Source: Bacteroides ovatus
Lineage (GTDB): Bacteria > Bacteroidota > Bacteroidia > Bacteroidales > Bacteroidaceae
Reading direction: 5' to 3'
Assembly (NCBI RefSeq): GCF_001314995.1
Contig: NZ_CP012938.1
Span: 5,208,001-5,272,000, forward strand
DNA: 64,000 nucleotides
Below the pieces are notes generated by a model. That model had not been told where the DNA came from, ran no database searches, and saw nothing but the letters and a program-made list of their open reading frames with translations. The translations under genes were made by a program, and so were the position numbers. The first letter of the stretch is position 1, and every line of letters starts with the position of its first letter. Shown here in pieces: positions 1 through 64,000 of this stretch.

Positions 1-63
1 GCTGATGGTGACGGTGCACCGAAGAACATGAACTTCTCTATTGGCGTAGGTTACAAGTTCTAA
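1..63 (+). CDS. C-terminal end of an outer-membrane beta-barrel protein (partial)
   Basis: The first 20 codons read in frame +1 to a TAA at 61-63 and end in the residues GVGYKF. A final amphipathic strand finishing in phenylalanine is the usual BAM-recognition signature of outer-membrane barrels. The preceding residues (ADGDGAPKNMNF) fit a short turn before the last strand. The rest of the gene lies left of the window, so no family can be named. A clear intrinsic terminator follows at 93-135. Confidence 0.6.
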   Translation, partial: ADGDGAPKNMNFSIGVGYKF

Positions 64-92
64 ACTTATTATACTCTCTTTATAATATCTCT

Positions 93-135
93 AAAATCCC
101 TCGTTCTATACTCTCTTGGAACGGGGGATTTTTTT
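93..135 (+). terminator. Intrinsic terminator of the left-edge gene
   Basis: AATCCCTCGTTC (95-106) pairs with GAACGGGGGATT (119-130) with one G-T wobble, and is followed by a run of seven T. This closes the partial beta-barrel gene. Confidence 0.85.
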
Positions 136-147
136 ATATCCTTATTA

Positions 148-190
148 ATAAAAAGAAAAACGGCATATCCCATTGAAAGGATACACCGTT
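148..190 (-). terminator. Intrinsic terminator of the export operon
   Basis: On the minus strand AACGGTGTATCC (190-179) pairs with GGATATGCCGTT (170-159), with two wobble pairs, and is followed by TTTCTTTTT. It lies just after the stop codon of the last permease gene, so it ends the TolC-HlyD-permease operon. Confidence 0.75.
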
Positions 191-217
191 AATTCTCTCT
201 CTTGTAATTCTTACTCA

Positions 218-1477
218 TTAATCACTTATCTGCTTGGATAAGTTTGCTTTCTCTTTTAATTCTTTGTATCTCTCTATTGCATGTTTGCGACTCATCAGTA
301 TTTGCCAGCGGTATACCCAACAGGTGGTCAGGAAATAAATGCCGGCTTGCAACCACAAAGCCTTATATTCAAAAGCTACTTCACTAAGAGTGGCTCCCAT
401 ATTGTTGATTTTTACAAAGCCGTTAATTCCAAACGTTGAGGGGAAGATGTAGGATACATACTTCCAAAACGGAGGAATAGCTGCTCCCGGCCAGGAAATT
501 CCTGAAATAAATAACAGGGGGACTGATGTGAATACAAAAATCAGCATACACGTTTCCCGATTGCGAATGGCAATAGAAGCTGTCATCGCAAAGAAGATAC
601 AAGCCGCAAGATAGGGGACAACGAATAATATTAATGAACTGGGTTGCCCAATTTGGTTGAGGCTAAACAATCTTGGAACGACATAAAGTACGTAGAAAGC
701 TACCAATATATAAACTAGGAAATAACTCAATCCTTTTCCTAATACAATTCGTAACGTCCCGTTATAGTGACGATTAATAGGTACAAGATCCTTAAATCTG
801 TTGTTCTCACGAGCAGTTCCTGCAGCGAGACCGATGCCGAGCAATAATGTCTGTTGGATAATCAATACCAATACAGCAGGAATCAGGAAAGCGGCAAACC
901 CGGCAGTGGGGTTGAAGATGGAGATTTCTTCATATTCTATCGGATAAGCAGTGATTTCATCCTGACGGTCGGTCGTGTTTCCGCTACGTGCAATTTTGAT
1001 ATCCCTGTTCATATCCAGAGAAACGGCAGTGTTGGCAAGAAGCATCGATTTATAGTATAACAATCCGCTCATGTCGCAATAGATACTGACTTGTGTCTGT
1101 TTTCCTTTGGCAATATTGTCGCTGAAATCCGAAGGGATATAAATGATACCATACGCACGCCGGTTCTTTAGCATTTGTTTGGCTTCTTCCATATCAGCAC
1201 AGTAAGAGACGATTTGAATATCGGGTGTGGCATCTACCTTACGGAGATATTCACGACTAAGAGATGAATGTGAATCGTCTACAACAACGGCAGGAACTTC
1301 ACGCACTACTTCGTTGTCATAAATGAAACTATACAACAACGGATAACCTAATGGGACGAGTATGAAAAATATCAGCACCCCCTGGTCGCGGAAAGTTGTT
1401 TGAAACTCCCGCTTCCAGATATAAAACAGGTCATTGATGCCTTGGGCTATCTTGTCTTTTAATTTTATATCTTTCAT
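218..1477 (-). CDS. ABC-2 type transporter permease (distal)
   Basis: This 419-residue integral membrane protein is an ABC-2 permease of the YhgE/YbhR-like group. One N-terminal membrane segment (about residues 30-52, around GVLIFFILVPLGYPLLYSF) is followed by a large periplasmic domain (about 55-195). A C-terminal block of five or so hydrophobic segments (about 200-395) completes it. It abuts the upstream permease gene without a gap (stop at 1478, start at 1477), which indicates co-translation. It probably forms a heterodimer with that paralogue and works with the HlyD adaptor and TolC channel upstream to move a substrate across the envelope. The substrate is unknown. No ATP-binding subunit is encoded nearby. 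The family call is confident, the exporter role is inferred from context. Confidence 0.85.
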   Translation of the reverse strand: MKDIKLKDKIAQGINDLFYIWKREFQTTFRDQGVLIFFILVPLGYPLLYSFIYDNEVVREVPAVVVDDSHSSLSREYLRKVDATPDIQIVSYCADMEEAKQMLKNRRAYGIIYIPSDFSDNIAKGKQTQVSIYCDMSGLLYYKSMLLANTAVSLDMNRDIKIARSGNTTDRQDEITAYPIEYEEISIFNPTAGFAAFLIPAVLVLIIQQTLLLGIGLAAGTARENNRFKDLVPINRHYNGTLRIVLGKGLSYFLVYILVAFYVLYVVPRLFSLNQIGQPSSLILFVVPYLAACIFFAMTASIAIRNRETCMLIFVFTSVPLLFISGISWPGAAIPPFWKYVSYIFPSTFGINGFVKINNMGATLSEVAFEYKALWLQAGIYFLTTCWVYRWQILMSRKHAIERYKELKEKANLSKQISD

Positions 1478-2659
1478 TTAGGGTATATATTTATAGTAAA
1501 CCAATGCTTCCTTCAGGCGATGAACCACAAAGAAGGGGAGCATCATAAATATTAATAGTGCCATATAGTTGGTCCATGAGTAAGCCATACTATATCCGTT
1601 GAGTGCTTGATCGACGTAAATCAGGAAATAATGCCGCAACGGGAATAGATTACTCAAAGCCTGTAGAACAGGATGCATAGCCATGACCGGGAATGAAAAA
1701 CCGGAAATGGAGAACGATATGACTCCCCACAGGGAAGCAAAACTTAATCCGAGTCGTAGAGTCGGCAGAGTTCCTATCATAACAATACCACAACATTGAG
1801 ATGCTAGTACGAGACACAGTGTGGCGAATATCATCGGGAATATGCCGCTATTGCAAGGAAAATGCAGAAATCCATACAGGTATACATTATAAAATATACC
1901 CATAATGAAAAAGACTATTGTGTGGGGAAGCAGTTTTCCTGCCAATGCAATGTAAATGGAGTTGTTACTCATTCGTAGCCATTCGCGGGCAGTGCGATCC
2001 TTGATTTCCACACCGATTGAATAAACGGTAACCATAAATATTAATAGCATGAGTACTCCCGGTATCAGTGTATTACATAAGTATACTGAATAGTTCAGCC
2101 ACGGATTATTTAGTGGGTGTGTATCAATTACGATCGGTTGCAGATAAGCCATAGCCTGATCCTCTGTCGCACCTTTGGCATACAGCATCGTCCGGGCTGC
2201 AGCTCCGGAGGTGAGTTCTCCCATCATTTTCATATCCCTGAACAATAGAGAGCCTGCAATCAGGTATGAGTAATTGGTATAGAAAGAGATTGTTGGCTGT
2301 CGTTGGCTTTGTGCCTCTGCCGATAAACCCTTGGGGAGATAGAAGAACCCGTAGATTTTTCCCTCCTGCATGGCAATACGCGCATCTGTTACATTGCTGT
2401 AATGAGCTACAACCCCTGTCTGCGAAAAAGCATCCAGATTGCGGACAATATTGCGGGAAGTAGACGAATCATCCATGTCCACCACTCCCGCAGGAAGATC
2501 CTTGGGAAGCCCCGAATCCATTAAAGTGGTGAAGAATATATAACAAAACAGCGGGGCAATGACCATACAGAAGAGATAGAGCGGGCGTGATACCAATCGC
2601 CGGCACTCTCTTTGCATAACCTGCCACAAAGCTATATATTTCTTTTCTCTCTCTTTCAT
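1478..2659 (-). CDS. ABC-2 type transporter permease (proximal)
   Basis: This 393-residue permease is a paralogue of its downstream neighbour and has the same architecture. It has an N-terminal transmembrane helix (about 24-46), a periplasmic domain with the recurrent DLPAGVVDMDDSSTSR segment, and a C-terminal membrane block (about 195-385). The corresponding segment in the neighbour reads EVPAVVVDDSHSSLSR, which shows the kinship. Two bases separate it from the HlyD gene (stop codon ends at 2662). The pair probably forms the inner-membrane part of a tripartite exporter. ABC-2 permeases normally need a cytoplasmic ATPase, which is missing from this operon. Substrate unknown. Confidence 0.85.
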   Translation of the reverse strand: MKEREKKYIALWQVMQRECRRLVSRPLYLFCMVIAPLFCYIFFTTLMDSGLPKDLPAGVVDMDDSSTSRNIVRNLDAFSQTGVVAHYSNVTDARIAMQEGKIYGFFYLPKGLSAEAQSQRQPTISFYTNYSYLIAGSLLFRDMKMMGELTSGAAARTMLYAKGATEDQAMAYLQPIVIDTHPLNNPWLNYSVYLCNTLIPGVLMLLIFMVTVYSIGVEIKDRTAREWLRMSNNSIYIALAGKLLPHTIVFFIMGIFYNVYLYGFLHFPCNSGIFPMIFATLCLVLASQCCGIVMIGTLPTLRLGLSFASLWGVISFSISGFSFPVMAMHPVLQALSNLFPLRHYFLIYVDQALNGYSMAYSWTNYMALLIFMMLPFFVVHRLKEALVYYKYIP

Positions 2660-2661
2660 GG

Positions 2662-3654
2662 TTACTTGTCAATGATAACAGACATACCCGGACGGAGATT
2701 TTCCACTTTCTCTACCGGAGAAGCTTTCACCTCGAATGTTTTCAGATCAAATTGTCCGGTCGTTTTGGTTGCTTTCCAGGCAGCATAAGTGCCTAAGTCT
2801 TTCAGATAATATACTTTGAGCTGGATCTTTTTATTATCCAGAGCAGGAATGATAGCTTCGAACTCCGACCCCATCGTCAGGTTCTTGAGCAAATCTTCGC
2901 GTACATTGAATGTTACCCACATATCGTTGAGTTCAGCGATATTCATGATAGGAGCACCGGTACCAACCAATTCGCCTACCTTCGGGAATATTTCAGAAAC
3001 TTCCCCGGCAGCCGGAGCAATGAGATAAGTCTCCTTAATATACGATTCAACTTCGGCAACAGCTCCTTTCGCCCGGTTTACCAAAGCTTCCGCAGCCATC
3101 TTATCTTCACGTTCCGCTCCATTCTTCGCCATGGTATATTGTGCTTTGGCAGCTTTCTCTGTTGCAATACTTGCATCCCGTTGCGCAGTCACTTCATCCA
3201 GCTTCTGTGCAGGCATCACTCCCTGTTCGTAGAGATTCTTGATGCGTTGATATGATTTCTCGGCAATGGTAACGCCTGCCTGGGCTTTTTGCCACATTTC
3301 ATAAGCCGCCTGGATTTGTTCCTCACGCGCGCCTTTGATTGCTTTTGCGTTTTGTGCCTGTGCGGCAGCTTCAGCAGCCCGTGCCTGTTCCATTTTTGCT
3401 ACCACGTCAGGAGCTTCCAAAATGGCCAGCGTATCCCCGGCATTGACACTTTGGCCTTCTTTCACGCGAAATTCCAGTATACGTCCCGGAACTTTACTTG
3501 AAACGCGATATTCGGTAACTTCAGCCTGTCCCTGTATAATTTCAGGACCTTTGCGGAGCATGAAGAAACCAACGACTGCAACGATTGCAATAACTCCCAA
3601 CAGAGTAAGGAATGCAAGAAGCATATTGCTGTTTTGTGATTTTATAGGTGCCAT
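2662..3654 (-). CDS. HlyD/EmrA-family periplasmic adaptor (membrane fusion protein)
   Basis: The 330-residue protein starts with a single signal-anchor helix (about 12-34, LLAFLTLLGVIAIVAVVGFF). A biotinyl-lipoyl-like half-motif follows (GRILEFRVKEGQSVNAGDTLAIL, about 53-75), then a long alanine/glutamate-rich coiled coil (about 80-200). The second lipoyl half and beta-barrel come last (APAAGEVSEIFPKVGELV, about 213-230), ending in LRPGMSVIIDK. This is the standard layout of an adaptor that bridges an inner-membrane transporter to a TolC channel. It sits between the tolC-like gene and the two permease genes. The 5' spacer from the tolC-like gene contains a 14-bp degenerate tandem repeat that begins at the ATG itself. 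Confidence 0.9.
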   Translation of the reverse strand: MAPIKSQNSNMLLAFLTLLGVIAIVAVVGFFMLRKGPEIIQGQAEVTEYRVSSKVPGRILEFRVKEGQSVNAGDTLAILEAPDVVAKMEQARAAEAAAQAQNAKAIKGAREEQIQAAYEMWQKAQAGVTIAEKSYQRIKNLYEQGVMPAQKLDEVTAQRDASIATEKAAKAQYTMAKNGAEREDKMAAEALVNRAKGAVAEVESYIKETYLIAPAAGEVSEIFPKVGELVGTGAPIMNIAELNDMWVTFNVREDLLKNLTMGSEFEAIIPALDNKKIQLKVYYLKDLGTYAAWKATKTTGQFDLKTFEVKASPVEKVENLRPGMSVIIDK

Positions 3655-3709
3655 ATGATTTATGAATTATGATTTATGGATTGTGATTTATAGATTGTGA
3701 GTTGGTTAG
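3654..3709. repeat. 14-bp degenerate tandem repeat
   Basis: Units TATGATTTATGAAT (3654-3667), TATGATTTATGGAT (3668-3681) and TGTGATTTATAGAT (3682-3695) follow each other without gaps. A fourth diverged unit begins at 3696. The array fills much of the spacer between the tolC-like and hlyD-like genes. Confidence 0.7.
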
Positions 3710-3760
3710 AGATTGGGTTGTTTCTGATTGGGTTCTTAACTTTATTTTTCCGAATCTTAT

Positions 3761-5236
3761 TTATTTCAGCGTTCCCAAAGACTTCTTCAGATAGATTTCC
3801 GTTAGCTTCACATCTATTTGCGCGTCAATCTTTTCTGAATGAGCAGACAACCATGCTGTTTGTGCTTCAAGAACATTGCTGGTGGCAATCACTCCTTCTT
3901 TAAAACCAAGTGTTGCATAGCGTAGATTTTCTTCCGCTTTTTCCATGTTTTTAGAAGACATTACCAGTTTCTTACCAGCTTCTTTTACCTTGAATGCAGC
4001 CTGATTGACCTGCAACTCTATTTTTTCACGAGCATCCTGAAGTTGGTACTGTGCAATACGAGCTTCGGCTTTTGCCGCTCTGGTTTTATAAATACCTTCT
4101 CCCCAGTGCCATATAGGTATCTGTACCATAACTCCCACATTCCACATACCTTTGAACTTGTTTTCAAAGCTGTTGAAAACAGAGGGATTGGTTACCATAT
4201 AATTCCCCATCAATGCGATGGATGGAAGATGCTCCGCACGGGTTACATTTACTTTCTGTTTATAAATCTGCGTTGCCAATTCGAGGCTACGTATCTCCGG
4301 ACGATTCTCATAAGCGGTGGATAGATCGAAATGAGGGTCCGTTGTCAGTAATGGAATGTCTTCCATATTTTCGTCTGCCAGTGTGATGGGAGAACTAAGA
4401 TCAATGCCACATAGTTGACACAGCAACATTCGCGCAAGACTCAATCCGTCTTCCACTTTAGTCAGTGTCATTTCGGCTTCATTTACCTTGACGCGTACAG
4501 ACAAACCATCCGCTTTGGTGGCTACTCCTTCATTAATCATTTTCTCTACATCGCTGTCCAGCTGTTGCAGAAGCTTTAGATAACCTTCCGCCAACTTCTT
4601 CTTATTAACCAGTGAAATGACTTGCCAATAGGCTTGGTCCGTACTCATGATTACTTCCTGCATACCGCCGTGATGTTGTTCTTGAGCCAACTCTTCGGCA
4701 TACTTTGTTATTTTGTTGTACGCCCGGATTTTCCCGCCCATGTATAAAGGTTGTGTCAATGTAATGGCACCTGCATAGACATTTCGGGTGTCTGTACGGA
4801 GTGCATCCACTAAAGAGTTTCCCGCTTGATCGAGGGCGGGCAGCACCGCTCCTAATTTTCCACTTAAGGAAGAAATAAGTGGTGCCAAGTCAGGATGTGC
4901 TGTTGCAATCTCGGTTGCAGCTTGTTGGATGGGGCCAGCCAGATTCGTTCCTAACCCTGAAAGCGCGGCTTTCTGGTCATTGTTTAATAATGAAAACTCT
5001 TTCTGGTTCCTCATGTAAGCTCCCGTTGCCGAGAAATTAGGCAAATAATTTGTAAATGCAGCTTTCCGTTGATAATGAGCCGCACTTATTTTTTCATTGC
5101 TTATCAACAAATCTTTGTTGTTGGCAAGAGCTAGTGCGCGGCAACTATCCAGACTTAGAAAGCTCTGCGCTTTTACTGTAAAAGTGAAACTTAACAGAAA
5201 TGTCAGAAGAAAAACTTTTTTCATCGCATCTTGCAT
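3761..5236 (-). CDS. TolC-family outer-membrane efflux protein
   Basis: The 491-residue protein has a cleavable signal peptide (KKVFLLTFLLSFTFTVKAQ). Two OEP repeats then alternate beta-strand and long helical sections, the pattern of the TolC outer-membrane channel-tunnel. It is the first gene of the operon, followed by the HlyD adaptor and the two ABC-2 permeases, so it should form the exit duct of that system. The ATG at 5236 and an in-frame ATG at 5224 both give a plausible signal peptide. I keep the longer form but the shorter (MKKVFLL) is equally likely. A strong Bacteroidota promoter lies at 5352-5382. The substrate cannot be told from sequence. Confidence 0.9.
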   Translation of the reverse strand: MQDAMKKVFLLTFLLSFTFTVKAQSFLSLDSCRALALANNKDLLISNEKISAAHYQRKAAFTNYLPNFSATGAYMRNQKEFSLLNNDQKAALSGLGTNLAGPIQQAATEIATAHPDLAPLISSLSGKLGAVLPALDQAGNSLVDALRTDTRNVYAGAITLTQPLYMGGKIRAYNKITKYAEELAQEQHHGGMQEVIMSTDQAYWQVISLVNKKKLAEGYLKLLQQLDSDVEKMINEGVATKADGLSVRVKVNEAEMTLTKVEDGLSLARMLLCQLCGIDLSSPITLADENMEDIPLLTTDPHFDLSTAYENRPEIRSLELATQIYKQKVNVTRAEHLPSIALMGNYMVTNPSVFNSFENKFKGMWNVGVMVQIPIWHWGEGIYKTRAAKAEARIAQYQLQDAREKIELQVNQAAFKVKEAGKKLVMSSKNMEKAEENLRYATLGFKEGVIATSNVLEAQTAWLSAHSEKIDAQIDVKLTEIYLKKSLGTLK

Positions 5237-5351
5237 ATTAATAAGGTGGTACTTCTATTTTAAATAACCCTGTTCTTATGCAATTTGTTTATTAAAGTAG
5301 TCTGTTTTTTTGTACTTGTTTACTTAAACAATAATTGCATAAACAACGATG

Positions 5352-5382
5352 CAAATGTATGTGCTTTCTGTGAGAACTCAAA
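5352..5382 (-). promoter_or_regulatory. Promoter of the TolC/HlyD/permease operon
   Basis: On the minus strand TTTG (5382-5379) and TACATTTG (5359-5352) are separated by 19 bases, matching the Bacteroidota sigma-ABfr consensus TTTG-N19/21-TAnnTTTG. The expected 5' leader is about 110 bases. Confidence 0.75.
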
Positions 5383-5430
5383 ACGAATTAGCTTTTTTTA
5401 GAAATATAGTGGGGATGGATTCTGTTGAAA

Positions 5431-5470
5431 AGAAAGAAGGCTATTCCTCATGGCGAGGAACAGCCTTTCT
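5431..5470 (-). terminator. Intrinsic terminator of mdh
   Basis: AGGCTGTTCCTC (minus strand, 5466-5455) pairs with GAGGAATAGCCT (5449-5438) with one wobble pair. The minus strand continues into a T-rich tail (TCTTTCTTTTC). It lies directly downstream of the malate dehydrogenase stop codon. Confidence 0.8.
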
Positions 5471-5496
5471 TGATATATAAAGTAAGGGGATTTTAA

Positions 5497-6438
5497 TTAC
5501 AGAGCACCTACTTCTTTCAAAGCAGCGTTAGTTCCGTGAACAGCTTTTGCGCTAGCTGCGAACTTAGCTTTTTCGTCTTCGTTCAGGTTCAGTTCAACGA
5601 TCTTTTCGATACCGTTCTTGCCAAGGATTACAGGAACACCGATGCAAAGATCTGATTCGCCGTATTCACCTTCCAATAATACAGAACAAGGAACCATCTT
5701 CTTTTGGTCGTGAAGGATAGATTCAACTACGAATGCTCCTGCTGCACCCGGTGCATACCATGCAGAAGTACCTAGCAATTTAGTCAGCGTAGCACCACCT
5801 ACCATAGTAGCAGCAGCAACTTCTTCCAATTTCTCTGCAGAGATGAAATTAGCTACAGGCATACCTTTGTAAGTAGCGAAACGAGTCAAAGGAATCATCG
5901 TAGTATCACCGTGACCACCGATAACCATACCTTCTACTTCGTTAGCGTTGCAACCGATAGCTTGAGACAAGAAATATTTGAAACGAGAGCTATCCAGAGC
6001 ACCACCCATACCGATCACACGGTTTTTCGGCAAGCCCAGAGCTTTCAATGCCAAATAAGTCATTGTATCCATTGGGTTGGAGATAACAACGATGATAGCG
6101 TTAGGAGAATATTTCAACAGGTTTTCTGCTACCGATTTAACGATACCAGCGTTCACACCGATCAGTTCTTCACGAGTCATACCCGGTTTACGAGGAATAC
6201 CTGAAGTAATCACAACAACGTCAGAGTTAGCAGTTTGAGCATAGTCGTTCGTGCAGCCTACCAATGTAGTGTCGAAACCCAACAATTGAGCTGTCTGCAT
6301 CATATCCATTGCTTTACCTTCTGAAACGCCTTCTTTAACGTCCAGCATTACTACTTCGTCTGCTACTTCATTAAAAGCAAGTACATTTGCACATGTAGCA
6401 CCTACGTTACCTGCGCCTACTACGGTTACTTTTGACAT
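5497..6438 (-). CDS. mdh: Malate dehydrogenase (NAD-dependent)
   Basis: The enzyme interconverts malate and oxaloacetate with NAD in the cytoplasm. In Bacteroides this step belongs to the reductive branch from oxaloacetate to fumarate and succinate. The 313-residue protein has the Rossmann motif GAGNVG (residues 8-13) and the substrate-arginine loop PRKPGMTR (82-89), whose first arginine favours malate over lactate. It also has the Asp149/Arg152 region (ALDSSR) and the catalytic His176 in GGHGDTTMIP. The length is typical of the LDH-like MDH group found in Bacteroidota and Chlorobi. It is monocistronic: its own terminator follows and a -7 element TAATTTTG lies upstream. Confidence 0.97.
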   Translation of the reverse strand: MSKVTVVGAGNVGATCANVLAFNEVADEVVMLDVKEGVSEGKAMDMMQTAQLLGFDTTLVGCTNDYAQTANSDVVVITSGIPRKPGMTREELIGVNAGIVKSVAENLLKYSPNAIIVVISNPMDTMTYLALKALGLPKNRVIGMGGALDSSRFKYFLSQAIGCNANEVEGMVIGGHGDTTMIPLTRFATYKGMPVANFISAEKLEEVAAATMVGGATLTKLLGTSAWYAPGAAGAFVVESILHDQKKMVPCSVLLEGEYGESDLCIGVPVILGKNGIEKIVELNLNEDEKAKFAASAKAVHGTNAALKEVGAL

Positions 6439-6487
6439 AATACTATATATTTAAAAAGTTGATAATTTGTTTTATCTTTTAGCGCGA

Positions 6488-6495
6488 CAAAATTA
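6488..6495 (-). promoter_or_regulatory. -7 element for mdh
   Basis: TAATTTTG on the minus strand matches TAnnTTTG, about 50 bases upstream of the mdh ATG. No convincing TTTG at -33 was seen, so this is a partial promoter match. Confidence 0.5.
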
Positions 6496-6719
6496 CAACG
6501 ATAATCCTGATTAAAGAAATTTTTCCGTAATAATTTTAGTTAAAGGTCGAAGTTCCCGATAATATATAGGTATGATAAAAAGTTTGGGTGGAAGAAGCTG
6601 TTTTTTGCATGGTTATATACAGAATGTAGCTGCGTAAGAATGTACTATTATGGCAAATGATTCATTCAGCTATTTTTTTATAATTGCTTGCCTATTCGGA
6701 GTTACTTCGTTAGTTACTG

Positions 6720-6817
6720 TTACTTCGTTCCACTATAGTGTTCCGCAAGAATAACTATAGTGTCCCTTACGGATAACTATAGTGGAACGCAAGAGTAACT
6801 ATAGTAGAACGAAGTAA
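6720..6817. repeat. ACTATAGT palindrome array, 22-bp period
   Basis: The 8-bp perfect palindrome ACTATAGT occurs at 6732, 6754, 6776 and 6798, each exactly 22 bases after the last. The 14-base spacers are partly similar (GTTCCGCAAGAATA and GGAACGCAAGAGTA for the first and third). The outer flanks are inverted copies: TTACTTCGTTCC (6720-6731) against AGAACGAAGTAA (6806-6817). A further GTTACTTCGTT stands at 6701-6711 and again at 6719-6729. The array lies in the 634-base spacer between divergent mdh and the ECF sigma gene. Apart from this array and the two -7 elements I see nothing in that spacer. Confidence 0.85.
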
Positions 6818-7008
6818 TAATAAGCAATGAGATTAATAATATTAGGCAGAGAAAGAAATAACGATAGTATCTTGATGGAGAATTTTTGGCAATACCTTTC
6901 AACCGTATGCTTGATTCATTTTTGTATGGAAAAAGAAGATACCAATTAAAGTGGCAGGGAACCTGGCAAGTTTTTTAAATAATGAACGAATAAAGTCCGA
7001 AAGCTTAT

Positions 7009-7016
7009 TATCTTTG
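7009..7016 (+). promoter_or_regulatory. -7 element for the ECF sigma gene
   Basis: TATCTTTG, an exact match to TAnnTTTG, lies 57 bases before the sigma factor ATG. There is no clear TTTG 19-21 bases further upstream. Confidence 0.55.
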
Positions 7017-7072
7017 TGCCAATCTGTTAATTGAAAGTTTAATGAACTGCTGAAAATATCGAAAATATCAAA

Positions 7073-7663
7073 ATGAAGTTCTGGGAATCAAATCATCAAT
7101 CTGTTCAGGAAGGGGATATGCAATTTATTGCACTTTACAAATTTTACTATCAAGATTTGTATGCTTATGGAGTGAGTTTGGGGTTCAATACCGAAGATGT
7201 GAAAGATGCAATTCAAGAAGTATATCTAAAATTGTATTTCAATGAGCGCCTGTGTATTGATGAGAAGAAAATAAAATTTTATTTGTTGCGTTCGGTTAGG
7301 AATCAGCTGATTGATTGGGAGCGTACAAAGAAAGATACATCTTCTATAGAAGAAGAGGAAAGGAGTTTTAAATTATCCGTATCCGTTGAAGAAAGCTTTA
7401 TTTCTGATGAAGAAGACTTATTACTGAAAAAAAGGGTGAATAGAATTCTTGATTTGCTGACAGATCATCAGCGGGAAATAGTCTATTTACATTTTATAGA
7501 GGAAATGCCTTATGAAGAGATTGCGGTAATGCTGGATATGAAAATTCAAACGGTGCGCGGACAAGTCTTTAAAGCGATGGAGAAATTAAGAAAACTGGAT
7601 TCAAAAGATTATTTTCTGTTTTTTCTTATCTTATACCTGCATGGCGTTTCTGTCTTTAAATAA
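7073..7663 (+). CDS. ECF-type RNA polymerase sigma factor
   Basis: The 196-residue protein has the two ECF modules. Region 2 (about residues 18-85) contains DVKDAIQEVYLKLY and RNQLIDWERTK. Region 4 (about 125-175) contains a helix-turn-helix, LTDHQREIVYLHFIEEM followed by PYEEIAVMLDMKIQTVRGQV. It is followed on the same strand by a FecR-type anti-sigma and a SusC-like transporter with an STN domain. That is the standard Bacteroides arrangement for trans-envelope control of a glycan locus. The expected target is the downstream susC promoter. The C-terminus ends in a hydrophobic stretch (DYFLFFLILYLHGVSVF), which is somewhat unusual and might indicate membrane association. Confidence 0.93.
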   Translation: MKFWESNHQSVQEGDMQFIALYKFYYQDLYAYGVSLGFNTEDVKDAIQEVYLKLYFNERLCIDEKKIKFYLLRSVRNQLIDWERTKKDTSSIEEEERSFKLSVSVEESFISDEEDLLLKKRVNRILDLLTDHQREIVYLHFIEEMPYEEIAVMLDMKIQTVRGQVFKAMEKLRKLDSKDYFLFFLILYLHGVSVFK

Positions 7664-7807
7664 TTGAAAAAGAGTATTGTATACGGAAGGCGGGGAGCGT
7701 AAACCTATACCTCTCTGCTTTTTTATTTATTTTTTTGAGGAAAAAAGGAGATGAAAGGCATACGAATCTCGTATATATAGTAAACAGGTCTTTAATTGAA
7801 ATAAATA

Positions 7808-8950
7808 ATGAAAGAATATTCATCATATACTACAGCTGATTTTTTGAACGATGATTTATTTCTTTTCTGGTATTATTCCGGAGAAGGAGATTATTATCGA
7901 AAAATCATTGCCGATTGTCCCGATCGTGAGCCGTATTTAAAAGAAGCGATGGAGAGACTGGCGGCGTTAAAGTGGGAAAAGCCGGTTTTACCCCCAAAAG
8001 AAGTGGATAATGCTTGTTTGAAACTGGAACAAGCCATTCAAAATCGGAAAATGTCTCAACGTAAATATCGATTGTATAAGATGAGATGGTGGAGCGCTTC
8101 AGTTGCGGCAGCTATTCTTATCCTGTTTGTTTCGGTAGAGGTTATTTGGAAAAGTGCTCCGGCAATTGATTATCTAGCTTTGTTGCAAGTGAATGACTCT
8201 GTGTTTATGAGTGGTAAAACGCAGCTTTTTGTTGACGATCAGTTGAAAGAAACTTTTGAAGGTAATCCGGATTTGGCTTACGATCAAATGGCGACAGATG
8301 CTGGTGAAGGGGAATTTAATAAATTAGTTGTTTCGTATGGCAAACGTGCCCGTGTCACTCTTTGCGATGGTACGAAAATATGGGCGAATGCAGGAACGGT
8401 GCTTCTATATCCAACACATTTTGAGGATAAGAAGCGTGAAATATATGTAGATGGAGAAATATATATTGACGTGACTCCTAATCCGGAGAAACCTTTTATT
8501 ATTAAGACGTCGGATATGGGAGTAAAAGTGTTGGGGACTTCTTTCAATGTTTCGGCTTATCGGGAAGATGTAGAGAAAAGTGTTGTGCTGGTTACAGGTA
8601 AAGTGGAGGTAACAGCATCTAATGGAGAATCTGTACGTATTTTACCCAATGACCGGTTCAGGCAATCCACTGATAAATATGTGGTAGATAAAGTGAATGT
8701 GGAGGATTATGTGTCGTGGAAGGAGGGACGATTATCGTTTAAAAACACAGAGCTTGGCGGAATACTCAAACAACTGTCCAGATACTATAACGTAAGGATT
8801 GATTATGATAAACAACAACAAATCACTTGTAGCGGAAAACTGAATTTGGACGATACGATCGAACAGATATTGAATACTATCACAGAAACGGCTCCTGTGA
8901 TAATAAGTAAGGAAAACAATGTTTATAAAGTAACAATAAAGAAAAAATAG
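7808..8950 (+). CDS. FecR-family anti-sigma factor
   Basis: The 380-residue protein has a cytoplasmic N-terminal part (1-95) expected to bind the sigma factor. A single transmembrane helix follows (about 97-115, SASVAAAILILFVSVEVIW), then a periplasmic FecR domain (about 175-275, with TKIWANAGTVLLYP and VLGTSFNVSAY). The DUF4974 domain is last (about 305-378, GRLSFKNTELGGILKQLSRYY). The periplasmic end would receive the signal from the STN domain of the SusC protein encoded next. An imperfect hairpin, TATCCTTT (8986-8993) with AAAGGATA (9002-9009), lies in the 125-base gap before susC and may mark an mRNA processing or termination point. Confidence 0.93.
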   Translation: MKEYSSYTTADFLNDDLFLFWYYSGEGDYYRKIIADCPDREPYLKEAMERLAALKWEKPVLPPKEVDNACLKLEQAIQNRKMSQRKYRLYKMRWWSASVAAAILILFVSVEVIWKSAPAIDYLALLQVNDSVFMSGKTQLFVDDQLKETFEGNPDLAYDQMATDAGEGEFNKLVVSYGKRARVTLCDGTKIWANAGTVLLYPTHFEDKKREIYVDGEIYIDVTPNPEKPFIIKTSDMGVKVLGTSFNVSAYREDVEKSVVLVTGKVEVTASNGESVRILPNDRFRQSTDKYVVDKVNVEDYVSWKEGRLSFKNTELGGILKQLSRYYNVRIDYDKQQQITCSGKLNLDDTIEQILNTITETAPVIISKENNVYKVTIKKK

Positions 8951-9075
8951 CCTATGATTAATATGTGAAAAACCATACTCTAATTTATCCTTTTGAGAGA
9001 GAAAGGATACCAGCCAGTTTTATTCGTAATAGAATAGCCTTAAAATATTGAAGTATAATTTTAATTCTTAAACAG

Positions 9076-12000
9076 ATGAATGAAAAACATCAAAAAAAGA
9101 ATCACACTTGCCTAAGTGTGAGAAGGCCCTTTATATGCTTTTTTCTAGCATTGGGTGTGTTTCTGCTATCCGCTTTTCCTACTGAATTGTATGCCCAGAA
9201 GAAAACAATTACTTTGGACTATAAAGAGTTGGGACTAATGGAACTTTTTAAGAAGATAGAAGAAAAGAGTGATTATGTCTTTTTCTACTATGACGTATTG
9301 ATAGATAAGGATGTGAAGGTTCCTGCACGTTTCAAAAACATGACAGTAGAGCAAATTCTGGATAAAGTTTTTGCTAACATGGAGCTTGCCTATAGCATTA
9401 ATAAAAAACAGATAACTATTAAAAAGAAAGTATTGCAGGAAAAAACGAAGAAAGAAGGTCAAAGCTCTATTGTAAAAGGAGTGGTATTCGACCAGTCTCG
9501 TGAACCGTTGCCCGGAGTTAGTATTGTAGTGCAAGGTACTAATATCGGGACCGTCAGTGATCTTAATGGAGCTTATTCCATTCATGTGCCTTCGGATGAT
9601 TCGAAGATTATTTTCTCCTATATAGGTTTCGCTCCTGTGACTTATTCGGCAAAAGAAATGAATAAGCTGTCAGAAGTGGTGTTAGTTGAAGATACAAAAA
9701 CAATTGATGAAGTGGTTGTGGTAGGATATACGACCCGTACACGTGAGAAATTAATCAGTTCCGTCTCGACTATAAACAATCAGGAATTAGTTAAGTCCAC
9801 AGTCCCCAATCTGGAGAATGCGTTGACAGGGCGTGTGTCCGGAGTCTTTTCCCGTCAGACTAGTGCTGAACCGGGTTCAGATGGTGCCGATTTGAAAATT
9901 CGCGGTTTTGGTTCTGCTTTGGTGGTAGTAGATGGTATTCCGGGAAGAAATTACAGTGATATCGATCCTTCCGAAATTGAATCCGTTTCCGTATTGAAAG
10001 ATGCATCGGCTGCCGCTGTTTATGGGATGCAGGGAGCAAATGGAGTTATTCTTGTAACGACTAAAAGAGGAGGAAAAAACAAACCGACGACATTGGATAT
10101 CAATACGCGCTTCGGATTGCAAATGCCTCATAACTATCCACAGCCTGCATCAACCCCGCTGTGGCAGACATTAGTTGGTGAATATTATGCTAATATGAAA
10201 TTGATTAATGATAAGAACGCGGTAATTACTCCCGCTGATATGGCTACGCGTGACTATGCTTATAATACCAATTGGTATGAGGAAATGATAAAGAACGCTC
10301 CCATCACCCAGTCCAATATCAATATTTCGGGAGGCACAGATAAAGTCAGTTATTTTATTTCAGCCGGCTATTTATATCAGGGAGGTATTTGGTCAACAAA
10401 TTCTACTGATAAGAATCGTTTCAATTTCCGTAGTAATTTGGATGCGGATATACTGAAAAACTTGAAGTTATCTGTCGGAGTGGGAGCTGTCATTAACAGT
10501 CTGAATTATCCGAGATCCGCTTCGTATGAGATAGCCCGCAAAATGAAAGATATGGCTCCGAATATTCCGGTAAAGTGGCCGGGGCATGACGACTATTATG
10601 CTTTTGGTGGGGAAGGTACGGTGAATCCGATGGCATTGGCGGATAAAGAGGCATCCGGATATTCCAAGAAAATAGCCAAGAATCTGAATGTGGATTTTTC
10701 TTTAGAGTATAAGGTTCCCTTTGTAGAGGGGCTTTCTTTGAAGGCTACGATGGGATATACGCAATCTGATTCGTGGAATAAGAACTGGAATATGAATATC
10801 GTTTATATGGGCTATCGGGAGGATGCGCAGGAATATTATGAGAGTGCTTCCGCCTCTAATGCCAATAAAGCAAGTTTGAGTTTGGAAGATGGTTTTTCCT
10901 ATAATATAACCGGACAAGGTTTTATCAATTATATCCGTTCGTTCGGGAATCATAATATAAACAGCGGACTGGTCTTTGAATTTTCGGATGCGGAAAACCG
11001 TTCTACTGTTACGTCTCGTGGAGAATTTCCTTCTACTGTGTTGGATATGATGGCGGGTGGAATTGCCAATAAACAAGTGACAAATAGTGAAGTTTTCCGT
11101 AAATACAGGACGGCTTCTTTCATCGGTCGTTTCTCTTATGATTACCGTTCCAAGTATTTTGTCGATTTCAACTTTCGATATGATGGTGCCCAGTATTTTG
11201 CCGATAAGTGGGGTTTCTTTCCCTCTGCCTCTGTAGGATGGATGCTGACAAACGAAGAGTTTATGAACCCGTTGAAGAAAGTCTTGAATGAGTTTAAAAT
11301 TCGTGCCTCCTGGGGAGAATTGGGTGACTTGTCGGCTGCCAGTCAATATTATGCTAATAATGAGCAATACTATTTTCAAAGCGGCTATCAATATCCGGGT
11401 ACTCCGATGAATTTTGGTGACCGCACCATTTATGGATTAAATCCCACCTTGAATCCTAATCCGGATTTTACATGGGCTACCTCGTCAATGATAAATGCGG
11501 GTGTTGATTTTAAGTTGTGGAATGGCTTGCTTAGCGGATCGGCAGATGTGTTCTATCGTCAGCGTAAGGGACTTCCGGCACAAAAGGCCAATGATAATGC
11601 AGGAGCATTGGCTACTTGGTATAACTTAGACCATGACAACACCCGCGGTTTTGAGTTCTCATTGAATCATCAATATAAAATAGGAGAAGTCAACTATTTT
11701 GTCGGAGGAAACATGTCGTGGTCCAGAACCCGGAAAGGGAACATTGAGCACGGAAGATTTACAAGCGGTTATGACGAATGGAAATGGAACACTGAAGGAC
11801 ATTGGAATAACGTACGTTGGGGATATAACTGTATTGGACGTTATCAGTCGTATGGAGAAATAGCCAATGCACCCATGCATAATAATTCGAATAATAACAG
11901 TGCCATATTGCCGGGTGACTTAAAGTATGAAGACTGGAATGGCGATGGCTATATTGACAATTATGATCAACGTCCTATCGGAAGAAATGCTTATCCGGAG

Positions 12001-12507
12001 TTGGTATATGGTATTAATCTGGGACTTTCCTGGAAGGGAGTTGATTTCTCCATGTTCTGGCAGGGAGGGGCATTGTCGGACTTCCAGATCGGTGCTTTCG
12101 ATATGGATGCTTTCCAGGAAGGAGCTACCAACCTGAACACTTGGGAATATTTTGGCGATCGTTGGCATCGTGCCGATTATACTGATCCGAATTCTGAATG
12201 GATACCCGGGTATTTTCCGGCAGTCCGAGATTTTACATCAGTAACGATCAATCGTCTAAGTTCTAATTTTTGGATGTGGAATGGAAGTTACATTCGTCTG
12301 AAAAATGTGGAATTGGGATATACTTTGCCACAACGAATTACCCAGAAGGCTAATATCAAACAGTTGAGGATTTATGCGAATCTTTATAACTGCCTGACCT
12401 TTTCCTCACAGAAATTCTTTGATCCGGAACAGCTTGAAAGTCAGTATTCGTTTGCCAGCTATCCGCAAATCATGTCATTTAATGTAGGTATAAATCTTAA
12501 ATTCTAA
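9076..12507 (+). CDS. SusC/RagA-family TonB-dependent glycan transporter with STN signalling domain
   Basis: This 1143-residue outer-membrane importer has a signal peptide (about 17-41, ending in ELYAQ). A secretin/TonB N-terminal (STN) domain follows (about 46-115). The carboxypeptidase-like domain comes next (about 130-215, VKGVVFDQSREPLPGVSIVV), then the plug (about 225-340, KIRGFGSALVVVDGIPG), and the 22-strand barrel ending in FNVGINLKF. The STN domain marks transporters that signal to a FecR anti-sigma, and such a gene lies immediately upstream. It should pair with the SusD protein encoded 6 bases downstream and import oligosaccharides using TonB energy. The GH89 gene in the locus suggests an alpha-GlcNAc-containing glycan. 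Confidence 0.95.
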   Translation: MNEKHQKKNHTCLSVRRPFICFFLALGVFLLSAFPTELYAQKKTITLDYKELGLMELFKKIEEKSDYVFFYYDVLIDKDVKVPARFKNMTVEQILDKVFANMELAYSINKKQITIKKKVLQEKTKKEGQSSIVKGVVFDQSREPLPGVSIVVQGTNIGTVSDLNGAYSIHVPSDDSKIIFSYIGFAPVTYSAKEMNKLSEVVLVEDTKTIDEVVVVGYTTRTREKLISSVSTINNQELVKSTVPNLENALTGRVSGVFSRQTSAEPGSDGADLKIRGFGSALVVVDGIPGRNYSDIDPSEIESVSVLKDASAAAVYGMQGANGVILVTTKRGGKNKPTTLDINTRFGLQMPHNYPQPASTPLWQTLVGEYYANMKLINDKNAVITPADMATRDYAYNTNWYEEMIKNAPITQSNINISGGTDKVSYFISAGYLYQGGIWSTNSTDKNRFNFRSNLDADILKNLKLSVGVGAVINSLNYPRSASYEIARKMKDMAPNIPVKWPGHDDYYAFGGEGTVNPMALADKEASGYSKKIAKNLNVDFSLEYKVPFVEGLSLKATMGYTQSDSWNKNWNMNIVYMGYREDAQEYYESASASNANKASLSLEDGFSYNITGQGFINYIRSFGNHNINSGLVFEFSDAENRSTVTSRGEFPSTVLDMMAGGIANKQVTNSEVFRKYRTASFIGRFSYDYRSKYFVDFNFRYDGAQYFADKWGFFPSASVGWMLTNEEFMNPLKKVLNEFKIRASWGELGDLSAASQYYANNEQYYFQSGYQYPGTPMNFGDRTIYGLNPTLNPNPDFTWATSSMINAGVDFKLWNGLLSGSADVFYRQRKGLPAQKANDNAGALATWYNLDHDNTRGFEFSLNHQYKIGEVNYFVGGNMSWSRTRKGNIEHGRFTSGYDEWKWNTEGHWNNVRWGYNCIGRYQSYGEIANAPMHNNSNNNSAILPGDLKYEDWNGDGYIDNYDQRPIGRNAYPELVYGINLGLSWKGVDFSMFWQGGALSDFQIGAFDMDAFQEGATNLNTWEYFGDRWHRADYTDPNSEWIPGYFPAVRDFTSVTINRLSSNFWMWNGSYIRLKNVELGYTLPQRITQKANIKQLRIYANLYNCLTFSSQKFFDPEQLESQYSFASYPQIMSFNVGINLKF

Positions 12508-12513
12508 CAGGTT

Positions 12514-14364
12514 ATGAAAGTAAAATCTATCATATATATGGTATTGGCATTGAGCTTGTGCTGTGGATGTAGCGATTGGCTTACTGTCGATTCGAAAACC
12601 ATTCTTAGTGAAGAGGACATTGCCAAATATCCCGAACTGGCAGAAGCACAGTTCTTATCCAATTATGCGGAATTACGTAAATCAATTCATTGTATCGGTG
12701 ACGGAGCAATGTCGTACAGGCAACATCATCTGGATGCTTTTACCGATGATGGAGCGAGCAATATTACCTACGAGAATGGGGTCATGAGAAATAACACTCC
12801 GGGTACTGTTTTTGGAGGAGTCTTTTCTCAAAGCAAAGGTGAAATATTTGAGGCGGTATGGAATTATAAGACAATCAATGTTGTAAATAAGTTTATCGCC
12901 ACTTATAAGAATTCGGATAATGAAGGGGTGTTGAGTACAGTCGGTGAGGCTTATTTTATTCGTGCTTATCTGTATTTTGAGATGGTGAAACGATATGGGG
13001 GTGTGCCTTTGTATTCAAGTCCGTTGGATGATGTAAGCTCCATCAACAATCGTTCTACAGAGGAAAAATCCTGGGATTATATAAAAGATAACTTGGACTC
13101 GGCTCTTGTATTGCTTCCGAAAGTACAGCGTATTGCATCAGAAGATCGTGACCGTGCCAATCGGTATACAGCTTTGGCGTTGAAGTCGAGGGCTATGTTG
13201 TATGCGGGGACTATTGCTAAGTATGGAAAAGTTTCAAATAATAGTTTCCAGGGAATCCGCAAAGAAATGGCGAAAACATATTTATTGGAAGCGGCAAAAG
13301 CAGCAAAGGAAATCGTTGATGATGGTAAGTATGCGCTCTCTACTGAATTTGGCGATTTGTTTAATGGAAAAGATGAAAATAATAATGAGATAATTTTCCG
13401 TTTTGCTAATGTTGCCAAGACAGGAGTGGCTGTATATGAGGATTACTGGTATCAGTCTTATCGTATTAAACGGGCCGGTTACTGTGCCTTTATGGTTCCT
13501 CCTTTAGATGTTGTCGAACAATTTGAAACATTAGACGGTAAGATTCAGCCATTGGATTATGCCGCTTCAAAGAATAATCCCGAAGATTTTTTTGCAAATC
13601 GTGATAAACGTCTGGATGCCACTGTTATTTATCCGGGAGGAGAGTTCTTGGGAGAACGTTTCTCTATTTACCGGAAAACACTCGTAAAAAGGACAGATGG
13701 AACTACTGAAGAATATTCTTATGAAAAATCTGAAGATTGGATGGGAGCGGGGAAAGTGCCCGGTCACGAAAAATACATGAAAAGTGGAGCAGATGGTATC
13801 TTCTTGAACCTTTCCGCCGCAGGAACTACTAACTGGGGATTTTTTCTGAAAAAAACACTGTATGGAGTGAAGAGGTTGGATGATTATCTTATACAAGAAA
13901 ACGATCAGGATGCTGTCGTTATTCGGTATGGCGAGGTTATTTTAAATTTGGCTGAAGCTGCCGTTGAGCTTTCAACCTATGGAGTGAATGACTATTTAGC
14001 GGTTGCCCAAGTCGCTTTTGACCTATTGCGTAGTATACATGGAGGATTGCCTGCCAAAACGATGGACTTGGAGGTTGTACGGCATGAACGCCGGATAGAC
14101 TTGATGTATGAAGGATTCCGTTATTGGGACTTGAAGCGTTGGCGCATTGGGGAAGAAAAGATGCACAATAAAACGTTGAAGGCTCTCTATCCCATTCTTC
14201 ATATCGATGAAACAACTTCTCCTGCCTCCGTTTATTATACGTTGGAGAAAGTAGAAGCACCGGATTTGGCTACGAGAGTGAAATGGTTCGAGGAAAGAGA
14301 CTATTATTGTCCGCTTCCTTTAAGCAAAAGCCCGGGTATCGTGCAGAATGACGGTTGGAATTGA
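12514..14364 (+). CDS. SusD/RagB-family glycan-binding lipoprotein
   Basis: The 616-residue protein has a lipoprotein signal peptide with lipobox SLCCGC (cysteine about residue 19). The TPR-like SusD fold follows, with landmarks GEAYFIRAYLYFEMVKRYGG (about 148-167), ALKSRAMLYAG (about 223-233) and the C-terminal RRIDLMYEGFRYWDLKRWR (about 528-546). SusD proteins sit on the cell surface as a hinged lid over SusC and bind glycans. The gene starts 6 bases after susC, as expected for the paired complex. It is somewhat longer than the common 500-570 residues. Confidence 0.95.
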   Translation: MKVKSIIYMVLALSLCCGCSDWLTVDSKTILSEEDIAKYPELAEAQFLSNYAELRKSIHCIGDGAMSYRQHHLDAFTDDGASNITYENGVMRNNTPGTVFGGVFSQSKGEIFEAVWNYKTINVVNKFIATYKNSDNEGVLSTVGEAYFIRAYLYFEMVKRYGGVPLYSSPLDDVSSINNRSTEEKSWDYIKDNLDSALVLLPKVQRIASEDRDRANRYTALALKSRAMLYAGTIAKYGKVSNNSFQGIRKEMAKTYLLEAAKAAKEIVDDGKYALSTEFGDLFNGKDENNNEIIFRFANVAKTGVAVYEDYWYQSYRIKRAGYCAFMVPPLDVVEQFETLDGKIQPLDYAASKNNPEDFFANRDKRLDATVIYPGGEFLGERFSIYRKTLVKRTDGTTEEYSYEKSEDWMGAGKVPGHEKYMKSGADGIFLNLSAAGTTNWGFFLKKTLYGVKRLDDYLIQENDQDAVVIRYGEVILNLAEAAVELSTYGVNDYLAVAQVAFDLLRSIHGGLPAKTMDLEVVRHERRIDLMYEGFRYWDLKRWRIGEEKMHNKTLKALYPILHIDETTSPASVYYTLEKVEAPDLATRVKWFEERDYYCPLPLSKSPGIVQNDGWN

Positions 14365-14384
14365 TAACCCTAAAAGAAAAGAAT

Positions 14385-15845
14385 ATGAATAGAGCTAGAT
14401 TATATATAAATATCAAACTGTTACTTTTAGCAGTGTTAACACTGAATCTGTCAGGGTGTGAACTTGACGAACGTGTGGATGACTTGACCGGTGGCTACGA
14501 AGGCGCTTTTATTGACAGGCTGACCGGTGAAAAGGTGGCTACCGAATATTATGGAGCTAAATTAAAGTTACTTGATCTGGAGTATGGAAATGTAGCGGTT
14601 CCCTTGGAGTATAACACACTTCCTGAAGGAACATATCGCAATACCAAAGTATATCCTTCCCGCTATAAAGTATGGGCGAACGGACCGTTCTTTGAGTTGG
14701 ATACCATTTATGGTGATATTCGTAGTTTTAAGAAAATGGACTTGATTGTTACCCCCAACGTAACATTGAAAATTAAGAAGGTGGAAGTGTTGTACGGCAT
14801 TACAGCGAACGTCACTTTTACTTATCAGGTAAATGACGAACGCTCCAAGAATCAGGAAATAGGATTGGTATATGGCAAAGAGCAATATCCCGGACAACGT
14901 ACGGCTATGAATGAAAGCGAAAGCGGTTCACATACTTACAAGCGAATAAAGAAGAATTTGACAGAATTGTCGGGAGAATTTACGGAGACTCTGTTCTTAA
15001 ACCCTAACAGCACATATTATTTAAGAGCTTTGGGACGTACGGAATCAGCAGGAGATTACTGGAATTATTCAGAACAGACTGTGATTAATACGACAGATAT
15101 TGATTTGTCTTCCTTACCGATTGAAGCCGCTGTCGGAGTAAGTAGTGCCACTTCTGCTGTTTTGCAGTGGGCATTTCCTCCCGTTGTTGACGAGATAAAG
15201 GTTTCTTATACGGATCGGGATGGTGAAGAGGTGATGGATAAATTTAAACCTACGGATTATTCATACGTTGCCAATTTACCTCATAATCAAAAGAGTACAA
15301 TCAAAGTACAACTTCTGGCGAAAGGAGTTGCCGGTCCGGAACAAACGATTGAAGTACAGACTAAATCTTTGACGGATAAATATGTACCTGCCTCAAACAC
15401 TCGTCCGGAAAATGTTCCTTTCTACAATGATTCGGAATTTAAAAAATCATTATCAGGTGAATGGGCATTGATATATGGTCCTACAATCGGCGAAGACTGG
15501 TCCACTACCGATTTACGTTTTGAATATTTCGATTGGTGGGATACATGGTTGATAGGATTTGCCGACCGTATGCCTGCTTGCCAGGATATAGAGAACTTTA
15601 AATCACTGACGATTCAGGGAGAAATACAAACATTGGTTGATATTTTACCTTTTGTTAATCTGGAAACACTTTCTATCATAAAGGGTAAAGGTTTCTCAGT
15701 GGATAAAACGATTAATCCGAAAGTTGACCTGACAGTTCTGAAGAAACTGAAGAAACTTAACACAGTTATTATAGGACCGGATGTGCCGCTTACTAAAAAG
15801 AATTTTGATGATGCGGGACTTACACATCTGACGATTACCAACTAG
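14385..15845 (+). CDS. DUF3823-like surface lipoprotein, probable glycan-binding protein
   Basis: I choose the ATG at 14385, giving 486 residues, because it places a lipoprotein signal peptide at the N-terminus (LAVLTLNLSGC, Cys about 27). An upstream in-frame ATG at 14355 would add ten charged or polar residues inside the susD 3' end. The first 80 mature residues (GGYEGAFIDRLTGEKV onward) resemble DUF3823, a Bacteroidales domain found in lipoproteins encoded after SusD. Two beta-rich, Fn3-like segments follow (about 120-330). The C-terminal part from about 405 repeats leucine-rich hydrophobic strands and resembles a short LRR. Position and lipobox suggest a surface glycan-binding protein. 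The specificity is unknown. Confidence 0.75.
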   Translation: MNRARLYINIKLLLLAVLTLNLSGCELDERVDDLTGGYEGAFIDRLTGEKVATEYYGAKLKLLDLEYGNVAVPLEYNTLPEGTYRNTKVYPSRYKVWANGPFFELDTIYGDIRSFKKMDLIVTPNVTLKIKKVEVLYGITANVTFTYQVNDERSKNQEIGLVYGKEQYPGQRTAMNESESGSHTYKRIKKNLTELSGEFTETLFLNPNSTYYLRALGRTESAGDYWNYSEQTVINTTDIDLSSLPIEAAVGVSSATSAVLQWAFPPVVDEIKVSYTDRDGEEVMDKFKPTDYSYVANLPHNQKSTIKVQLLAKGVAGPEQTIEVQTKSLTDKYVPASNTRPENVPFYNDSEFKKSLSGEWALIYGPTIGEDWSTTDLRFEYFDWWDTWLIGFADRMPACQDIENFKSLTIQGEIQTLVDILPFVNLETLSIIKGKGFSVDKTINPKVDLTVLKKLKKLNTVIIGPDVPLTKKNFDDAGLTHLTITN

Positions 15846-15875
15846 GTCGGTAATCACACTACTCCCTTTGACAAG

Positions 15876-15916
15876 CGAATGTGTCTAGTGGGTAACATCG
15901 GATACATTCGTTTTTT
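15876..15916 (+). terminator. Intrinsic terminator inside the PUL
   Basis: CGAATGTGTC (15876-15885) pairs with GATACATTCG (15901-15910), with one wobble, directly before T6 (15911-15916). It separates susCD-DUF3823 from the enzyme genes, so it may reduce expression of the distal genes relative to the binding and transport genes. Confidence 0.65.
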
Positions 15917-15948
15917 AAAAGAAATATATAAATGAAAATATAAATAGT

Positions 15949-18162
15949 ATGTGTAAGATTAAATGTTTATTTCTACTGATGTTGATCGTATTGTGTTCTT
16001 CCTGCAAAGAAAGTACAGAAGATGAAAAAGCGATGCAACAGATGGTGGAACGTTTATTTCCGGAGTATGCTTCCCAATTTAGTTTTGAACAATCAGAAAA
16101 GATTGATAAAGATTGGTATGAAATAGAAGCGCAAGGAGGAACAGTACGAATACGGGGAAATAACGCAAATTCGATGGCTGTAGGGCTGAACTATTATCTG
16201 AATCATTACTGCCTTACCTCTGTTTCCTGGTATGTGAACGATACGGTGGAGATGCCGGAAGTATTACCCATGCCACCGGCAAAAATAATTTCGACTGCCC
16301 GTTGCAAGAACCGATTCTTTCTTAATTACTGTACCTTCGGTTATACAATGCCATGGTGGACATGGAAGGATTGGGAACGGTTGATAGACTGGATGGCTTT
16401 AAATGGAATCAATATGCCTTTGGCAATCACCGGACAAGAATCTGTCTGGTATCGCGTATGGACGAAATTAGGATTGACGGATGAGGAAATACGGAACTAT
16501 TTCACAGGGCCTGCTCACTTGCCTTGGCATCGTATGTCTAACTTGGATTATTGGCAGGGGCCTCTGCCTAAAGAATGGCTGGATACACAAGAAGCATTGC
16601 AGAAACAAATCGTAGCCCGTGAACGTCAATTTAATATGCGCCCCATACTTCCTGCATTTGCCGGACATGTACCGTCGGAACTTAAAAGAATCTATCCGGA
16701 AGCTAAGATTAGCCGGATGAGCTCTTGGGGAGGTTTCGAGGATAAATACAGAAGCCACTTTCTGGATCCGCTTGACCCATTGTTTGCAACCATACAGAAA
16801 GAGTTTCTGGAAGAACAAACTAAGTTGTTCGGAACAGACCATATTTATGGGGCAGATCCTTTTAATGAAGTAGCCCCTCCAAGTTGGGAGCCGGAATTTT
16901 TAGCCAATTGCTCGAAGCATATTTATCAATCGATGACGCATGTCGATCCGGATGCTACTTGGTTACAAATGACATGGTTATTCTATATTGACCGACATTT
17001 ATGGACAAACGAACGGGTAGAAGCTTTCTTGAAAGCAGTCCCTCAAAATAAACTGTTGCTACTGGACTATTATTGTGAGAATACTGAAGTTTGGAAGCAG
17101 ACAGATCGGTATTTCGGGCAACCATATTTATGGTGCTATTTAGGAAATTTCGGAGGAAATACAATGCTTGCCGGAAACACCAAAGAAGTGGGGAAACGAA
17201 TCGAAAATGTATATACCAATGGTGGAGAAAACTTTTCGGGACTGGGTTCTACTTTGGAGGGGTTTGATGTAAATCCTTTCATGTATGAATATGTTTTCAG
17301 TAAAGCATGGGATTGTAATCTGCCGGACTCTGTATGGATAGAACAACTGGCAGACAGGCGAATTGGCTTGAGAAACCAACAAATGCGTCGGGCATGGAAA
17401 TTGCTTTATGACAGTATTTATACAGCACCAGCTGCTTTGGGACAGGGGACATTGATGAATGCGCGTCCTTGTTTAAAAGGAAATGGCAATTGGACGACTA
17501 CGCCTACGGTAGCGTATTCCAATGAAACTTTGTTTGAGGTATGGGAGATGTTGTTGAAAGCCGGAGAACATCGACATTCTACTTATGAATATGATGTTGT
17601 TAATATAGGAAGGCAAGTGCTGGGGAATTATTTCGGGAAGCTTCGCGATGAATTTGCGGAAACTTATTCCCGGAAGCAATTACCGCTATTAAAACAAAAA
17701 GGAGCTGAAATGAAACAACTACTGCGTGATGTTAATACTTTATTAAGTACACAATCTTCTTTTTTACTGGGAAAATGGATTGAAGATGCCCGTTCATTAG
17801 GTATAGACGAAGCCTCTAAAAATTATTACGAAGAAAATGCCCGTACTATCGTTTCAACCTGGGGAGATAAAGATCAAAGTTTAAACGATTATGCAAATCG
17901 TACTTGGGGAGGTTTGGTATCGGGATATTATGCGCCTCGTTGGGAAATGTTTATAGATGAAGTTATTCGCTCTGTTTCTAACAAGCAGCCGTTTAATGCT
18001 GATGCTTTTCATCAAAGAGTGACGCAGTTTGAAATTGACTGGGTCAAGTCACATGAACGTTATCCTTCCGAACCGGTTGGTAATGCTGTTGAGATTGCTA
18101 CTTTATTGATGAATAAATACAAGGATTCAATTTTAAAAGAAAAACACAATGAGAATAATTAG
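15949..18162 (+). CDS. GH89 alpha-N-acetylglucosaminidase (NAGLU-like), lipoprotein
   Basis: The 737-residue protein matches the NAGLU/GH89 family along its length. An N-terminal alpha/beta domain (about 25-110) is followed by the TIM barrel, starting at RFFLNYCTFGYTMPWWTWKD (about 125), and an all-helical C-terminal domain. The catalytic pair is visible: Glu307 in DPFNEVAPP as acid/base and Glu437 in GSTLEGFDVNP as nucleophile. They are 130 residues apart, as in human NAGLU (E316/E446). A lipobox, VLCSSC, predicts a lipid-anchored periplasmic or surface enzyme. The activity removes terminal alpha-GlcNAc, found in heparan sulfate and in alpha-1,4-GlcNAc-capped gastric-type mucin O-glycans. 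The 3' end overlaps the next gene by 14 bases. Confidence 0.95.
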   Translation: MCKIKCLFLLMLIVLCSSCKESTEDEKAMQQMVERLFPEYASQFSFEQSEKIDKDWYEIEAQGGTVRIRGNNANSMAVGLNYYLNHYCLTSVSWYVNDTVEMPEVLPMPPAKIISTARCKNRFFLNYCTFGYTMPWWTWKDWERLIDWMALNGINMPLAITGQESVWYRVWTKLGLTDEEIRNYFTGPAHLPWHRMSNLDYWQGPLPKEWLDTQEALQKQIVARERQFNMRPILPAFAGHVPSELKRIYPEAKISRMSSWGGFEDKYRSHFLDPLDPLFATIQKEFLEEQTKLFGTDHIYGADPFNEVAPPSWEPEFLANCSKHIYQSMTHVDPDATWLQMTWLFYIDRHLWTNERVEAFLKAVPQNKLLLLDYYCENTEVWKQTDRYFGQPYLWCYLGNFGGNTMLAGNTKEVGKRIENVYTNGGENFSGLGSTLEGFDVNPFMYEYVFSKAWDCNLPDSVWIEQLADRRIGLRNQQMRRAWKLLYDSIYTAPAALGQGTLMNARPCLKGNGNWTTTPTVAYSNETLFEVWEMLLKAGEHRHSTYEYDVVNIGRQVLGNYFGKLRDEFAETYSRKQLPLLKQKGAEMKQLLRDVNTLLSTQSSFLLGKWIEDARSLGIDEASKNYYEENARTIVSTWGDKDQSLNDYANRTWGGLVSGYYAPRWEMFIDEVIRSVSNKQPFNADAFHQRVTQFEIDWVKSHERYPSEPVGNAVEIATLLMNKYKDSILKEKHNENN

Positions 18163-20017
18163 TTATATTTCAAGTATAATCATCACTTTTTTTGCATTGG
18201 CTATTATGAGCGGATGCAAAGATTCGGAAGTTGTTGATGACGGCTTTCGTACAACAATGGCTAAAGCCTCTGATGTGAAATTAAATAAAGTTGCCTATTG
18301 GCCGGGAGATCCTGTAAATTGCTCTTTTACCTTGAAAAATGAAACGAACTATCCGATGGATATTCGTGAAGTAAAAGTGGTGATTCAGAACTTGGATGAT
18401 GGAGGGTGTGTATTGATAGAAAAGTCTGTTGCTTCCCATATTCAAATAGAACCGGGACAATCTGTTCCTGTGGATGCCGGGACACTGTATACCCTTCCAG
18501 CTGCATTAAAGCCTTCTTCCTTTTGTGCTGTCAGGTTCCTGTTAGATTTTGAAGATGGGATAACCACTACAATTGACGGAACATATTTCAGAGCTGTCAA
18601 CGAGCAGTCGCTGTTGACTTACGATATTCAAAAGTTAGATTATCAGGGACTTCCTGTTTATCGTCAGATAGGAGATATGAGTGCCGGGTTCGGTGTATTA
18701 AAAACGATAGTTGCTTTCGACCAGGGAATAGCTGCCACCATGGAGGAGGCTCCGCAGGGTGGTACTTATCCGGTTGCGCCTACTCCGGAGTTTTTGCAAC
18801 GTTCCGTTCGCAAAACTGTTGAGCTTTACAATTCGGAGATCGGAGCTGCCACAAAGATAAAGAGAGTGGTGGTTGGAACGGGGATCGCATCTGTTTCTTA
18901 CTTTGCAACAATGATGGGGGCAGCCTATTTACCTATTCATTATCTGGTATCGGCTAATTCTGCTTCCGAAGTACAAGCTATACTCGATTATTCCAATCAA
19001 AATGGATATGCCTCTTATGCCACATTGGGTTATGACGGTTCTATGCCTGGAGTGGGAGTTGCCTGGATAAAATTATTGGATTTGCCGGAAGAATATAAGC
19101 AATTTATAAAAGACCATCAGGTGGAAGAAGTTTATATTTATGGAGTAGGTCAGGAAGGACATGGAGAGTCTTATTCCCGAAGGGTTTTGACGCAGAATAC
19201 AATTACCGATGAATATGCACCTGGTTCTTTATATATATTGTATACTAACTTTGGTTCGGATGCCGATATTGACGCACTGAAACATCGGTTGTATGACTAT
19301 AATCAGTTAAAATTGGGTGAAGGACAGTATATATCTGATTGGGAAAGCGGAATTGTTGATGATCAGATAACCAATATATCCGGCTCTGCGCAAGCGATGG
19401 CAAATGTGAAAGCTTATACGATTGAGACTGATGATATGATGGCTTTGTACAATATATCTTCTTTCCTGACGCTTCAATATATAAAAAAGAATCAAAGCAA
19501 GTTGCAGGCACCTTTTGTGAATGGAGTTATTTTTAACGAGTATCTTACGAATCACCCTCAATATGAAGCGTTTGTTGGATATGTACCTTTATTATATTGG
19601 CAATTTAATTCGGCGGCTTCTACAGTAGAACGTATTGATGGTTATCTGAAGCCAGCTATTGCCGGGTATTTTCCTGATGTTGTCGATCATCTGTATGAGG
19701 GATCTTTCTATCTGAATTCTAATATGAGACGCTATGAGTTTTATGACGAGCTGATAGCAAGAGGTGTCACTTCGGAGAATATTAGAATTAGGCAGAGTGT
19801 AGATAAATGGAATCCGGAAGATGATGGAGAAACGGAAGAGTATTTGGGACGCATTAATCATAAAATAGGTTCGGCTGAAGAATTTGCTTATGATATAATT
19901 GAACGTATTGGAGTGCAGAAGTATCGGAATACGGTTAAGTCGATGGAGTACCTGACATTGGAGGAGCTTCGTACTATTTGTGCACAGGTTGGAAATATGA
20001 GATTAGTAGAACATTGA
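18149..20017 (+). CDS. Lipoprotein of an unrecognised family (paralogue A)
   Basis: I do not recognise this family. The 622-residue protein has a lipobox (AIMSGC, Cys23). A beta-rich N-terminal module (about 43-150) resembles an Ig-like domain. The large alpha/beta domain (about 165-615) contains the segments YATLGYDGSM (290-299), GVGVAWIKLL (301-310), GSLYILYT (359-366), DWESGIV (397-403) and a later NEYL/YWQF pair. All of these recur in the next gene's product. The gene overlaps GH89 by 14 bases, so it belongs to the same operon and probably acts on the same glycan. Conserved Asp/Glu in the shared motifs would suit an enzyme, but no catalytic assignment is justified. A binding protein is equally possible. 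Confidence 0.8.
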   Translation: MRIISYISSIIITFFALAIMSGCKDSEVVDDGFRTTMAKASDVKLNKVAYWPGDPVNCSFTLKNETNYPMDIREVKVVIQNLDDGGCVLIEKSVASHIQIEPGQSVPVDAGTLYTLPAALKPSSFCAVRFLLDFEDGITTTIDGTYFRAVNEQSLLTYDIQKLDYQGLPVYRQIGDMSAGFGVLKTIVAFDQGIAATMEEAPQGGTYPVAPTPEFLQRSVRKTVELYNSEIGAATKIKRVVVGTGIASVSYFATMMGAAYLPIHYLVSANSASEVQAILDYSNQNGYASYATLGYDGSMPGVGVAWIKLLDLPEEYKQFIKDHQVEEVYIYGVGQEGHGESYSRRVLTQNTITDEYAPGSLYILYTNFGSDADIDALKHRLYDYNQLKLGEGQYISDWESGIVDDQITNISGSAQAMANVKAYTIETDDMMALYNISSFLTLQYIKKNQSKLQAPFVNGVIFNEYLTNHPQYEAFVGYVPLLYWQFNSAASTVERIDGYLKPAIAGYFPDVVDHLYEGSFYLNSNMRRYEFYDELIARGVTSENIRIRQSVDKWNPEDDGETEEYLGRINHKIGSAEEFAYDIIERIGVQKYRNTVKSMEYLTLEELRTICAQVGNMRLVEH

Positions 20018-20050
20018 TATAACATCGGATTTAAGATTTAAACTAACGAA

Positions 20051-21736
20051 ATGAATATAAAACAATTGATGGTAACTTTCTTCATTGCACTATTGGTAGG
20101 AGGAGAGATTGGAGCTCGTGTGCTGACGGATAAATTCGTTTATTCACAAGGGGAGAAGGTTGTGTTTACTTTTGATGGGAAGTCAGAAGGTAAAACGATT
20201 ATACTGAAATATCTCTCCAAGAAAGGAGAACCGGTTCTTGCGGAGATTGGTGGAGAACCATTTGTTTGGGAAGTTCCTTCAGAATTTACGCCTGCAGCCG
20301 TAGGTGTTTATCAAAAAGAGGAGGGACAGTTGACATATTCTTCTTATTTTAGGGTGGTAATTCCCGGAATGTTGACTACCTATCAGATCGCTAAAGAGGA
20401 ATATAAAGGTTTGAATGTGTTTATGCTCGATGGTGGGATGAGTGCGGAATATGCTGTCCAAAAATCTTTAGCTAATCTGACGGCAGGTGTGAGCCATACA
20501 TGGCAGATTGGTCCGGGAGGAGGTCCCAAACCGGTATGGGGGACACCTGATTTCCTTCAACAATCCGTTCAGCATACAGTAGATTTATATAATGAGTATT
20601 TGGGTAAGTCGAAGAAACTTAAAACTGTGATAATAGCTACGGGAGTACCGACGGTACCTTATCTTTCTGCAGCTATGGAGGCTCCTGTATTGCCATTACA
20701 TTTTTTGGTTTCTGTCAATTCTACCAAAGAAATTTCTTCCATATTAGAATATTCCTCGCAAGCTGGAGTACCTTGTTATGCGACATTGGGATATGATGCT
20801 TCCATGGATGATGTCGGAGTTGCCTGGATAAAATTATTGGCTTTGCCTGATGAATATCGGAAGTTTATAATAGAACATGAAGTAGAAAATGTAATTATCG
20901 CAGGCATAGGGGAAGACGTGAAAAGTGAATCTTATTGTCGGAAACTTAGTAAAACCGGAGTGGATGGTCAGGAGTATGCAGACGGCTCTCTTTATATTTT
21001 ATATACCCAATCCGGTTCAGAGCATGACATCAAAACGATATCAAGAAATGTCGTGGACTATGATACGTTATCTCTTGAAAAAGGTAAGGACTTGGCCGAT
21101 TGGGAGAGCGGTGTTGTCAACAGGCAGATTGATAATATATCAAAAGGTATTTATGAACATACTCCGGCACAAGTTTATTCTTTGATTGCTACTCATGATA
21201 TGATGGATATGTATAATCTCGGTGCAAATATGGGTATGTATTTTATGTATAAGAATCGGGAGCAAACAAAGGTTTCCGTACAGGGGACTTATTTAAATGA
21301 ATATTTAATATCACAACCTTTGTATGAGTTGACTCAAGGATATATTCCATTATTGTTTTGGCAGTTTGTTCCTCCTGTATCAACGATCGACAGGATAAAA
21401 CGTGATATACAGAAAGTGGTGGATACTTATGAAAAAGGTGTTCTCTTGGAGAATAAAACCGTACATGTGAATGCACGTATCGGGAAAGAAGAGTTGGTAC
21501 AGGAATTGAAGAAAAGGGGATTTCGGTTTGTTACTAAGCGCATAGATAAGGTGGAAGAATTGTGGAACTTATCCGATGGGATAAATTCTCCTTGTGAAGA
21601 AGTCGTGCAGAATATAGTAGAACAGATTGGAGTTCGGAGATATAAGGAATTGTGCGAAAATGCTTTATATTTGGATTTGGATGATCTCAAGCAATTGGTA
21701 GAAGATGTGCAGGGATTAATCTTTCAGTCTCTTTGA
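20051..21736 (+). CDS. Secreted protein of an unrecognised family (paralogue B)
   Basis: This 561-residue protein is a clear homologue of the preceding one. Shared blocks include YATLGYDASM (243-252), VGVAWIKLL (255-263), GSLYILYT (312-319) and DWESGVV (350-356), and a YIPLLFWQF segment matches YVPLLYWQF in paralogue A. By eye identity is roughly 40 percent over the central domain. It has an ordinary signal peptide (MNIKQLMVTFFIALLVGG, cleavage near GEIGA) and no lipobox, so it is probably soluble in the periplasm while A is lipid-anchored. Its N-terminal domain (about 24-110) is beta-rich and diverged from that of A. It is the last gene of the PUL, closed by a terminator at 21837-21870. Function unknown. 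Confidence 0.8.
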   Translation: MNIKQLMVTFFIALLVGGEIGARVLTDKFVYSQGEKVVFTFDGKSEGKTIILKYLSKKGEPVLAEIGGEPFVWEVPSEFTPAAVGVYQKEEGQLTYSSYFRVVIPGMLTTYQIAKEEYKGLNVFMLDGGMSAEYAVQKSLANLTAGVSHTWQIGPGGGPKPVWGTPDFLQQSVQHTVDLYNEYLGKSKKLKTVIIATGVPTVPYLSAAMEAPVLPLHFLVSVNSTKEISSILEYSSQAGVPCYATLGYDASMDDVGVAWIKLLALPDEYRKFIIEHEVENVIIAGIGEDVKSESYCRKLSKTGVDGQEYADGSLYILYTQSGSEHDIKTISRNVVDYDTLSLEKGKDLADWESGVVNRQIDNISKGIYEHTPAQVYSLIATHDMMDMYNLGANMGMYFMYKNREQTKVSVQGTYLNEYLISQPLYELTQGYIPLLFWQFVPPVSTIDRIKRDIQKVVDTYEKGVLLENKTVHVNARIGKEELVQELKKRGFRFVTKRIDKVEELWNLSDGINSPCEEVVQNIVEQIGVRRYKELCENALYLDLDDLKQLVEDVQGLIFQSL

Positions 21737-21836
21737 TAAAAGGATGGGGGGAATGTGTGATTCAATCTCTATAGACTTTATTATGTCTCTTAACTTGACT
21801 GGGTTGATAAACTAATTAGTTAAAATTATATGGATT

Positions 21837-21870
21837 AGCAGGGAGTTATAAAAAAACTCTCTGCTTTTCT
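21837..21870 (+). terminator. Intrinsic terminator at the end of the PUL
   Basis: AGCAGGGAGTT (21837-21847) pairs with AACTCTCTGCT (21855-21865), with one wobble, followed by TTTTCT. It marks the right boundary of the glycan locus. Confidence 0.8.
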
Positions 21871-21871
21871 G

Positions 21872-21902
21872 CTTGACTTCTGTTGCGAAATGATTACTTT
21901 TG
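21872..21902 (+). promoter_or_regulatory. Promoter of the coiled-coil membrane protein gene
   Basis: CTTG (21872-21875) and TACTTTTG (21895-21902) are spaced 19 bases apart, a near-consensus Bacteroidota promoter. It decides the start of the next gene: the ATG at 21883 lies inside the promoter, so the ATG at 21931 must be used. Confidence 0.75.
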
Positions 21903-21930
21903 CGCACGTTATCAATTCACAACTGAAACT

Positions 21931-22803
21931 ATGAGTAAAAAAAGCCTTCTTATTGCGGCCGTGGCTATCTTGGTGATAGCTATTATTGGTATTACTTATT
22001 TATTGTTTACCGAAAAACAAGCTAACCGGGAGTTAGTGCAGGAATTCCAATTAGATAAGGAAGATCTGGAAAACGAATATACCCGTTTTGCACAACAATA
22101 TGATGAGTTAAAGATGACGATTTCTAATGACTCTTTATCTCAATTACTGGAACAGGAACAATTGAAAACTCAACGTCTCTTGGAAGAACTTCGTACAGTG
22201 AAGAGCACGAATGCTACAGAGATCCGTCGTTTAAAGAATGAGTTGGCTACTTTGCGTAAGGTAATGATTGGGTATATTAATCAGATCGACTCTCTGAATA
22301 AACTGACTGCACAGCAGAAACAGGTCATAGCTGAAGTGACTCAAAAGTATAATCAGGCTTCACGACAGATCGATAACCTTTCTGAAGAAAAGAAGAATCT
22401 GAATAAGAAGGTGACGCTAGCCGCACAACTCGATGCAACTAATATTCGTATCGAACCACGCAATAAACGTGGTAAAGTGGCGAAGAAAGTGAAAGACGTG
22501 GTGAAGTTAGCCATCAGTTTCACGGTCGTGAAGAATATAACCGCCGAAAACGGTGAACGTACCATCTATGTACGTATAACCAAACCCGATAATGATGTAC
22601 TGACCAAGAGTGCATCCAATACTTTCCCTTATGAAAACCGTACATTGGTTTATTCAATTAAGAAGTATATTGAATATAACGGAGAAGAACAGAATATCAA
22701 TGTGTTTTGGGATGTAGAAGAATTCTTGTATGCCGGAAACTACCGTGTTGATATCTTCGAAGGTGGTAATCTGATTGGTTCGCAGACCTTTATGTTAGAT
22801 TAA
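21931..22803 (+). CDS. Membrane-anchored coiled-coil protein of unknown function
   Basis: The start at 21931 (MSKKSLL) gives 290 residues. An N-terminal transmembrane helix (about 5-27, LLIAAVAILVIAIIGITYLL) is followed by a long coiled coil (about 30-165) rich in Glu, Gln, Leu and Lys. A beta-rich C-terminal domain (about 175-290) contains RTIYVRITKPDNDVL and NYRVDIFEGGNLIGSQTFML. The tail resembles the beta-sandwich of envelope proteins. The layout suggests a periplasmic stalk held in the inner membrane. Function is not known to me. It has its own promoter and is followed by a probable terminator, so it is monocistronic. Confidence 0.75.
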   Translation: MSKKSLLIAAVAILVIAIIGITYLLFTEKQANRELVQEFQLDKEDLENEYTRFAQQYDELKMTISNDSLSQLLEQEQLKTQRLLEELRTVKSTNATEIRRLKNELATLRKVMIGYINQIDSLNKLTAQQKQVIAEVTQKYNQASRQIDNLSEEKKNLNKKVTLAAQLDATNIRIEPRNKRGKVAKKVKDVVKLAISFTVVKNITAENGERTIYVRITKPDNDVLTKSASNTFPYENRTLVYSIKKYIEYNGEEQNINVFWDVEEFLYAGNYRVDIFEGGNLIGSQTFMLD

Positions 22804-22842
22804 TATCGGGGTATTCTTTTTCTCTACCGATATTCTATTTTC
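22802..22842 (+). terminator. Probable intrinsic terminator
   Basis: AATATCGG (22802-22809) pairs perfectly with CCGATATT (22827-22834), and a T-rich tail follows. The loop is long (17 bases), so efficiency is uncertain. Confidence 0.55.
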
Positions 22843-23015
22843 TTCTATATTAGCTAACCCGATGGTCTGTTTTTAATATTTCTTCGGGCAACAGTTGTTC
22901 TTTTATGGATGAACTGGGGAAAGAACTGCATAAATAATTGCAATAATATACAGAAAATAGGGCGAGCACAGCATGAATTTGCAGACAATATGCAGCTTTT
23001 TAATCATGGAAGCCT

Positions 23016-23107
23016 TCGTTGGATTAAAACCAACGAGATGTCCCTCACCGAGAAAGGATAAGTTCCTCGGTGAGGGACATCTCATTTCTCGGTGAGGAAC
23101 TCATATA
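23016..23107. repeat. Consecutive perfect inverted repeats in a gene-free spacer
   Basis: Two hairpins stand back to back in the 630-base spacer 22804-23434. TCGTTGG (23016-23022) pairs with CCAACGA (23030-23036) around a 7-base loop. GAGATGTCCCTCACCGAG (23035-23052) pairs with CTCGGTGAGGGACATCTC (23066-23083), 18 of 18 bases, around a 13-base loop. A third related copy, TTTCTCGGTGAGGAACT, follows at 23086-23102. There is no T-tract, so this is not an ordinary terminator. I see no credible gene in the rest of the spacer. Confidence 0.85.
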
Positions 23108-23434
23108 GGAATGATTAGAAGCTATTTTTTTCTCTAGTTTGTATGTAAATAAAGGTAAGGAGAAACTGATAAAATGAATGACTGTTGTCTATAAAAGAAT
23201 GATTTGCAAGTGTAATCAGTATATTTTAATCTTATTGAGTAAATATAGGGGAAAATAATGTTAATCTGATTTCTGAAGATAGTAAATCCCGGCCCCTTTT
23301 CTCTTTAGTTGGAATCTATACCCAATTTGTTGCATTCCCAACAACTTGAATGTCCCTTTTTTTAGAAGTTCTATTTTTAAGTACCGTATAGTTGAATTAG
23401 GCGATGAGGAATAACGGTGCATAATGTGAACTGC

Positions 23435-24304
23435 TTACCGTCTTCCGTCAGCTCCCCACATCATCTTGCTGCGGAGTGTATCGAAAAAAATGTGATTAAA
23501 ACGTTTCACTACCTTTACGCTGTAATCTGCCCGGCGAATGGTTAGTTGAGTCGTTTCTTTGCAAGTTTCGCTCCTCCCGTCAATGGCGACGAGGAAGTTG
23601 TGACTTCTGCTTTCTACATCTAATGTAATCTCCCAGTCATCCCGAATAACGATAGGGCGGACGTTGAGACTATGTGGAGCCACCGGAGTGATGGCAATAG
23701 TGTTGGAATGAGGAACGATGATCGGGCCTCCTACACTCAAAGAGTAGGCTGTGGAACCTGTTGGAGTGGCAATTACTAACCCGTCAGCTTGATAAGTATT
23801 CAGATACGCGCCATTAATAGCTGTCCGGATACTAATCATAGAGGAGCTGTCCCGTTTGAGAATAGCTATTTCGTTGAGGGCGTAAGGAGAATCTTGGAGA
23901 TGTTTGTCGTTGCAGATTAACTGAAGTACGCTCCGTTCCTCCACACTATATCTGCCGTTTTGGATTTCATCAAATGTTTCCTCCATTTCTTCCGGTGAAA
24001 TATCTGCCAGAAATCCTAAACGTCCTGTGTTAATTCCCAAAATAGGGATCCCTTTTCTTCCTACGCGGCGGGCAGCTTTCAGAAACGTTCCGTCGCCTCC
24101 GATGCTGATTACCATATCGGCAGTAAAATCATCACCATCAAATAATTGATCTGCTTCAATATCCATATTTTCAGAAACTAGGAATTGATAAAATTCCCTG
24201 CACATACCAATCTCTGCTCCTTGTTTCTTTAAAAGTTTAAACAAGGCGACAGCATGAGAAGACTTTTTAGCCTGATAAGTATTTCCAAAAATGGCAAATT
24301 TCAT
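23435..24304 (-). CDS. nadK: NAD kinase
   Basis: The enzyme phosphorylates NAD to NADP with ATP. The start at 24304 ([11 protein letters not shown]) gives 289 residues, the family length. A longer reading frame begins at 24574, but it would overlap pdxJ on the other strand and adds no conserved sequence. Landmarks are [11 protein letters not shown] (the GGDG substrate motif, about residue 71), [13 protein letters not shown] (about 95), the NE dinucleotide in ALNEIAIL (about 148) and [21 protein letters not shown] (about 180). The gene is divergent from pdxJ and shares the upstream region 24305-24452. Confidence 0.96.
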
Positions 24305-24423
24305 AAGCAACATCATTAGTTCAGGATGCAAATTTGGCATTTTTTCTTGGATTTCTACTTTAAATAACCAAAAAAGAGTAGAGAATGCGTTTCGTATTAT
24401 TAGGCAACTAATAATAATATTTG

Positions 24424-24431
24424 TATTTTTG
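24424..24431 (+). promoter_or_regulatory. -7 element for the pdxJ operon
   Basis: TATTTTTG matches TAnnTTTG 21 bases upstream of the pdxJ ATG. No clear -33 element is visible. The operon that follows runs through recG. Confidence 0.5.
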
Positions 24432-24452
24432 CGGCAAATATAACGTAGAACT

Positions 24453-25169
24453 ATGACTAAATTAAGTGTAAACATAAACAAGATTGCTACACTAAGAAAT
24501 GCTCGCGGGGGAAATGTGCCCGATGTAGTAAAAGTAGCGCTTGATTGTGAATCTTTTGGGGCTGATGGTATCACCGTTCATCCCCGTCCTGACGAGCGTC
24601 ACATTCGTCGTTCTGATGTATATGACTTGCGTCCTCTGTTGCGGACTGAATTTAATATTGAAGGTTATCCGTCTCCGGAATTTATTGACTTGGTGTTGAA
24701 AGTAAAACCTCATCAGGTTACTTTAGTACCCGATGATCCTTCACAGATCACCTCCAATTCAGGTTGGGATACGAAAGCAAATCAGGAATTCCTGACGGAA
24801 GTTCTCGATCAGTTTAACAGTGCCGGCATTCGTACTTCCGTTTTTGTGGCAGCCGATCCTGAAATGGTGGAATATGCGGCAAAAGCAGGGGCGGATCGCG
24901 TCGAACTGTATACTGAACCTTATGCAACGGACTATCCGAAGAATCCGGAAGCAGCTATCGCTCCTTTTATCGAAGCTGCAAAGACTGCCCGTAAACTGGG
25001 TATCGGATTGAACGCCGGTCATGATTTGAGTCTGGTGAATTTAAATTATTTCTATAAAAACATTCCTTGGGTGGATGAAGTGTCTATCGGACATGCGTTG
25101 ATTAGCGATGCACTGTATCTGGGACTCGAACGTACCATTCAGGAATATAAAAACTGTTTACGCTCATGA
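24453..25169 (+). CDS. pdxJ: Pyridoxine 5'-phosphate synthase
   Basis: PdxJ condenses 3-amino-2-oxopropyl phosphate with 1-deoxy-D-xylulose 5-phosphate to give pyridoxine 5'-phosphate. It is the ring-closing step of DXP-dependent vitamin B6 synthesis. The 238-residue TIM-barrel protein shows the family landmarks [14 protein letters not shown] (residues 5-18), [17 protein letters not shown] (about 30-46), VTLVPDD (about 90) and [12 protein letters not shown] (about 190-201). It is the first gene of a compact plus-strand operon and overlaps the next gene by four bases (ATGA), implying translational coupling with the ExbB homologue. Confidence 0.97.
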
Positions 25170-25882
25170 ATGCAATGATCTTGTTAGCCCAAGGGGCTAT
25201 GAATATGGCCGACTCACTGGCTACTGCCAACCCCGTGCTGACGGAGGTAAACGCTCCGGAAATGAACATGCTTGATATGGCTGTCAAGGGTGGATGGATT
25301 ATGATTGTATTGGGCGTACTGTCGGTTATCTGTTTCTATATCCTGTTTGAACGTAACTACATGATTCGCAAAGCAGGAAAAGAGGACCCCATGTTTATGG
25401 AACGGATTAAAGACTATATTCATAGTGGAGAGATCAAAGCGGCTATTAACTATTGCCGTACGATGAATACCCCTTCGGCACGTATGATAGAAAAAGGAAT
25501 CAGCCGTCTGGGACGTCCTATTAACGATGTGCAGGTAGCTATTGAGAATGTGGGTAACATTGAAGTTGCAAAGTTGGAAAAAGGACTAACTGTGATGGCA
25601 ACTATTTCCGGAGGTGCTCCAATGCTCGGATTTCTCGGTACGGTGACCGGTATGGTACGTGCATTCTACGAAATGGCGAATGCCGGAAGTGGAAACATTG
25701 ATATCACTTTGCTTTCGGGAGGTATCTATGAAGCTATGATTACAACGGTCGGTGGTCTGATTGTCGGTATCATCGCTATGTTTGCCTATAATTATCTGGT
25801 GATGCTGGTAGACCGTGTGGTAAATAAAATGGAATCTCGTACAATGGAGTTCATGGACCTGTTGAACGAGCCTGCAAAATAA
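25166..25882 (+). CDS. exbB: MotA/TolQ/ExbB proton channel protein
   Basis: ExbB forms the pentameric proton channel that energises TonB. The 238-residue protein has three hydrophobic segments (about 45-65, 135-155 and 178-205). It contains the family's conserved cytoplasmic and channel sequence [20 protein letters not shown] (about 135-154) and the later [18 protein letters not shown] (about 185-202). It overlaps pdxJ by four bases and precedes exbD by seven. The three-gene exbB-exbD-tonB set here probably powers SusC-type importers, including the one in this window. A Bacteroides genome usually has several such sets, so which transporter it serves is not determined. Confidence 0.93.
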
Positions 25883-25889
25883 TTGGCAG

Positions 25890-26306
25890 ATGGGATTAAA
25901 AAGAAGAAATAGAGTATCGCCCAATTTCAGCATGGCCTCCATGACGGACGTCATCTTCCTGTTGCTGATATTCTTTATGATAACCTCTACGGTGGTGTCG
26001 CCCAATGCCATAAAGGTATTGTTGCCTCAAGGCAAGCAGCAGACTTCGGCCAAGCCGCTGACAAGAGTGGTTATCGATAAGGACTTGAATTTCTATGCCG
26101 CTTTCGGCAATGAAAAAGAGCAGCCGGTGGCGCTGAACGATCTGACTTCATTTTTGCAGAGTTGTGCAGAGAAGGAACCGGAAATGTATGTGGCATTGTA
26201 TGCAGATGAATCGGTACCTTATCGTGAGATTGTAAGGGTATTGAACATTGCAAACGAGAATCATTTTAAGATGGTGCTGGCTACCCGCCCGCCTGAAAAT
26301 AAATAA
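25890..26306 (+). CDS. exbD: ExbD/TolR-family biopolymer transport protein
   Basis: The 138-residue protein has a short cytoplasmic N-terminus and one transmembrane helix (about 18-38, MTDVIFLLLIFFMITSTVV). The helix contains the functional aspartate at its start (ASMTDVIFLL). A periplasmic domain of about 95 residues follows. ExbD sits inside the ExbB ring and couples proton flow to TonB. It lies between exbB and tonB with short gaps, as expected for one complex. Confidence 0.93.
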   Translation: MGLKRRNRVSPNFSMASMTDVIFLLLIFFMITSTVVSPNAIKVLLPQGKQQTSAKPLTRVVIDKDLNFYAAFGNEKEQPVALNDLTSFLQSCAEKEPEMYVALYADESVPYREIVRVLNIANENHFKMVLATRPPENK

Positions 26307-26312
26307 GAAACA

Positions 26313-27188
26313 ATGGACAGAAGAAAAAAGGGTGAATACATAGGAGCGCTCGGTGCACTGTTGGTGCATGTGGCAGTGATTGCTCTTTTGATTCTGGTGA
26401 GCTTTACTGTCCCCCAACCGGATGAAGATGCAGGCGGAGTGCCTGTGATGCTGGGGAATGTGGATACAGCGAGCGGCTTTGATGATCCTTCTCTGGTAGA
26501 TGTGGATATTATGGATGAAGATGCGGCAGCACCGCCTGCGGAAACAGAACCGCAACTCCCTTCTGAACAGGATTTACTGACACAGACTGAAGAGGAAACG
26601 GTCACTTTGAAGCCTAAGACGGAAGAACCGAAAAAAGAGACGGTGAAACCTAAAGAGGTGGTCAAGCCGAAAGAACCGGTGAAGAAGCCGGAAAAAACGG
26701 AAGCGGAAAAAGCTGCAGAAGCGAAACGACTGGCAGAAGAAAAAGCGGAACGTGAACGTAAGGCTGCCGAAGAAGCTGCCAGAAAGAGGGTGTCCGGTGC
26801 GTTTGGAAAAGGAGCGCAAATGACAGGAAATAAAGGAACAGCGGCTAGTGGCACGGGAACCGAAGGTAGCAAGGAGGGTAACTCTTCTACCGGAGCGAAG
26901 ACCGGAACCGGAGGTTATGGAACATTTGACCTTGGCGGACGTTCTTTAGGTACGGGCAGTTTACCGAAGCCTGCATATAACGTGCAGGAAGAAGGACGTG
27001 TAGTGGTGAATATCACAGTGAATCCTGCAGGACAAGTGGTGTCTACCAGCATCAGTCCTCAAACGAACACTGTAAATTCTGCTTTACGTAAGGCAGCGGA
27101 GGATGCAGCTAAGAAAGCCCGTTTTAATACGATCGATGGAGTGAATAACCAGACAGGGACAATCACCTATTATTTTAACTTGAGATAG
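26313..27188 (+). CDS. tonB: TonB-family energy transducer
   Basis: The 291-residue protein has one signal-anchor helix (about 9-30, GALGALLVHVAVIALLILVSF). A long Pro/Lys/Glu-rich periplasmic spacer follows (about 35-160), with repeated KPKE/EPVKKPEK units and an Ala/Lys/Glu helix. A Gly/Thr-rich stretch (170-215) precedes the C-terminal TonB domain (about 215-290, GRVVVNITVNPAGQVVSTSI and FNTIDGVNNQTGTITYYFNLR). It links the ExbBD motor to outer-membrane TonB-dependent transporters. A plain 26-base gap separates it from the next gene. Confidence 0.93.
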   Translation: MDRRKKGEYIGALGALLVHVAVIALLILVSFTVPQPDEDAGGVPVMLGNVDTASGFDDPSLVDVDIMDEDAAAPPAETEPQLPSEQDLLTQTEEETVTLKPKTEEPKKETVKPKEVVKPKEPVKKPEKTEAEKAAEAKRLAEEKAERERKAAEEAARKRVSGAFGKGAQMTGNKGTAASGTGTEGSKEGNSSTGAKTGTGGYGTFDLGGRSLGTGSLPKPAYNVQEEGRVVVNITVNPAGQVVSTSISPQTNTVNSALRKAAEDAAKKARFNTIDGVNNQTGTITYYFNLR

Positions 27189-27215
27189 TATCATTAACCA
27201 AATATATTAAGCATT

Positions 27216-27767
27216 ATGGGAACTGTATACGCTTTTTTTGCAGATGGTTTTGAAGAAATTGAAGCCTTTACTGCTATTGACACGTTGAGACGTGCCGGAC
27301 TGAATGTAGAAATCGTATCCGTTACACCGGATGAAATTGTAGTAGGAGCACATGATGTATCCGTTCTTTGCGATATCAATTTCGAGAATTGTGATTTCTT
27401 TGATGCTGAACTTTTGTTGTTGCCGGGAGGAATGCCGGGAGCTGCTACACTTGACAAGCACGAAGGATTGCGCAAATTGATCCTTGATTTTGCTGCAAAA
27501 GGTAAACCTATTGCTGCCATTTGTGCTGCTCCGATGGTGTTGGGTAAACTGGGACTGCTGAAAGGAAAGAAGGCTACCTGTTATCCGAGTTTCGAACAAT
27601 ATCTGGATGGTGCCGAATGTGTAAATGCACATGTCGTACGTGATGGAAACATCATTACGGGTATGGGACCGGGTGCTGCTATGGAATTTGCCTTGACAAT
27701 CGTTGACCTGTTGGTAGGTAAAGAAAAAGTAGACGAACTGGTAGAAGCGATGTGCGTTAAACGCTAA
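27216..27767 (+). CDS. DJ-1/PfpI-family protein
   Basis: The 183-residue protein matches the DJ-1 (YajL/ThiJ) family in length and motifs. Glu15 lies in the FEEIEAF turn and the nucleophile-elbow Cys103 in [20 protein letters not shown] (about 67-76) and [12 protein letters not shown] (about 149-160) complete the signature. Family members are cytoplasmic and have been linked to glyoxalase-like or protein-repair activity. The exact reaction here is not known. It is co-directional with tonB and ispD with short gaps and is therefore likely transcribed with them. Confidence 0.9.
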
Positions 27768-27774
27768 ACCGTCC

Positions 27775-28434
27775 ATGAAGAAATATGTAATCATTGTCGC
27801 CGGTGGAAAGGGCTTGCGAATGGGAAGTGATCTTCCCAAACAATTCCTTCCCATGGGTGATAAACCTGTGTTGATGCATACCCTGGAAGTCTTCAGGAGA
27901 TATGACGAGGCACTTCAAATCATATTGGTGCTTCCGCAGGAGCAACAAAGTTTCTGGAAGCAACTTTGCGATGAACATCATTTTACGGTAAAACATGTCC
28001 TTGCAGAAGGAGGTGAAACACGTTTCCATTCCGTAAAGAACGGGCTGGCACTGGTGCAAGAGCCGGGATTGGTGGGAGTGCATGATGGAGTACGCCCGTT
28101 TGTATCAGTAGAAGTGATTCGCCGTTGTTATGAGTTGGCAGAGGTGCAAAAAGCAGTGATTCCTGTGGTGGATGTAGTAGAGACGCTTCGCCATTTGACA
28201 GATGCCGGAAGTGAAACAGTCAGCCGGATTGATTATAAACTGGTGCAAACGCCGCAAGTGTTTGATGTAGAGTTGCTGCAACAAGCCTATGCCCAGGAAT
28301 TTACCCCCTTCTTTACAGATGATGCTTCCGTTGTGGAAGCGATGGGAATGCCCGTTTATCTGGCAGAAGGCAACCGTGAAAATATAAAAATAACAACTCC
28401 TTTCGATTTAAAAGTAGGGAGTGCTCTTTTATAA
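27775..28434 (+). CDS. ispD: 2-C-methyl-D-erythritol 4-phosphate cytidylyltransferase
   Basis: IspD transfers CMP from CTP to methylerythritol 4-phosphate, the third step of the MEP isoprenoid pathway. The 219-residue protein has the nucleotide-binding signature [20 protein letters not shown] (residues 7-26) with the conserved Gly-rich loop and Lys23. It also has [10 protein letters not shown] (about 101-110) and [10 protein letters not shown] (about 158-167). Gap to recG is zero: the stop TAA ends at 28434 and recG begins at 28435. An MEP enzyme alongside DXP-using PdxJ in one operon is worth noting, since both draw on deoxyxylulose 5-phosphate. Confidence 0.95.
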
Positions 28435-30531
28435 ATGTTCGATTTAGCCACACGCGACATAAAATTTATCTCCGGTGTAGGCCCTCAAAAAGCCGCTGTA
28501 TTAAATAAGGAGTTGGAAATCTATTCCTTGCACGATTTAATTTATTATTTCCCTTATAAATATATTGACCGGAGCCGCATCTATTACATTCATGAAATAG
28601 ATGGCAATATGCCGTATATCCAGTTGAAAGGAGAAATCCTCGGTTTCGAGACCATTGGTGAAGGACGGCAGCGCCGTTTGACAGCGCATTTTTCGGATGG
28701 TACAGGAGTCGTGGATTTGGTGTGGTTTCAAGGTATAAAGTACATCTTGGGAAAGTATAAACTTCACGAGGAATATATTATTTTCGGCAAACCTACTGTT
28801 TTCAACGGACGTATCAATGTGGCGCATCCTGATGTAGACAAACCGGATGATTTGAAACTTTCCTCGGTGGGGCTGCAACCTTATTATAGTACGACGGAGA
28901 AGATGAAACGCAGTTTCCTCAACTCTCACGCGATTGAGAAGATGATGGCAACGGTGATTCAGCAGATACAGGAGCCTCTACCTGAAACACTTTCTCCCAA
29001 GTTGCTGACGGAGCATCATTTGATGCCTTTGACGGAAGCGCTCTGGAATATCCACTTTCCAACCAATCCTGACGTCCTCCGTCGGGCACAATACCGTCTT
29101 AAATTTGAAGAACTGTTTTATGTTCAGTTAAACATTCTCCGATATGCCAAAGACAGGCAGAAAAGGTATCGTGGATACATCTTTGAAAAAGTGGGAGATG
29201 TGTTCAATACATTTTATACAAAGAATCTTCCTTTCCAACTGACGGGTGCGCAGAAACGGGTGTTGAAAGAGATACGGAACGATGTCGGCAGTGGCAGACA
29301 GATGAATCGCCTTTTGCAGGGAGATGTAGGAAGCGGAAAAACACTGGTTGCCTTGATGAGTATGTTGCTGGCATTGGATAATGGCTATCAGGCTTGTATG
29401 ATGGCACCTACCGAAATCCTGGCAAACCAGCACTACGAAACCATCAAGGAATTGCTTTTTGGCATGGACATTCGTGTTGAGCTACTGACAGGTTCGATTA
29501 AAGGAAAAAGGAGAGAAGCGATTCTGACAGGATTGTTGACCGGAGATGTGAAGATATTAATAGGCACACATGCCGTTATTGAAGATACTGTCAATTTCTC
29601 TTCTTTAGGCTTCGTTGTGATTGACGAACAACATCGTTTTGGCGTGGCTCAACGTGCCCGTCTTTGGAGTAAGAATGTTCAACCTCCGCATGTACTTGTA
29701 ATGACTGCCACTCCCATTCCCCGTACGTTGGCGATGACTTTGTACGGTGACTTGGACGTGTCTGTTATCGATGAACTTCCACCCGGAAGAAAACCGATTA
29801 CTACTATCCATCAATTCGACAATCGCCGGGAAAGCATGTATCGTTCGGTACGTAAGCAGATCGACGAAGGACGCCAGGTTTATATTGTCTATCCGCTGAT
29901 TAAAGAGAGCGAAAAGATTGATTTGAAGAATCTTGAAGAAGGGTATCAGCATATTCTGGAAGAGTTTCCGAAGTGTACGGTTTGTAAAGTGCATGGTAAA
30001 ATGAAACCAGCCGAGAAGGATGAGCAAATGCAGCTTTTTGTTTCGGGTAAAGCGCAGATTATGGTGGCTACTACTGTCATTGAGGTGGGAGTGAACGTTC
30101 CGAATGCTTCGGTTATGATTATTGAAAATGCAGAACGTTTCGGGTTATCACAGTTACATCAGTTGCGCGGTCGAGTAGGGCGTGGAGCAGAACAGTCTTA
30201 TTGTATTCTGGTGACGAATTACAAGTTGACGGAGGATACCCGGAAACGATTGGAAATCATGGTGCGCACCAATGATGGCTTTGAAATAGCAGAAGCCGAT
30301 TTGAAATTGCGTGGTCCCGGTGATCTTGAAGGTACACAGCAAAGCGGTATCGCTTTCGATTTGAAGATCGCGGATATTGTCCGCGACGGTCAACTGTTGC
30401 AATACGTTCGTGCTATAGCTGAAAGTATTGTAGAACAAGACCCTGCAGCACAAAGTCCGGAGAACGAAATCTTATGGCGACAGCTTAAAGCCTTACGGAA
30501 AACGAATGTTAACTGGGCTGCCATAAGCTGA
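28435..30531 (+). CDS. recG: ATP-dependent DNA helicase RecG
   Basis: RecG remodels stalled replication forks and Holliday junctions. The 698-residue protein has the N-terminal wedge/OB domain (about 1-170) and then superfamily 2 helicase motifs. These are Walker A GDVGSGKT (about 296), the DEQH box in VVIDEQHRFG (about 397), TATPIPRTLAMTLYGDLD (about 425) and QLRGRVGRG (about 578). The C-terminal wedge-contact region ends at 698. Length and motif order are normal for the family. It is the last gene of the pdxJ operon; the next gene has its own promoter. Confidence 0.97.
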   Translation: MFDLATRDIKFISGVGPQKAAVLNKELEIYSLHDLIYYFPYKYIDRSRIYYIHEIDGNMPYIQLKGEILGFETIGEGRQRRLTAHFSDGTGVVDLVWFQGIKYILGKYKLHEEYIIFGKPTVFNGRINVAHPDVDKPDDLKLSSVGLQPYYSTTEKMKRSFLNSHAIEKMMATVIQQIQEPLPETLSPKLLTEHHLMPLTEALWNIHFPTNPDVLRRAQYRLKFEELFYVQLNILRYAKDRQKRYRGYIFEKVGDVFNTFYTKNLPFQLTGAQKRVLKEIRNDVGSGRQMNRLLQGDVGSGKTLVALMSMLLALDNGYQACMMAPTEILANQHYETIKELLFGMDIRVELLTGSIKGKRREAILTGLLTGDVKILIGTHAVIEDTVNFSSLGFVVIDEQHRFGVAQRARLWSKNVQPPHVLVMTATPIPRTLAMTLYGDLDVSVIDELPPGRKPITTIHQFDNRRESMYRSVRKQIDEGRQVYIVYPLIKESEKIDLKNLEEGYQHILEEFPKCTVCKVHGKMKPAEKDEQMQLFVSGKAQIMVATTVIEVGVNVPNASVMIIENAERFGLSQLHQLRGRVGRGAEQSYCILVTNYKLTEDTRKRLEIMVRTNDGFEIAEADLKLRGPGDLEGTQQSGIAFDLKIADIVRDGQLLQYVRAIAESIVEQDPAAQSPENEILWRQLKALRKTNVNWAAIS

Positions 30532-30671
30532 AAAACGGTTAAACATGCAGTTTATTTGCGTAAATGTGTTGCAAAACATATTTCGGCTCTATTCTCCCTA
30601 TTTATAGGAGTTTAACGACCTGATTCCTCTTCCTTTTCGTTCTAAGCATCTGAAAAATAGTTAATAACTTC

Positions 30672-30702
30672 CTTGCCATTTCGTAGGAAAACACTATCTT
30701 TG
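30672..30702 (+). promoter_or_regulatory. Promoter of the ndk-like gene
   Basis: CTTG (30672-30675) and TATCTTTG (30695-30702) are separated by 19 bases. The start codon at 30755 follows 52 bases later. Confidence 0.7.
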
Positions 30703-30754
30703 GAAGAATTTTTTTAGTAAATGTATTGTTTAACCATTTGCAAAGTCGAGTATT

Positions 30755-31219
30755 ATGCTTGAAAAAACGCTGGTCATTTTAAAACCGTGTACCCTTCAAC
30801 GGGGATTGGTTGGTGAGATTACTCATCGCTTTGAGCGTAAAGGATTACGGTTGGCTGGCATGAAGATGATGCAACTGACTGATGAATTGTTGAGCGAACA
30901 TTATGCCCACCTTAGCGGCAAATCCTTCTTTCAGCGTGTGAAAGATTCGATGATGACAGCTCCTGTCATTGTTTGTTGTTTCGAAGATGTGGATGCTATT
31001 CAAACAGTCCGTACGTTGGCGGGACCAACTAATGGACGTCTGGCTGCCCCGGGTACCATTCGTGGGGATTACAGCATGAGCTTTCAGGAAAATATAGTTC
31101 ATGCTTCTGATTCTCCGGAGACTGCGGCTATTGAATTAAAGAGATTTTTTAAACCGGAAGAAATATTCGATTACAAGCAGGCAACATTTAACTACCTGTA
31201 TGCAAATGACGAATATTAA
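30755..31219 (+). CDS. ndk: Nucleoside diphosphate kinase
   Basis: Ndk transfers the gamma-phosphate between nucleoside di- and triphosphates through a phosphohistidine. The 154-residue protein has Lys10 in ILKPC, the active-site His116 in NIVHASDS, and the preceding TIRGDYSMS (about 101-109), all diagnostic. It is diverged from the most common form (for example RGLVGEITHRFERKG and FQRVKDSM) but keeps every catalytic residue I can place. It is followed 20 bases later by the M23 peptidase gene and likely shares its transcript. Confidence 0.92.
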   Translation: MLEKTLVILKPCTLQRGLVGEITHRFERKGLRLAGMKMMQLTDELLSEHYAHLSGKSFFQRVKDSMMTAPVIVCCFEDVDAIQTVRTLAGPTNGRLAAPGTIRGDYSMSFQENIVHASDSPETAAIELKRFFKPEEIFDYKQATFNYLYANDEY

Positions 31220-31239
31220 ATAGAATTGATAAAAAAGGA

Positions 31240-32112
31240 ATGAATTTCAATTGCATTATTAAAACAGGATTGGTCGCTGTTGCGGCTATGGTCAGCTTGA
31301 GCTCTTTCTCACAAGACCTGATTGCCCGCCAGGCACCGATAGACAAAAAATTAAAATCAGTAGATTCTTTGGCATTGCAGAAGCAAATCCGTGCCGAACA
31401 ATCCGAATATCCCGCTTTAAGTCTTTATCCGAATTGGAATAATCAATATGCGCATTCTTATGGAAATGCGATTATTCCGGAAACATATACAATTGACCTG
31501 ACGGGTTTTCGTATGCCGACTCCGAGTACAAAAATAACTTCGCCTTTTGGCCCGCGTTGGAGAAGAATGCATAATGGCCTTGATTTAAAAGTTAATATCG
31601 GTGATACGATTGTTTCTGCTTTTGATGGTAAGGTACGTATTGTGAAATATGAACGCAGAGGGTACGGTAAATATGTAGTCATTCGTCACGATAATGGATT
31701 GGAAACTATATATGGACACTTGTCTAAGCAGTTGGTTGAAGAAAATCAGTTGGTAAAAGCTGGTGAACCGATCGGGTTGGGTGGTAACACCGGACGTTCT
31801 ACAGGTTCGCATCTTCATTTCGAAACCCGCTTCCTGGGAATTGCAATTAATCCGATTTATATGTTTGACTTTCCAAAACAGGATATCGTTGCCGATACTT
31901 ATACGTTCCGCAAAACAAAAGGTGTGAAACGTGCAGGCTCTCATGATACCCAAGTGGCTGACGGTACTATCCGTTATCATAAGGTGAAGAGTGGCGATAC
32001 ATTGTCCCGCATTGCTAAATTGCGTGGCGTATCAGTCAGCACGCTTTGCAAACTGAATCGTATCAAACCGACCACTACTTTGCGTATCGGACAGGTTTTG
32101 CGTTGTTCATAA
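31240..32112 (+). CDS. M23-family metallopeptidase with LysM domain
   Basis: The 290-residue exported protein has a signal peptide (about 1-25, ending SLSSFSQ). A LytM/M23 domain follows (about 95-215) with zinc ligands visible in RMHNGLDLKV (His and Asp) and SHLHFETR (HxH). A C-terminal LysM peptidoglycan-binding motif comes last (about 244-290, YHKVKSGDTLSRIAKL). Such proteins cleave peptidoglycan cross-links or act as amidase regulators. Because the ligands are intact, an active endopeptidase is the simplest reading. A terminator follows at 32152. Confidence 0.93.
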   Translation: MNFNCIIKTGLVAVAAMVSLSSFSQDLIARQAPIDKKLKSVDSLALQKQIRAEQSEYPALSLYPNWNNQYAHSYGNAIIPETYTIDLTGFRMPTPSTKITSPFGPRWRRMHNGLDLKVNIGDTIVSAFDGKVRIVKYERRGYGKYVVIRHDNGLETIYGHLSKQLVEENQLVKAGEPIGLGGNTGRSTGSHLHFETRFLGIAINPIYMFDFPKQDIVADTYTFRKTKGVKRAGSHDTQVADGTIRYHKVKSGDTLSRIAKLRGVSVSTLCKLNRIKPTTTLRIGQVLRCS

Positions 32113-32151
32113 AAAATATAGCTTATAAAACAGTAATACAATATCTTTAGG

Positions 32152-32197
32152 AGAGGGCACTTTAATATAATTTAGAGTGCCCTCTTTCTGTTTTTAC
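32152..32197 (+). terminator. Intrinsic terminator after the M23 peptidase gene
   Basis: AGAGGGCACT (32152-32161) pairs exactly with AGTGCCCTCT (32176-32185), followed by TTCTGTTTTT. Confidence 0.85.
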
Positions 32198-32208
32198 TTA
32201 ATTATTGT

Positions 32209-32216
32209 TACCTTTG
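32209..32216 (+). promoter_or_regulatory. -7 element for the DUF1599 gene
   Basis: TACCTTTG matches TAnnTTTG and lies directly after the preceding terminator. It overlaps a possible in-frame TTG start at 32205, so translation must begin at the ATG at 32235. Confidence 0.6.
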
Positions 32217-32234
32217 CGCACTATTTGGAAGAAG

Positions 32235-32777
32235 ATGAAAGATACCAAGCAACAATTTGAACATGTCATCGCTTTGTGCCGTGACTTATTTTCCAAGAAG
32301 CTGCACGATTACGGGCCTGCATGGCGTATCCTGCGTCCGGCTTCGGTGACTGACCAGATTTTTATTAAAGCCAATCGGATTCGTAGTATTGAAACCAAAG
32401 GAGTGACCTTGATTGATGAGGGAATCCGTGCTGAGTTTATTGCGATTGTCAATTATGGCATTGTCGGGCTCATCCAGTTGGAATTGGGTTATGCCGAGTC
32501 TGCCGACATCAGCAATGAAGAAGCGATGGCTTTATACGATAAGTATGCAAAAGAGGCATTAGACCTGATGCTTGCCAAAAACCATGATTATGATGAAGCC
32601 TGGCGGAGCATGCGTGTCAGCTCTTACACAGACTTGATCTTGATGAAGATTTACCGTACCAAGCAGATTGAGAGCCTGGCCGGCAACACATTGGTGTCAG
32701 AGGGAATTGATGCCAATTATATGGATATGATTAATTACTCTGTTTTCGGACTGATTAAGATAGAATTTGAAGGATAA
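32235..32777 (+). CDS. DUF1599 (nucleotide modification associated domain 1) protein
   Basis: With the ATG at 32235 the protein has 180 residues. It consists of two copies of the DUF1599 unit: KLHDYGPAWRILRPASVTDQ with KANRIRSIE (about 22-56), then KNHDYDEAWRSMRVSSYTDL with KIYRTKQIE (about 114-148). The internal duplication is plain by eye. The family is linked by comparative genomics to nucleotide modification, but its role in Bacteroides housekeeping loci is not established. Its stop codon overlaps the TTG start of the next gene, so the two are translationally coupled. Confidence 0.85.
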   Translation: MKDTKQQFEHVIALCRDLFSKKLHDYGPAWRILRPASVTDQIFIKANRIRSIETKGVTLIDEGIRAEFIAIVNYGIVGLIQLELGYAESADISNEEAMALYDKYAKEALDLMLAKNHDYDEAWRSMRVSSYTDLILMKIYRTKQIESLAGNTLVSEGIDANYMDMINYSVFGLIKIEFEG

Positions 32778-34125
32778 GAACTTACATATCATTCAGGAGG
32801 TAGTGGCGAATACGTGTCGCTTTCTTTTGGCGGCATCGTTCATCTTTTCCGGATTTGTAAAGGCAGTTGATCCACTGGGGTTCCAGTATAAGATCCAGGA
32901 TTATCTGACCGCATTCGGAATGGCTTCCTGGTTCCCTTCATTCTTCCCTTTATTGGGAGGCATCATCTTGTCAGCCGTTGAGTTTTTTATCGGTATCTCC
33001 TTATTTTTTGCTACCAGAAGAACATTGGCTACTTCGTTGGCTTTGATGCTGATGATTTTCATGACACCACTGACCTTGTATCTTGCCATCTTTGATCCGG
33101 TTTCGGACTGTGGCTGTTTTGGAGATGCCTGGGTGTTGACGAACTGGGAGACATTCGGTAAGAATATAGTTCTGCTGTTTGCAGCAATGATGGCTTTCCG
33201 TCACAGAAGGATGCTGGTTCGTTTTATCAGTGTGAAAATGGAGTGGCTGGTTTCTCTCTATACGTTGTTCTTTGTATTTACTTTGTCGTTCTATTGTCTG
33301 GACCGTCTGCCTGTTTTAGACTTTCGTCCTTACAAGATCGGAAAGAATATTCTGGAAGGAATGACAATGCCCGAAGGAGCGAAACCGAGTGTATATGAAA
33401 GCATCTTTATCTTGGAAAAGAACGGAGAGAAGAAAGAATTTACGTTGGATAACTATCCGGATAGTACCTGGACATTTGTCGACACACGGACAATCCTGAA
33501 GGAAAAAGGATATGAACCGGCTATTCACGATTTCTCTATGATTGATCTGAATACGGGCGAGGATATAACAGACGATGTATTGACGGATATAGGATACACC
33601 TTCCTGTTGGTTGCCCATCGGATTGAAGAGGCGGATGATAGTAACATTGATTTGATTAATGAGATATATGACTATTCGGTGGAGCATGGCTATAAGTTTT
33701 ATTGCCTCACTTCTTCACCGGAAGAACAGATCGAATTGTGGAAGGACAAGACGGGAGCCGAATATCCTTTCTGTCAGATGGATGATATTACATTAAAGAC
33801 GATGGTTCGTTCCAATCCGGGATTGATACTGATTAAGAACGGAACAATTTTGAATAAATGGAGCGATGAGGATATACCGGATGAATATGTGCTGACGGAC
33901 AAACTGGAAAATCTGTCGTTAGGAAAGCAGAAGGTGAGCAGTGACACTCATACGGTAGGATATGTATTCTTATGGTTTGTTATTCCATTGTTGTTAGTGC
34001 TTGGGGTGGATGTTTTGGTCGTTCGCCGCAGAGAACGGAAAAACGCGAAGCGGAAGCAACAAGAGGAAGAGATGAAAAGCAAAGAATTAAAAACGGAGAA
34101 TCCGAAAATAGAAGAACAAGAATAA
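32767..34125 (+). CDS. DoxX/MauE-like membrane protein with C-terminal soluble domain
   Basis: The 452-residue protein opens with four transmembrane segments of the DoxX type (about 17-150), including the conserved FSGFVKAVDPLGFQYKIQDY and a DCGCFGDAW loop. A further helix (about 158-178), a periplasmic domain of about 200 residues, and a final helix (about 398-420) with a Lys/Glu-rich tail follow. The periplasmic part looks thioredoxin-like in strand order but lacks a CxxC pair. I recall this family being named after B. thetaiotaomicron BT_3928. The only upstream initiation codon in frame is the TTG at 32767, inside the preceding gene. It precedes tpiA. Confidence 0.8.
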   Translation: MKDKNLHIIQEVVANTCRFLLAASFIFSGFVKAVDPLGFQYKIQDYLTAFGMASWFPSFFPLLGGIILSAVEFFIGISLFFATRRTLATSLALMLMIFMTPLTLYLAIFDPVSDCGCFGDAWVLTNWETFGKNIVLLFAAMMAFRHRRMLVRFISVKMEWLVSLYTLFFVFTLSFYCLDRLPVLDFRPYKIGKNILEGMTMPEGAKPSVYESIFILEKNGEKKEFTLDNYPDSTWTFVDTRTILKEKGYEPAIHDFSMIDLNTGEDITDDVLTDIGYTFLLVAHRIEEADDSNIDLINEIYDYSVEHGYKFYCLTSSPEEQIELWKDKTGAEYPFCQMDDITLKTMVRSNPGLILIKNGTILNKWSDEDIPDEYVLTDKLENLSLGKQKVSSDTHTVGYVFLWFVIPLLLVLGVDVLVVRRRERKNAKRKQQEEEMKSKELKTENPKIEEQE

Positions 34126-34232
34126 AAAAAATAAATGATAACGAGCGGCCTCTGTAACGAACGCTAATTCCGATCGTTCAATTGTCAATCGTGAAATCGT
34201 AAATTTATTAACCCTTTAAAATAAAAAACAAA

Positions 34233-34988
34233 ATGAGAAAGAACATTGTTGCAGGAAACTGGAAAATGAACAAAACCCTTCAAGAGGGTATCGCTTTGGC
34301 TAAAGAATTGAACGAAGCATTGGCTAACGAAAAGCCTAACTGTGATGTAATCATCTGTACTCCGTTTATCCACCTGGCTTCTGTTACTCCGTTGGTAGAC
34401 GCTGCAAAGATCGGTGTAGGTGCTGAAAACTGTGCAGACAAAGCTTCAGGTGCATATACAGGTGAAGTTTCAGCTGAAATGGTTGCTTCTACAGGTGCAA
34501 AATATGTAATTCTGGGACACTCTGAACGTCGTGCATACTACGGTGAAACAGTTGCTATCCTGGAAGAAAAAGTAAAATTGGCTTTGGCTAACGGTCTGAC
34601 TCCGATTTTCTGTATCGGTGAAGTGTTGGAAGAACGCGAAGCTAACAAGCAGAACGAAGTGGTAGCTGCACAGATGGAATCTGTATTCTCTCTGTCTGCT
34701 GAAGACTTCTCTAAGATTGTATTGGCTTACGAACCGGTTTGGGCTATCGGTACAGGTAAAACTGCTTCTCCTGAACAAGCACAGGAAATCCATGCTTTCA
34801 TCCGTTCTATCGTAGCTAACAAGTATGGTAAAGAAATCGCAGACAATACTTCTATCCTTTACGGTGGTAGTTGCAAACCTTCTAACGCTAAAGAACTGTT
34901 CGCTAACCCGGACGTTGATGGTGGTTTGATTGGTGGTGCTGCTTTGAAAGTATCTGATTTCAAAGGTATCATTGATGCCTTCAATTAA
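34233..34988 (+). CDS. tpiA: Triosephosphate isomerase
   Basis: TpiA interconverts dihydroxyacetone phosphate and glyceraldehyde 3-phosphate in glycolysis. The 251-residue protein has Asn9 and Lys11 (AGNWKMN), the catalytic His96 (ILGHSERR) and Glu167 in [11 protein letters not shown], with the phosphate-binding [12 protein letters not shown] and GGLIGGAAL near the C-terminus. All active-site residues are present and the length is typical. Repetitive sequence at 34987-35115 follows its stop codon. Confidence 0.98.
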
Positions 34989-35115
34989 ATGATAGTTGAT
35001 AAATGATAGTTGATAGTTGCTATGTAGTATAGCCTGCTATCGACTATCGTTTATCTTTTCAACTATCATTTTCCGACTGTCATTCTCTAACTGTCATTTA
35101 TCATTTATCAACAAT
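34987..35115. repeat. Cluster of direct and inverted TGATAGTTGA-type repeats
   Basis: AAATGATAGTTGATA occurs at 34987-35001 and again at 35001-35015. The inverse CAACTATCATTT lies at 35060-35071, with further variants (CTGTCATTTATCATTTATCAACAATCAAC) to 35118. The set fills the tpiA to SPOR-gene spacer and can fold into alternative hairpins. Confidence 0.7.
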
Positions 35116-35128
35116 CAACTGTTTAATA

Positions 35129-35572
35129 ATGAAAGTTTTACTTACCCTATTGTTTGTTTTGACAGCTACTTTTGCGCAAGCGCAAAGTATTATCAAGAGT
35201 TTGGAACGTAACATTCCGGGGCAAGGAAAGGTGACTATCCATCAAGATCCCCGCATCGAGGCTCTGATAGGTATGGAACGTCCTGCAACAGGTGAACAGA
35301 AAGTAATAAAGACTTCCGGATTCAGAATCCAGGCGTATGCCGGTAACAATACTCGTCAGGCGAAGAATGATGCTTATCATGTAGCATCGCGTGTGAAAGA
35401 GTATTTTCCTGAATTGACGGTATATACTTCGTTCAATCCGCCTCGTTGGCTTTGTCGTGTAGGTGATTTCCGTAGCATTGAAGAAGCGGACGCAATGATG
35501 CGTCGGTTGAAAGCTACCGGTGTGTTTAAAGAGGTTTCTATTGTAAGAGACCAGATCAATATTCCTTTATAA
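35129..35572 (+). CDS. SPOR-domain secreted protein
   Basis: The 147-residue protein has a signal peptide (about 1-19, [19 protein letters not shown]). A SPOR-like domain occupies the C-terminal half (about 65-145), with [19 protein letters not shown] and the terminal [25 protein letters not shown] domains bind denuded peptidoglycan strands at division sites. It is encoded seven bases before folE, hence likely cotranscribed, although the functions appear unrelated. Confidence 0.85.
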
Positions 35573-35579
35573 TTGTATC

Positions 35580-36170
35580 ATGTTAGAAAAAGAAGAAATT
35601 GTTTCTCCGAATCTGGAGGAGTTAAAGAGTCATTATCGTAGTATTATAACTTTGTTGGGTGAAGATGCCGAAAGGGAAGGGTTATTGAAAACTCCGGAAC
35701 GGGTGGCTAAGGCGATGTTAAGCTTGACGAAAGGGTATCACATGGACCCTCACGAAGTGCTTCGCTCCGCTAAATTCCAGGAAGAATATAGCCAGATGGT
35801 GATTGTGAAAGATATCGATTTCTTCTCTCTTTGTGAACATCACATGTTGCCGTTCTACGGAAAGGCGCACGTGGCTTATATTCCTAATGGCTATATCACA
35901 GGGTTGAGTAAGATTGCCCGTGTAGTCGATATATTCTCTCATCGTCTGCAAGTGCAGGAACGCATGACACTGCAAATCAAAGAGTGCATTCAGGAAACGC
36001 TGAATCCACTGGGAGTAATGGTGGTGGTGGAAGCCAAACACATGTGTATGCAGATGCGTGGTGTAGAAAAACAAAACTCTATTACTACTACTTCTGACTT
36101 TACCGGAGCTTTCAATCAGGCAAAGACTCGTGAAGAGTTTATGAATCTGATTCAACACGGAAGAGTATAA
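35580..36170 (+). CDS. folE: GTP cyclohydrolase I
   Basis: FolE converts GTP to 7,8-dihydroneopterin triphosphate, the first step of folate synthesis. The 196-residue protein contains the zinc- and substrate-site motif [20 protein letters not shown] (about 81-100). It also has [20 protein letters not shown] (about 107-126) and the second zinc cysteine in [15 protein letters not shown] (about 158-172). All three zinc ligands are present. It converges with dnaG; only 29 bases separate the two stop codons. Confidence 0.97.
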
Positions 36171-36199
36171 TCTATTTTCTGCTCACTAAACAAATAAGT

Positions 36200-38281
36200 T
36201 TATCGTAAAACGACGCGATCTCCCAACCGCTTTGCCATGATGCTTTGTACGGTTCTCAACTCATTATAGCGTTGCATAAGTGAGTCGCATTTCTCATTAT
36301 CATGGGCAAGAGCAGGATCTTGGAGAGCATAAAGCATGTGCTTCAATTCCTCTGTTACGATTGCATACTTGAAGTTAATCATTAACATCGGAACCATTTC
36401 ATAGAGCCGCTCTTCATCCGTCACAATCTTTTGGGACTTGGAGTGATACTTACTAAGCTGATAACGCACATTAATCAAGTCTACACTCAATTTACTGATT
36501 ACCGGATCAGGATGTGCCAGGAAATAACGTTCGGCAATGAAGTTGGAATCGTGCATGTGTGCAGCAGCTTCCGATAACATTTGGCGGTGCAGCGGATTAT
36601 GGAAGGCTAACTCATCCTCTTTCAGATCATTAACCACATATTCTATGACGGTTACCGGAATTTCGTTTCCTTCTTCATCGGTCAGGTTACACATGATTTT
36701 CTCTCCATAACGAACTACCGCCTGTAATATCAGTCGCTCGAATTTGTAGAATTCCTGCCCTTCCTTTCCTTCCTGCGGAATAAAGGAAGCATAACTGTCT
36801 TCCTGCAGAGCAGGAGGAACATCTGTATATCCGCCATCCACTTCAGGAGGTAACGGAATATCTCCATTAGGCATTGGAACATCTTCAGGAGATGTGCTGC
36901 CCTGTGACATCATAGCCGTTCTTTCAGCCATCCGGCGTTCCCGTTCCGTTTGTTCAGCTCGCTTCTCTGCTTGAGTTTCCCGTCTTTTGGCAACTTCTGA
37001 TACTAGCAGCTTATCTTCTACATGAAGTAGCTGCGCGCATTCTTTGATATAGACGTCTCTGACAATTGCTTCAGGGATGACAGAAATACTTTGCACCAGA
37101 TTACCAATCAGTTCCGCACGCTTGATGGGATCTTTTCCTGCATCCTCCAGTAGCAAGTTCGTTTTGAAGCGGATAAAGTCCGTTTCATGTTCCGAGATAA
37201 AAGTCTGAAATTCCGTTGAGTTGTGCTTGCGGGCAAAAGAGTCCGGGTCGTCCCCATCGGGAAGAAGACAGACTTTGATATTCATACCTTCCTCCAATAA
37301 CATGTCAATTCCCCGGATAGAAGCCTTGATACCTGCTGCGTCGCCGTCGTAAAGCACAGTCATGTTGTTGGTAAACCGGTGAATCATACGGATTTGTCCC
37401 GGTGTAAGGGCTGTTCCCGAGGAAGCAACCACATTCTCTATGCCGGATTGATGCATGGAGATTACGTCCGTGTAGCCTTCAACCAAAAAGCAACGGTCTT
37501 GTTTTACAATAGCCTGTTTGGCAAAATATATACCGTATAACTCGTTACTTTTGTGGTAGATTTCCGATTCGGGCGAATTGACGTATTTGACTTTAACCCC
37601 TTTCGTTGCACTGGCAAGTACACGTCCGCCAAAAGCCACCACTTTGCCGGAAAGCGTATGTACAGGGAAAATAACACGTCCCCAAAAACGATCCCGTAAC
37701 CGGTGGTCGTCCGTTTCGTAGCAAAGTCCTGTTTTTACCAAGTACTCTTTCTTATATCCTTTTTGGATTGCTTCTTTGGCGAATGCATCGTGGGCTTCAG
37801 TGCAGTAACCTAATTGGAATTTCTCAATGATGTCGTCGCGAAAGCCACGGTTGCGGAAATAGGCCATACCGATGCTACGCCCGTCTACATGATTTTTTAG
37901 TATATTCTGGAAATAGTCGCGTGCAAAGTTATTAACGATAAACAGACTTTCGCGTTCGCTTTGCACAAACTTCTCTTCATCGCTTAATTCCCGCTCCTTG
38001 ATTTCAATATTATATTTCTTGGCAAGGTACTTCAATGCTTCCGGATAAGACATCTGCTCGTGTTCCATAATGAAATGCACGGCATTTCCACCTTTTCCAC
38101 AAGCAAAACATTTGCATAATCCTTTGGCGGGAGAGACATAAAAAGAAGGGGTTTTATCACTGTGGAACGGACATAAACCGACATAATTGACACCACGTTT
38201 GCGCAGGGTGACAAAATCCGAAACGACATCCATAATTTGTGCCGCGTCCAATATCCGGTCTATGGTAACTTGATCTATCAT
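36200..38281 (-). CDS. dnaG: DNA primase
   Basis: DnaG makes RNA primers for replication. The ATG at 38281 (MIDQVTIDRIL) gives 693 residues; longer readings run into the promoter. The CHC2 zinc finger is at about 39-65 (CPFHSDKTPSF with CFACGKGGN). The catalytic core includes the TOPRIM motifs EGYTDVISMHQ (about 266) and YDGDAAG (about 312). The C-terminal DnaB-interacting part is preceded by a variable, charged region (about 440-530) rich in Arg/Glu, then Pro. The gene has its own consensus promoter, whose -33 element sits inside the terminator of the upstream tyrA gene. Confidence 0.97.
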   Translation of the reverse strand: MIDQVTIDRILDAAQIMDVVSDFVTLRKRGVNYVGLCPFHSDKTPSFYVSPAKGLCKCFACGKGGNAVHFIMEHEQMSYPEALKYLAKKYNIEIKERELSDEEKFVQSERESLFIVNNFARDYFQNILKNHVDGRSIGMAYFRNRGFRDDIIEKFQLGYCTEAHDAFAKEAIQKGYKKEYLVKTGLCYETDDHRLRDRFWGRVIFPVHTLSGKVVAFGGRVLASATKGVKVKYVNSPESEIYHKSNELYGIYFAKQAIVKQDRCFLVEGYTDVISMHQSGIENVVASSGTALTPGQIRMIHRFTNNMTVLYDGDAAGIKASIRGIDMLLEEGMNIKVCLLPDGDDPDSFARKHNSTEFQTFISEHETDFIRFKTNLLLEDAGKDPIKRAELIGNLVQSISVIPEAIVRDVYIKECAQLLHVEDKLLVSEVAKRRETQAEKRAEQTERERRMAERTAMMSQGSTSPEDVPMPNGDIPLPPEVDGGYTDVPPALQEDSYASFIPQEGKEGQEFYKFERLILQAVVRYGEKIMCNLTDEEGNEIPVTVIEYVVNDLKEDELAFHNPLHRQMLSEAAAHMHDSNFIAERYFLAHPDPVISKLSVDLINVRYQLSKYHSKSQKIVTDEERLYEMVPMLMINFKYAIVTEELKHMLYALQDPALAHDNEKCDSLMQRYNELRTVQSIMAKRLGDRVVLR

Positions 38282-38312
38282 TCTTTCTCCTGTGAATCCG
38301 TTTTTGCGGATA

Positions 38313-38343
38313 CAAAGGTACACATAAAAAAATCCCCTGCAAA
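38313..38343 (-). promoter_or_regulatory. dnaG promoter
   Basis: On the minus strand TTTG (38343-38340) and TACCTTTG (38320-38313) are exactly 19 bases apart. The -33 element lies in the 3' arm of the tyrA terminator stem. Confidence 0.75.
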
Positions 38344-38362
38344 GAACTTTTTTGCAGGGGAT
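38325..38362 (-). terminator. Intrinsic terminator of the aromatic operon (after tyrA)
   Basis: ATCCCCTGCAAA (38362-38351, minus strand) pairs perfectly with TTTGCAGGGGAT (38343-38332) and is followed by seven T on the minus strand. Confidence 0.9.
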
Positions 38363-38387
38363 CGTTAAATCTTGGCACCGGTATTGA

Positions 38388-39161
38388 TTATTTAATCTTT
38401 TCCCGGATCTTCGTCAGATACTTTTTCATACCTTCCGCATCCTTGTTTTCGATGATTTCGAGAAGGTTTTTCAACTCTGTCCGGATATTAGTCACTTGTC
38501 CCGGAGTGCGTGGGTTGAACAGTATTTCCTGAAGCAGGTAATCATCTTCGCTTAGCAGCCCTTTGGCGATTGCCATGTGCTTTTTGAACGTAGTTCCCGG
38601 GGCTTCCTGATGTTTCATTACGGCAGCAAATACGAACGTCGATACGAACGGAATAGAAAGCGAGTAGGCTACTGTTTCGTCGTGCTCATCAAATGTATAT
38701 TCGAAGATGTTCAACCGTAATGTCTGGTAGAGGTCTTTGAAGAATATTTTTCCCAGGTGGTCGCCTTCACTGATAATGATGGCATTTTCACTGCTTAGAT
38801 TGCTAAGACTTGCGAAAGTCGGGCCAAACATAGGGTGACTGGAAACGTAGCGGAAACCACTTTCTTCGTAGAACTTCTTCAATCCTGTTTTTACAGAGGC
38901 AATGTCACTAATGATACAGTCTTTCGGTAATACAGGCAGTATTTTGCGAAAGGCATCCAACGTGTACTTCACTGTAACAGCATTAATAACCAGTTCCGGT
39001 TCAAATTCCTTAATCTCCTCCAATGTAGTGAAACGATACGTGTTATAGACGAAACGCAACTGGTGCGGGTTGACGTCGAACACGGCCGTCTCGTGTTGAA
39101 AGCTCAAAATATCAGTAAAGAAGGAGCCCATTTTACCAGCTCCAAGGATTAATATTCTCAT
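38388..39161 (-). CDS. tyrA: Prephenate dehydrogenase
   Basis: TyrA oxidatively decarboxylates prephenate to 4-hydroxyphenylpyruvate for tyrosine synthesis. The 257-residue protein has the Rossmann motif GAGKMG (residues 7-12), Asp29 in AVFDVNP that suits NAD, and the conserved SDIASVKTGLKKF (about 85-97) and SSHPMFGPTFASL (about 107-119). It lacks a fused chorismate mutase, which here is fused to the DAHP synthase instead. It is the last gene of the pheA operon. A 155-base spacer with a nested inverted repeat separates it from the DAHP synthase gene. Confidence 0.93.
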   Translation of the reverse strand: MRILILGAGKMGSFFTDILSFQHETAVFDVNPHQLRFVYNTYRFTTLEEIKEFEPELVINAVTVKYTLDAFRKILPVLPKDCIISDIASVKTGLKKFYEESGFRYVSSHPMFGPTFASLSNLSSENAIIISEGDHLGKIFFKDLYQTLRLNIFEYTFDEHDETVAYSLSIPFVSTFVFAAVMKHQEAPGTTFKKHMAIAKGLLSEDDYLLQEILFNPRTPGQVTNIRTELKNLLEIIENKDAEGMKKYLTKIREKIK

Positions 39162-39175
39162 AATGTTTATTATTT

Positions 39176-39315
39176 AGTGAGAGTGTGTCAAAACACAAAT
39201 TATCGCAGATTATTTCAACTATATTGATATATTAATCAACGACTTATAAAATTATTTCTGCGATAATTTGCGTTAATCTGCGTTTTATTATTCATTATGA
39301 CACACCTTCACTCTA
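39176..39315. repeat. Nested inverted-repeat element in the aromatic operon
   Basis: Outer arms GTGTGTCA (39183-39190) and TGACACAC (39298-39305) enclose inner arms CAAATTATCGCAGA (39196-39209) and TCTGCGATAATTTG (39257-39270), both perfect. A competing pair, CGCAGATTA (39204-39212) with TAATCTGCG (39274-39282), overlaps the inner arm. The element fills the gap between the DAHP synthase gene and tyrA and resembles a small dispersed (MITE- or REP-like) element, though copy number cannot be seen here. Confidence 0.8.
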
Positions 39316-39316
39316 A

Positions 39317-40378
39317 CTACTTATTAATAATTTCCATCTGTTGACGAACTGATTCTTCGTGGATGGCTTCGAAAATCTTCTTCATAAACTCGCTGTCCAT
39401 ACCGCATTGTTCGCCCTGCGCGCCACGTTTTTCCAGAATCTCATTGTAACGTCCGGCTTGAAGAACTGTGATTCCGTGCTCCTTTTTGTAAGTACCGATT
39501 TCACGGGCCACACGCATTCTTTTTGCTAATTCCTGAATGATATTGTCGTCACATTCATCAATCTGTTTACGGAGTTGTGCCAGACTTTCGGTAGACTGTG
39601 TTTCCGTACGGATTACCAACAGATTGAGGATATAGTCGAGTACGTCCGGAGTAACTTGTTGAGAAGCATCGCTCCATGCGCAATCCGGGTTGCAGTGGCT
39701 TTCTACAATCAGACCGTCGAAATTCAAGTCCATAGCCTGTTGGCAAAGCGGTGCAACCAACTCACGTTTTCCACCGATATGGCTCGGATCACAGAAAATC
39801 GGAAGATTAGGGATGCGGCGGCGCAGTTCGATAGGAATATGCCATTGGGGAAGATTCCGATAGATCTTTTTGTCATAACTGCTGAAACCTCGGTGGATAG
39901 CACCCAGACGCTTCAAACCAGCGTTGTTGATACGTTCCAGTGCTCCGATCCATAATTCGAGATCCGGGTTCACCGGGTTCTTAACCAATACAGGGATATC
40001 AACCCCTTTCAGTGCGTCAGCGATTTCCTGTACGGCGAAAGGATTGGCAGTGGTGCGTGCACCTACCCAAAGAATATCGATTCCCGCTTTCAGACATTCG
40101 TAAACGTGTTTGGCTGTTGCTACCTCTGTAGAAACATACATTCCAGTTTCTTTCTTCACCTCTTTCAACCAGGCAAGACCTTCTACACCGATACCTTCGA
40201 AACCTCCCGGTTTGGTACGCGGCTTCCAGATTCCGGCACGATATATTTTTTGTCCTTTAGCAGCCAGTTGTTTGGCTGTATCCATTACTTGTTCTTCTGT
40301 TTCTGCGCTACACGGGCCGGCAATGACAATCGGTCTTTTAGCTTCAACGCCCGGTAATAAAATTGATTCGAGTTCCAT
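39317..40378 (-). CDS. Bifunctional DAHP synthase / chorismate mutase
   Basis: The 353-residue protein joins two activities. An N-terminal type I-beta DAHP synthase (about 1-255) is marked by VIAGPCSAETEEQ (about 18-30), WKPRTKPGGFEG (about 52-63), LVKNPVNPD and FCDPSHIGGKR (about 198-208). An AroQ-type chorismate mutase follows (about 265-350, LAQLRKQIDECDDNIIQELA with MRVAREIGTYKK). It makes DAHP from PEP and erythrose 4-phosphate and converts chorismate to prephenate. This fusion is usual in Bacteroidota and lets the mutase regulate the synthase. It is the third gene of the operon. Confidence 0.95.
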   Translation of the reverse strand: MELESILLPGVEAKRPIVIAGPCSAETEEQVMDTAKQLAAKGQKIYRAGIWKPRTKPGGFEGIGVEGLAWLKEVKKETGMYVSTEVATAKHVYECLKAGIDILWVGARTTANPFAVQEIADALKGVDIPVLVKNPVNPDLELWIGALERINNAGLKRLGAIHRGFSSYDKKIYRNLPQWHIPIELRRRIPNLPIFCDPSHIGGKRELVAPLCQQAMDLNFDGLIVESHCNPDCAWSDASQQVTPDVLDYILNLLVIRTETQSTESLAQLRKQIDECDDNIIQELAKRMRVAREIGTYKKEHGITVLQAGRYNEILEKRGAQGEQCGMDSEFMKKIFEAIHEESVRQQMEIINK

Positions 40379-40468
40379 ATTCTTATTTGTTTTTATTCTT
40401 TTAATAACTTGTTTTCATTGAAATTGTTCTGTTGTCTCATTCTGCTGTCGTTCTCTCTTTGTAAGAGG

Positions 40469-41647
40469 TTAGATTCTTTTAATTCTTTCCAGAGCTTCCG
40501 CCAGCTTATTGTCCTTGCAACAAAGTGAGATACGAATATACCTTGCTCCGTTGCTGCCGAAGATAAATCCCGGAGTGATAAACACTCTTGCTTCATGCAG
40601 CACCTTTTCTGTCAGTTCCTCTACATCTTTGCAGGAAGCGGGAATCTTTCCCCAAAGGAACATTCCTACTTGTTTTTCGTCGTAGGTGCATCCCAATGTT
40701 TTCATGATCTCACCGGCGAGGTGACGACGGTTGCGGTAGTTCTCGTTATTGCCTTCATACCAGTCCGCTTCGGCTTCAAGAGCAGTTGCTGCAGCCAGTT
40801 GCATAGCACGGAACATACCACTGTCGATATTACTTTTCACTTTCAGTATCCATTGTACGAATTCCGCGTTTGACGCCAGCATGCCGATACGCCAGCCGGG
40901 CATATTGTGGCTCTTGCTCATAGAATTAAACTCGATGCAACAGTCTTTGGCTCCCGGTACACTTAGGATACTGATAGGCTTATCGTTCAGGATAAAGCTG
41001 TACGGATTATCATTCACAATTACGATATTCTTACGACGGGCAAAGTCAACGAGACGTTCATAGATTTCCGGAGTTGCATTGGCTCCCGTCGGCATGTTGG
41101 GATAGTTGGTCCACATCAGTTTTACGCGACTAAGATCCATTTTTTCCAGTGCCTCGAAGTCAGGCATCCAGCCATCTTCTTCTTTCAGGTCGTAGTTGAT
41201 AACTTCCGCTCCGAGTATTTTACTCAAAGAAGTATAGGTAGGGTATCCCGGATTCGGGACTAGCACCTGCTCACCCGGATTGACGAATGCCAGCGTAACA
41301 TGGAGAATTCCTTCTTTAGAGCCGATTAAAGGCTGTATCTCCGTATTCGGATTCAGTTCCACTCCATACCAGCGTTGATACCAGGCAGCGAAGCCTTTGC
41401 GCAGTTCAGGGATACCTACATACGGTTGGTAACCGTGTCCGTTGGGATCATGAGCATTGTTGCACAATGTTTCGATGGTTTCCCTTGAGGGAGGCATATC
41501 GGGGCTTCCGATACCGAGGCTGATAACATCCTTTCCCTCTGCATTCATCTGTGCTACCTCTTTTAGCTTCTTTGAGAAGTAGTATTCGCTAACACTTGCC
41601 AATCTGTCGGCAGGAGCGATTTTATACGTTTGACTTTCCTTCTGCAT
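40469..41647 (-). CDS. Class I/II aminotransferase, probable aromatic
   Basis: The 392-residue PLP-dependent enzyme shows the fold-type I pattern GIGSPDMPPS (about 46-55), YPTYTSLSKILGAEVI, NYPNMPTGA (about 186) and NDNPYSFI (about 216). The Schiff-base lysine lies in SMSKSHNMPGWRIG (about 246-259). Located between pheA and the DAHP synthase, it most likely transaminates phenylpyruvate and/or 4-hydroxyphenylpyruvate. LL-diaminopimelate aminotransferase-like relatives look similar, so the substrate is inferred from context. Its start overlaps the pheA 3' end by 26 bases, implying coupling. Confidence 0.88.
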   Translation of the reverse strand: MQKESQTYKIAPADRLASVSEYYFSKKLKEVAQMNAEGKDVISLGIGSPDMPPSRETIETLCNNAHDPNGHGYQPYVGIPELRKGFAAWYQRWYGVELNPNTEIQPLIGSKEGILHVTLAFVNPGEQVLVPNPGYPTYTSLSKILGAEVINYDLKEEDGWMPDFEALEKMDLSRVKLMWTNYPNMPTGANATPEIYERLVDFARRKNIVIVNDNPYSFILNDKPISILSVPGAKDCCIEFNSMSKSHNMPGWRIGMLASNAEFVQWILKVKSNIDSGMFRAMQLAAATALEAEADWYEGNNENYRNRRHLAGEIMKTLGCTYDEKQVGMFLWGKIPASCKDVEELTEKVLHEARVFITPGFIFGSNGARYIRISLCCKDNKLAEALERIKRI

Positions 41648-42470
41648 ATTCGCCTAATAATTTAAGTTCTTTGGTTAATGGAGTGATTGCAGCAATAGAC
41701 TGCTTGTATCTTAGATAATCGTTGAAAGCTACATCTACGTAAAACTGGTATTCCCATTCCCGTCCGATGATAGGCAACGATTGAATTTTTGTCAGATTGA
41801 TATTATAGAACGATAGAATGGATAAAACCTGTGACAGGCTGCCTTCCGTATGTGGAAGAGTGAATACGATACTTGCCTTGTTGGTTGCATTGGCATGATG
41901 TTGACGGAGTTCGTCTACTTGCCAGGGATCGGCAACAACCAGAAAACGGGTGAAGTTGTGCTTGTTTGTTTCAATACCTTCCTGAAGGACTTTCATACCG
42001 TAACGTTCAGCTGCTGCTTTGGAGCAGATGGCAGCGTGTCCTTTCAGATTTTCATTCTTGATGATTTCTGCGCTGCGGGCCGTATCTTCACCTTCCACCA
42101 CTTTCAACTGCGGATGTTGATTCAGAAATTCGCGACACTGCATCAGGGCGATAGGGTGGGAGTTGACTTCTGTCAGATCTTCCCAGTTCTCATCGGGGAG
42201 ACAGACAAAACTGTGCGAGATGCGCAGTTTGTATTCACCGATAATCTGTGTGCCGCTTTGTCTCAACAATTCATTGTTGTGCAACAAACTTCCCGCAATC
42301 GTATTCTCGATGGCTAGCATTCCGATAACCTGGCTGTCTTTCCGTATCGAAGTAAACACATCTTCGAAGTTGGCACAACAGATTAACTCTATTTCTTCTC
42401 CCTCGAAGTACTTGTGTGCGGCGATATCATGATATGAGCCGAGTGTTCCTTGAATTGCTATCTTTTTCAT
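41622..42470 (-). CDS. pheA: Prephenate dehydratase
   Basis: The enzyme converts prephenate to phenylpyruvate. The 282-residue protein has GTLGSYHDIAA (about 8-18), the substrate-site AIENTIAGSLLHNNELL (about 53-69) and the catalytic NFTRFLVV (about 167-174). A C-terminal ACT domain follows (about 190-275, PHTEGSLSQVLSILSFYNIN). The ACT ESRP motif, which binds phenylalanine in many homologues, reads QSLP here (LTKIQSLPII). It heads the operon pheA, aminotransferase, DAHP synthase-mutase, tyrA. It is preceded by a leader-peptide attenuator (42489-42718), so expression should respond to charged tRNA-Phe and tRNA-Tyr. Confidence 0.95.
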   Translation of the reverse strand: MKKIAIQGTLGSYHDIAAHKYFEGEEIELICCANFEDVFTSIRKDSQVIGMLAIENTIAGSLLHNNELLRQSGTQIIGEYKLRISHSFVCLPDENWEDLTEVNSHPIALMQCREFLNQHPQLKVVEGEDTARSAEIIKNENLKGHAAICSKAAAERYGMKVLQEGIETNKHNFTRFLVVADPWQVDELRQHHANATNKASIVFTLPHTEGSLSQVLSILSFYNINLTKIQSLPIIGREWEYQFYVDVAFNDYLRYKQSIAAITPLTKELKLLGEYAEGKSNV

Positions 42471-42488
42471 TGTTCTAAATATATTATA

Positions 42489-42522
42489 TAAAAAAATCCC
42501 GCGTCCATATTGGAGCGGGATT
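42489..42522 (-). terminator. Attenuator terminator upstream of pheA
   Basis: AATCCCGC (42522-42515, minus strand) pairs with GCGGGATT (42502-42495), with an inner CC/GG pair, followed by eight T on the minus strand. It lies between the promoter and pheA, only 18 bases before the start codon, so it must be conditionally bypassed. Confidence 0.9.
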
Positions 42523-42589
42523 CATATGATTGATTTCTCTATTCAGTCCTTAAGCATCACTGTCACTTGATACATACAAACTCCCGCTC
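42513..42589 (-). promoter_or_regulatory. Antiterminator of the pheA attenuator
   Basis: RNA GAGCGGGA-G-UUUGUAUG (42589-42573) can pair with CAUAUGAAUCCCGCUC (42528-42513). This gives 16 pairs, two of them G-U, with one bulged G at 42581. The downstream strand includes the 5' arm of the terminator, so the two structures exclude each other. The upstream strand lies within the last third of the leader ORF. Confidence 0.8.
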
Positions 42590-42649
42590 TACTTTGTTGC
42601 TAAAGTAAAAGTAAAAAAAGAAGTAATATGCATAAGTAAATGATTTCAT
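42563..42649 (-). CDS. Phe/Tyr-rich leader peptide of the pheA operon
   Basis: This short ORF has 28 codons from ATG (42649-42647) to TGA (42565-42563). Residues 1-20 read MKSFTYAYYFFFYFYFSNKV, with six Phe and five Tyr among positions 4-16. A further Phe is at 24. Such composition is the hallmark of leader peptides that sense charged tRNA. The promoter is 40 bases upstream. The Phe/Tyr run lies at 42602-42640, upstream of the antiterminator strand 42573-42589. A ribosome stalled there leaves that strand free, while one reaching the stop codon covers it. The ORF is too short for usual gene calling. Confidence 0.88.
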   Translation of the reverse strand: MKSFTYAYYFFFYFYFSNKVEREFVCIK

Positions 42650-42688
42650 TCGAATCTATCTTTTTTGCTTTGGTTTTTAATTCTGGGG

Positions 42689-42718
42689 CAAAAGTAATAA
42701 TTTTCTGTTAGATGCAAA
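42689..42718 (-). promoter_or_regulatory. Promoter of the pheA leader and operon
   Basis: TTTG (42718-42715) and TACTTTTG (42696-42689) on the minus strand are 18 bases apart, one short of the usual 19. Expected initiation near 42683 gives a leader of about 195 bases up to the terminator end. Confidence 0.7.
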
Positions 42719-42770
42719 CAAAAAACGATACTTTTTTTGTTTTCTTGCCTAAAATAGATGAAAAGGATAC

Positions 42771-43733
42771 TTAAAAGATGCCGGGAAGTGCTTCAGGCTT
42801 TGGTCCCAGGTTCTTGAATTCTCCGTTCAGACCAGCTTCCTCTTTCGGATTCAATTCCAGAGATTTCTTCATGTCCTCTACCGAACCGTCCTTATCACCA
42901 TTCAGTAATTTAGCGCGTCCGCGTTCTTTGTAGGCTTCCGCAAAGTTCGGATTCAGTTCGATGGCTTCATCAAACAGGCCGATGGCTTCCGTCAGTTTTT
43001 TCTGGTTGATATAAAGTTGCCCTAAATAAAGGTATGCCTGTTCGTTGAACGGGTTTATTTCCGTCACCAGTTTGTAATCTTCTTCTGCCTCTTCGTCCTT
43101 GCCGTCTGCTTCTTTCACTTTTCCGCGCAGGAGCATGGCTGTCTCTTCTTCCGGATTCTGGGCGAGCACAGCATCTATATCTTCCATCATATCTTTATAC
43201 TGTTTCAGGTTCATCAAAGCTTCCGCACGTAATAGGCGAGCTTCAATGAAATCATCTTTCAAAGTGATTGCTTTGGTGAGATGGGCAATAGTCATCAGGT
43301 CGTCATCCTGTCCCTTACGGGCTTTCCCTAATAGATAATGAGCCACGGCATTTCCTTCTTCGATGGCAATCGCTTTATTGGCAGCTTCTTCCATAGCCTG
43401 ATAATCTTCCTGGATGAAGCATACATTGGCCAGTGTCAGGAAAGTGCTTGTGACGTCAGGTTCCATAGCAGCCATCTTTTCCAATAGCTCGCGGGCCTTT
43501 GCCGTTTCCCCCATCTGGATATAGAGTTGGCTAAGATAGCCCATTGTTTCAAACTCTTCCTTGATGGCAAGAGCTTCAATAAAACATTTTACTGCATAAT
43601 CTGGACGTCCCATGCGTTGCGCACGTAAACCGTCGTATTTGAAAATCTCGAAATTTTTCTGATCGTTTTTCTGTTTTTCACTTTCCGGAGTTTCCGACTT
43701 ACCGGAGAAGAAAGATTTAAAAAAGTTCGGCAT
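42771..43733 (-). CDS. Tetratricopeptide repeat protein
   Basis: The 320-residue protein is built of about seven consecutive TPR units from residue 30 to 305. They carry the typical alternation of small and large residues (for example AYLYLGQLYINQKKLTEAIGL and AYKERGRAKLLNGDKDGSVE). No signal peptide or membrane segment is seen, so it is probably a cytoplasmic scaffold. It has its own -7 element (43759-43766) between it and recQ. No specific partner can be named. Confidence 0.85.
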   Translation of the reverse strand: MPNFFKSFFSGKSETPESEKQKNDQKNFEIFKYDGLRAQRMGRPDYAVKCFIEALAIKEEFETMGYLSQLYIQMGETAKARELLEKMAAMEPDVTSTFLTLANVCFIQEDYQAMEEAANKAIAIEEGNAVAHYLLGKARKGQDDDLMTIAHLTKAITLKDDFIEARLLRAEALMNLKQYKDMMEDIDAVLAQNPEEETAMLLRGKVKEADGKDEEAEEDYKLVTEINPFNEQAYLYLGQLYINQKKLTEAIGLFDEAIELNPNFAEAYKERGRAKLLNGDKDGSVEDMKKSLELNPKEEAGLNGEFKNLGPKPEALPGIF

Positions 43734-43758
43734 GGTGTGTTATTTTTGAGTTACTTTG

Positions 43759-43766
43759 CAAAGGTA
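43759..43766 (-). promoter_or_regulatory. -7 element for the TPR gene
   Basis: TACCTTTG on the minus strand, 25 bases upstream of the TPR gene ATG. A consensus -33 is not evident; it would lie in the 3' end of recQ. Confidence 0.5.
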
Positions 43767-43771
43767 GTAAC

Positions 43772-45682
43772 TTATTTTGAAATATGTATCATTCCATCCT
43801 GCATCTTCCATTCACCTTCCTCCAATAAATATTGGATGACTTCGCTGATGCTCTCTTTTTCCGCTTCTATCTTATCGGCTATTTCTACTGGTGTCAGCGG
43901 TTTCTGGGTGAGTAATTCTGATATTTTCTTTTTCAGTTCCTCGAAATCGAAAGAATTCTCGGTCAGGGCATCGGTTGCACGGTGACTAAGACAAACATCG
44001 CATTGTCCGCAGTTGTGCTCGTTCTTCTCTCCGAAGTAACGGAGCAGCATCCGGCTCCGGCACACATTCTCCGAAGTGACATACTCTTCCATCGCTTTGA
44101 TGCGGGCTTCATACCGGGCTTTGCGTTCTTCGTAGACGGAAGGAGGAATATGCACAAAACGAAGTTCCTGCCGTTCGCGGGTGTATATAATATAAGGTGT
44201 CTTTTTGTGCGGAATGTAATCCACGATACGACGTTTGGTAAGCGTGACCAGTATATTATAAATTTGTTCGCGGGTCAGTCCGGTACGTATGGACAGGGTT
44301 GCTTCGCTGATATAGGCATAGTCGGTGAATACTCCGGTGTAAGAGCGGAGAATCGTCTGTATCAGTGCTTCGGCTTCCGTTCCCATTTCTCGCAATTTGT
44401 ATAGTTCGTCCCGGCGAATCGTGAAAAGAATACGAGAGGCATTATCCTGTTCGTCCGTATATTCCAGATAGCCGGCTTGAGTCAATATTTTCAGTGCACT
44501 GTCTACCGGAACCGGGAAGTATTTGAACTTCCGGCAAAACTCTTCCAGATTAAACTCGCGGACACATTGGAAACCGTCGCCCATTGCCATCTGATAGTAA
44601 TACTGCAGATGTTCGTAGACATTGAGAATATACTCCTTGTCGGGGAAAGTATCCACAACGCGCCTGTGTAGCGTCGTTCTGTCCGTTTTGGTGTATAAGA
44701 TCACAGCATACGCTTTTTCACCGTCTCTTCCTGCACGACCGGCCTCCTGGAAGTAAGCTTCGAGAGAGTCGGGGAGATCGAGATGCAATACGATACGCAC
44801 GTCGGGTTTATCAATCCCCATTCCAAAGGCGTTTGTAGCTACCATTACACGAACTTCTCCGCTTTGCCAGCGTTTTTGTCTGAGGTCTTTTACGGCATTA
44901 TCCAGTCCGGCGTGATAGAAGTCGGCGGTAATATCTTCGTTTACCAGTAACTCGGTGATTTCTTTGGTGCGTCGTCTGTTGCGGACATAGATAATGGCAC
45001 TGCCGGGTATCTTTCGTAAGATATGCAACAGCTCTTGAGTTTTGTTATCCGTTTGTCGGACGATATACGCCAGGTTTTTCCGTTCGAAGCTCATGCGGAA
45101 AACATTCTCTTCACGGAAATCCAAGCGAGCTTGAATATCCTTCACTACTTCCGGAGTGGCGGTGGCTGTAAGTGCCAGTACCGGAATTCCCGGTAGCAAT
45201 ACCCGTATTTCGGCAATTTTCAGGTAAGCAGGACGGAAGTCATATCCCCATTGTGAGATACAGTGACTTTCGTCGACCGTAATCATGGAGACTTTCATTG
45301 ATCGCAGTTTGGTACGGAATATGTCCGTGTCCAGACGTTCCGGAGAAATATAGAGGAATTTATAATTACCGAAGATGCAATTCTCAAGAGCAGTGAGAAT
45401 CTCCTGCCGCGTCATGCCCGAATAGACAGCAAGCGCCTTGATGCCGCGTTTACGCAGGTTTTGCACCTGATCTTTCATCAGGGCGATGAGAGGAGTAATG
45501 ACAATGCAAATCCCTTCCTGGGCGAGAGCAGGCACTTGAAAAGTGATGGACTTACCGCCTCCGGTCGGCATAAGTCCCAGTGTATCTTTGCCTTCGCCGA
45601 TACTGGTGATGATCTCCTCCTGCAAGTCGCGGAAGGAGTCATATCCCCAATATTGTTTTAATATCTCCTGATACTTATTCAA
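43772..45682 (-). CDS. recQ: ATP-dependent DNA helicase RecQ
   Basis: The 636-residue protein has the superfamily 2 helicase core: Walker A in LMPTGGGKSITFQ (about 37-49), the DEAH-type box TVDESHCISQWGYDFRPAY (about 135-153) and LALTATATP (about 170). AGRAGRDG of motif VI is near residue 318. An RQC region follows with zinc cysteines (NVCRSRMLLRYFGE with HNCGQCDVC, about 548-577) and a winged helix. The C-terminal HRDC domain of Escherichia coli RecQ is absent and replaced by a short helix-turn-helix-like segment. It overlaps recJ by eight bases, pairing a helicase with its partner 5'-3' exonuclease. Confidence 0.95.
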   Translation of the reverse strand: MNKYQEILKQYWGYDSFRDLQEEIITSIGEGKDTLGLMPTGGGKSITFQVPALAQEGICIVITPLIALMKDQVQNLRKRGIKALAVYSGMTRQEILTALENCIFGNYKFLYISPERLDTDIFRTKLRSMKVSMITVDESHCISQWGYDFRPAYLKIAEIRVLLPGIPVLALTATATPEVVKDIQARLDFREENVFRMSFERKNLAYIVRQTDNKTQELLHILRKIPGSAIIYVRNRRRTKEITELLVNEDITADFYHAGLDNAVKDLRQKRWQSGEVRVMVATNAFGMGIDKPDVRIVLHLDLPDSLEAYFQEAGRAGRDGEKAYAVILYTKTDRTTLHRRVVDTFPDKEYILNVYEHLQYYYQMAMGDGFQCVREFNLEEFCRKFKYFPVPVDSALKILTQAGYLEYTDEQDNASRILFTIRRDELYKLREMGTEAEALIQTILRSYTGVFTDYAYISEATLSIRTGLTREQIYNILVTLTKRRIVDYIPHKKTPYIIYTRERQELRFVHIPPSVYEERKARYEARIKAMEEYVTSENVCRSRMLLRYFGEKNEHNCGQCDVCLSHRATDALTENSFDFEELKKKISELLTQKPLTPVEIADKIEAEKESISEVIQYLLEEGEWKMQDGMIHISK

Positions 45683-47393
45683 TCGGCTTTATATCCTCGA
45701 TTTGAAGTTGTACTTCACCACGCTTGTGCGTGTTTTCTTCAATGGTGTAACAGATGTCGAACGAGCGTTTCGTTTTGATATAGCGCACATGCGAACTCTG
45801 TCCGAACGCAATACCGTTCATTACATTATTCGACTTATTATCAACCAGTTCGAGCTTGATATGTTCCTGGTCACGTCCCACCACTTTACTCGTTCCATAA
45901 TCATAGACATGATGAGTGCAGAAAATGGGTTTCGTGTTATCAGGACCGAAAGGATTAAACTTCTTCAGGTCGTTGAAAAACTTGGATGAAATATCCCTGA
46001 AGTCGATTTCAGCATCAATTTCGATTACAGCACTGGTTTGTTCCGGCAGGATATGCTGTGAAACGTATTCTTCGAACCGTTTGGTAAAGGCATCCACATT
46101 CTCCACTTTCATCGACAGTCCGGCGGCGTATGTATGCCCTCCGAAGTTTTCCAGCAGGTCGCGGCAATGTTCGATTGCTTTATATACGTCGAAGCCGGAA
46201 ACTGAACGTGCGGAGCCTGTTGCCATATCATCCGTCCGGGTCAGTACCACGGCAGGGCGGTAGTACACTTCTGTCAGACGGGAAGCTACGATACCAATCA
46301 CTCCTTTGTGCCATTCTTCGTTGTAGAGCACGATGGAGCGGCGATCGGCTAATCCTTCCAGATTGGCAACGATGTTGTTTGCCTCTTCCGTCATACTCTT
46401 GTCGAGGTCTTTCCGGGTTTCGTTGTACTGGTTGATTTGTCCGGCTTTCTCAAGCGCTATCGAGAAATCTTTTTCCGTCAGCAGGTCTACGGCTTCTTTT
46501 CCGTTTTGAATACGTCCTGATGCATTGATGCGCGGTCCGATTTTAAACACAATATCGCTGACGGTGATTTCCTTTTCAGAAAGTCCGCATACGTCGATAA
46601 TAGCCTTCATACCAATGCTCGGGTTACTGTTCAGTTGCTTCAGACCGTGGTAGGCGAGGATACGGTTTTCACCCATAATCGGAACGATGTCCGATGCAAT
46701 ACTCACGGCTACAATATCAAGCAAAGGAATCAGGTGGTGGAACTCGATACCGTTACTGATAGCGAATGCCTGCATAAACTTGAAGCCGACTCCACAACCG
46801 GAAAGGTGAGTGTACGGATACGTATTGTCCAGGCGTTTGGCGTTCAGAATAGCTACGGCAGGCGGAAGCACATCATCCGGTACATGATGATCGCAGATGA
46901 TGAAATCAATCCCTTTCTCTTTGGCATAAGTGATTTCCTCTACTGCTTTAATTCCACAATCGAGTACAATAATCAGTCCTACGCCGGTTTCTGCGGCATA
47001 GTCCACTCCTTTTTTAGAAATGCCATACCCTTCATTGTATCGGTCGGGTATGTAATAATCAAGGTTCGAATAGAACTGTTGAATAAACTTGTAGACCAAT
47101 GCTACGGCAGTAGTACCGTCTACGTCATAATCTCCATAAATTAGAATACGTTCTTTCTTTCCCATCGCCCTGTTCAGACGTTCTACTGCAATATCCATAT
47201 CCTTCATCAGGAACGGATCATGCAGGTCGGGCAATTGCGGGCGGAAAAACTTCTTGGCATCTGCTGCCTTCGTAATTCCCCGCTGCACCAAAAGTTGTCC
47301 AAGTATCGGGCTAATCCCTAGTTCCTGGGCCAATGTCTGGCTTGTCTCTGCCTGTTCGGGTGTAATGGGTCGATAATTCCATTTGTGATTCAT
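45675..47393 (-). CDS. recJ: Single-stranded-DNA-specific exonuclease RecJ
   Basis: RecJ degrades single-stranded DNA 5' to 3' in recombination and repair. I choose the ATG at 47393 (MNHKWNYRP), giving 572 residues; an upstream extension to 47441 lacks conserved sequence. The DHH phosphoesterase motifs are visible: LIYGDYDVDGTTAV (about 81-94), VLDCGIKAVEEI, CDHHVPDD (about 160-167) and the DHHA1 GGHTYAAGLSM (about 418-428). An OB-like C-terminal domain ends the protein. It is upstream of recQ in the same operon. Confidence 0.95.
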   Translation of the reverse strand: MNHKWNYRPITPEQAETSQTLAQELGISPILGQLLVQRGITKAADAKKFFRPQLPDLHDPFLMKDMDIAVERLNRAMGKKERILIYGDYDVDGTTAVALVYKFIQQFYSNLDYYIPDRYNEGYGISKKGVDYAAETGVGLIIVLDCGIKAVEEITYAKEKGIDFIICDHHVPDDVLPPAVAILNAKRLDNTYPYTHLSGCGVGFKFMQAFAISNGIEFHHLIPLLDIVAVSIASDIVPIMGENRILAYHGLKQLNSNPSIGMKAIIDVCGLSEKEITVSDIVFKIGPRINASGRIQNGKEAVDLLTEKDFSIALEKAGQINQYNETRKDLDKSMTEEANNIVANLEGLADRRSIVLYNEEWHKGVIGIVASRLTEVYYRPAVVLTRTDDMATGSARSVSGFDVYKAIEHCRDLLENFGGHTYAAGLSMKVENVDAFTKRFEEYVSQHILPEQTSAVIEIDAEIDFRDISSKFFNDLKKFNPFGPDNTKPIFCTHHVYDYGTSKVVGRDQEHIKLELVDNKSNNVMNGIAFGQSSHVRYIKTKRSFDICYTIEENTHKRGEVQLQIEDIKPIE

Positions 47394-47598
47394 TTTATAT
47401 ATTGTTTTTTCTTTTTCTGTTCTCAAGGGTTGAAAAGGCACTTCTTTCCAACAAGGGGTAAAAGTACGAAAAAAAGCGGAAGTGTATAGTAGATAAGACG
47501 AAAATATTTCAAGGCTGTAGAAAACAGAGGTTTGATAAAGGTAGCTTTTTTACTTGTGAAAGATATGGGATGCTGACAAGCAAGTGTGAAACTCTATT

Positions 47599-47829
47599 CT
47601 AACTAACTTGTCCTGTGGTCAGTTCTTTTTTTAGAAAGTCGTACACGTAACCGGCACTTTGGTAATAAAGTCCCGTAGTCGGATCACTCAAACGCTCAAA
47701 GGTGTCGGAATTGTAGTAGATTTCCATTGCTTGCGTCATATTATACTGCCATTCCTCCATGAGTATCCGTATGATTTCACTACTTAAATCTTCAATCATA
47801 CATTCTATTTGTGTATTCGTCAGCTTCAT
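47599..47829 (-). CDS. Small protein of the DUF3990/DUF3791 module
   Basis: This 76-residue acidic protein, starting MKLTNTQIECMIEDLSSEII, contains NSDTFERLSDPTTGLYYQSAGYVYDFL. It lies directly after the DUF3990 gene, overlapping it by four bases. I recognise the type as a companion of DUF3990 genes in gut bacteria but cannot assign a domain with confidence. Small size and coupling suggest an antitoxin or immunity-like role. Confidence 0.65.
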   Translation of the reverse strand: MKLTNTQIECMIEDLSSEIIRILMEEWQYNMTQAMEIYYNSDTFERLSDPTTGLYYQSAGYVYDFLKKELTTGQVS

Positions 47830-48281
47830 AGTTTCTTTAGGTATGAAAGGGCATGTTCAGTGCCGAAGTAATATTGTATGGTCAACCCGTTGGCATATTT
47901 TAGTTCTTCAATCAATCTGCTCATTGAAATGTCTCCCATGCTGTAACGACGTAACTGATAGGTTACTCCGTCGTCGGCAATAGGACCAATGACTATATCG
48001 TAAGTGTGTGCAGGATGTGTATGGCTACGGTCGCGGTTGAGTAAAACGAACTGTGCCCATTCTTCACAGTAATCATCGAATATTTTTATTTGCAGATCTG
48101 AAGTCTTTATTATTTGATCTTCCAGTTCGAAGATGGTCACACATGGCTCTCCGGATTGTAATTGATCGGTTTTTTGTTTGGCTAAGGCATGTGCCTGTTC
48201 ATAACCGGGAGAAAGATAAAATCCTTGGCCAAAGTCTTTGAAGGGCTTTGAACGAGATAGGTCCGGCTTGTTTATTTCCAT
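47826..48281 (-). CDS. DUF3990-family protein, putative ADP-ribosyltransferase-like toxin
   Basis: The 151-residue protein starts in the family fashion (KPDLSRSKPFKDFGQGFYLSP, about 5-25). DFGQGFYLSP resembles the NAD-binding beta-strand of ARTs of the RES/PARP-like type. The central segment EDQIIKTSDLQIKIFDDYCEEWAQFVLLNR and DIVIGPIADDGVTY (about 95-108) are also typical of DUF3990. The family is predicted, not proven, to be ADP-ribosylating. Short neighbours on both sides support a toxin-antitoxin interpretation. It overlaps the downstream 76-residue gene and starts 23 bases after the upstream one. Confidence 0.75.
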   Translation of the reverse strand: MEINKPDLSRSKPFKDFGQGFYLSPGYEQAHALAKQKTDQLQSGEPCVTIFELEDQIIKTSDLQIKIFDDYCEEWAQFVLLNRDRSHTHPAHTYDIVIGPIADDGVTYQLRRYSMGDISMSRLIEELKYANGLTIQYYFGTEHALSYLKKL

Positions 48282-48304
48282 ATTTGAACCATGTTATAGC
48301 TTCA

Positions 48305-48529
48305 TTACAGTTGTCCTCCATTTCTACGGCATACCATTGATAAAGCTTCAATAGAATCTTCGAAAGATTGTGTGTGCATTACTTCATAGTGTTTTTGTAA
48401 AAAAACAAGGCCTTTAAAACGATTCAAATAGTTGAATGCCTGTTTTTGCTTGATTTGATAAGTCGCTGCGAACTCTGCGATTAAAGCTACAGTAAAATTC
48501 AATTTGTTTTTCTCTATGCGAGACATCAT
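48305..48529 (-). CDS. DUF3791-family small protein, putative antitoxin
   Basis: I take the ATG at 48529 (the next codon is also ATG), giving 74 residues, because a purine-rich AAGGAGAA stands just upstream and longer readings enter the promoter. The protein matches DUF3791: NFTVALIAEFAATYQI, QAFNYLNRFKGLVFLQKHYE and VMHTQSFEDSIEAL. DUF3791 genes are regularly found beside DUF3990 genes. It is the first gene of the three-gene module. Confidence 0.75.
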   Translation of the reverse strand: MMSRIEKNKLNFTVALIAEFAATYQIKQKQAFNYLNRFKGLVFLQKHYEVMHTQSFEDSIEALSMVCRRNGGQL

Positions 48530-48565
48530 GGTTCTCCTTTCTTCATTTGTATTACCTTCCGAAAA

Positions 48566-48595
48566 CAAAGATAGGAAAAACTCTGCAATATCAAA
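48566..48595 (-). promoter_or_regulatory. Promoter of the DUF3791/DUF3990 module
   Basis: TTTG (48595-48592) and TATCTTTG (48573-48566) on the minus strand, 18 bases apart. It decides the start of the DUF3791 gene at 48529 or 48526. Confidence 0.65.
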
Positions 48596-48789
48596 AATAA
48601 GAAGCTATTAAAAGTTGACTTAAAGCTCTGTTGCTCACTCTGAATTAGATGCAGTCAGAAGATATGGATTATCTGGATAGTAAAAAAGGGAGGTAGAGAA
48701 AATGGAGCGAGCGGAAAGTTACAGGGATTTTTGGATGAATGGCGATTATTAACTAGCTTTAGCGGCCTAAATGATTCATTTCTCTATCT

Positions 48790-49650
48790 ATGATAAAAAG
48801 AAACTTGTTAATTGCTATCTTGATTTTATGTTCTATCGGAACATTGAAAGGGCAAACCGCATCCGATTCTTTGGCAATCGTATCTGCCCAATGGAAGGTG
48901 GAAAGTCCTCAAAAAGGACTCATTTATAAGTATGCTTCTATCCCCCGATTGTATCAGGGACCCCAGTCTGTTAGTCTGATAGAAGTTGATCCCGGTGCGG
49001 GCTTGAAAGTTGATGTTGCCGTTTCGGATAAAATGAAAGAAACAAGTAAGATTGCTTCTGAATATAACGCTATTGCAGCCATTAATGGCTCCTATTTTGA
49101 CATGAAACGGGGAAACTCGGTCTGTTTCCTGAAGACGGATCGCCAAGTTATTGATACAACGCTGCAGAGTGAGTTTAAACAGCGTGTCACAGGAGCCATT
49201 AGTGTGCGCAAAAGGGGAATGAAATTAATTCCTTGGAACAAACAGATAGAAAAGAATTATAAAGGCAAAGCAGGTACGATACTAGCTTCCGGTCCGTTAA
49301 TGTTGAAAGACGGACAGGTTTGTGATTGGAACTCGTGTGAACCGAATTTTATCCGGACGAAGCACCCTCGTAGTGCTGTTGCTACTACTAAGGATGGAAA
49401 AATACTGTTGATAACGGTAGACGGGCGTTTTCCTGAACAAGCAGGAGGAGTGAATATTCCGGAATTGGCACATCTGATTCGTGTTTTAGGGGGGGAGGAT
49501 GCATTAAATTTGGATGGAGGTGGATCTACTACTCTTTGGTTGTCCGGTGCATCGGATAATGGAGTCGTTAATTATCCTTGTGACAATGGGCGGTTTGACC
49601 ATGCCGGCGAACGTAAAGTTCCTAATATTCTTTATATAACGCATCAATAA
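48790..49650 (+). CDS. Phosphodiester glycosidase family (NAGPA-like, DUF2233) exported protein
   Basis: The 286-residue protein has a signal peptide (about 1-21, LLIAILILCSIGTLKG). The NAGPA domain (about 80-283) shows the landmarks AAINGSYFDMKRGN (about 97-110), ASGPLMLKDG (about 172) and the highly conserved NLDGGGSTTLWL (about 239-250). NAGPA is the mammalian uncovering enzyme that removes GlcNAc from a phosphodiester. Bacterial homologues act on cell-wall or exopolysaccharide phosphodiesters. The substrate here is unknown. The gene is isolated between oppositely oriented genes. Confidence 0.9.
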   Translation: MIKRNLLIAILILCSIGTLKGQTASDSLAIVSAQWKVESPQKGLIYKYASIPRLYQGPQSVSLIEVDPGAGLKVDVAVSDKMKETSKIASEYNAIAAINGSYFDMKRGNSVCFLKTDRQVIDTTLQSEFKQRVTGAISVRKRGMKLIPWNKQIEKNYKGKAGTILASGPLMLKDGQVCDWNSCEPNFIRTKHPRSAVATTKDGKILLITVDGRFPEQAGGVNIPELAHLIRVLGGEDALNLDGGGSTTLWLSGASDNGVVNYPCDNGRFDHAGERKVPNILYITHQ

Positions 49651-49747
49651 CGTTTCCATTATTCATCATTGTATTTAAGGTCTTTCAGTGCATAGATTAA
49701 GACTTTTCAGTGCAGAAACTAGTGATTTTTTATGCAGTCGGGTAGTC

Positions 49748-49831
49748 GTCCCGTTGTAACGGGACAATGGGCACTTTATAAAAAGACGAATGTCACCTTA
49801 TAGGGTGACATTTATCATTCTATAAGGTGAC
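49748..49831. repeat. Perfect palindrome and competing inverted repeats
   Basis: GTCCCGTT-GT-AACGGGAC (49748-49765) is a perfect 8-bp-arm palindrome. Downstream TGTCACC (49791-49797) pairs with GGTGACA (49804-49810), while the overlapping GTCACCTTATA (49792-49802) can instead pair with TATAAGGTGAC (49821-49831), 11 of 11. The element sits between two convergent genes without a strong T-tract. Confidence 0.75.
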
Positions 49832-49927
49832 TAGCTATCTTCAAAAGGATGAAAATTACTAAAGATACAAAATTAATTAGTGAAAAGCAATAGTAGGGTA
49901 AGAAATTTATCTGTATTGCAAACAGAC

Positions 49928-50668
49928 TTAGAATTCAAATCCGAATCTAATTCCTACTCCATGTAACTCCCATGTATCATCCCAAGTGTTATGATAATAA
50001 TGTCCTCCATAGCTGTAACTATAATCCGTTGTGGTGTCATAATCTTGGAAGTTATATATCAAAGCTAAATTCAAGGCCTTTTTTCCTTTTAAAGAAAAAC
50101 GTACTCCTACTCCTATTGAAGCATACGCTCCTTCTATGTCTCCTACAGCATATCCGGCTTTTACGTCGGCAAACGGAGTCACTTTTTTGTTGATGAAGTT
50201 AGCTCTGAAGTTGGCATAGATGGGTGCTGCAACAAGATCTGCATCTGTATAGTAGTTGAGAGCGACACCGCCACCTACAAAGAAATAATTGTTGAACTGA
50301 TAACCATGTGTGGTTGATAATTCAATTTTAGAGGCATTGTAGTCACTCACATCGCCAATATATGCAAAGTCTACAAAACCCTTATAGCCTTTTAATGTAT
50401 TTCTTGCGGCTTTGCGGTCGTTGGTATCTTTACGATAATCTCTTGTGTACCGCTCTTCTTTTGTGATTTTAGTCACATCACTCATCTGACAGATGATGAG
50501 GCTGCCATCACTTGTTTTGATTTTTAAAGAAACATTGGGCACTTGTTCAATGATTACTCCTTTGATAATGCTGCCATTCTTTAAATACACTACTTCTGTG
50601 TAGTTCTGTGCTGCGACATAAGTACTGATACTTAACAATAAGGTCAGTACTAATAGTAGTTTTCTCAT
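49928..50668 (-). CDS. Small outer-membrane beta-barrel protein
   Basis: The 246-residue protein has a signal peptide (about 1-20, ending TYVAAQ). A short N-terminal beta domain (about 22-75, VVYLKNGSIIKGVIIEQ) resembles those before porin-like barrels in Bacteroides. An eight-stranded barrel region ends in VGIRFGFEF with the terminal Phe. It lies 17 bases after the preceding small gene and is probably cotranscribed. Function unknown. Confidence 0.75.
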   Translation of the reverse strand: MRKLLLVLTLLLSISTYVAAQNYTEVVYLKNGSIIKGVIIEQVPNVSLKIKTSDGSLIICQMSDVTKITKEERYTRDYRKDTNDRKAARNTLKGYKGFVDFAYIGDVSDYNASKIELSTTHGYQFNNYFFVGGGVALNYYTDADLVAAPIYANFRANFINKKVTPFADVKAGYAVGDIEGAYASIGVGVRFSLKGKKALNLALIYNFQDYDTTTDYSYSYGGHYYHNTWDDTWELHGVGIRFGFEF

Positions 50669-50685
50669 GTTTATATGTTATTGGT

Positions 50686-51255
50686 TTATAATTTCTTGAG
50701 TGCGCTATGAATAGAGCCTGCCCAATAGTTGCGTAATCCGAAACCACGTGCTTTTCCATCTGTTATCCATTCTTCAATGATTTCCTTTGTTTCGGTATTG
50801 AAGAATACGACTTCATACGTACCTCTATTGTTTGATTTGTCCAGGAACTGTGCGATAAACACCATACCTACTCCGGGTGTTTTCTGGATAGGCAATGCGT
50901 TGATGGCTGCTTTGATTTGCTCTTTACTAAGAGTATATTTTCTTTTAGCAGTCATTAGCTCGGTCAGGTCGATGTTTTCGTTCACCTGATTAACGGCATC
51001 CAGTGAAATCTCTGTCACTTCTTTTTTCAATTGTTTTCCTACGTTATACTTCTTAGCTTCTGTGATGAACAGTTCATTGATACGTCTGAAAGCATCTTTG
51101 AATTGTGCCGGTGATTCATCTGCACCGAAAATTTTTACTTGGGAGTAGTCTACCCCATAGAACTTAATAGACTGAATGTCTTTCAATGCACTCTTGCCTT
51201 GTCCGAAACAGAACAGGCTCGTGCTCAAGAATAAGAATAGAATAAGTTTTTTCAT
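50686..51255 (-). CDS. Exported protein of unknown function
   Basis: The 189-residue protein has a signal peptide (KKLILFLFLSTSLFCFGQG). The mature part has alternating helical and strand segments, including YGVDYSQVKIFGADESPAQF, VGMVFIAQFLDKSN and YEVVFFNTETKEIIEEWIT. I do not recognise a specific family. It has a -7 element at 51296-51303 and is followed closely by the beta-barrel gene, so the two may work together in the envelope. Confidence 0.7.
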   Translation of the reverse strand: MKKLILFLFLSTSLFCFGQGKSALKDIQSIKFYGVDYSQVKIFGADESPAQFKDAFRRINELFITEAKKYNVGKQLKKEVTEISLDAVNQVNENIDLTELMTAKRKYTLSKEQIKAAINALPIQKTPGVGMVFIAQFLDKSNNRGTYEVVFFNTETKEIIEEWITDGKARGFGLRNYWAGSIHSALKKL

Positions 51256-51295
51256 ATACGTTAATGTTAAAGTGATATAGTTGGTTACTAACTTC

Positions 51296-51303
51296 CAAAA
51301 GTA
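51296..51303 (-). promoter_or_regulatory. -7 element for the small envelope genes
   Basis: TACTTTTG on the minus strand, 41 bases before the ATG at 51255. It separates these genes from the biosynthetic cluster whose last gene ends at 51312. A weak ATTG is 19 bases upstream. Confidence 0.55.
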
Positions 51304-51311
51304 GAAAATAA

Positions 51312-52607
51312 TTATCGTAAATCAATGAATTTTATCGTTTTTCGACTCATCGGAGGCATTTGTATCTTGGCAATGTACTCTGCCGATTCAAAATTGATGC
51401 TTGGCGCCACTCTGACTTTCGAACGGAACAGATCTTTAATCTCTTTGGCAAAGGCTTCGCTACGGTTCTCGCTTCCGATACGAATCAGAATCTCATCCGT
51501 TCCCAATTCATTGGTATAAACTTCAATAATATAGTTTTTTACCGAAGGTATATTATCCAGAATGTCGAATAATGCAGGCGGATATAACGTTGTTCCTTTG
51601 TATTTAATCATTTGCCCTTTCCGACCGAGGATGGAGCTTAGGCGGATGGTATTTCTCCCGCAACCACAGGGATCGGTGTGGTGGTAACAAATATCACCTG
51701 TTTTGAAACGGAGCAACGGCATACCTTTGACTCCGAGCGTCGTGATCGTCACTTCCCCTGCTTCTCCCTCTTCCACAGGACGATTGTTATCATCCAGAAA
51801 CTCTACAATGATAAGTTCCGGTTGCAAATGCCCTCCGTGGAATTCATTACACTCGGTAAAGGACGACTGCATTTCGGTGGAGGCATAAGTGGAATACAAC
51901 TGCAAGGCAGGCCATTTATCGTGTATTTTCTGTCCGAGCGTATTCAACTGGAATTCCTGATTGCGCAATGCTTCTCCGATACAGATGCACTTCTGCATGG
52001 AACAGGTATTATGGTTGATATGATTCTTTTCGGCAAACTCTATCAGTTTGATAAGGAAAGAGGGGACTACCATTCCACAAGTCGGATGTATCCGTCGAAT
52101 TGTGTCCCATTGCAGTTCCGGGATGCCGTTGCCTACACGGATCACTCCCATACCCAGTTCGCGGGCTCCCATATAATAAGCCAAGCCTGCCATGAAACGG
52201 CGGTCGATGGTAGTCATCAATTGAAGAATATCCTGCTTAGTGCATCCGGTGGTGGTGAAAGATAGGTATTCGTTGTAAGAGAGACGGTCCAGGTCTTCAG
52301 AGGTGAGAACGAAAGTGACCGGATCTCCCAATGTGCCCGAAGTCGTCACATAGTCGATAATTTCCTCTTTGTCTACGCAGATGAAATCATCGTTATGGAG
52401 TTGCAAGTCCGTCTTGGTAGTGACGGGGATCTGTTGCAAGTCTTCAATCGTCTTTATTTGATTGATATCAATGTGATGTTCGGCAAACATCTGTTGATAG
52501 AACTTGGAATGTGCTTGCAGGTAGGCTAACGCTTTGGCTAACTGTTCTTCCTGATAGCTTTTGATATCTTCCGGTGAGCGGAACTGAATTTCAGGATTCT
52601 TTTCCAT
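51312..52607 (-). CDS. AMP-dependent ligase, phenylacetate-CoA ligase-like
   Basis: The 431-residue protein belongs to the ANL adenylating superfamily in the phenylacetate-CoA ligase/CoF synthetase branch. The phosphate-binding loop is TTSGTLGDPVTFVLT (about 88-102), followed by YSTYASTEMQSSFTEC (about 238-253) and the ATP ribose-binding region RFKTGDICYHHTD (about 298-310). The C-terminal cap lies at about 330-425. In aryl polyene and flexirubin clusters an adenylating enzyme of this broad class loads an aromatic acid. The same role is plausible here but not shown. It is the last gene of the cluster and its start overlaps the C45 gene by 17 bases. Confidence 0.85.
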   Translation of the reverse strand: MEKNPEIQFRSPEDIKSYQEEQLAKALAYLQAHSKFYQQMFAEHHIDINQIKTIEDLQQIPVTTKTDLQLHNDDFICVDKEEIIDYVTTSGTLGDPVTFVLTSEDLDRLSYNEYLSFTTTGCTKQDILQLMTTIDRRFMAGLAYYMGARELGMGVIRVGNGIPELQWDTIRRIHPTCGMVVPSFLIKLIEFAEKNHINHNTCSMQKCICIGEALRNQEFQLNTLGQKIHDKWPALQLYSTYASTEMQSSFTECNEFHGGHLQPELIIVEFLDDNNRPVEEGEAGEVTITTLGVKGMPLLRFKTGDICYHHTDPCGCGRNTIRLSSILGRKGQMIKYKGTTLYPPALFDILDNIPSVKNYIIEVYTNELGTDEILIRIGSENRSEAFAKEIKDLFRSKVRVAPSINFESAEYIAKIQMPPMSRKTIKFIDLR

Positions 52608-54288
52608 CTTTGGATTGTTTTTGAATTTTCTGTTGGATACGTTCTTTCTCTTGCAACTTGGGAATGGATTTCTTCAATGCCTGTTGCCAGTATGCAATGG
52701 CTTGTTGAGGTTGCTGCATGGCCTCGTAGTAATCTCCTATTACTTCATATACATAGTATAGGGAAGGATTGGAGGCTTGGTATGTTTTTAAAACAGATTC
52801 CTCTATCTGTTCCTTTTTTCTGATTTTCTTCAATAAAAGCGGAGTCAGTTTCTTATACGTGAGAAGATGCTGGAACTCCGGTGTGTCGATGAATTTATCT
52901 TCCGGAATGGTCAGGTCGGAACTGTATATTTCGTGTTGCCAATCAATCGTGTCTTTGAATATCTTATTCAGGTCATAGGCTACGTATTTCCCACATTGCC
53001 AGGGAGAGGTCGATACCCACATCAGCCGTTTCTCCGGTTGGAAGATGACGGAATGATGGGCAATAAACTGATTGATGGCCATTTCGTTGGCCAGTCCCAG
53101 GTCTGTGTTTTGCAGGCCTTTGTGGTCACGCAGGATAGAGGCGGCTTTGGAGACATCGATCGGAAGATCCTCATTAATGAGTTCCGTTAATCGTGCAAAA
53201 CGGTATGGGCTGTCGGAAGTGCGGATATTTTCCATGTTTCGTTCGTCCTTGCTGAATTCTTCCGATTGGTAATGGTTGGTGCAGATGAGCCGATTGGCTT
53301 CTTTTCCGGTGAAAAGCACAGTTTTCTCCGGAGATTTCTCGATAATCGCGGCTTTGCCATCTTTGGCAGAACCTATCAATATGGATTCGGAGACGAATGT
53401 TTCCCGTTTTTTGGCGATGGCAAAGGCTTCATCAATAGTGGCTGCATATTGCAGAATCTCTCTGGTCAGGATGGAAATGGGGGTGGCGGAACCTGTGGGG
53501 ACAGCAGATTTGGCAGCATTAATTGTCACGGTAAGACCTGTCTCGTTCATGCCGGATAACACTCCTATCATACCGGGCCATCCGACGGAAGCAAACCTGT
53601 ATCCTTGCTCCGGTACATAAAAAGCCACCTGCTTGTTCTCTGCGAAGGCATCTCCTACGTAGAAATCGAAGTTACGTCCGATCAGCAGGGATGAATCTGC
53701 ACTTTGTGTTCCCCAAGTGGCGAACGAACTGCATCCCACTAACATATAATCTTGCATGGCATGTCCCAGGTCGTGTGCCGAATGGTAATTCAACTGGCGT
53801 TCGTAAGGAGTGCCGATGAAGTCGTACTCATGTGTACATGATAGCGAGATTCCGTAAATCTCGTCGCGGTATTCTTCGAGGACGTTCTCACCCAGATTAC
53901 GGTTGAATAATACAATGAAGAACCGGAGGAATTTCAGATAACTGTCTGAAGGAACAATCTCACGAATTTGATCCACGAACACTTTCTCTTGATGGTGGAG
54001 CAGGTCGGAAGACAGTTGCCCGATAGCTTCTCCTCTCTGGAAAGCATCCCCTTTCACAAACAATTCCCATAAGCCGCTGTCGCTGTGCCGGAGAAAGTTA
54101 TCTCCATAATGCCGGAGGTGGAGACTGTCTATATCAATCACTTTGTCTGTGGTCATGCTTTGCTCATGTTTGGGCGTTTGCATATCCGCAGAAAAGTAGA
54201 GATAGCTGATTCCGGCTATCAATAGAACAATGAGCGACAGGAAAAGGAAGCCCGTGTATTGGAGTGTCTTTTTGACTATTCTATGCAT
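52591..54288 (-). CDS. Membrane-anchored C45-type Ntn-hydrolase / acyltransferase with TPR-like tail
   Basis: The 565-residue protein has an N-terminal transmembrane helix (about 13-33, GFLFLSLIVLLIAGISYLYFS). The peptidase C45 domain (about 75-430) resembles acyl-CoA:6-aminopenicillanate acyltransferase. Its nucleophile is predicted to be Cys186 in LVGCSSFATWG, followed by GRNFDFYVGD and GMNETGLTVTINA. The C-terminal 90 residues look like a TPR pair (PSLYYVYEVIGDYYEAMQQP). C45 enzymes normally self-process to expose the Cys amine, but here a long N-terminal segment with a membrane helix precedes it. Homologues occur in flexirubin-type clusters. An amide-forming or hydrolysing step on the product is plausible. 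Confidence 0.85.
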   Translation of the reverse strand: MHRIVKKTLQYTGFLFLSLIVLLIAGISYLYFSADMQTPKHEQSMTTDKVIDIDSLHLRHYGDNFLRHSDSGLWELFVKGDAFQRGEAIGQLSSDLLHHQEKVFVDQIREIVPSDSYLKFLRFFIVLFNRNLGENVLEEYRDEIYGISLSCTHEYDFIGTPYERQLNYHSAHDLGHAMQDYMLVGCSSFATWGTQSADSSLLIGRNFDFYVGDAFAENKQVAFYVPEQGYRFASVGWPGMIGVLSGMNETGLTVTINAAKSAVPTGSATPISILTREILQYAATIDEAFAIAKKRETFVSESILIGSAKDGKAAIIEKSPEKTVLFTGKEANRLICTNHYQSEEFSKDERNMENIRTSDSPYRFARLTELINEDLPIDVSKAASILRDHKGLQNTDLGLANEMAINQFIAHHSVIFQPEKRLMWVSTSPWQCGKYVAYDLNKIFKDTIDWQHEIYSSDLTIPEDKFIDTPEFQHLLTYKKLTPLLLKKIRKKEQIEESVLKTYQASNPSLYYVYEVIGDYYEAMQQPQQAIAYWQQALKKSIPKLQEKERIQQKIQKQSKDGKES

Positions 54289-55771
54289 TTCCTACTTTTT
54301 TAGCCAGATATTCTTGTCCTACAAACTCCGCACAAGTCAGCATGGCAGTTAGTGTTACCCCTAATGCACCATGCACATTCAGGTTTTGCCCGGTGAGAAA
54401 GAGATTTCCCAAGCGGCTTCTTGTAGATACGAAACCAATTTGCGGACATTTATAATCTTTGATAATCCCATACGCGGAACCATCCACTGTTCCTGTATAG
54501 TCCCGATAGCTTAATGGAGTAGTGGTATACATCTCTTCTATGTTTTCTGAAAGGTCAATGCCATGTCCTCGGATGAAGCGGAGAATCTGTTCTGCTTTCT
54601 CCTTTTTGAAGGATTGGTAGTCTTCTCCCCGATGTTCGGGAGTCGTGTCCTTCCAGGCAGACAGTTCATCTATATACATAGGTGTCAGGATGGAAATGAC
54701 ACTGGCATATTGACTGTCCTCGGAAGACGCTTGCATGGAAATCATACAGTTGGTAGTCCGTCCCGGATAGAGCAGTTTATCATACCACACTTTATTGTTC
54801 GCATGCAGATACAGGTTGCGGTTCTGATAAGGAGTGCTTTTTTTCTTCATTACCAGGTAGAGCGTAAAAATGCCGTAGGTGTTTTCCAGCGAACGGATGC
54901 GGGAAATATAGGCATTCTTGATGCTACGGTTTTTATCCAGTATCTCCAATGTCCGTTGGGGATGCATATTGGAGATGACGAAGTCGCTTTCCAGTCGCTC
55001 TTCCCCGTTGATGATAACCCCTTGTACCTTTTCGTTTTCAACGATGATGCGGGTGACTTCACTGTTATTGAGCACAGTCCCTCCGTTTGCCCGGATTACA
55101 TTGATTAGCTCCAGACTGACTTGCATACTTCCGTCTACAAAACGGTAGGCGCCTTCAATATAGGAGTGATTAATCATGGCATGCTGGTAGAAAGTGGAGA
55201 CATCTTTCAAACCTCCGTAGAGTAAAGCTGAACCTGCCAGTACATTTCGTAAGGCGGGGTCCGGAGTGATATCCGCAATCAGGTGGGCGGCAGAGGTACA
55301 AAAGTATTTCATACCCTCCAAAGCGAGTGTGCCTTGTTTCAGGTGGTCTACGCTAATCAGGTTTCCGACAGCTTGAAGCTGTTCGGCATAGCATTTCAAG
55401 TTTTCTTTCTCATGCGGGAAGGAACGGCAGATGGTTTCAATAAACTGCGGGTATCCCATTGCATAATCGTATGTTTTTCCTTTATAGTAGATCGTATCAA
55501 AAGCAGCATCGTCCAAGCGTTTTATTTTCAGCTTGTCCATGATACCGAAATAGCGGAAATACTGGTTCATCACTTGACCCTCATCCAGGCTTCCTACATA
55601 ATGAATACCCGTATCTAACAGATGCCCTTTTCGTTGGTAAGTCTGGAAGCATCCGCCGAATTGCGCATTTTTTTCTACTACGCATACGTTGAATCCCTCT
55701 TTGCTAAGAATCGCTCCGCATTCCAGTCCGCCAAGGCCGCTGCCGATAATGATGATGTCATATTTGCTCAT
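54281..55771 (-). CDS. FAD-dependent oxidoreductase, phytoene desaturase/isomerase-like
   Basis: The start at 55771 (MSKYDIIIIGSGLGG) gives 496 residues; a longer frame runs into the upstream gene. The dinucleotide-binding fold is IIIGSGLGGLECGAILSKEG (about 6-25). It has the hydrophobic substrate region and C-terminal FAD motif of the phytoene desaturase/CrtI and retinol saturase group (FLTGQNLNVHGALGVTLTA, about 463-481). Relatives occur in flexirubin-type clusters, where a desaturating or hydroxylating role is proposed. One base separates its start from the stop of the MMPL fusion gene. Confidence 0.85.
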   Translation of the reverse strand: MSKYDIIIIGSGLGGLECGAILSKEGFNVCVVEKNAQFGGCFQTYQRKGHLLDTGIHYVGSLDEGQVMNQYFRYFGIMDKLKIKRLDDAAFDTIYYKGKTYDYAMGYPQFIETICRSFPHEKENLKCYAEQLQAVGNLISVDHLKQGTLALEGMKYFCTSAAHLIADITPDPALRNVLAGSALLYGGLKDVSTFYQHAMINHSYIEGAYRFVDGSMQVSLELINVIRANGGTVLNNSEVTRIIVENEKVQGVIINGEERLESDFVISNMHPQRTLEILDKNRSIKNAYISRIRSLENTYGIFTLYLVMKKKSTPYQNRNLYLHANNKVWYDKLLYPGRTTNCMISMQASSEDSQYASVISILTPMYIDELSAWKDTTPEHRGEDYQSFKKEKAEQILRFIRGHGIDLSENIEEMYTTTPLSYRDYTGTVDGSAYGIIKDYKCPQIGFVSTRSRLGNLFLTGQNLNVHGALGVTLTAMLTCAEFVGQEYLAKKVGNA

Positions 55772-55772
55772 A

Positions 55773-58700
55773 CTAGTTCGGTTTTCTAAATATGTAAATG
55801 GTGTTTGATGTATATTTGTCATTAGGAATGATTTCGACAGCCATTCCACAGGTGACTGCTATTTCCCGTAATTGGGTTTCAGTGGTGAAATACAGTTCTC
55901 CGGTTGTCCGGTTGAAGTTGAAGATACGGGTGGATAGTAATTCCGTGAACCGGGTTAACCGGTGCTTGGAAGCGTTGGCTGAATTTCCGTCGCGTATGAT
56001 AATCATTCCTTGTGAACGCAAGCGACCGGCACATTTCAACAATAGGGTTTGTTGATGTTCGTAGCTCATATAGTGAAGCATGTCGTTCAGGATAAAGACA
56101 TCACTTTCCGGCAGGGGATATTCCAATGCATTGCCATGCTTGAACTGGAGATGCTCGTTGCGTAACCATCCGTGCTGCGCCAGCGCTATCTTGTCTTCAT
56201 CGTAATCAATACCCAGGATTTCCCGGTCCTCGGAAAGCAGAGACAGCATATAGCATAACGGGCCGAAGCCGCAACCGATGTCTGTGATTTGCCCTTGGAC
56301 GGGAATCAACCGGTTGAATAGCCGGTAATTCTTTTCCATCTTTACTTTAATACGGATATACCATTCTACGACGGGACCTTTATAGATATAGTTCTGGATA
56401 AGAGCTTCGTAGAACGCCGGATTGTCCGTCGTGTTCTGTTCACGGCAGATACGGGCATAAACCTCTTTCATGTAAGCGGATATGCGTTTGGTACGCTCCT
56501 GATAAGTACTTCCGAAAGACAGATCGTCTAGTGGTATACGGGGAAGTATTTCTGTATAGATGATTCCTTTCCGGATATTGAAAGGCTGTGCTTTGGCAAT
56601 GATTTTGTTATTACCGTAAAGCAGGATCGGCAGAATATCCAGTTTCAATGCTTCTGCCAGATAGAATGCTCCTTTGTGGAAACGTTTCATCTTTCCGTTA
56701 TAGGTACGTGTGCCTTCCGGGAAAATGGCGATGGAGTAGCCCTCCTTCACTTTTTTCCGCATCCGTTCCATATATTGCTCGTATCCTTCGCCTATATAAT
56801 AGAAGTCGACATAACGAATGATGGCTCCGAAGAAAGGAGAGTGCCATACCCAATGGTTGGTCACCATCAGGATTTTAGACGAAAGAGACAGCAGTACCAG
56901 AATGTCGATGAACGACTGGTGGTTGGCAATGATAATTGCCGGATGCCGGAAGCGTTCGTTGGCTTTGTTGATATGTTCTTTTTTGACGGCGGTGGCCAGT
57001 AGCAGAATTCCTTTGCAGGTGATTTGTATCAGGCGGCACACCAAACGCTGCTTGCTGCTTTTGCGCACAGGCACCGGATAAAGCAGAATAATCAATATAC
57101 GGAGGACGATGCAGCCGATAAAGAAAAGCAGGAAGAGCAACACGGTACGTATCAATCCGATAAGCGTATAAGGCGGTAATCCTTTGGAAGCGGGGCCTGC
57201 GATGAAGAACCGGAAAATGAGTGGCTGAATGGTATAAGCCACCAGTACCACTGCTATCATACCCAGAATGGAAATCAGGGAAATGGATTGCAAAGCCGGG
57301 TGTTTGGCAAACACAAGTGCTCCCATACCGACCACTGTGGTGAAGGCGGAGAAGAAGATGGCTGTTTTATGGGAATTCAACACCTTCTGACCTGTACGGT
57401 ATTTGTTTTGTAGCCCGTCCATAATGAAGATACTGAAGTCATCTCCAATGCCAAAGATAAAGGTGGACAGGATGATGTTGATAATATTGAACTCAATCCC
57501 CAGAATTCCCATCAATCCCAAGATGATTACCCAGCTGATTAGCATCGGGAGAAAGCTCATCAGGGTAAGTTCGATACGTCCGTAGGAGAACCATAGTGCA
57601 AAGAATATGAGGAAAGAAGAGATGTACAGAATCAGGTAAAAGTCGTCATTGATGGCCGATACCCATTTGTTGGCAAAATAGGAACGGTCGAAGATGACTA
57701 CATTCGGGTCTTTATTAAAGTTCTGGTACACAGCTTCCTTATTCGGTTCGCTGATCCGTATCTGGCTGATAAGCATGGTGATGGAATCGGCAGAGGTTTG
57801 CCATTCATTCAATAGCTTGCCGGATAAATCGTCTTCTTGCGCGGTGTAATGATATTCACCGAAAGGCTGGTTCATCCATTGATAAAAAGGTTCGAAGCTT
57901 CCCGGGCGGAAACGATATTCGGCGGCAACTGTTTCCAACTGTTCACGGACTTGTTGCTGTTTTTCATCCGTCCAGTAATCTTTCCATTTCTTCAGGCGTT
58001 TTTGCTGCTCTTGCGGAGAGATCAGAAACTGTGAGGCGGAGGCATACTCTTTGATGAGTCCCTGCTCTTTCAGTATAGATAACTTCTGATTGGTTGTTGC
58101 ATAAGTTTCGGTAGCCTGATTCATGTCTTTTCCCACACTGACAAAAAGCACGGTCTTTTCGTCGTTGTCGAAGAGTTGCAGTAATTTTTCTTCTGATTGT
58201 TGGAGATGGCGGGGCTCATAGTTGAGACTCATCATATCGTTGTTGAAGCCCACCTTTTGCGAAGTAAACAAACAGATTACTGTAATGAGGAGGATGCCGC
58301 CTACCAGCCATTTATTCTTTTCGTAAGAATAAGCGTTTATTTTCTCGATGATGCGTAGTATGCGTCCCTGTTTGACGTCTGCCTGTCCTTTCAGAAAATG
58401 AGGCAGGTAAATGAGACAGAAGAGGGTGGTGCCCACCAATGCCAGAGAGGCAAACAATCCGAAGTCGCGTAACAGATCGGAACTGGTGAATATCAATCCC
58501 AGAAATGCGCCGATGGTGGTGAAACTACCTACCGTAAGCGGATAGGCTATCTCTTTAATAAGTTGTTGTACGGTGGAAACGTGGTTCTGATGTGCCAGCA
58601 TGTGAATGGAATAGCTTAGTGCAATACCCATCACTGCCGAACCGGCTCCCACTGCAATGGCGGAGATACTTCCTTTAATAAAGAAAATGAGAAACAGGGC

Positions 58701-59630
58701 AAATAATCCTCCGAACAGTACCGGAGTAATAATCAAAGGTATCGATCTCTTTCGTTTAAAAACGAGTGAGATAAATACAATGATGATAAGCAGTGCCAGG
58801 GAGGAGGTCAGGATGGTATCTTTCTTAATCTGACGGGCGTTGTAGACTCCCACGGAGGGACCGCCGAAATATTCAGCTCGAATGGTAGGAGATTCTCCCT
58901 GTACGTGCTTGAGCTCTTCTTCGAGTATCTTTATCAGTTCGTCGTTCTTTCCGGTGCTGCCTGTACTGAATACCGGGGTAATGAACATAAGTAAGGTGGA
59001 GCCATCTTTGGAGAAGATATGTTCGTCATAAATCTCGTAGTTGGCTTCCAACTGGAAATCTTGCAAATGTTTCAGGGTTTCGCTTCCCAGTCCGAGCGGG
59101 TCCCGGAGAATATAACTTCTTAATGCAATTCCGGCAGGAGAGAGGAGGTTGGTATAATTCTTCTGCATGACAGCCTGTATCCCTTTATCCGTCAGTAAGG
59201 AATCGAAGCGTTGATAGTCCGTATCTGTCAGGAAAAGCGGGAGATGTTCATAAACGAAGTCTGTGGCTCCTTGGATGAGGCTTTGGTCTACCTGTGCGAA
59301 AATTCCTTTAATCAGTTTTCCTCCGGCTTTTTCAGTCAGGGTTTGTTGCAGTTGTCCGGCTGCTTCTATCAGGGAGTCGGGTTCTACGCGGTGGCAGGTA
59401 TCTGCCGAGGATAACATAATGATAATCTTATCCTTAATCTTGAGATTGTCGAACACTTTGATTGTGTTCTGGGAATCTTTAGTGTCGGGGAAAAATTGTG
59501 TGATGTTCTCTTCGAACCTTACTTGCAGGGCAAAGAATCCCATTAACAGGACACAACTGATGAGTGACAAATAGAACAGAATCTTGTGCCTCTCGAAATA
59601 ATCATATAGTCCGATAAAAAACTGGGTCAT
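55773..59630 (-). CDS. Trifunctional fusion: MMPL/RND exporter, PlsC-like acyltransferase, methyltransferase
   Basis: This 1285-residue protein joins three modules. Residues 1 to about 830 form an MMPL-family transporter with two sets of transmembrane helices separated by large periplasmic loops. It has the RND signature GIGDDFSIFIMDGLQ near 740. From about 840 to 1060 lies a lysophosphatidate-acyltransferase-like domain with HX4D (NHQSFID, about 900) and FPEGTR (about 969). The last part (about 1090-1285) is a class I methyltransferase with DIGCGFGP (about 1116) and a later NDMLHYM. In known aryl polyene clusters these are separate genes. The fusion suggests that acylation, methylation and export are physically coupled at the inner membrane. 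Confidence 0.9.
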   Translation of the reverse strand: MTQFFIGLYDYFERHKILFYLSLISCVLLMGFFALQVRFEENITQFFPDTKDSQNTIKVFDNLKIKDKIIIMLSSADTCHRVEPDSLIEAAGQLQQTLTEKAGGKLIKGIFAQVDQSLIQGATDFVYEHLPLFLTDTDYQRFDSLLTDKGIQAVMQKNYTNLLSPAGIALRSYILRDPLGLGSETLKHLQDFQLEANYEIYDEHIFSKDGSTLLMFITPVFSTGSTGKNDELIKILEEELKHVQGESPTIRAEYFGGPSVGVYNARQIKKDTILTSSLALLIIIVFISLVFKRKRSIPLIITPVLFGGLFALFLIFFIKGSISAIAVGAGSAVMGIALSYSIHMLAHQNHVSTVQQLIKEIAYPLTVGSFTTIGAFLGLIFTSSDLLRDFGLFASLALVGTTLFCLIYLPHFLKGQADVKQGRILRIIEKINAYSYEKNKWLVGGILLITVICLFTSQKVGFNNDMMSLNYEPRHLQQSEEKLLQLFDNDEKTVLFVSVGKDMNQATETYATTNQKLSILKEQGLIKEYASASQFLISPQEQQKRLKKWKDYWTDEKQQQVREQLETVAAEYRFRPGSFEPFYQWMNQPFGEYHYTAQEDDLSGKLLNEWQTSADSITMLISQIRISEPNKEAVYQNFNKDPNVVIFDRSYFANKWVSAINDDFYLILYISSFLIFFALWFSYGRIELTLMSFLPMLISWVIILGLMGILGIEFNIINIILSTFIFGIGDDFSIFIMDGLQNKYRTGQKVLNSHKTAIFFSAFTTVVGMGALVFAKHPALQSISLISILGMIAVVLVAYTIQPLIFRFFIAGPASKGLPPYTLIGLIRTVLLFLLFFIGCIVLRILIILLYPVPVRKSSKQRLVCRLIQITCKGILLLATAVKKEHINKANERFRHPAIIIANHQSFIDILVLLSLSSKILMVTNHWVWHSPFFGAIIRYVDFYYIGEGYEQYMERMRKKVKEGYSIAIFPEGTRTYNGKMKRFHKGAFYLAEALKLDILPILLYGNNKIIAKAQPFNIRKGIIYTEILPRIPLDDLSFGSTYQERTKRISAYMKEVYARICREQNTTDNPAFYEALIQNYIYKGPVVEWYIRIKVKMEKNYRLFNRLIPVQGQITDIGCGFGPLCYMLSLLSEDREILGIDYDEDKIALAQHGWLRNEHLQFKHGNALEYPLPESDVFILNDMLHYMSYEHQQTLLLKCAGRLRSQGMIIIRDGNSANASKHRLTRFTELLSTRIFNFNRTTGELYFTTETQLREIAVTCGMAVEIIPNDKYTSNTIYIFRKPN

Positions 59631-60817
59631 ATCTTTTTTTTCCTACACGCCGTGAGCAGAATGAACGCGATGGTTCCTGCCAGTATGCTGCATACGACTG
59701 CAAAGATAACACTTCCTATTAAATATTGCTCTATGACTGATTTTACATTTTCAAAAGAAAGTTCGTTTAAATGCAGATTGACAGGATCTCCCAGCACTTT
59801 GCAACCGGTTACGTAACTGCCGTACAGCAAAAATGGAATCATCGGAGGGATACTGATATTGGCTGCTACAATAGCTATGATTTTATTCAGTCTGAACAAA
59901 TGTGCCAGAAATAACGTGATTAGCATTTGATATCCCCATACCGGAACGATACCCATGAATACGCCGAGTGTGATGGCAGCCGTGATCCGCAGATTAGATT
60001 CGGGGGAGTGGGTGACATGATCCGAGAAAAACTGCTTGCAGTTCTTCCAGGTCAGTTTACGGAAGAAGTTTCGGGGGATGATCCAAAGCAAAGTGACGAG
60101 CACCAGTACTGTGTTCAGGATACTGATACGGGTGAAATCACGGAACGGTCGAAAATGAGAAACCCGCTCTTCCTGTGGCGGATAATAAACATGTACCGGG
60201 ATGTTTTTAACGGTAATGCCTCCCCAGGCTGCAAAGACAAGTGCTTCCAGCTCAAATTCGTATTTGGCGGTGTAATACCACTTGTCCACATTCATTCGTT
60301 GGATGGGGTACAGGCGGTAGCCGGATTGTGTATCTTGCAGTTTGATACCTGTTTCGAGGGTAAACCAGAAGTTGGAAAACTTATTGGCAAATGTATTCTT
60401 TCCCGGCATATTGTCCGAGGCGAGGTTACGGGCACCTACCAATAATGTGTCCGGTTCTTTTTCTATGGCTTCGATCAATGCGGGAATATCCGAAGCGAAA
60501 TGCTGTCCGTCAGAATCAATGGTGATTGCATACCGAAATCCTTGCTTTTTGGCAAAGGATAGTCCATGTCTCAAAGCTACTCCTTTTCCTTGATTGGCAG
60601 GGTGGGTGATGGTATGTAAGTTAGATTCTCGGCTAAGTATTCCGGCAGTTTCATCTGTAGAACCGTCGTTGACAACAAGGATATCGGGGGCGTAGAAACG
60701 TACACTTTCTATGACGTCCGCCAGTGTCTTTCCATTGTTGTAACTTGGGATGATAACGATGATCCCTAATTGTTTCAACTTCTCGTGCCAATAGGCTGTA
60801 CTTATTTGTTCCTTCAT
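59627..60817 (-). CDS. Family 2 glycosyltransferase with DUF2062 tail
   Basis: The 396-residue protein begins with a GT2 domain (about 14-235). It contains VIIPSYNNGKTLADVIES, VVNDGSTDETAG, ITIDSDGQHFASD (the DxD region) and TQSGYRLYP. The C-terminal DUF2062 membrane domain (about 270-390) has SNLRITAAITLGVFMGIVPV and IPPMIPFLLYGS. The GT part resembles dolichol-phosphate mannose synthase-like enzymes that use an undecaprenyl-phosphate acceptor. GT2-DUF2062 proteins are regular members of aryl polyene-type clusters. It overlaps the fusion gene by four bases. Confidence 0.9.
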   Translation of the reverse strand: MKEQISTAYWHEKLKQLGIIVIIPSYNNGKTLADVIESVRFYAPDILVVNDGSTDETAGILSRESNLHTITHPANQGKGVALRHGLSFAKKQGFRYAITIDSDGQHFASDIPALIEAIEKEPDTLLVGARNLASDNMPGKNTFANKFSNFWFTLETGIKLQDTQSGYRLYPIQRMNVDKWYYTAKYEFELEALVFAAWGGITVKNIPVHVYYPPQEERVSHFRPFRDFTRISILNTVLVLVTLLWIIPRNFFRKLTWKNCKQFFSDHVTHSPESNLRITAAITLGVFMGIVPVWGYQMLITLFLAHLFRLNKIIAIVAANISIPPMIPFLLYGSYVTGCKVLGDPVNLHLNELSFENVKSVIEQYLIGSVIFAVVCSILAGTIAFILLTACRKKKI

Positions 60818-61248
60818 ACTGTCGGGGTAAGTGCAGCTTTTAATTTAATGAAACATTCGTCCTTTACGGTATTTTCCTCTACAGTGCTCTCTTTCACTGT
60901 ACTCTTTTTTACAGCTTCCTTCTTTACACTCCCTTCCGCTTGCAACTGAAGTGTACCTTCTTCTGTCTCTTTAAAAGTCAGTGCCATCGAAATGTGCGGT
61001 GTTTCTATCGGATTGATAGCCGAAAGAAACTTGCAGGAAGACACTTGTGTTACTTGCAATTTTTGCTGGCGAATGTCTTCTACACATTCCTTGATAAGTT
61101 GTAATAGGCAAACTCCCGGAACTACCGGATGTCCGGGGAAATGTCCCTGATAAACAGGATGCCCGGGATTCAACTTTATCTGGATAGTCCAGATCGTTGA
61201 GTCCGATGATTCGGAGGAAAGGATGGTATAGAAGTTATCAAGTAGCAT
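60814..61248 (-). CDS. 3-hydroxyacyl-ACP dehydratase-like (hotdog fold) protein
   Basis: The 144-residue protein carries the FabZ/FabA-like signature VYQGHFPGHPVVPGVCLLQLI (about 34-54), with His in HFPG and the PGV loop. The canonical second catalytic Glu/Asp of the central helix corresponds to KECVED. The C-terminal part (about 115-140) is Lys/Glu/Val-rich and repetitive (STVKESTVEENTVKDE). A dehydratase is needed in iterative polyene chain building. It overlaps the GT2 gene by four bases. Confidence 0.8.
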   Translation of the reverse strand: MLLDNFYTILSSESSDSTIWTIQIKLNPGHPVYQGHFPGHPVVPGVCLLQLIKECVEDIRQQKLQVTQVSSCKFLSAINPIETPHISMALTFKETEEGTLQLQAEGSVKKEAVKKSTVKESTVEENTVKDECFIKLKAALTPTV

Positions 61249-61251
61249 ATA

Positions 61252-61812
61252 TTAAATCTCTTTAGATAGTTTGTCCAGACGGATCGTTAACCGAATCCAC
61301 GGATGTTTGATTTTTATTTGTGCGGGATCGCCCGGAGTATTGCCAGTGATGTAGACCACTGACTTTCCAAAGCCTTTTCCACTGGTTCTTTTTTCAGTAG
61401 CACTGTCTTTGGTCGCTTTCACACGAGTATCTTTCCCACTTAAGAACAGACGTCTGAAATCCATCTCCAGAAGTTTCAGCACCTTTTCCTTTTTCATGGG
61501 TTCAATGCAACTGTTGACAGTAAACTGATCGTTGCGAAGAGAAAAATCGAAAAGGCTTAGTCCGAAGTAGGTAGACGCTACGATCCGGATTTCGTTATCA
61601 GGCATACGGCGTACTATTAGCATACCGCTCATGTGATGTTTCATGAAATCCAGTTGGATATTGTATTTTTGCGAGCTTTCTCCTTGTGTTAGTTCGATAG
61701 CGGGGAGCACAGTACTTCCTTCCCCGCTCATCCGTGGAGAGCAGGAAGTCTGGATCTGTATCCATAAGAACAGCAGAACCATCAGACTAACGAATCGCAA
61801 ACTTCGTCTCAT
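61252..61812 (-). CDS. Lipoprotein, DUF3261/LolB-like
   Basis: The 186-residue protein has a lipoprotein signal with lipobox IQTSC (Cys about 23). A beta-rich mature part follows (YNIQLDFMKHHMSGMLIV, IRIVASTYFGLSLFDFSL), ending in an amphipathic segment (IRLTIRLDKLSKEI). Position beside a LolA-like gene in this kind of cluster fits the DUF3261-type outer-membrane lipoproteins of aryl polyene clusters. I assign the family by context and fold pattern, not by strong motifs. Its start overlaps the LolA-like gene by 26 bases. Confidence 0.7.
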   Translation of the reverse strand: MRRSLRFVSLMVLLFLWIQIQTSCSPRMSGEGSTVLPAIELTQGESSQKYNIQLDFMKHHMSGMLIVRRMPDNEIRIVASTYFGLSLFDFSLRNDQFTVNSCIEPMKKEKVLKLLEMDFRRLFLSGKDTRVKATKDSATEKRTSGKGFGKSVVYITGNTPGDPAQIKIKHPWIRLTIRLDKLSKEI

Positions 61813-62422
61813 TCTTCAGGGAGTTGAACTTTTTATTATAGAATTCGTATTCTGTATAGTTTGTGGCTGTTTCGGACAGACGGAGTTTGTGTACCGACAT
61901 ATCTTTCTTGTCCAGATAGATTTCTATACCGGCAATATAGGCTTGTACCGCTTTGTTGGTCGGTTTTATTTTAACCAGATAGTATCGTGCGTCTTCAAAA
62001 TACTCCAGCAGGTAGTTGGACGACATTTTAGACAGGTCGCCTATCATACACGCGGTCAGCATATCCTGCATCTGTGCCATCATTTTGTTCGAACTAAGAT
62101 TCATGATACTTTTCTTGCCATCCGAAACGATTTTGAGCTTACTGCCGTTTATCACGATGAGATAATCCATCGGGCGGAAATATTCCATGCAGATTTTATG
62201 GGTCTTCTGGTAGTAGAACTTCCCTTTGGAAGTAACCTTCTCATCGAATACATCGAGATATTTCACTTGGGTGAAATCGCTTTCGATGGACTCTACGGTT
62301 TGCGCCTCCTTTGCCAGGCGGCTTTCAAACTCTGTCTTTTGCGCCATCTTTTTCATGCTCTGGGCATGGATAGAGGCTATTGACAAGAAGAAAAGCGATA
62401 AATATATTAATAAAGTTCTCAT
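61787..62422 (-). CDS. LolA-like periplasmic lipid/lipoprotein carrier
   Basis: With the start at 62422 (MRTLLIYLSLFFL) the protein has 211 residues, including a signal peptide ending SIHAQ. The mature part matches the LolA-type unclosed beta-barrel pattern (ESIESDFTQVKYLDVFDEKV, SKGKFYYQKTHKICMEYFRP, LIVINGSKLKIVSDGKK). Typical LolA has about 200 residues. In aryl polyene clusters a LolA-like carrier is thought to ferry the lipidic product across the periplasm with a lipoprotein receptor. That pairing is repeated here with the next gene. Confidence 0.85.
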   Translation of the reverse strand: MRTLLIYLSLFFLSIASIHAQSMKKMAQKTEFESRLAKEAQTVESIESDFTQVKYLDVFDEKVTSKGKFYYQKTHKICMEYFRPMDYLIVINGSKLKIVSDGKKSIMNLSSNKMMAQMQDMLTACMIGDLSKMSSNYLLEYFEDARYYLVKIKPTNKAVQAYIAGIEIYLDKKDMSVHKLRLSETATNYTEYEFYNKKFNSLKNETKFAIR

Positions 62423-62435
62423 ACCTTTTTTTATT

Positions 62436-63113
62436 TTATGCCAATAGTTTGTCCGGACGGACAACGGTATATCCTTGTTCTTTCAGCAAATCCAAGATTT
62501 GTTTCACTAGCTGGTCGCTGTCAGGCATCCGGTCGTGCAACAGAATAATGGCTCCCGGTTCAAGATGTTTCCGAATCCTGGCAAGGACTTTATCCGGTGC
62601 TTGTTGTGTATCCAGTGTACGGATGCTCCATCCTATAGGGGTATATCCTAACTGTCGAACGGCTTTCGCAATCGTTGGATTAGTGACACCGAACGGCGGA
62701 CGAAACAAACTAACCGGCTGCGAAGTTACTCGTTCTAGTTCACACTGACAAGTTTGCAAGTCTTTTTTCATCTTGGAGAGCCCGTATAGCGGGAATAAAC
62801 CGGAATGGGTATGCGAATGATTTCCAATCAGATGACCTTCTGCCACCATTTTTTGCAAGATTGCTTCATTCCCTTTTACCTTATGACCGATACAGAAGAA
62901 ACAGGCGGTTACCTGATATTCTTTTAGTACCTGCAGAACTTTGGGAGTCTGTAGGGAGTCGGGGCCGTCATCAAAAGTCAGGGCGACAATCTTTTCCGCA
63001 GTATGCTTTTTGCAAAATGACCGGAGGTAAATTCCCGATTGAATGCTATAAGAGGCATAAACGAGAAAAGACAGGAGCAAGAGCAAGCAAAGAAGGAGGC
63101 AAACGATTATCAT
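62436..63113 (-). CDS. Polysaccharide deacetylase (NodB-type)
   Basis: The 225-residue protein has an N-terminal hydrophobic anchor (about 3-25). The NodB domain motifs are ALTFDDGPDSLQT (about 45, with the two Asp), GNHSHTHSGLFP (about 96-107, metal His pair), LFRPPFGVTNP (about 134-144) and ILLHDRMPDS (about 190-199). All five deacetylase motifs are recognisable. Family members remove acetyl groups from GlcNAc polymers or related sugars. Here the presumed substrate is a sugar on the lipid product or its carrier. It overlaps the preceding ketoacyl-synthase-like gene by four bases. Confidence 0.9.
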   Translation of the reverse strand: MIIVCLLLCLLLLLSFLVYASYSIQSGIYLRSFCKKHTAEKIVALTFDDGPDSLQTPKVLQVLKEYQVTACFFCIGHKVKGNEAILQKMVAEGHLIGNHSHTHSGLFPLYGLSKMKKDLQTCQCELERVTSQPVSLFRPPFGVTNPTIAKAVRQLGYTPIGWSIRTLDTQQAPDKVLARIRKHLEPGAIILLHDRMPDSDQLVKQILDLLKEQGYTVVRPDKLLA

Positions 63114-64000
63114 ACGCTTTTCCGGATTAGAATCAATGAATGATTGATGGAGTGGTGATGATTATAAATCAATATATGGGTCGAGGTAGTGCAGTTGGCC
63201 GATTCGTTCACTGCTTTCCATACCGCATACGATGTTGCGGTAGGATATTCACCACATTCATTCTTAAAACTAAGATGAACACTTTCCGGGAAAAGGTTTG
63301 TTTCAAGCTCTTCATAAATAGAGTTGCCATTGTCAACAGTTTGCTCGTGAGAGTCATCTTGATTGTGTGGCTTCTTGTTTTTCCCGGTAACCAACCACTG
63401 AATATCCTGACATTCTAAACCATTTCGTTGCAAAAAACGGATGATTCGGGAGCTGATTTCTTCTGTAGTCTGTTTCCCTATGAAAGTTTCGATTCCCTGT
63501 ATTTCAGCCAACGGATGCTCTCCGGCTTCCCGACTTAACAGGAAGAATTGAGCACCTTCTCCGGCTGCTATCCCTTTCAGCACTCCCAGCCGTTGCTGAA
63601 TCGTGTAACTGGTTTCTGTCATTTCATCGATGGCTCCCACAAGTATATTCTCGCTTCCTTCTCCTATTTTCATCATAGCGTCCAATAAAGCACTTTCAAA
63701 ACTAAGACCACGGTGGACATAAGTCATGTTGTAGGCATGTATTTGATGAATCAGAGCTATTTGTGCACCGATTGTATTGAATGTCGACTGGATAAAAGGA
63801 GTAGGATTCAGCATCCGCTCTTCATTATCCAATAGGTTGTTCAGGAATTTTTCCGTATCTGTCAAGCAGCCCAATCCTGTTGCTGTGATGATTCCTTGTA
63901 TCTTTTCAGGAGATAGTTCACCCATACATTCCAATCCGCAAGCCACCCCCATTTTTACGATACGGCTCATGCGTCTGCGCAAGGTCGCATTGGTGATAAT
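63110..64000 (-). CDS. Ketoacyl-synthase-like protein without active-site Cys (5' end outside the window)
   Basis: The frame is open to the window edge (codon boundary at 64000), so the gene is 5'-truncated and 296 residues are visible. It starts inside the beta-ketoacyl synthase N-terminal domain of the Ketoacyl-synt_2 type (RRRMSRIVKMGVACGLECMG). The place of the catalytic Cys loop reads NMTYVHRGLSFESALLDAMM, with no Cys at the nucleophile position. Then comes ILVGAIDEMTE. The late His motifs of condensing KS are also not evident. It could be a chain-length-factor-like partner, as described for ApeC in aryl polyene synthesis. Its partner synthase would lie to the right of the window. Confidence 0.8.
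   Translation of the reverse strand: MITNATLRRRMSRIVKMGVACGLECMGELSPEKIQGIITATGLGCLTDTEKFLNNLLDNEERMLNPTPFIQSTFNTIGAQIALIHQIHAYNMTYVHRGLSFESALLDAMMKIGEGSENILVGAIDEMTETSYTIQQRLGVLKGIAAGEGAQFFLLSREAGEHPLAEIQGIETFIGKQTTEEISSRIIRFLQRNGLECQDIQWLVTGKNKKPHNQDDSHEQTVDNGNSIYEELETNLFPESVHLSFKNECGEYPTATSYAVWKAVNESANCTTSTHILIYNHHHSINHSLILIRKSV

Follow-up and report, generated by a model that had tools for sequence, protein, structure and literature searches.

Among the closest described systems is the pheL-pheA leader of Escherichia coli (Rfam RF01859, Phe_leader), in which strand 2 lies a few nucleotides past the last Phe codon of a Phe-rich leader ORF, alternative 2:3 and 3:4 helices can form, and a terminator precedes pheA. 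All of these features are found again at the locus described here. In Flavobacterium psychrophilum, the regions upstream of amino-acid operons reportedly give strong clues to attenuation by leader peptides, and the available part of that source describes structured 5′ elements at pheA and hisG that have no Rfam match and are shared with other genera of Flavobacteriaceae (PMC9723704). It was also reported that B. thetaiotaomicron contains short ORFs reminiscent of leader peptides, the example in the accessible text being another gene (PMC7366714), and a survey of leader genes, as far as its text was available, covers Bacteroidetes (PMC4833913).

The DNA analysed here, referred to as the window, is a stretch of 64,000 nucleotides from Bacteroides ovatus (NZ_CP012938.1, positions 5,208,001 to 5,272,000). 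From 42720 to 42470 on its minus strand it carries, in order, a promoter, a 28-codon ORF, a spacer of about 40 nt, a GC-rich hairpin followed by seven U, and pheA, the first gene of an aromatic operon (Table 1). The match of pheA to PRK11898 (194.5 bits) lies below the curated cut-off of 219, and the encoded protein is 99% identical to PheA of Bacteroides xylanisolvens and B. finegoldii. A sequence-only reading had placed a 28-codon ORF between a promoter and pheA and had counted eleven Phe or Tyr codons among codons 4-16; the ORF is indeed there, and its translation confirms the count.

Table 1. Positions, in the window, of the candidate attenuator and of the operon downstream of it
Feature	Position	Strand	Basis or description
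Bacteroides-type promoter	42689..42718	minus	TTTG (42718-42715), N18, TACTTTTG (42696-42689); read from sequence
Leader peptide ORF	42563..42649	minus	28 codons, translation MKSFTYAYYFFFYFYFSNKVEREFVCIK*; no Shine-Dalgarno-like motif upstream
Sensor codons 4-16 (strand 1)	42602..42640	minus	6 Phe and 5 Tyr codons
1:2 hairpin	42556..42644	minus	sensor codons paired with strand 2 and the nucleotides beyond it; minimum-energy fold
Strand 2, antiterminator 5′ strand	42574..42589	minus	GAGCGGGA(G)UUUGUAU; inside leader codons 21-26; purine-rich
Antiterminator 3′ strand	42513..42527	minus	AUAUGAAUCCCGCUC; overlaps terminator 5′ arm (strand 3)
Intrinsic terminator, strands 3 and 4	42490..42521	minus	AUCCCGCUCC / GGA-C-GCGGGAU, 7 U; directly before pheA
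pheA, prephenate dehydratase	41622..42470	minus	first controlled gene; NCBIfam PRK11898, E 2e-57
Aminotransferase of the operon	40469..41647	minus	family search
DAHP synthase/chorismate mutase	39317..40378	minus	DAHP synthase and chorismate mutase families, one per half
tyrA, prephenate dehydrogenase	38388..39161	minus	best family E 2.7e-17, below curated cut-off

Strand 1 is formed by the pyrimidine-rich Phe/Tyr codons and strand 4 by the 3′ arm of the terminator. Strand 2 is able to pair with the 5′ arm of the terminator, and the leader therefore has all four strands of a classical attenuator. As this class of attenuator requires, the sequence holds a predicted terminator together with a predicted, mutually exclusive antiterminator that uses the terminator 5′ arm. 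The folding energy of the 198-nt leader is 4 standard deviations lower than that of its dinucleotide shuffles, none of 200 reaching it; the fold contains both 1:2 and 3:4, and according to it the 1:2 hairpin is expected to form in an untranslated leader. The 1:2 duplex is better than 95% of shuffles at 48 of 53 loci of the genus and at 19 of 50 modules of the order (samples described below), and the weakness of this hairpin outside the genus speaks against the attenuator reading. A stretch across the leader stop, AAGTGACAGTGATGCTTAAG (window 42568-42549), is highly conserved among 77 aligned relatives, and part of it prolongs the 1:2 stem in the fold of the window.

When the nascent RNA was folded from the ribosome to the end of arm 3, the antiterminator probability was 0.94-0.95 for an A site at codons 2-16, 0.53-0.95 at codon 17, 0 to 0.70 at codon 18, and 0 from codon 19, so that in this model a stalled ribosome would leave strand 2 free and one at the end of the leader would cover it; with no ribosome the probability was still 0.30, not 0. 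Equilibrium folding of the whole leader with the ribosome placed at each codon showed no switch (terminator probability 0.97-1.00 everywhere), a result that, like the value of 0.30, counts against the attenuator reading. The terminator is thus favoured at equilibrium for all ribosome positions, and the switch must therefore be kinetic, set by the order of folding.

In the proposed mechanism, RNA polymerase would start near 42682, a start that we infer from the promoter, and a ribosome would begin the leader. When Phe and Tyr are plentiful, the ribosome would pass the aromatic codons and cover strand 2, the 3:4 terminator would form, and transcription would stop before pheA. When charged Phe- or Tyr-tRNA is short, the ribosome would stall within codons 4-16 and leave strand 2 free to pair with newly made strand 3; the terminator would come too late, and pheA, the aminotransferase gene, the DAHP synthase/chorismate mutase gene and tyrA would be transcribed. 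If the leader were not translated at all, 1:2 would pair and 3:4 would terminate. Leader translation, stalling, termination and read-through are predicted events in the cell. That the element is a classical ribosome-mediated transcription attenuator sensing charged tRNA-Phe and tRNA-Tyr is very probable, in view of the observed ORF, of alternative helices that are conserved, covary and keep their spacing, and of a codon content that matches the genes of the operon. The earlier interpretation of the ORF as a Phe/Tyr attenuator leader is thereby supported by conservation, covariation and codon match, and from these we infer its sensing role.

Within the genus, 60 genomes were sampled, of which 56 had pheA, and a script assigned leader, terminator and antiterminator at 53 of the 56 loci. 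At all 53 no more than 10 of 200 shuffles paired as well as the native antiterminator, and at 48 none did. The misses are a contig that ends 103 nt upstream (L010), a matching leader with a GTG start (L070) and a locus with a leader whose hairpin tail failed the U-run filter (L065). A TAnnTTTG box within 110 nt upstream, with TTG 15-24 nt beyond it, accompanies all 53 genus leaders scanned; the box alone occurs in 8.5% of shuffled upstream regions. Shine-Dalgarno motifs are known to be rare in Bacteroidota, and the leader starts agree with this: similar 4-mers precede 2 of 53 leaders in the genus and 2 of 59 in the order (4.4% and 6.5% of shuffles, respectively), the region upstream of the starts being A-rich.

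In a second set of 80 named loci, the species of which largely overlap with the genus sample, the module is present in 75. Three of the other five have no upstream sequence (L167, L192, and L223), and two, both from uncultured Bacteroides MAGs, are damaged: the leader start is gone in L180 and the 5′ arm of the terminator in L219, which could be assembly errors or real losses. The 80 loci minus the three at contig edges gave an alignment of 77 (76 distinct sequences), in which 98.4% of the cells of the terminator helix are paired, 4 pairs having changed on both sides, as are 95.3% of those of the antiterminator helix, where 2 pairs show double changes. Covariation of the antiterminator within the genus is modest (score matched by 25 of 500 shuffles). 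One relative, L178, has a compensatory change in all three strands (GAGTGGGA, TCCCACTC, and GTGGGA), and in L236 a 1-nt insertion just past the aromatic run alters the remaining peptide and keeps the pairing.

The sequence-only reading had expected the ORF, its Phe/Tyr run and its spacing to the terminator to be conserved while the rest varies. Across the genus and the order, what is kept while other parts change is the ORF, its aromatic run and the spacing between this run and the antiterminator strand; the terminator itself lies at a varying distance. Cases that would count against that reading, such as relatives with a broken or missing aromatic leader, were looked for and do exist, but are few in the genus (L180 and L219), with several further lineages leaderless.

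It could be argued that a T-rich ORF arose by accident between promoter and terminator, its Phe/Tyr codons being what T/A-rich pyrimidine tracts encode, and that the terminator does no more than end a transcript from upstream or keep pheA expression constitutively low. Phe/Tyr codons are indeed T-rich, the same tract serves as hairpin strand 1, and an excess of third-position variation, looked for in codons 2-16 within the genus, was absent (variable sites 7, 11, and 11), as such an accident would have it. The gaps in the aromatic run of the 77 aligned relatives, however, are 3 or 6 nt long (L190, L231, L221, and L232; L180, L204, L206, L208, L226, and others begin inside the run owing to the fixed window of the alignment). 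These gaps were used instead of the run lengths of the distinct-run comparison in the genus, which are multiples of three by construction and hence not evidence. Across the 36 distinct 48-nt runs of the genus the last four aromatic codons, Y-F-Y-F, are invariant. Taken with the module counts, spacing and codon content given below, the accidental origin appears extremely improbable.

Beyond the genus, 148 genomes of the order were sampled; pheA was found in 63, and removal of two belonging to the genus left 61 loci, from which a truncated gene (L102) and a locus without upstream sequence (L049) were omitted. Under strict criteria the whole module was found in 43 of the 59 upstream regions versus 0 of 295 dinucleotide shuffles, which again argues against an accident. 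Two of the 16 loci that failed have leaders with GTG starts (L055 and L104), and seven have an aromatic leader and a terminator below the strict antiterminator threshold (L045, L053, L098, L101, L103, L105, and L108), for one of which (L053) 6 of 200 shuffles were as good in an earlier pairing test. Two further misses are weak candidates (L117 and L091), and one candidate lies more than 450 nt upstream, beyond the stretch used (L107); inspection of the upstream regions of L039, L043, L047, and L116 revealed no leader. In a class-level sample of 149 genomes, 41 matched the family used and 37 loci were new; with slightly looser criteria the module was present in 25 of these and in none of the other 12. 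These loci probably include flavobacterial relatives of the kind described, in the part available, in PMC9723704.

No leader was seen upstream of several operon-type loci (L043, L294, L295, L298-L300, L309, L311, and L314). In addition, pheA occurs with neither partner genes downstream nor a recognisable leader in L399-L403, L413-L416, L293, and L321. The attenuator is absent, lost or replaced in these latter lineages. The loci that failed, 16 of 59 in the order and 12 of 37 in the class, count against the attenuator reading.

The counts in the order also bear on translation-level control, in which the leader would act on initiation at pheA, by reinitiation or by sequestering of the start, rather than on termination. 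The terminator does lie near the pheA start (42490 versus 42470), and the available text of PMC4833913 proposes reinitiation for gene-proximal leaders, Bacteroidetes included. Yet the leader stop is 92 nt from pheA and not at the 11-14 bp peak that the same text gives for Bacteroidetes (PMC4833913), and a U-rich tail was demanded of the 3:4 hairpins in those 43 of 59 loci. Control at the level of translation is therefore highly improbable.

For the attenuator reading, covariation and spacing across the order are informative. The covarying pairs were picked by a program in modules that had been chosen for pairing, and a swap test is therefore the fairer control: the native arm ranked in the best 5% for 30 of 50 order modules and in the best 20% for 44, and pairing of the native strand 2 with its arm was on average 6.3 kcal/mol better than pairing with the arms of other loci. 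Positions of arm 3 that lie 3-5 nt past the anchor, a conserved C run, show all four bases, with matching partners in both strands, and the triplets of strand 2, arm 3 and arm 4 across modules include C-G-C, G-C-G, U-A-U, and A-U-A. Matching changes in strands 2 and 4 thus keep one arm complementary to two partners.

In 68 of 75 named loci, 11 nt separate the end of the last aromatic codon from the start of strand 2. In the order this gap is 7-15 nt in 44 of 50 modules versus 25% of shuffles, a figure that becomes 39% if the gap is limited to the 20 nt of the module cut-off; without that cut-off, 52 of 60 rows of the module search fall in this range. With the usual ribosome footprint, a ribosome holding the last aromatic codon in its A site would have its edge just before strand 2. 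Such spacing near 11 nt argues against the T-rich accident. It also bears on the proposal that the terminator is used by an RNA sensing a protein or a small molecule (a T-box, a riboswitch or the target of a binding protein), with the ORF secondary. A terminator/antiterminator pair alone would fit that proposal too, but the antiterminator strand is part of the ORF and keeps a fixed spacing to the sensor codons, Rfam families all stay below their gathering scores throughout the window, and the nine sub-threshold Rfam matches in the region have E values of 0.4 or worse, five of them to leader-peptide families (one of these five on the other strand). The chance that such an RNA is at work is close to nil. 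T-boxes and known riboswitches were rejected, with no Rfam match at gathering score in the whole window.

With regard to codon content, at seven loci of the order a search of the 4.8 to 6.8 kb downstream of pheA found neither an aminotransferase nor a DAHP synthase nor tyrA. Four of these stand-alone loci have leaders (L037, FFTHFFFFF; L040, FRFFFFFAFFF; L089, YFDFVFGFLFCF; and L101, FFFFFF, the last of which fails the antiterminator threshold). At most one Tyr occurs in the run of all four, compared with 1 of 47 operon modules, and that exception, L056, qualifies by the 13-residue window only, its full run containing three Tyr. Fisher's exact p for this difference is 2e-5 with L101 and 2e-4 without it, values that serve as a guide only because the modules are related by descent.

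Further genomes were searched in the families of L101, L040, and L037, with stand-alone status judged on 1.5 kb downstream. The family of L101 provided eight more stand-alone loci with Tyr-free Phe clusters (L405-L412), five of which pass the antiterminator test, with no more than 5 of 100 shuffles as good, and four in which a search upstream found no leader (L413-L416, the last of which matches PheA only distantly). The family of L040 added one locus with a Phe cluster (L398) and five with no leader (L399-L403). The other 16 loci in the family of L037, which come from 15 genomes (L382 and L088 being one locus), all keep the operon arrangement and all have mixed Phe/Tyr runs. The stand-alone leaders thus number 13 from four families, all with Phe clusters, 12 of them Tyr-free and one (L089) with a single Tyr; nine of the 13 pass the antiterminator test. 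A lone Tyr stands outside the cluster in five, upstream of it in L407, L410, and L411 and downstream in L040 and L398. The 25 class modules all have at least one partner gene downstream, and 24 of them carry at least two Tyr in the run. The remaining one, L326 (G305, with a DAHP synthase downstream), departs from the codon rule in having two candidate leaders with only one Tyr each.

The suggestion made from the sequence, that the leader carries the two codon types because its operon supplies Phe as well as Tyr, is supported by the Phe clusters at stand-alone pheA. The same tracking of gene content by Phe clusters and mixed runs argues against the accidental ORF. Split operons, in which the aminotransferase, DAHP synthase and tyrA genes have mixed Tyr/Phe ORFs of their own, were observed at L275 (G150), L278 (G084), L279 (G190), L280 (G159), L281 (G074), and L283 (G126), with two such ORFs in series in G150. 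The idea of Tyr-only leaders before split-off tyrA operons found no support, the short ORFs there, which were read as ORFs only, being mixed.

Some relatives carry two modules in series before one pheA operon (L034, L035, L087, L092, L100, L110, and L115), as do L031, judged by eye, and L303 and L318 of the class set. Each tandem module has its own aromatic leader and terminator. L112 was rejected as a tandem, both entries being the same leader.

Leaders of other amino-acid operons were also observed. On contig C1 of genome G000, a leader (MKYTATHHHHHFPNE) with a terminator precedes the hisG match at 128589 by about 180 nt (L330), and its antiterminator pairing beats all 200 shuffles. A His-rich leader and a terminator occur near hisG at five of eight loci, where 0, 4, 9, 11, and 11 of 200 shuffles are as good. 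On the same contig, a leader (MRTMLVNTYWWWHPLQLRQS) with a strong terminator precedes the trpE match at 1455581 by about 1.48 kb (L355), a distance that leaves room for another gene first; this leader failed the simple antiterminator test. Pairs or triplets of Trp and strong terminators are common to the Trp leaders. A pairing was obtained at eight Trp loci, and all eight failed the same test, with 22 to 166 of 200 shuffles equalling the native pairing. Before ilvB (10 loci), aspartokinase/thrA-like (11) and lysC-like (8) genes, no convincing attenuator was found, apart from one far candidate (L369), the 1.5 kb flank searched being one that may fall short of the start of the ilvB operon. A class-wide set of attenuators may comprise the Phe/Tyr leaders described here and, encoded by the same genome, leaders for His and perhaps for Trp.

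On balance, we consider it rather probable that Bacteroidia hold old, class-wide attenuators with leaders free of Shine-Dalgarno motifs, the sensor codons of which have been re-tuned on gene gain or loss and which some lineages have stacked. If this is true, transcription and translation would be closely coupled in Bacteroidia; classical attenuation requires a ribosome close behind RNA polymerase. Attenuation without Shine-Dalgarno motifs, kept in much of Bacteroidia, would make this coupling directly testable in the phylum, and amino-acid regulation in a major gut genus would gain a concrete, testable mechanism. The Phe clusters at stand-alone pheA amount to a natural experiment in which the sensor fits the genes controlled.

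When compared with known systems, the Bacteroides leader has 28 residues, both Phe and Tyr codons, a strand 2 inside the ORF and no Shine-Dalgarno motif, whereas E. coli pheL has 15 residues, aromatic codons that are all Phe and a strand 2 past the stop codon. As a positive control, the same script finds the module at E. coli pheL (NC_000913.3; gap 7, 2 of 500 shuffles as good). A scan of the leader strand with RF01859 gave 16.6 bits (E 2.4), below the gathering cut-off of 55. In the thr and ilv operons of enterobacteria, a single leader carries codons for more than one end product; the Bacteroides leader resembles these in serving plural end products, which here are Phe and Tyr. The tandem attenuators of Salmonella mgtCBR, as given in the accessible part of PMC3641672, likewise have two short ORFs per leader region, as in some relatives, but control no amino-acid biosynthesis operon, and the window has a single module. 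The pheA element of F. psychrophilum belongs to the same phylum and the same genes, but to a sister lineage, and section 19 of PMC9723704, within the part available, contains neither a leader sequence nor a codon test. In a search that left subscription journals mostly aside, and in the accessible parts of the sources, no description was found of this element in Bacteroides or of how it is distributed, nor of the codon natural experiment or the tandem copies; a prior listing of the leader ORF among the short ORFs of B. thetaiotaomicron is possible (PMC7366714, seen through its available text). The sequence-only reading had considered a complete attenuator in a Bacteroides pheA operon to be of interest because classic ones are best described in Proteobacteria; for the phylum, such attenuation is already in print (PMC9723704, available part). 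Relative to these systems, attenuation itself is of a known kind, and the codon natural experiment, the tandem copies and the leader starts without Shine-Dalgarno motifs are new.
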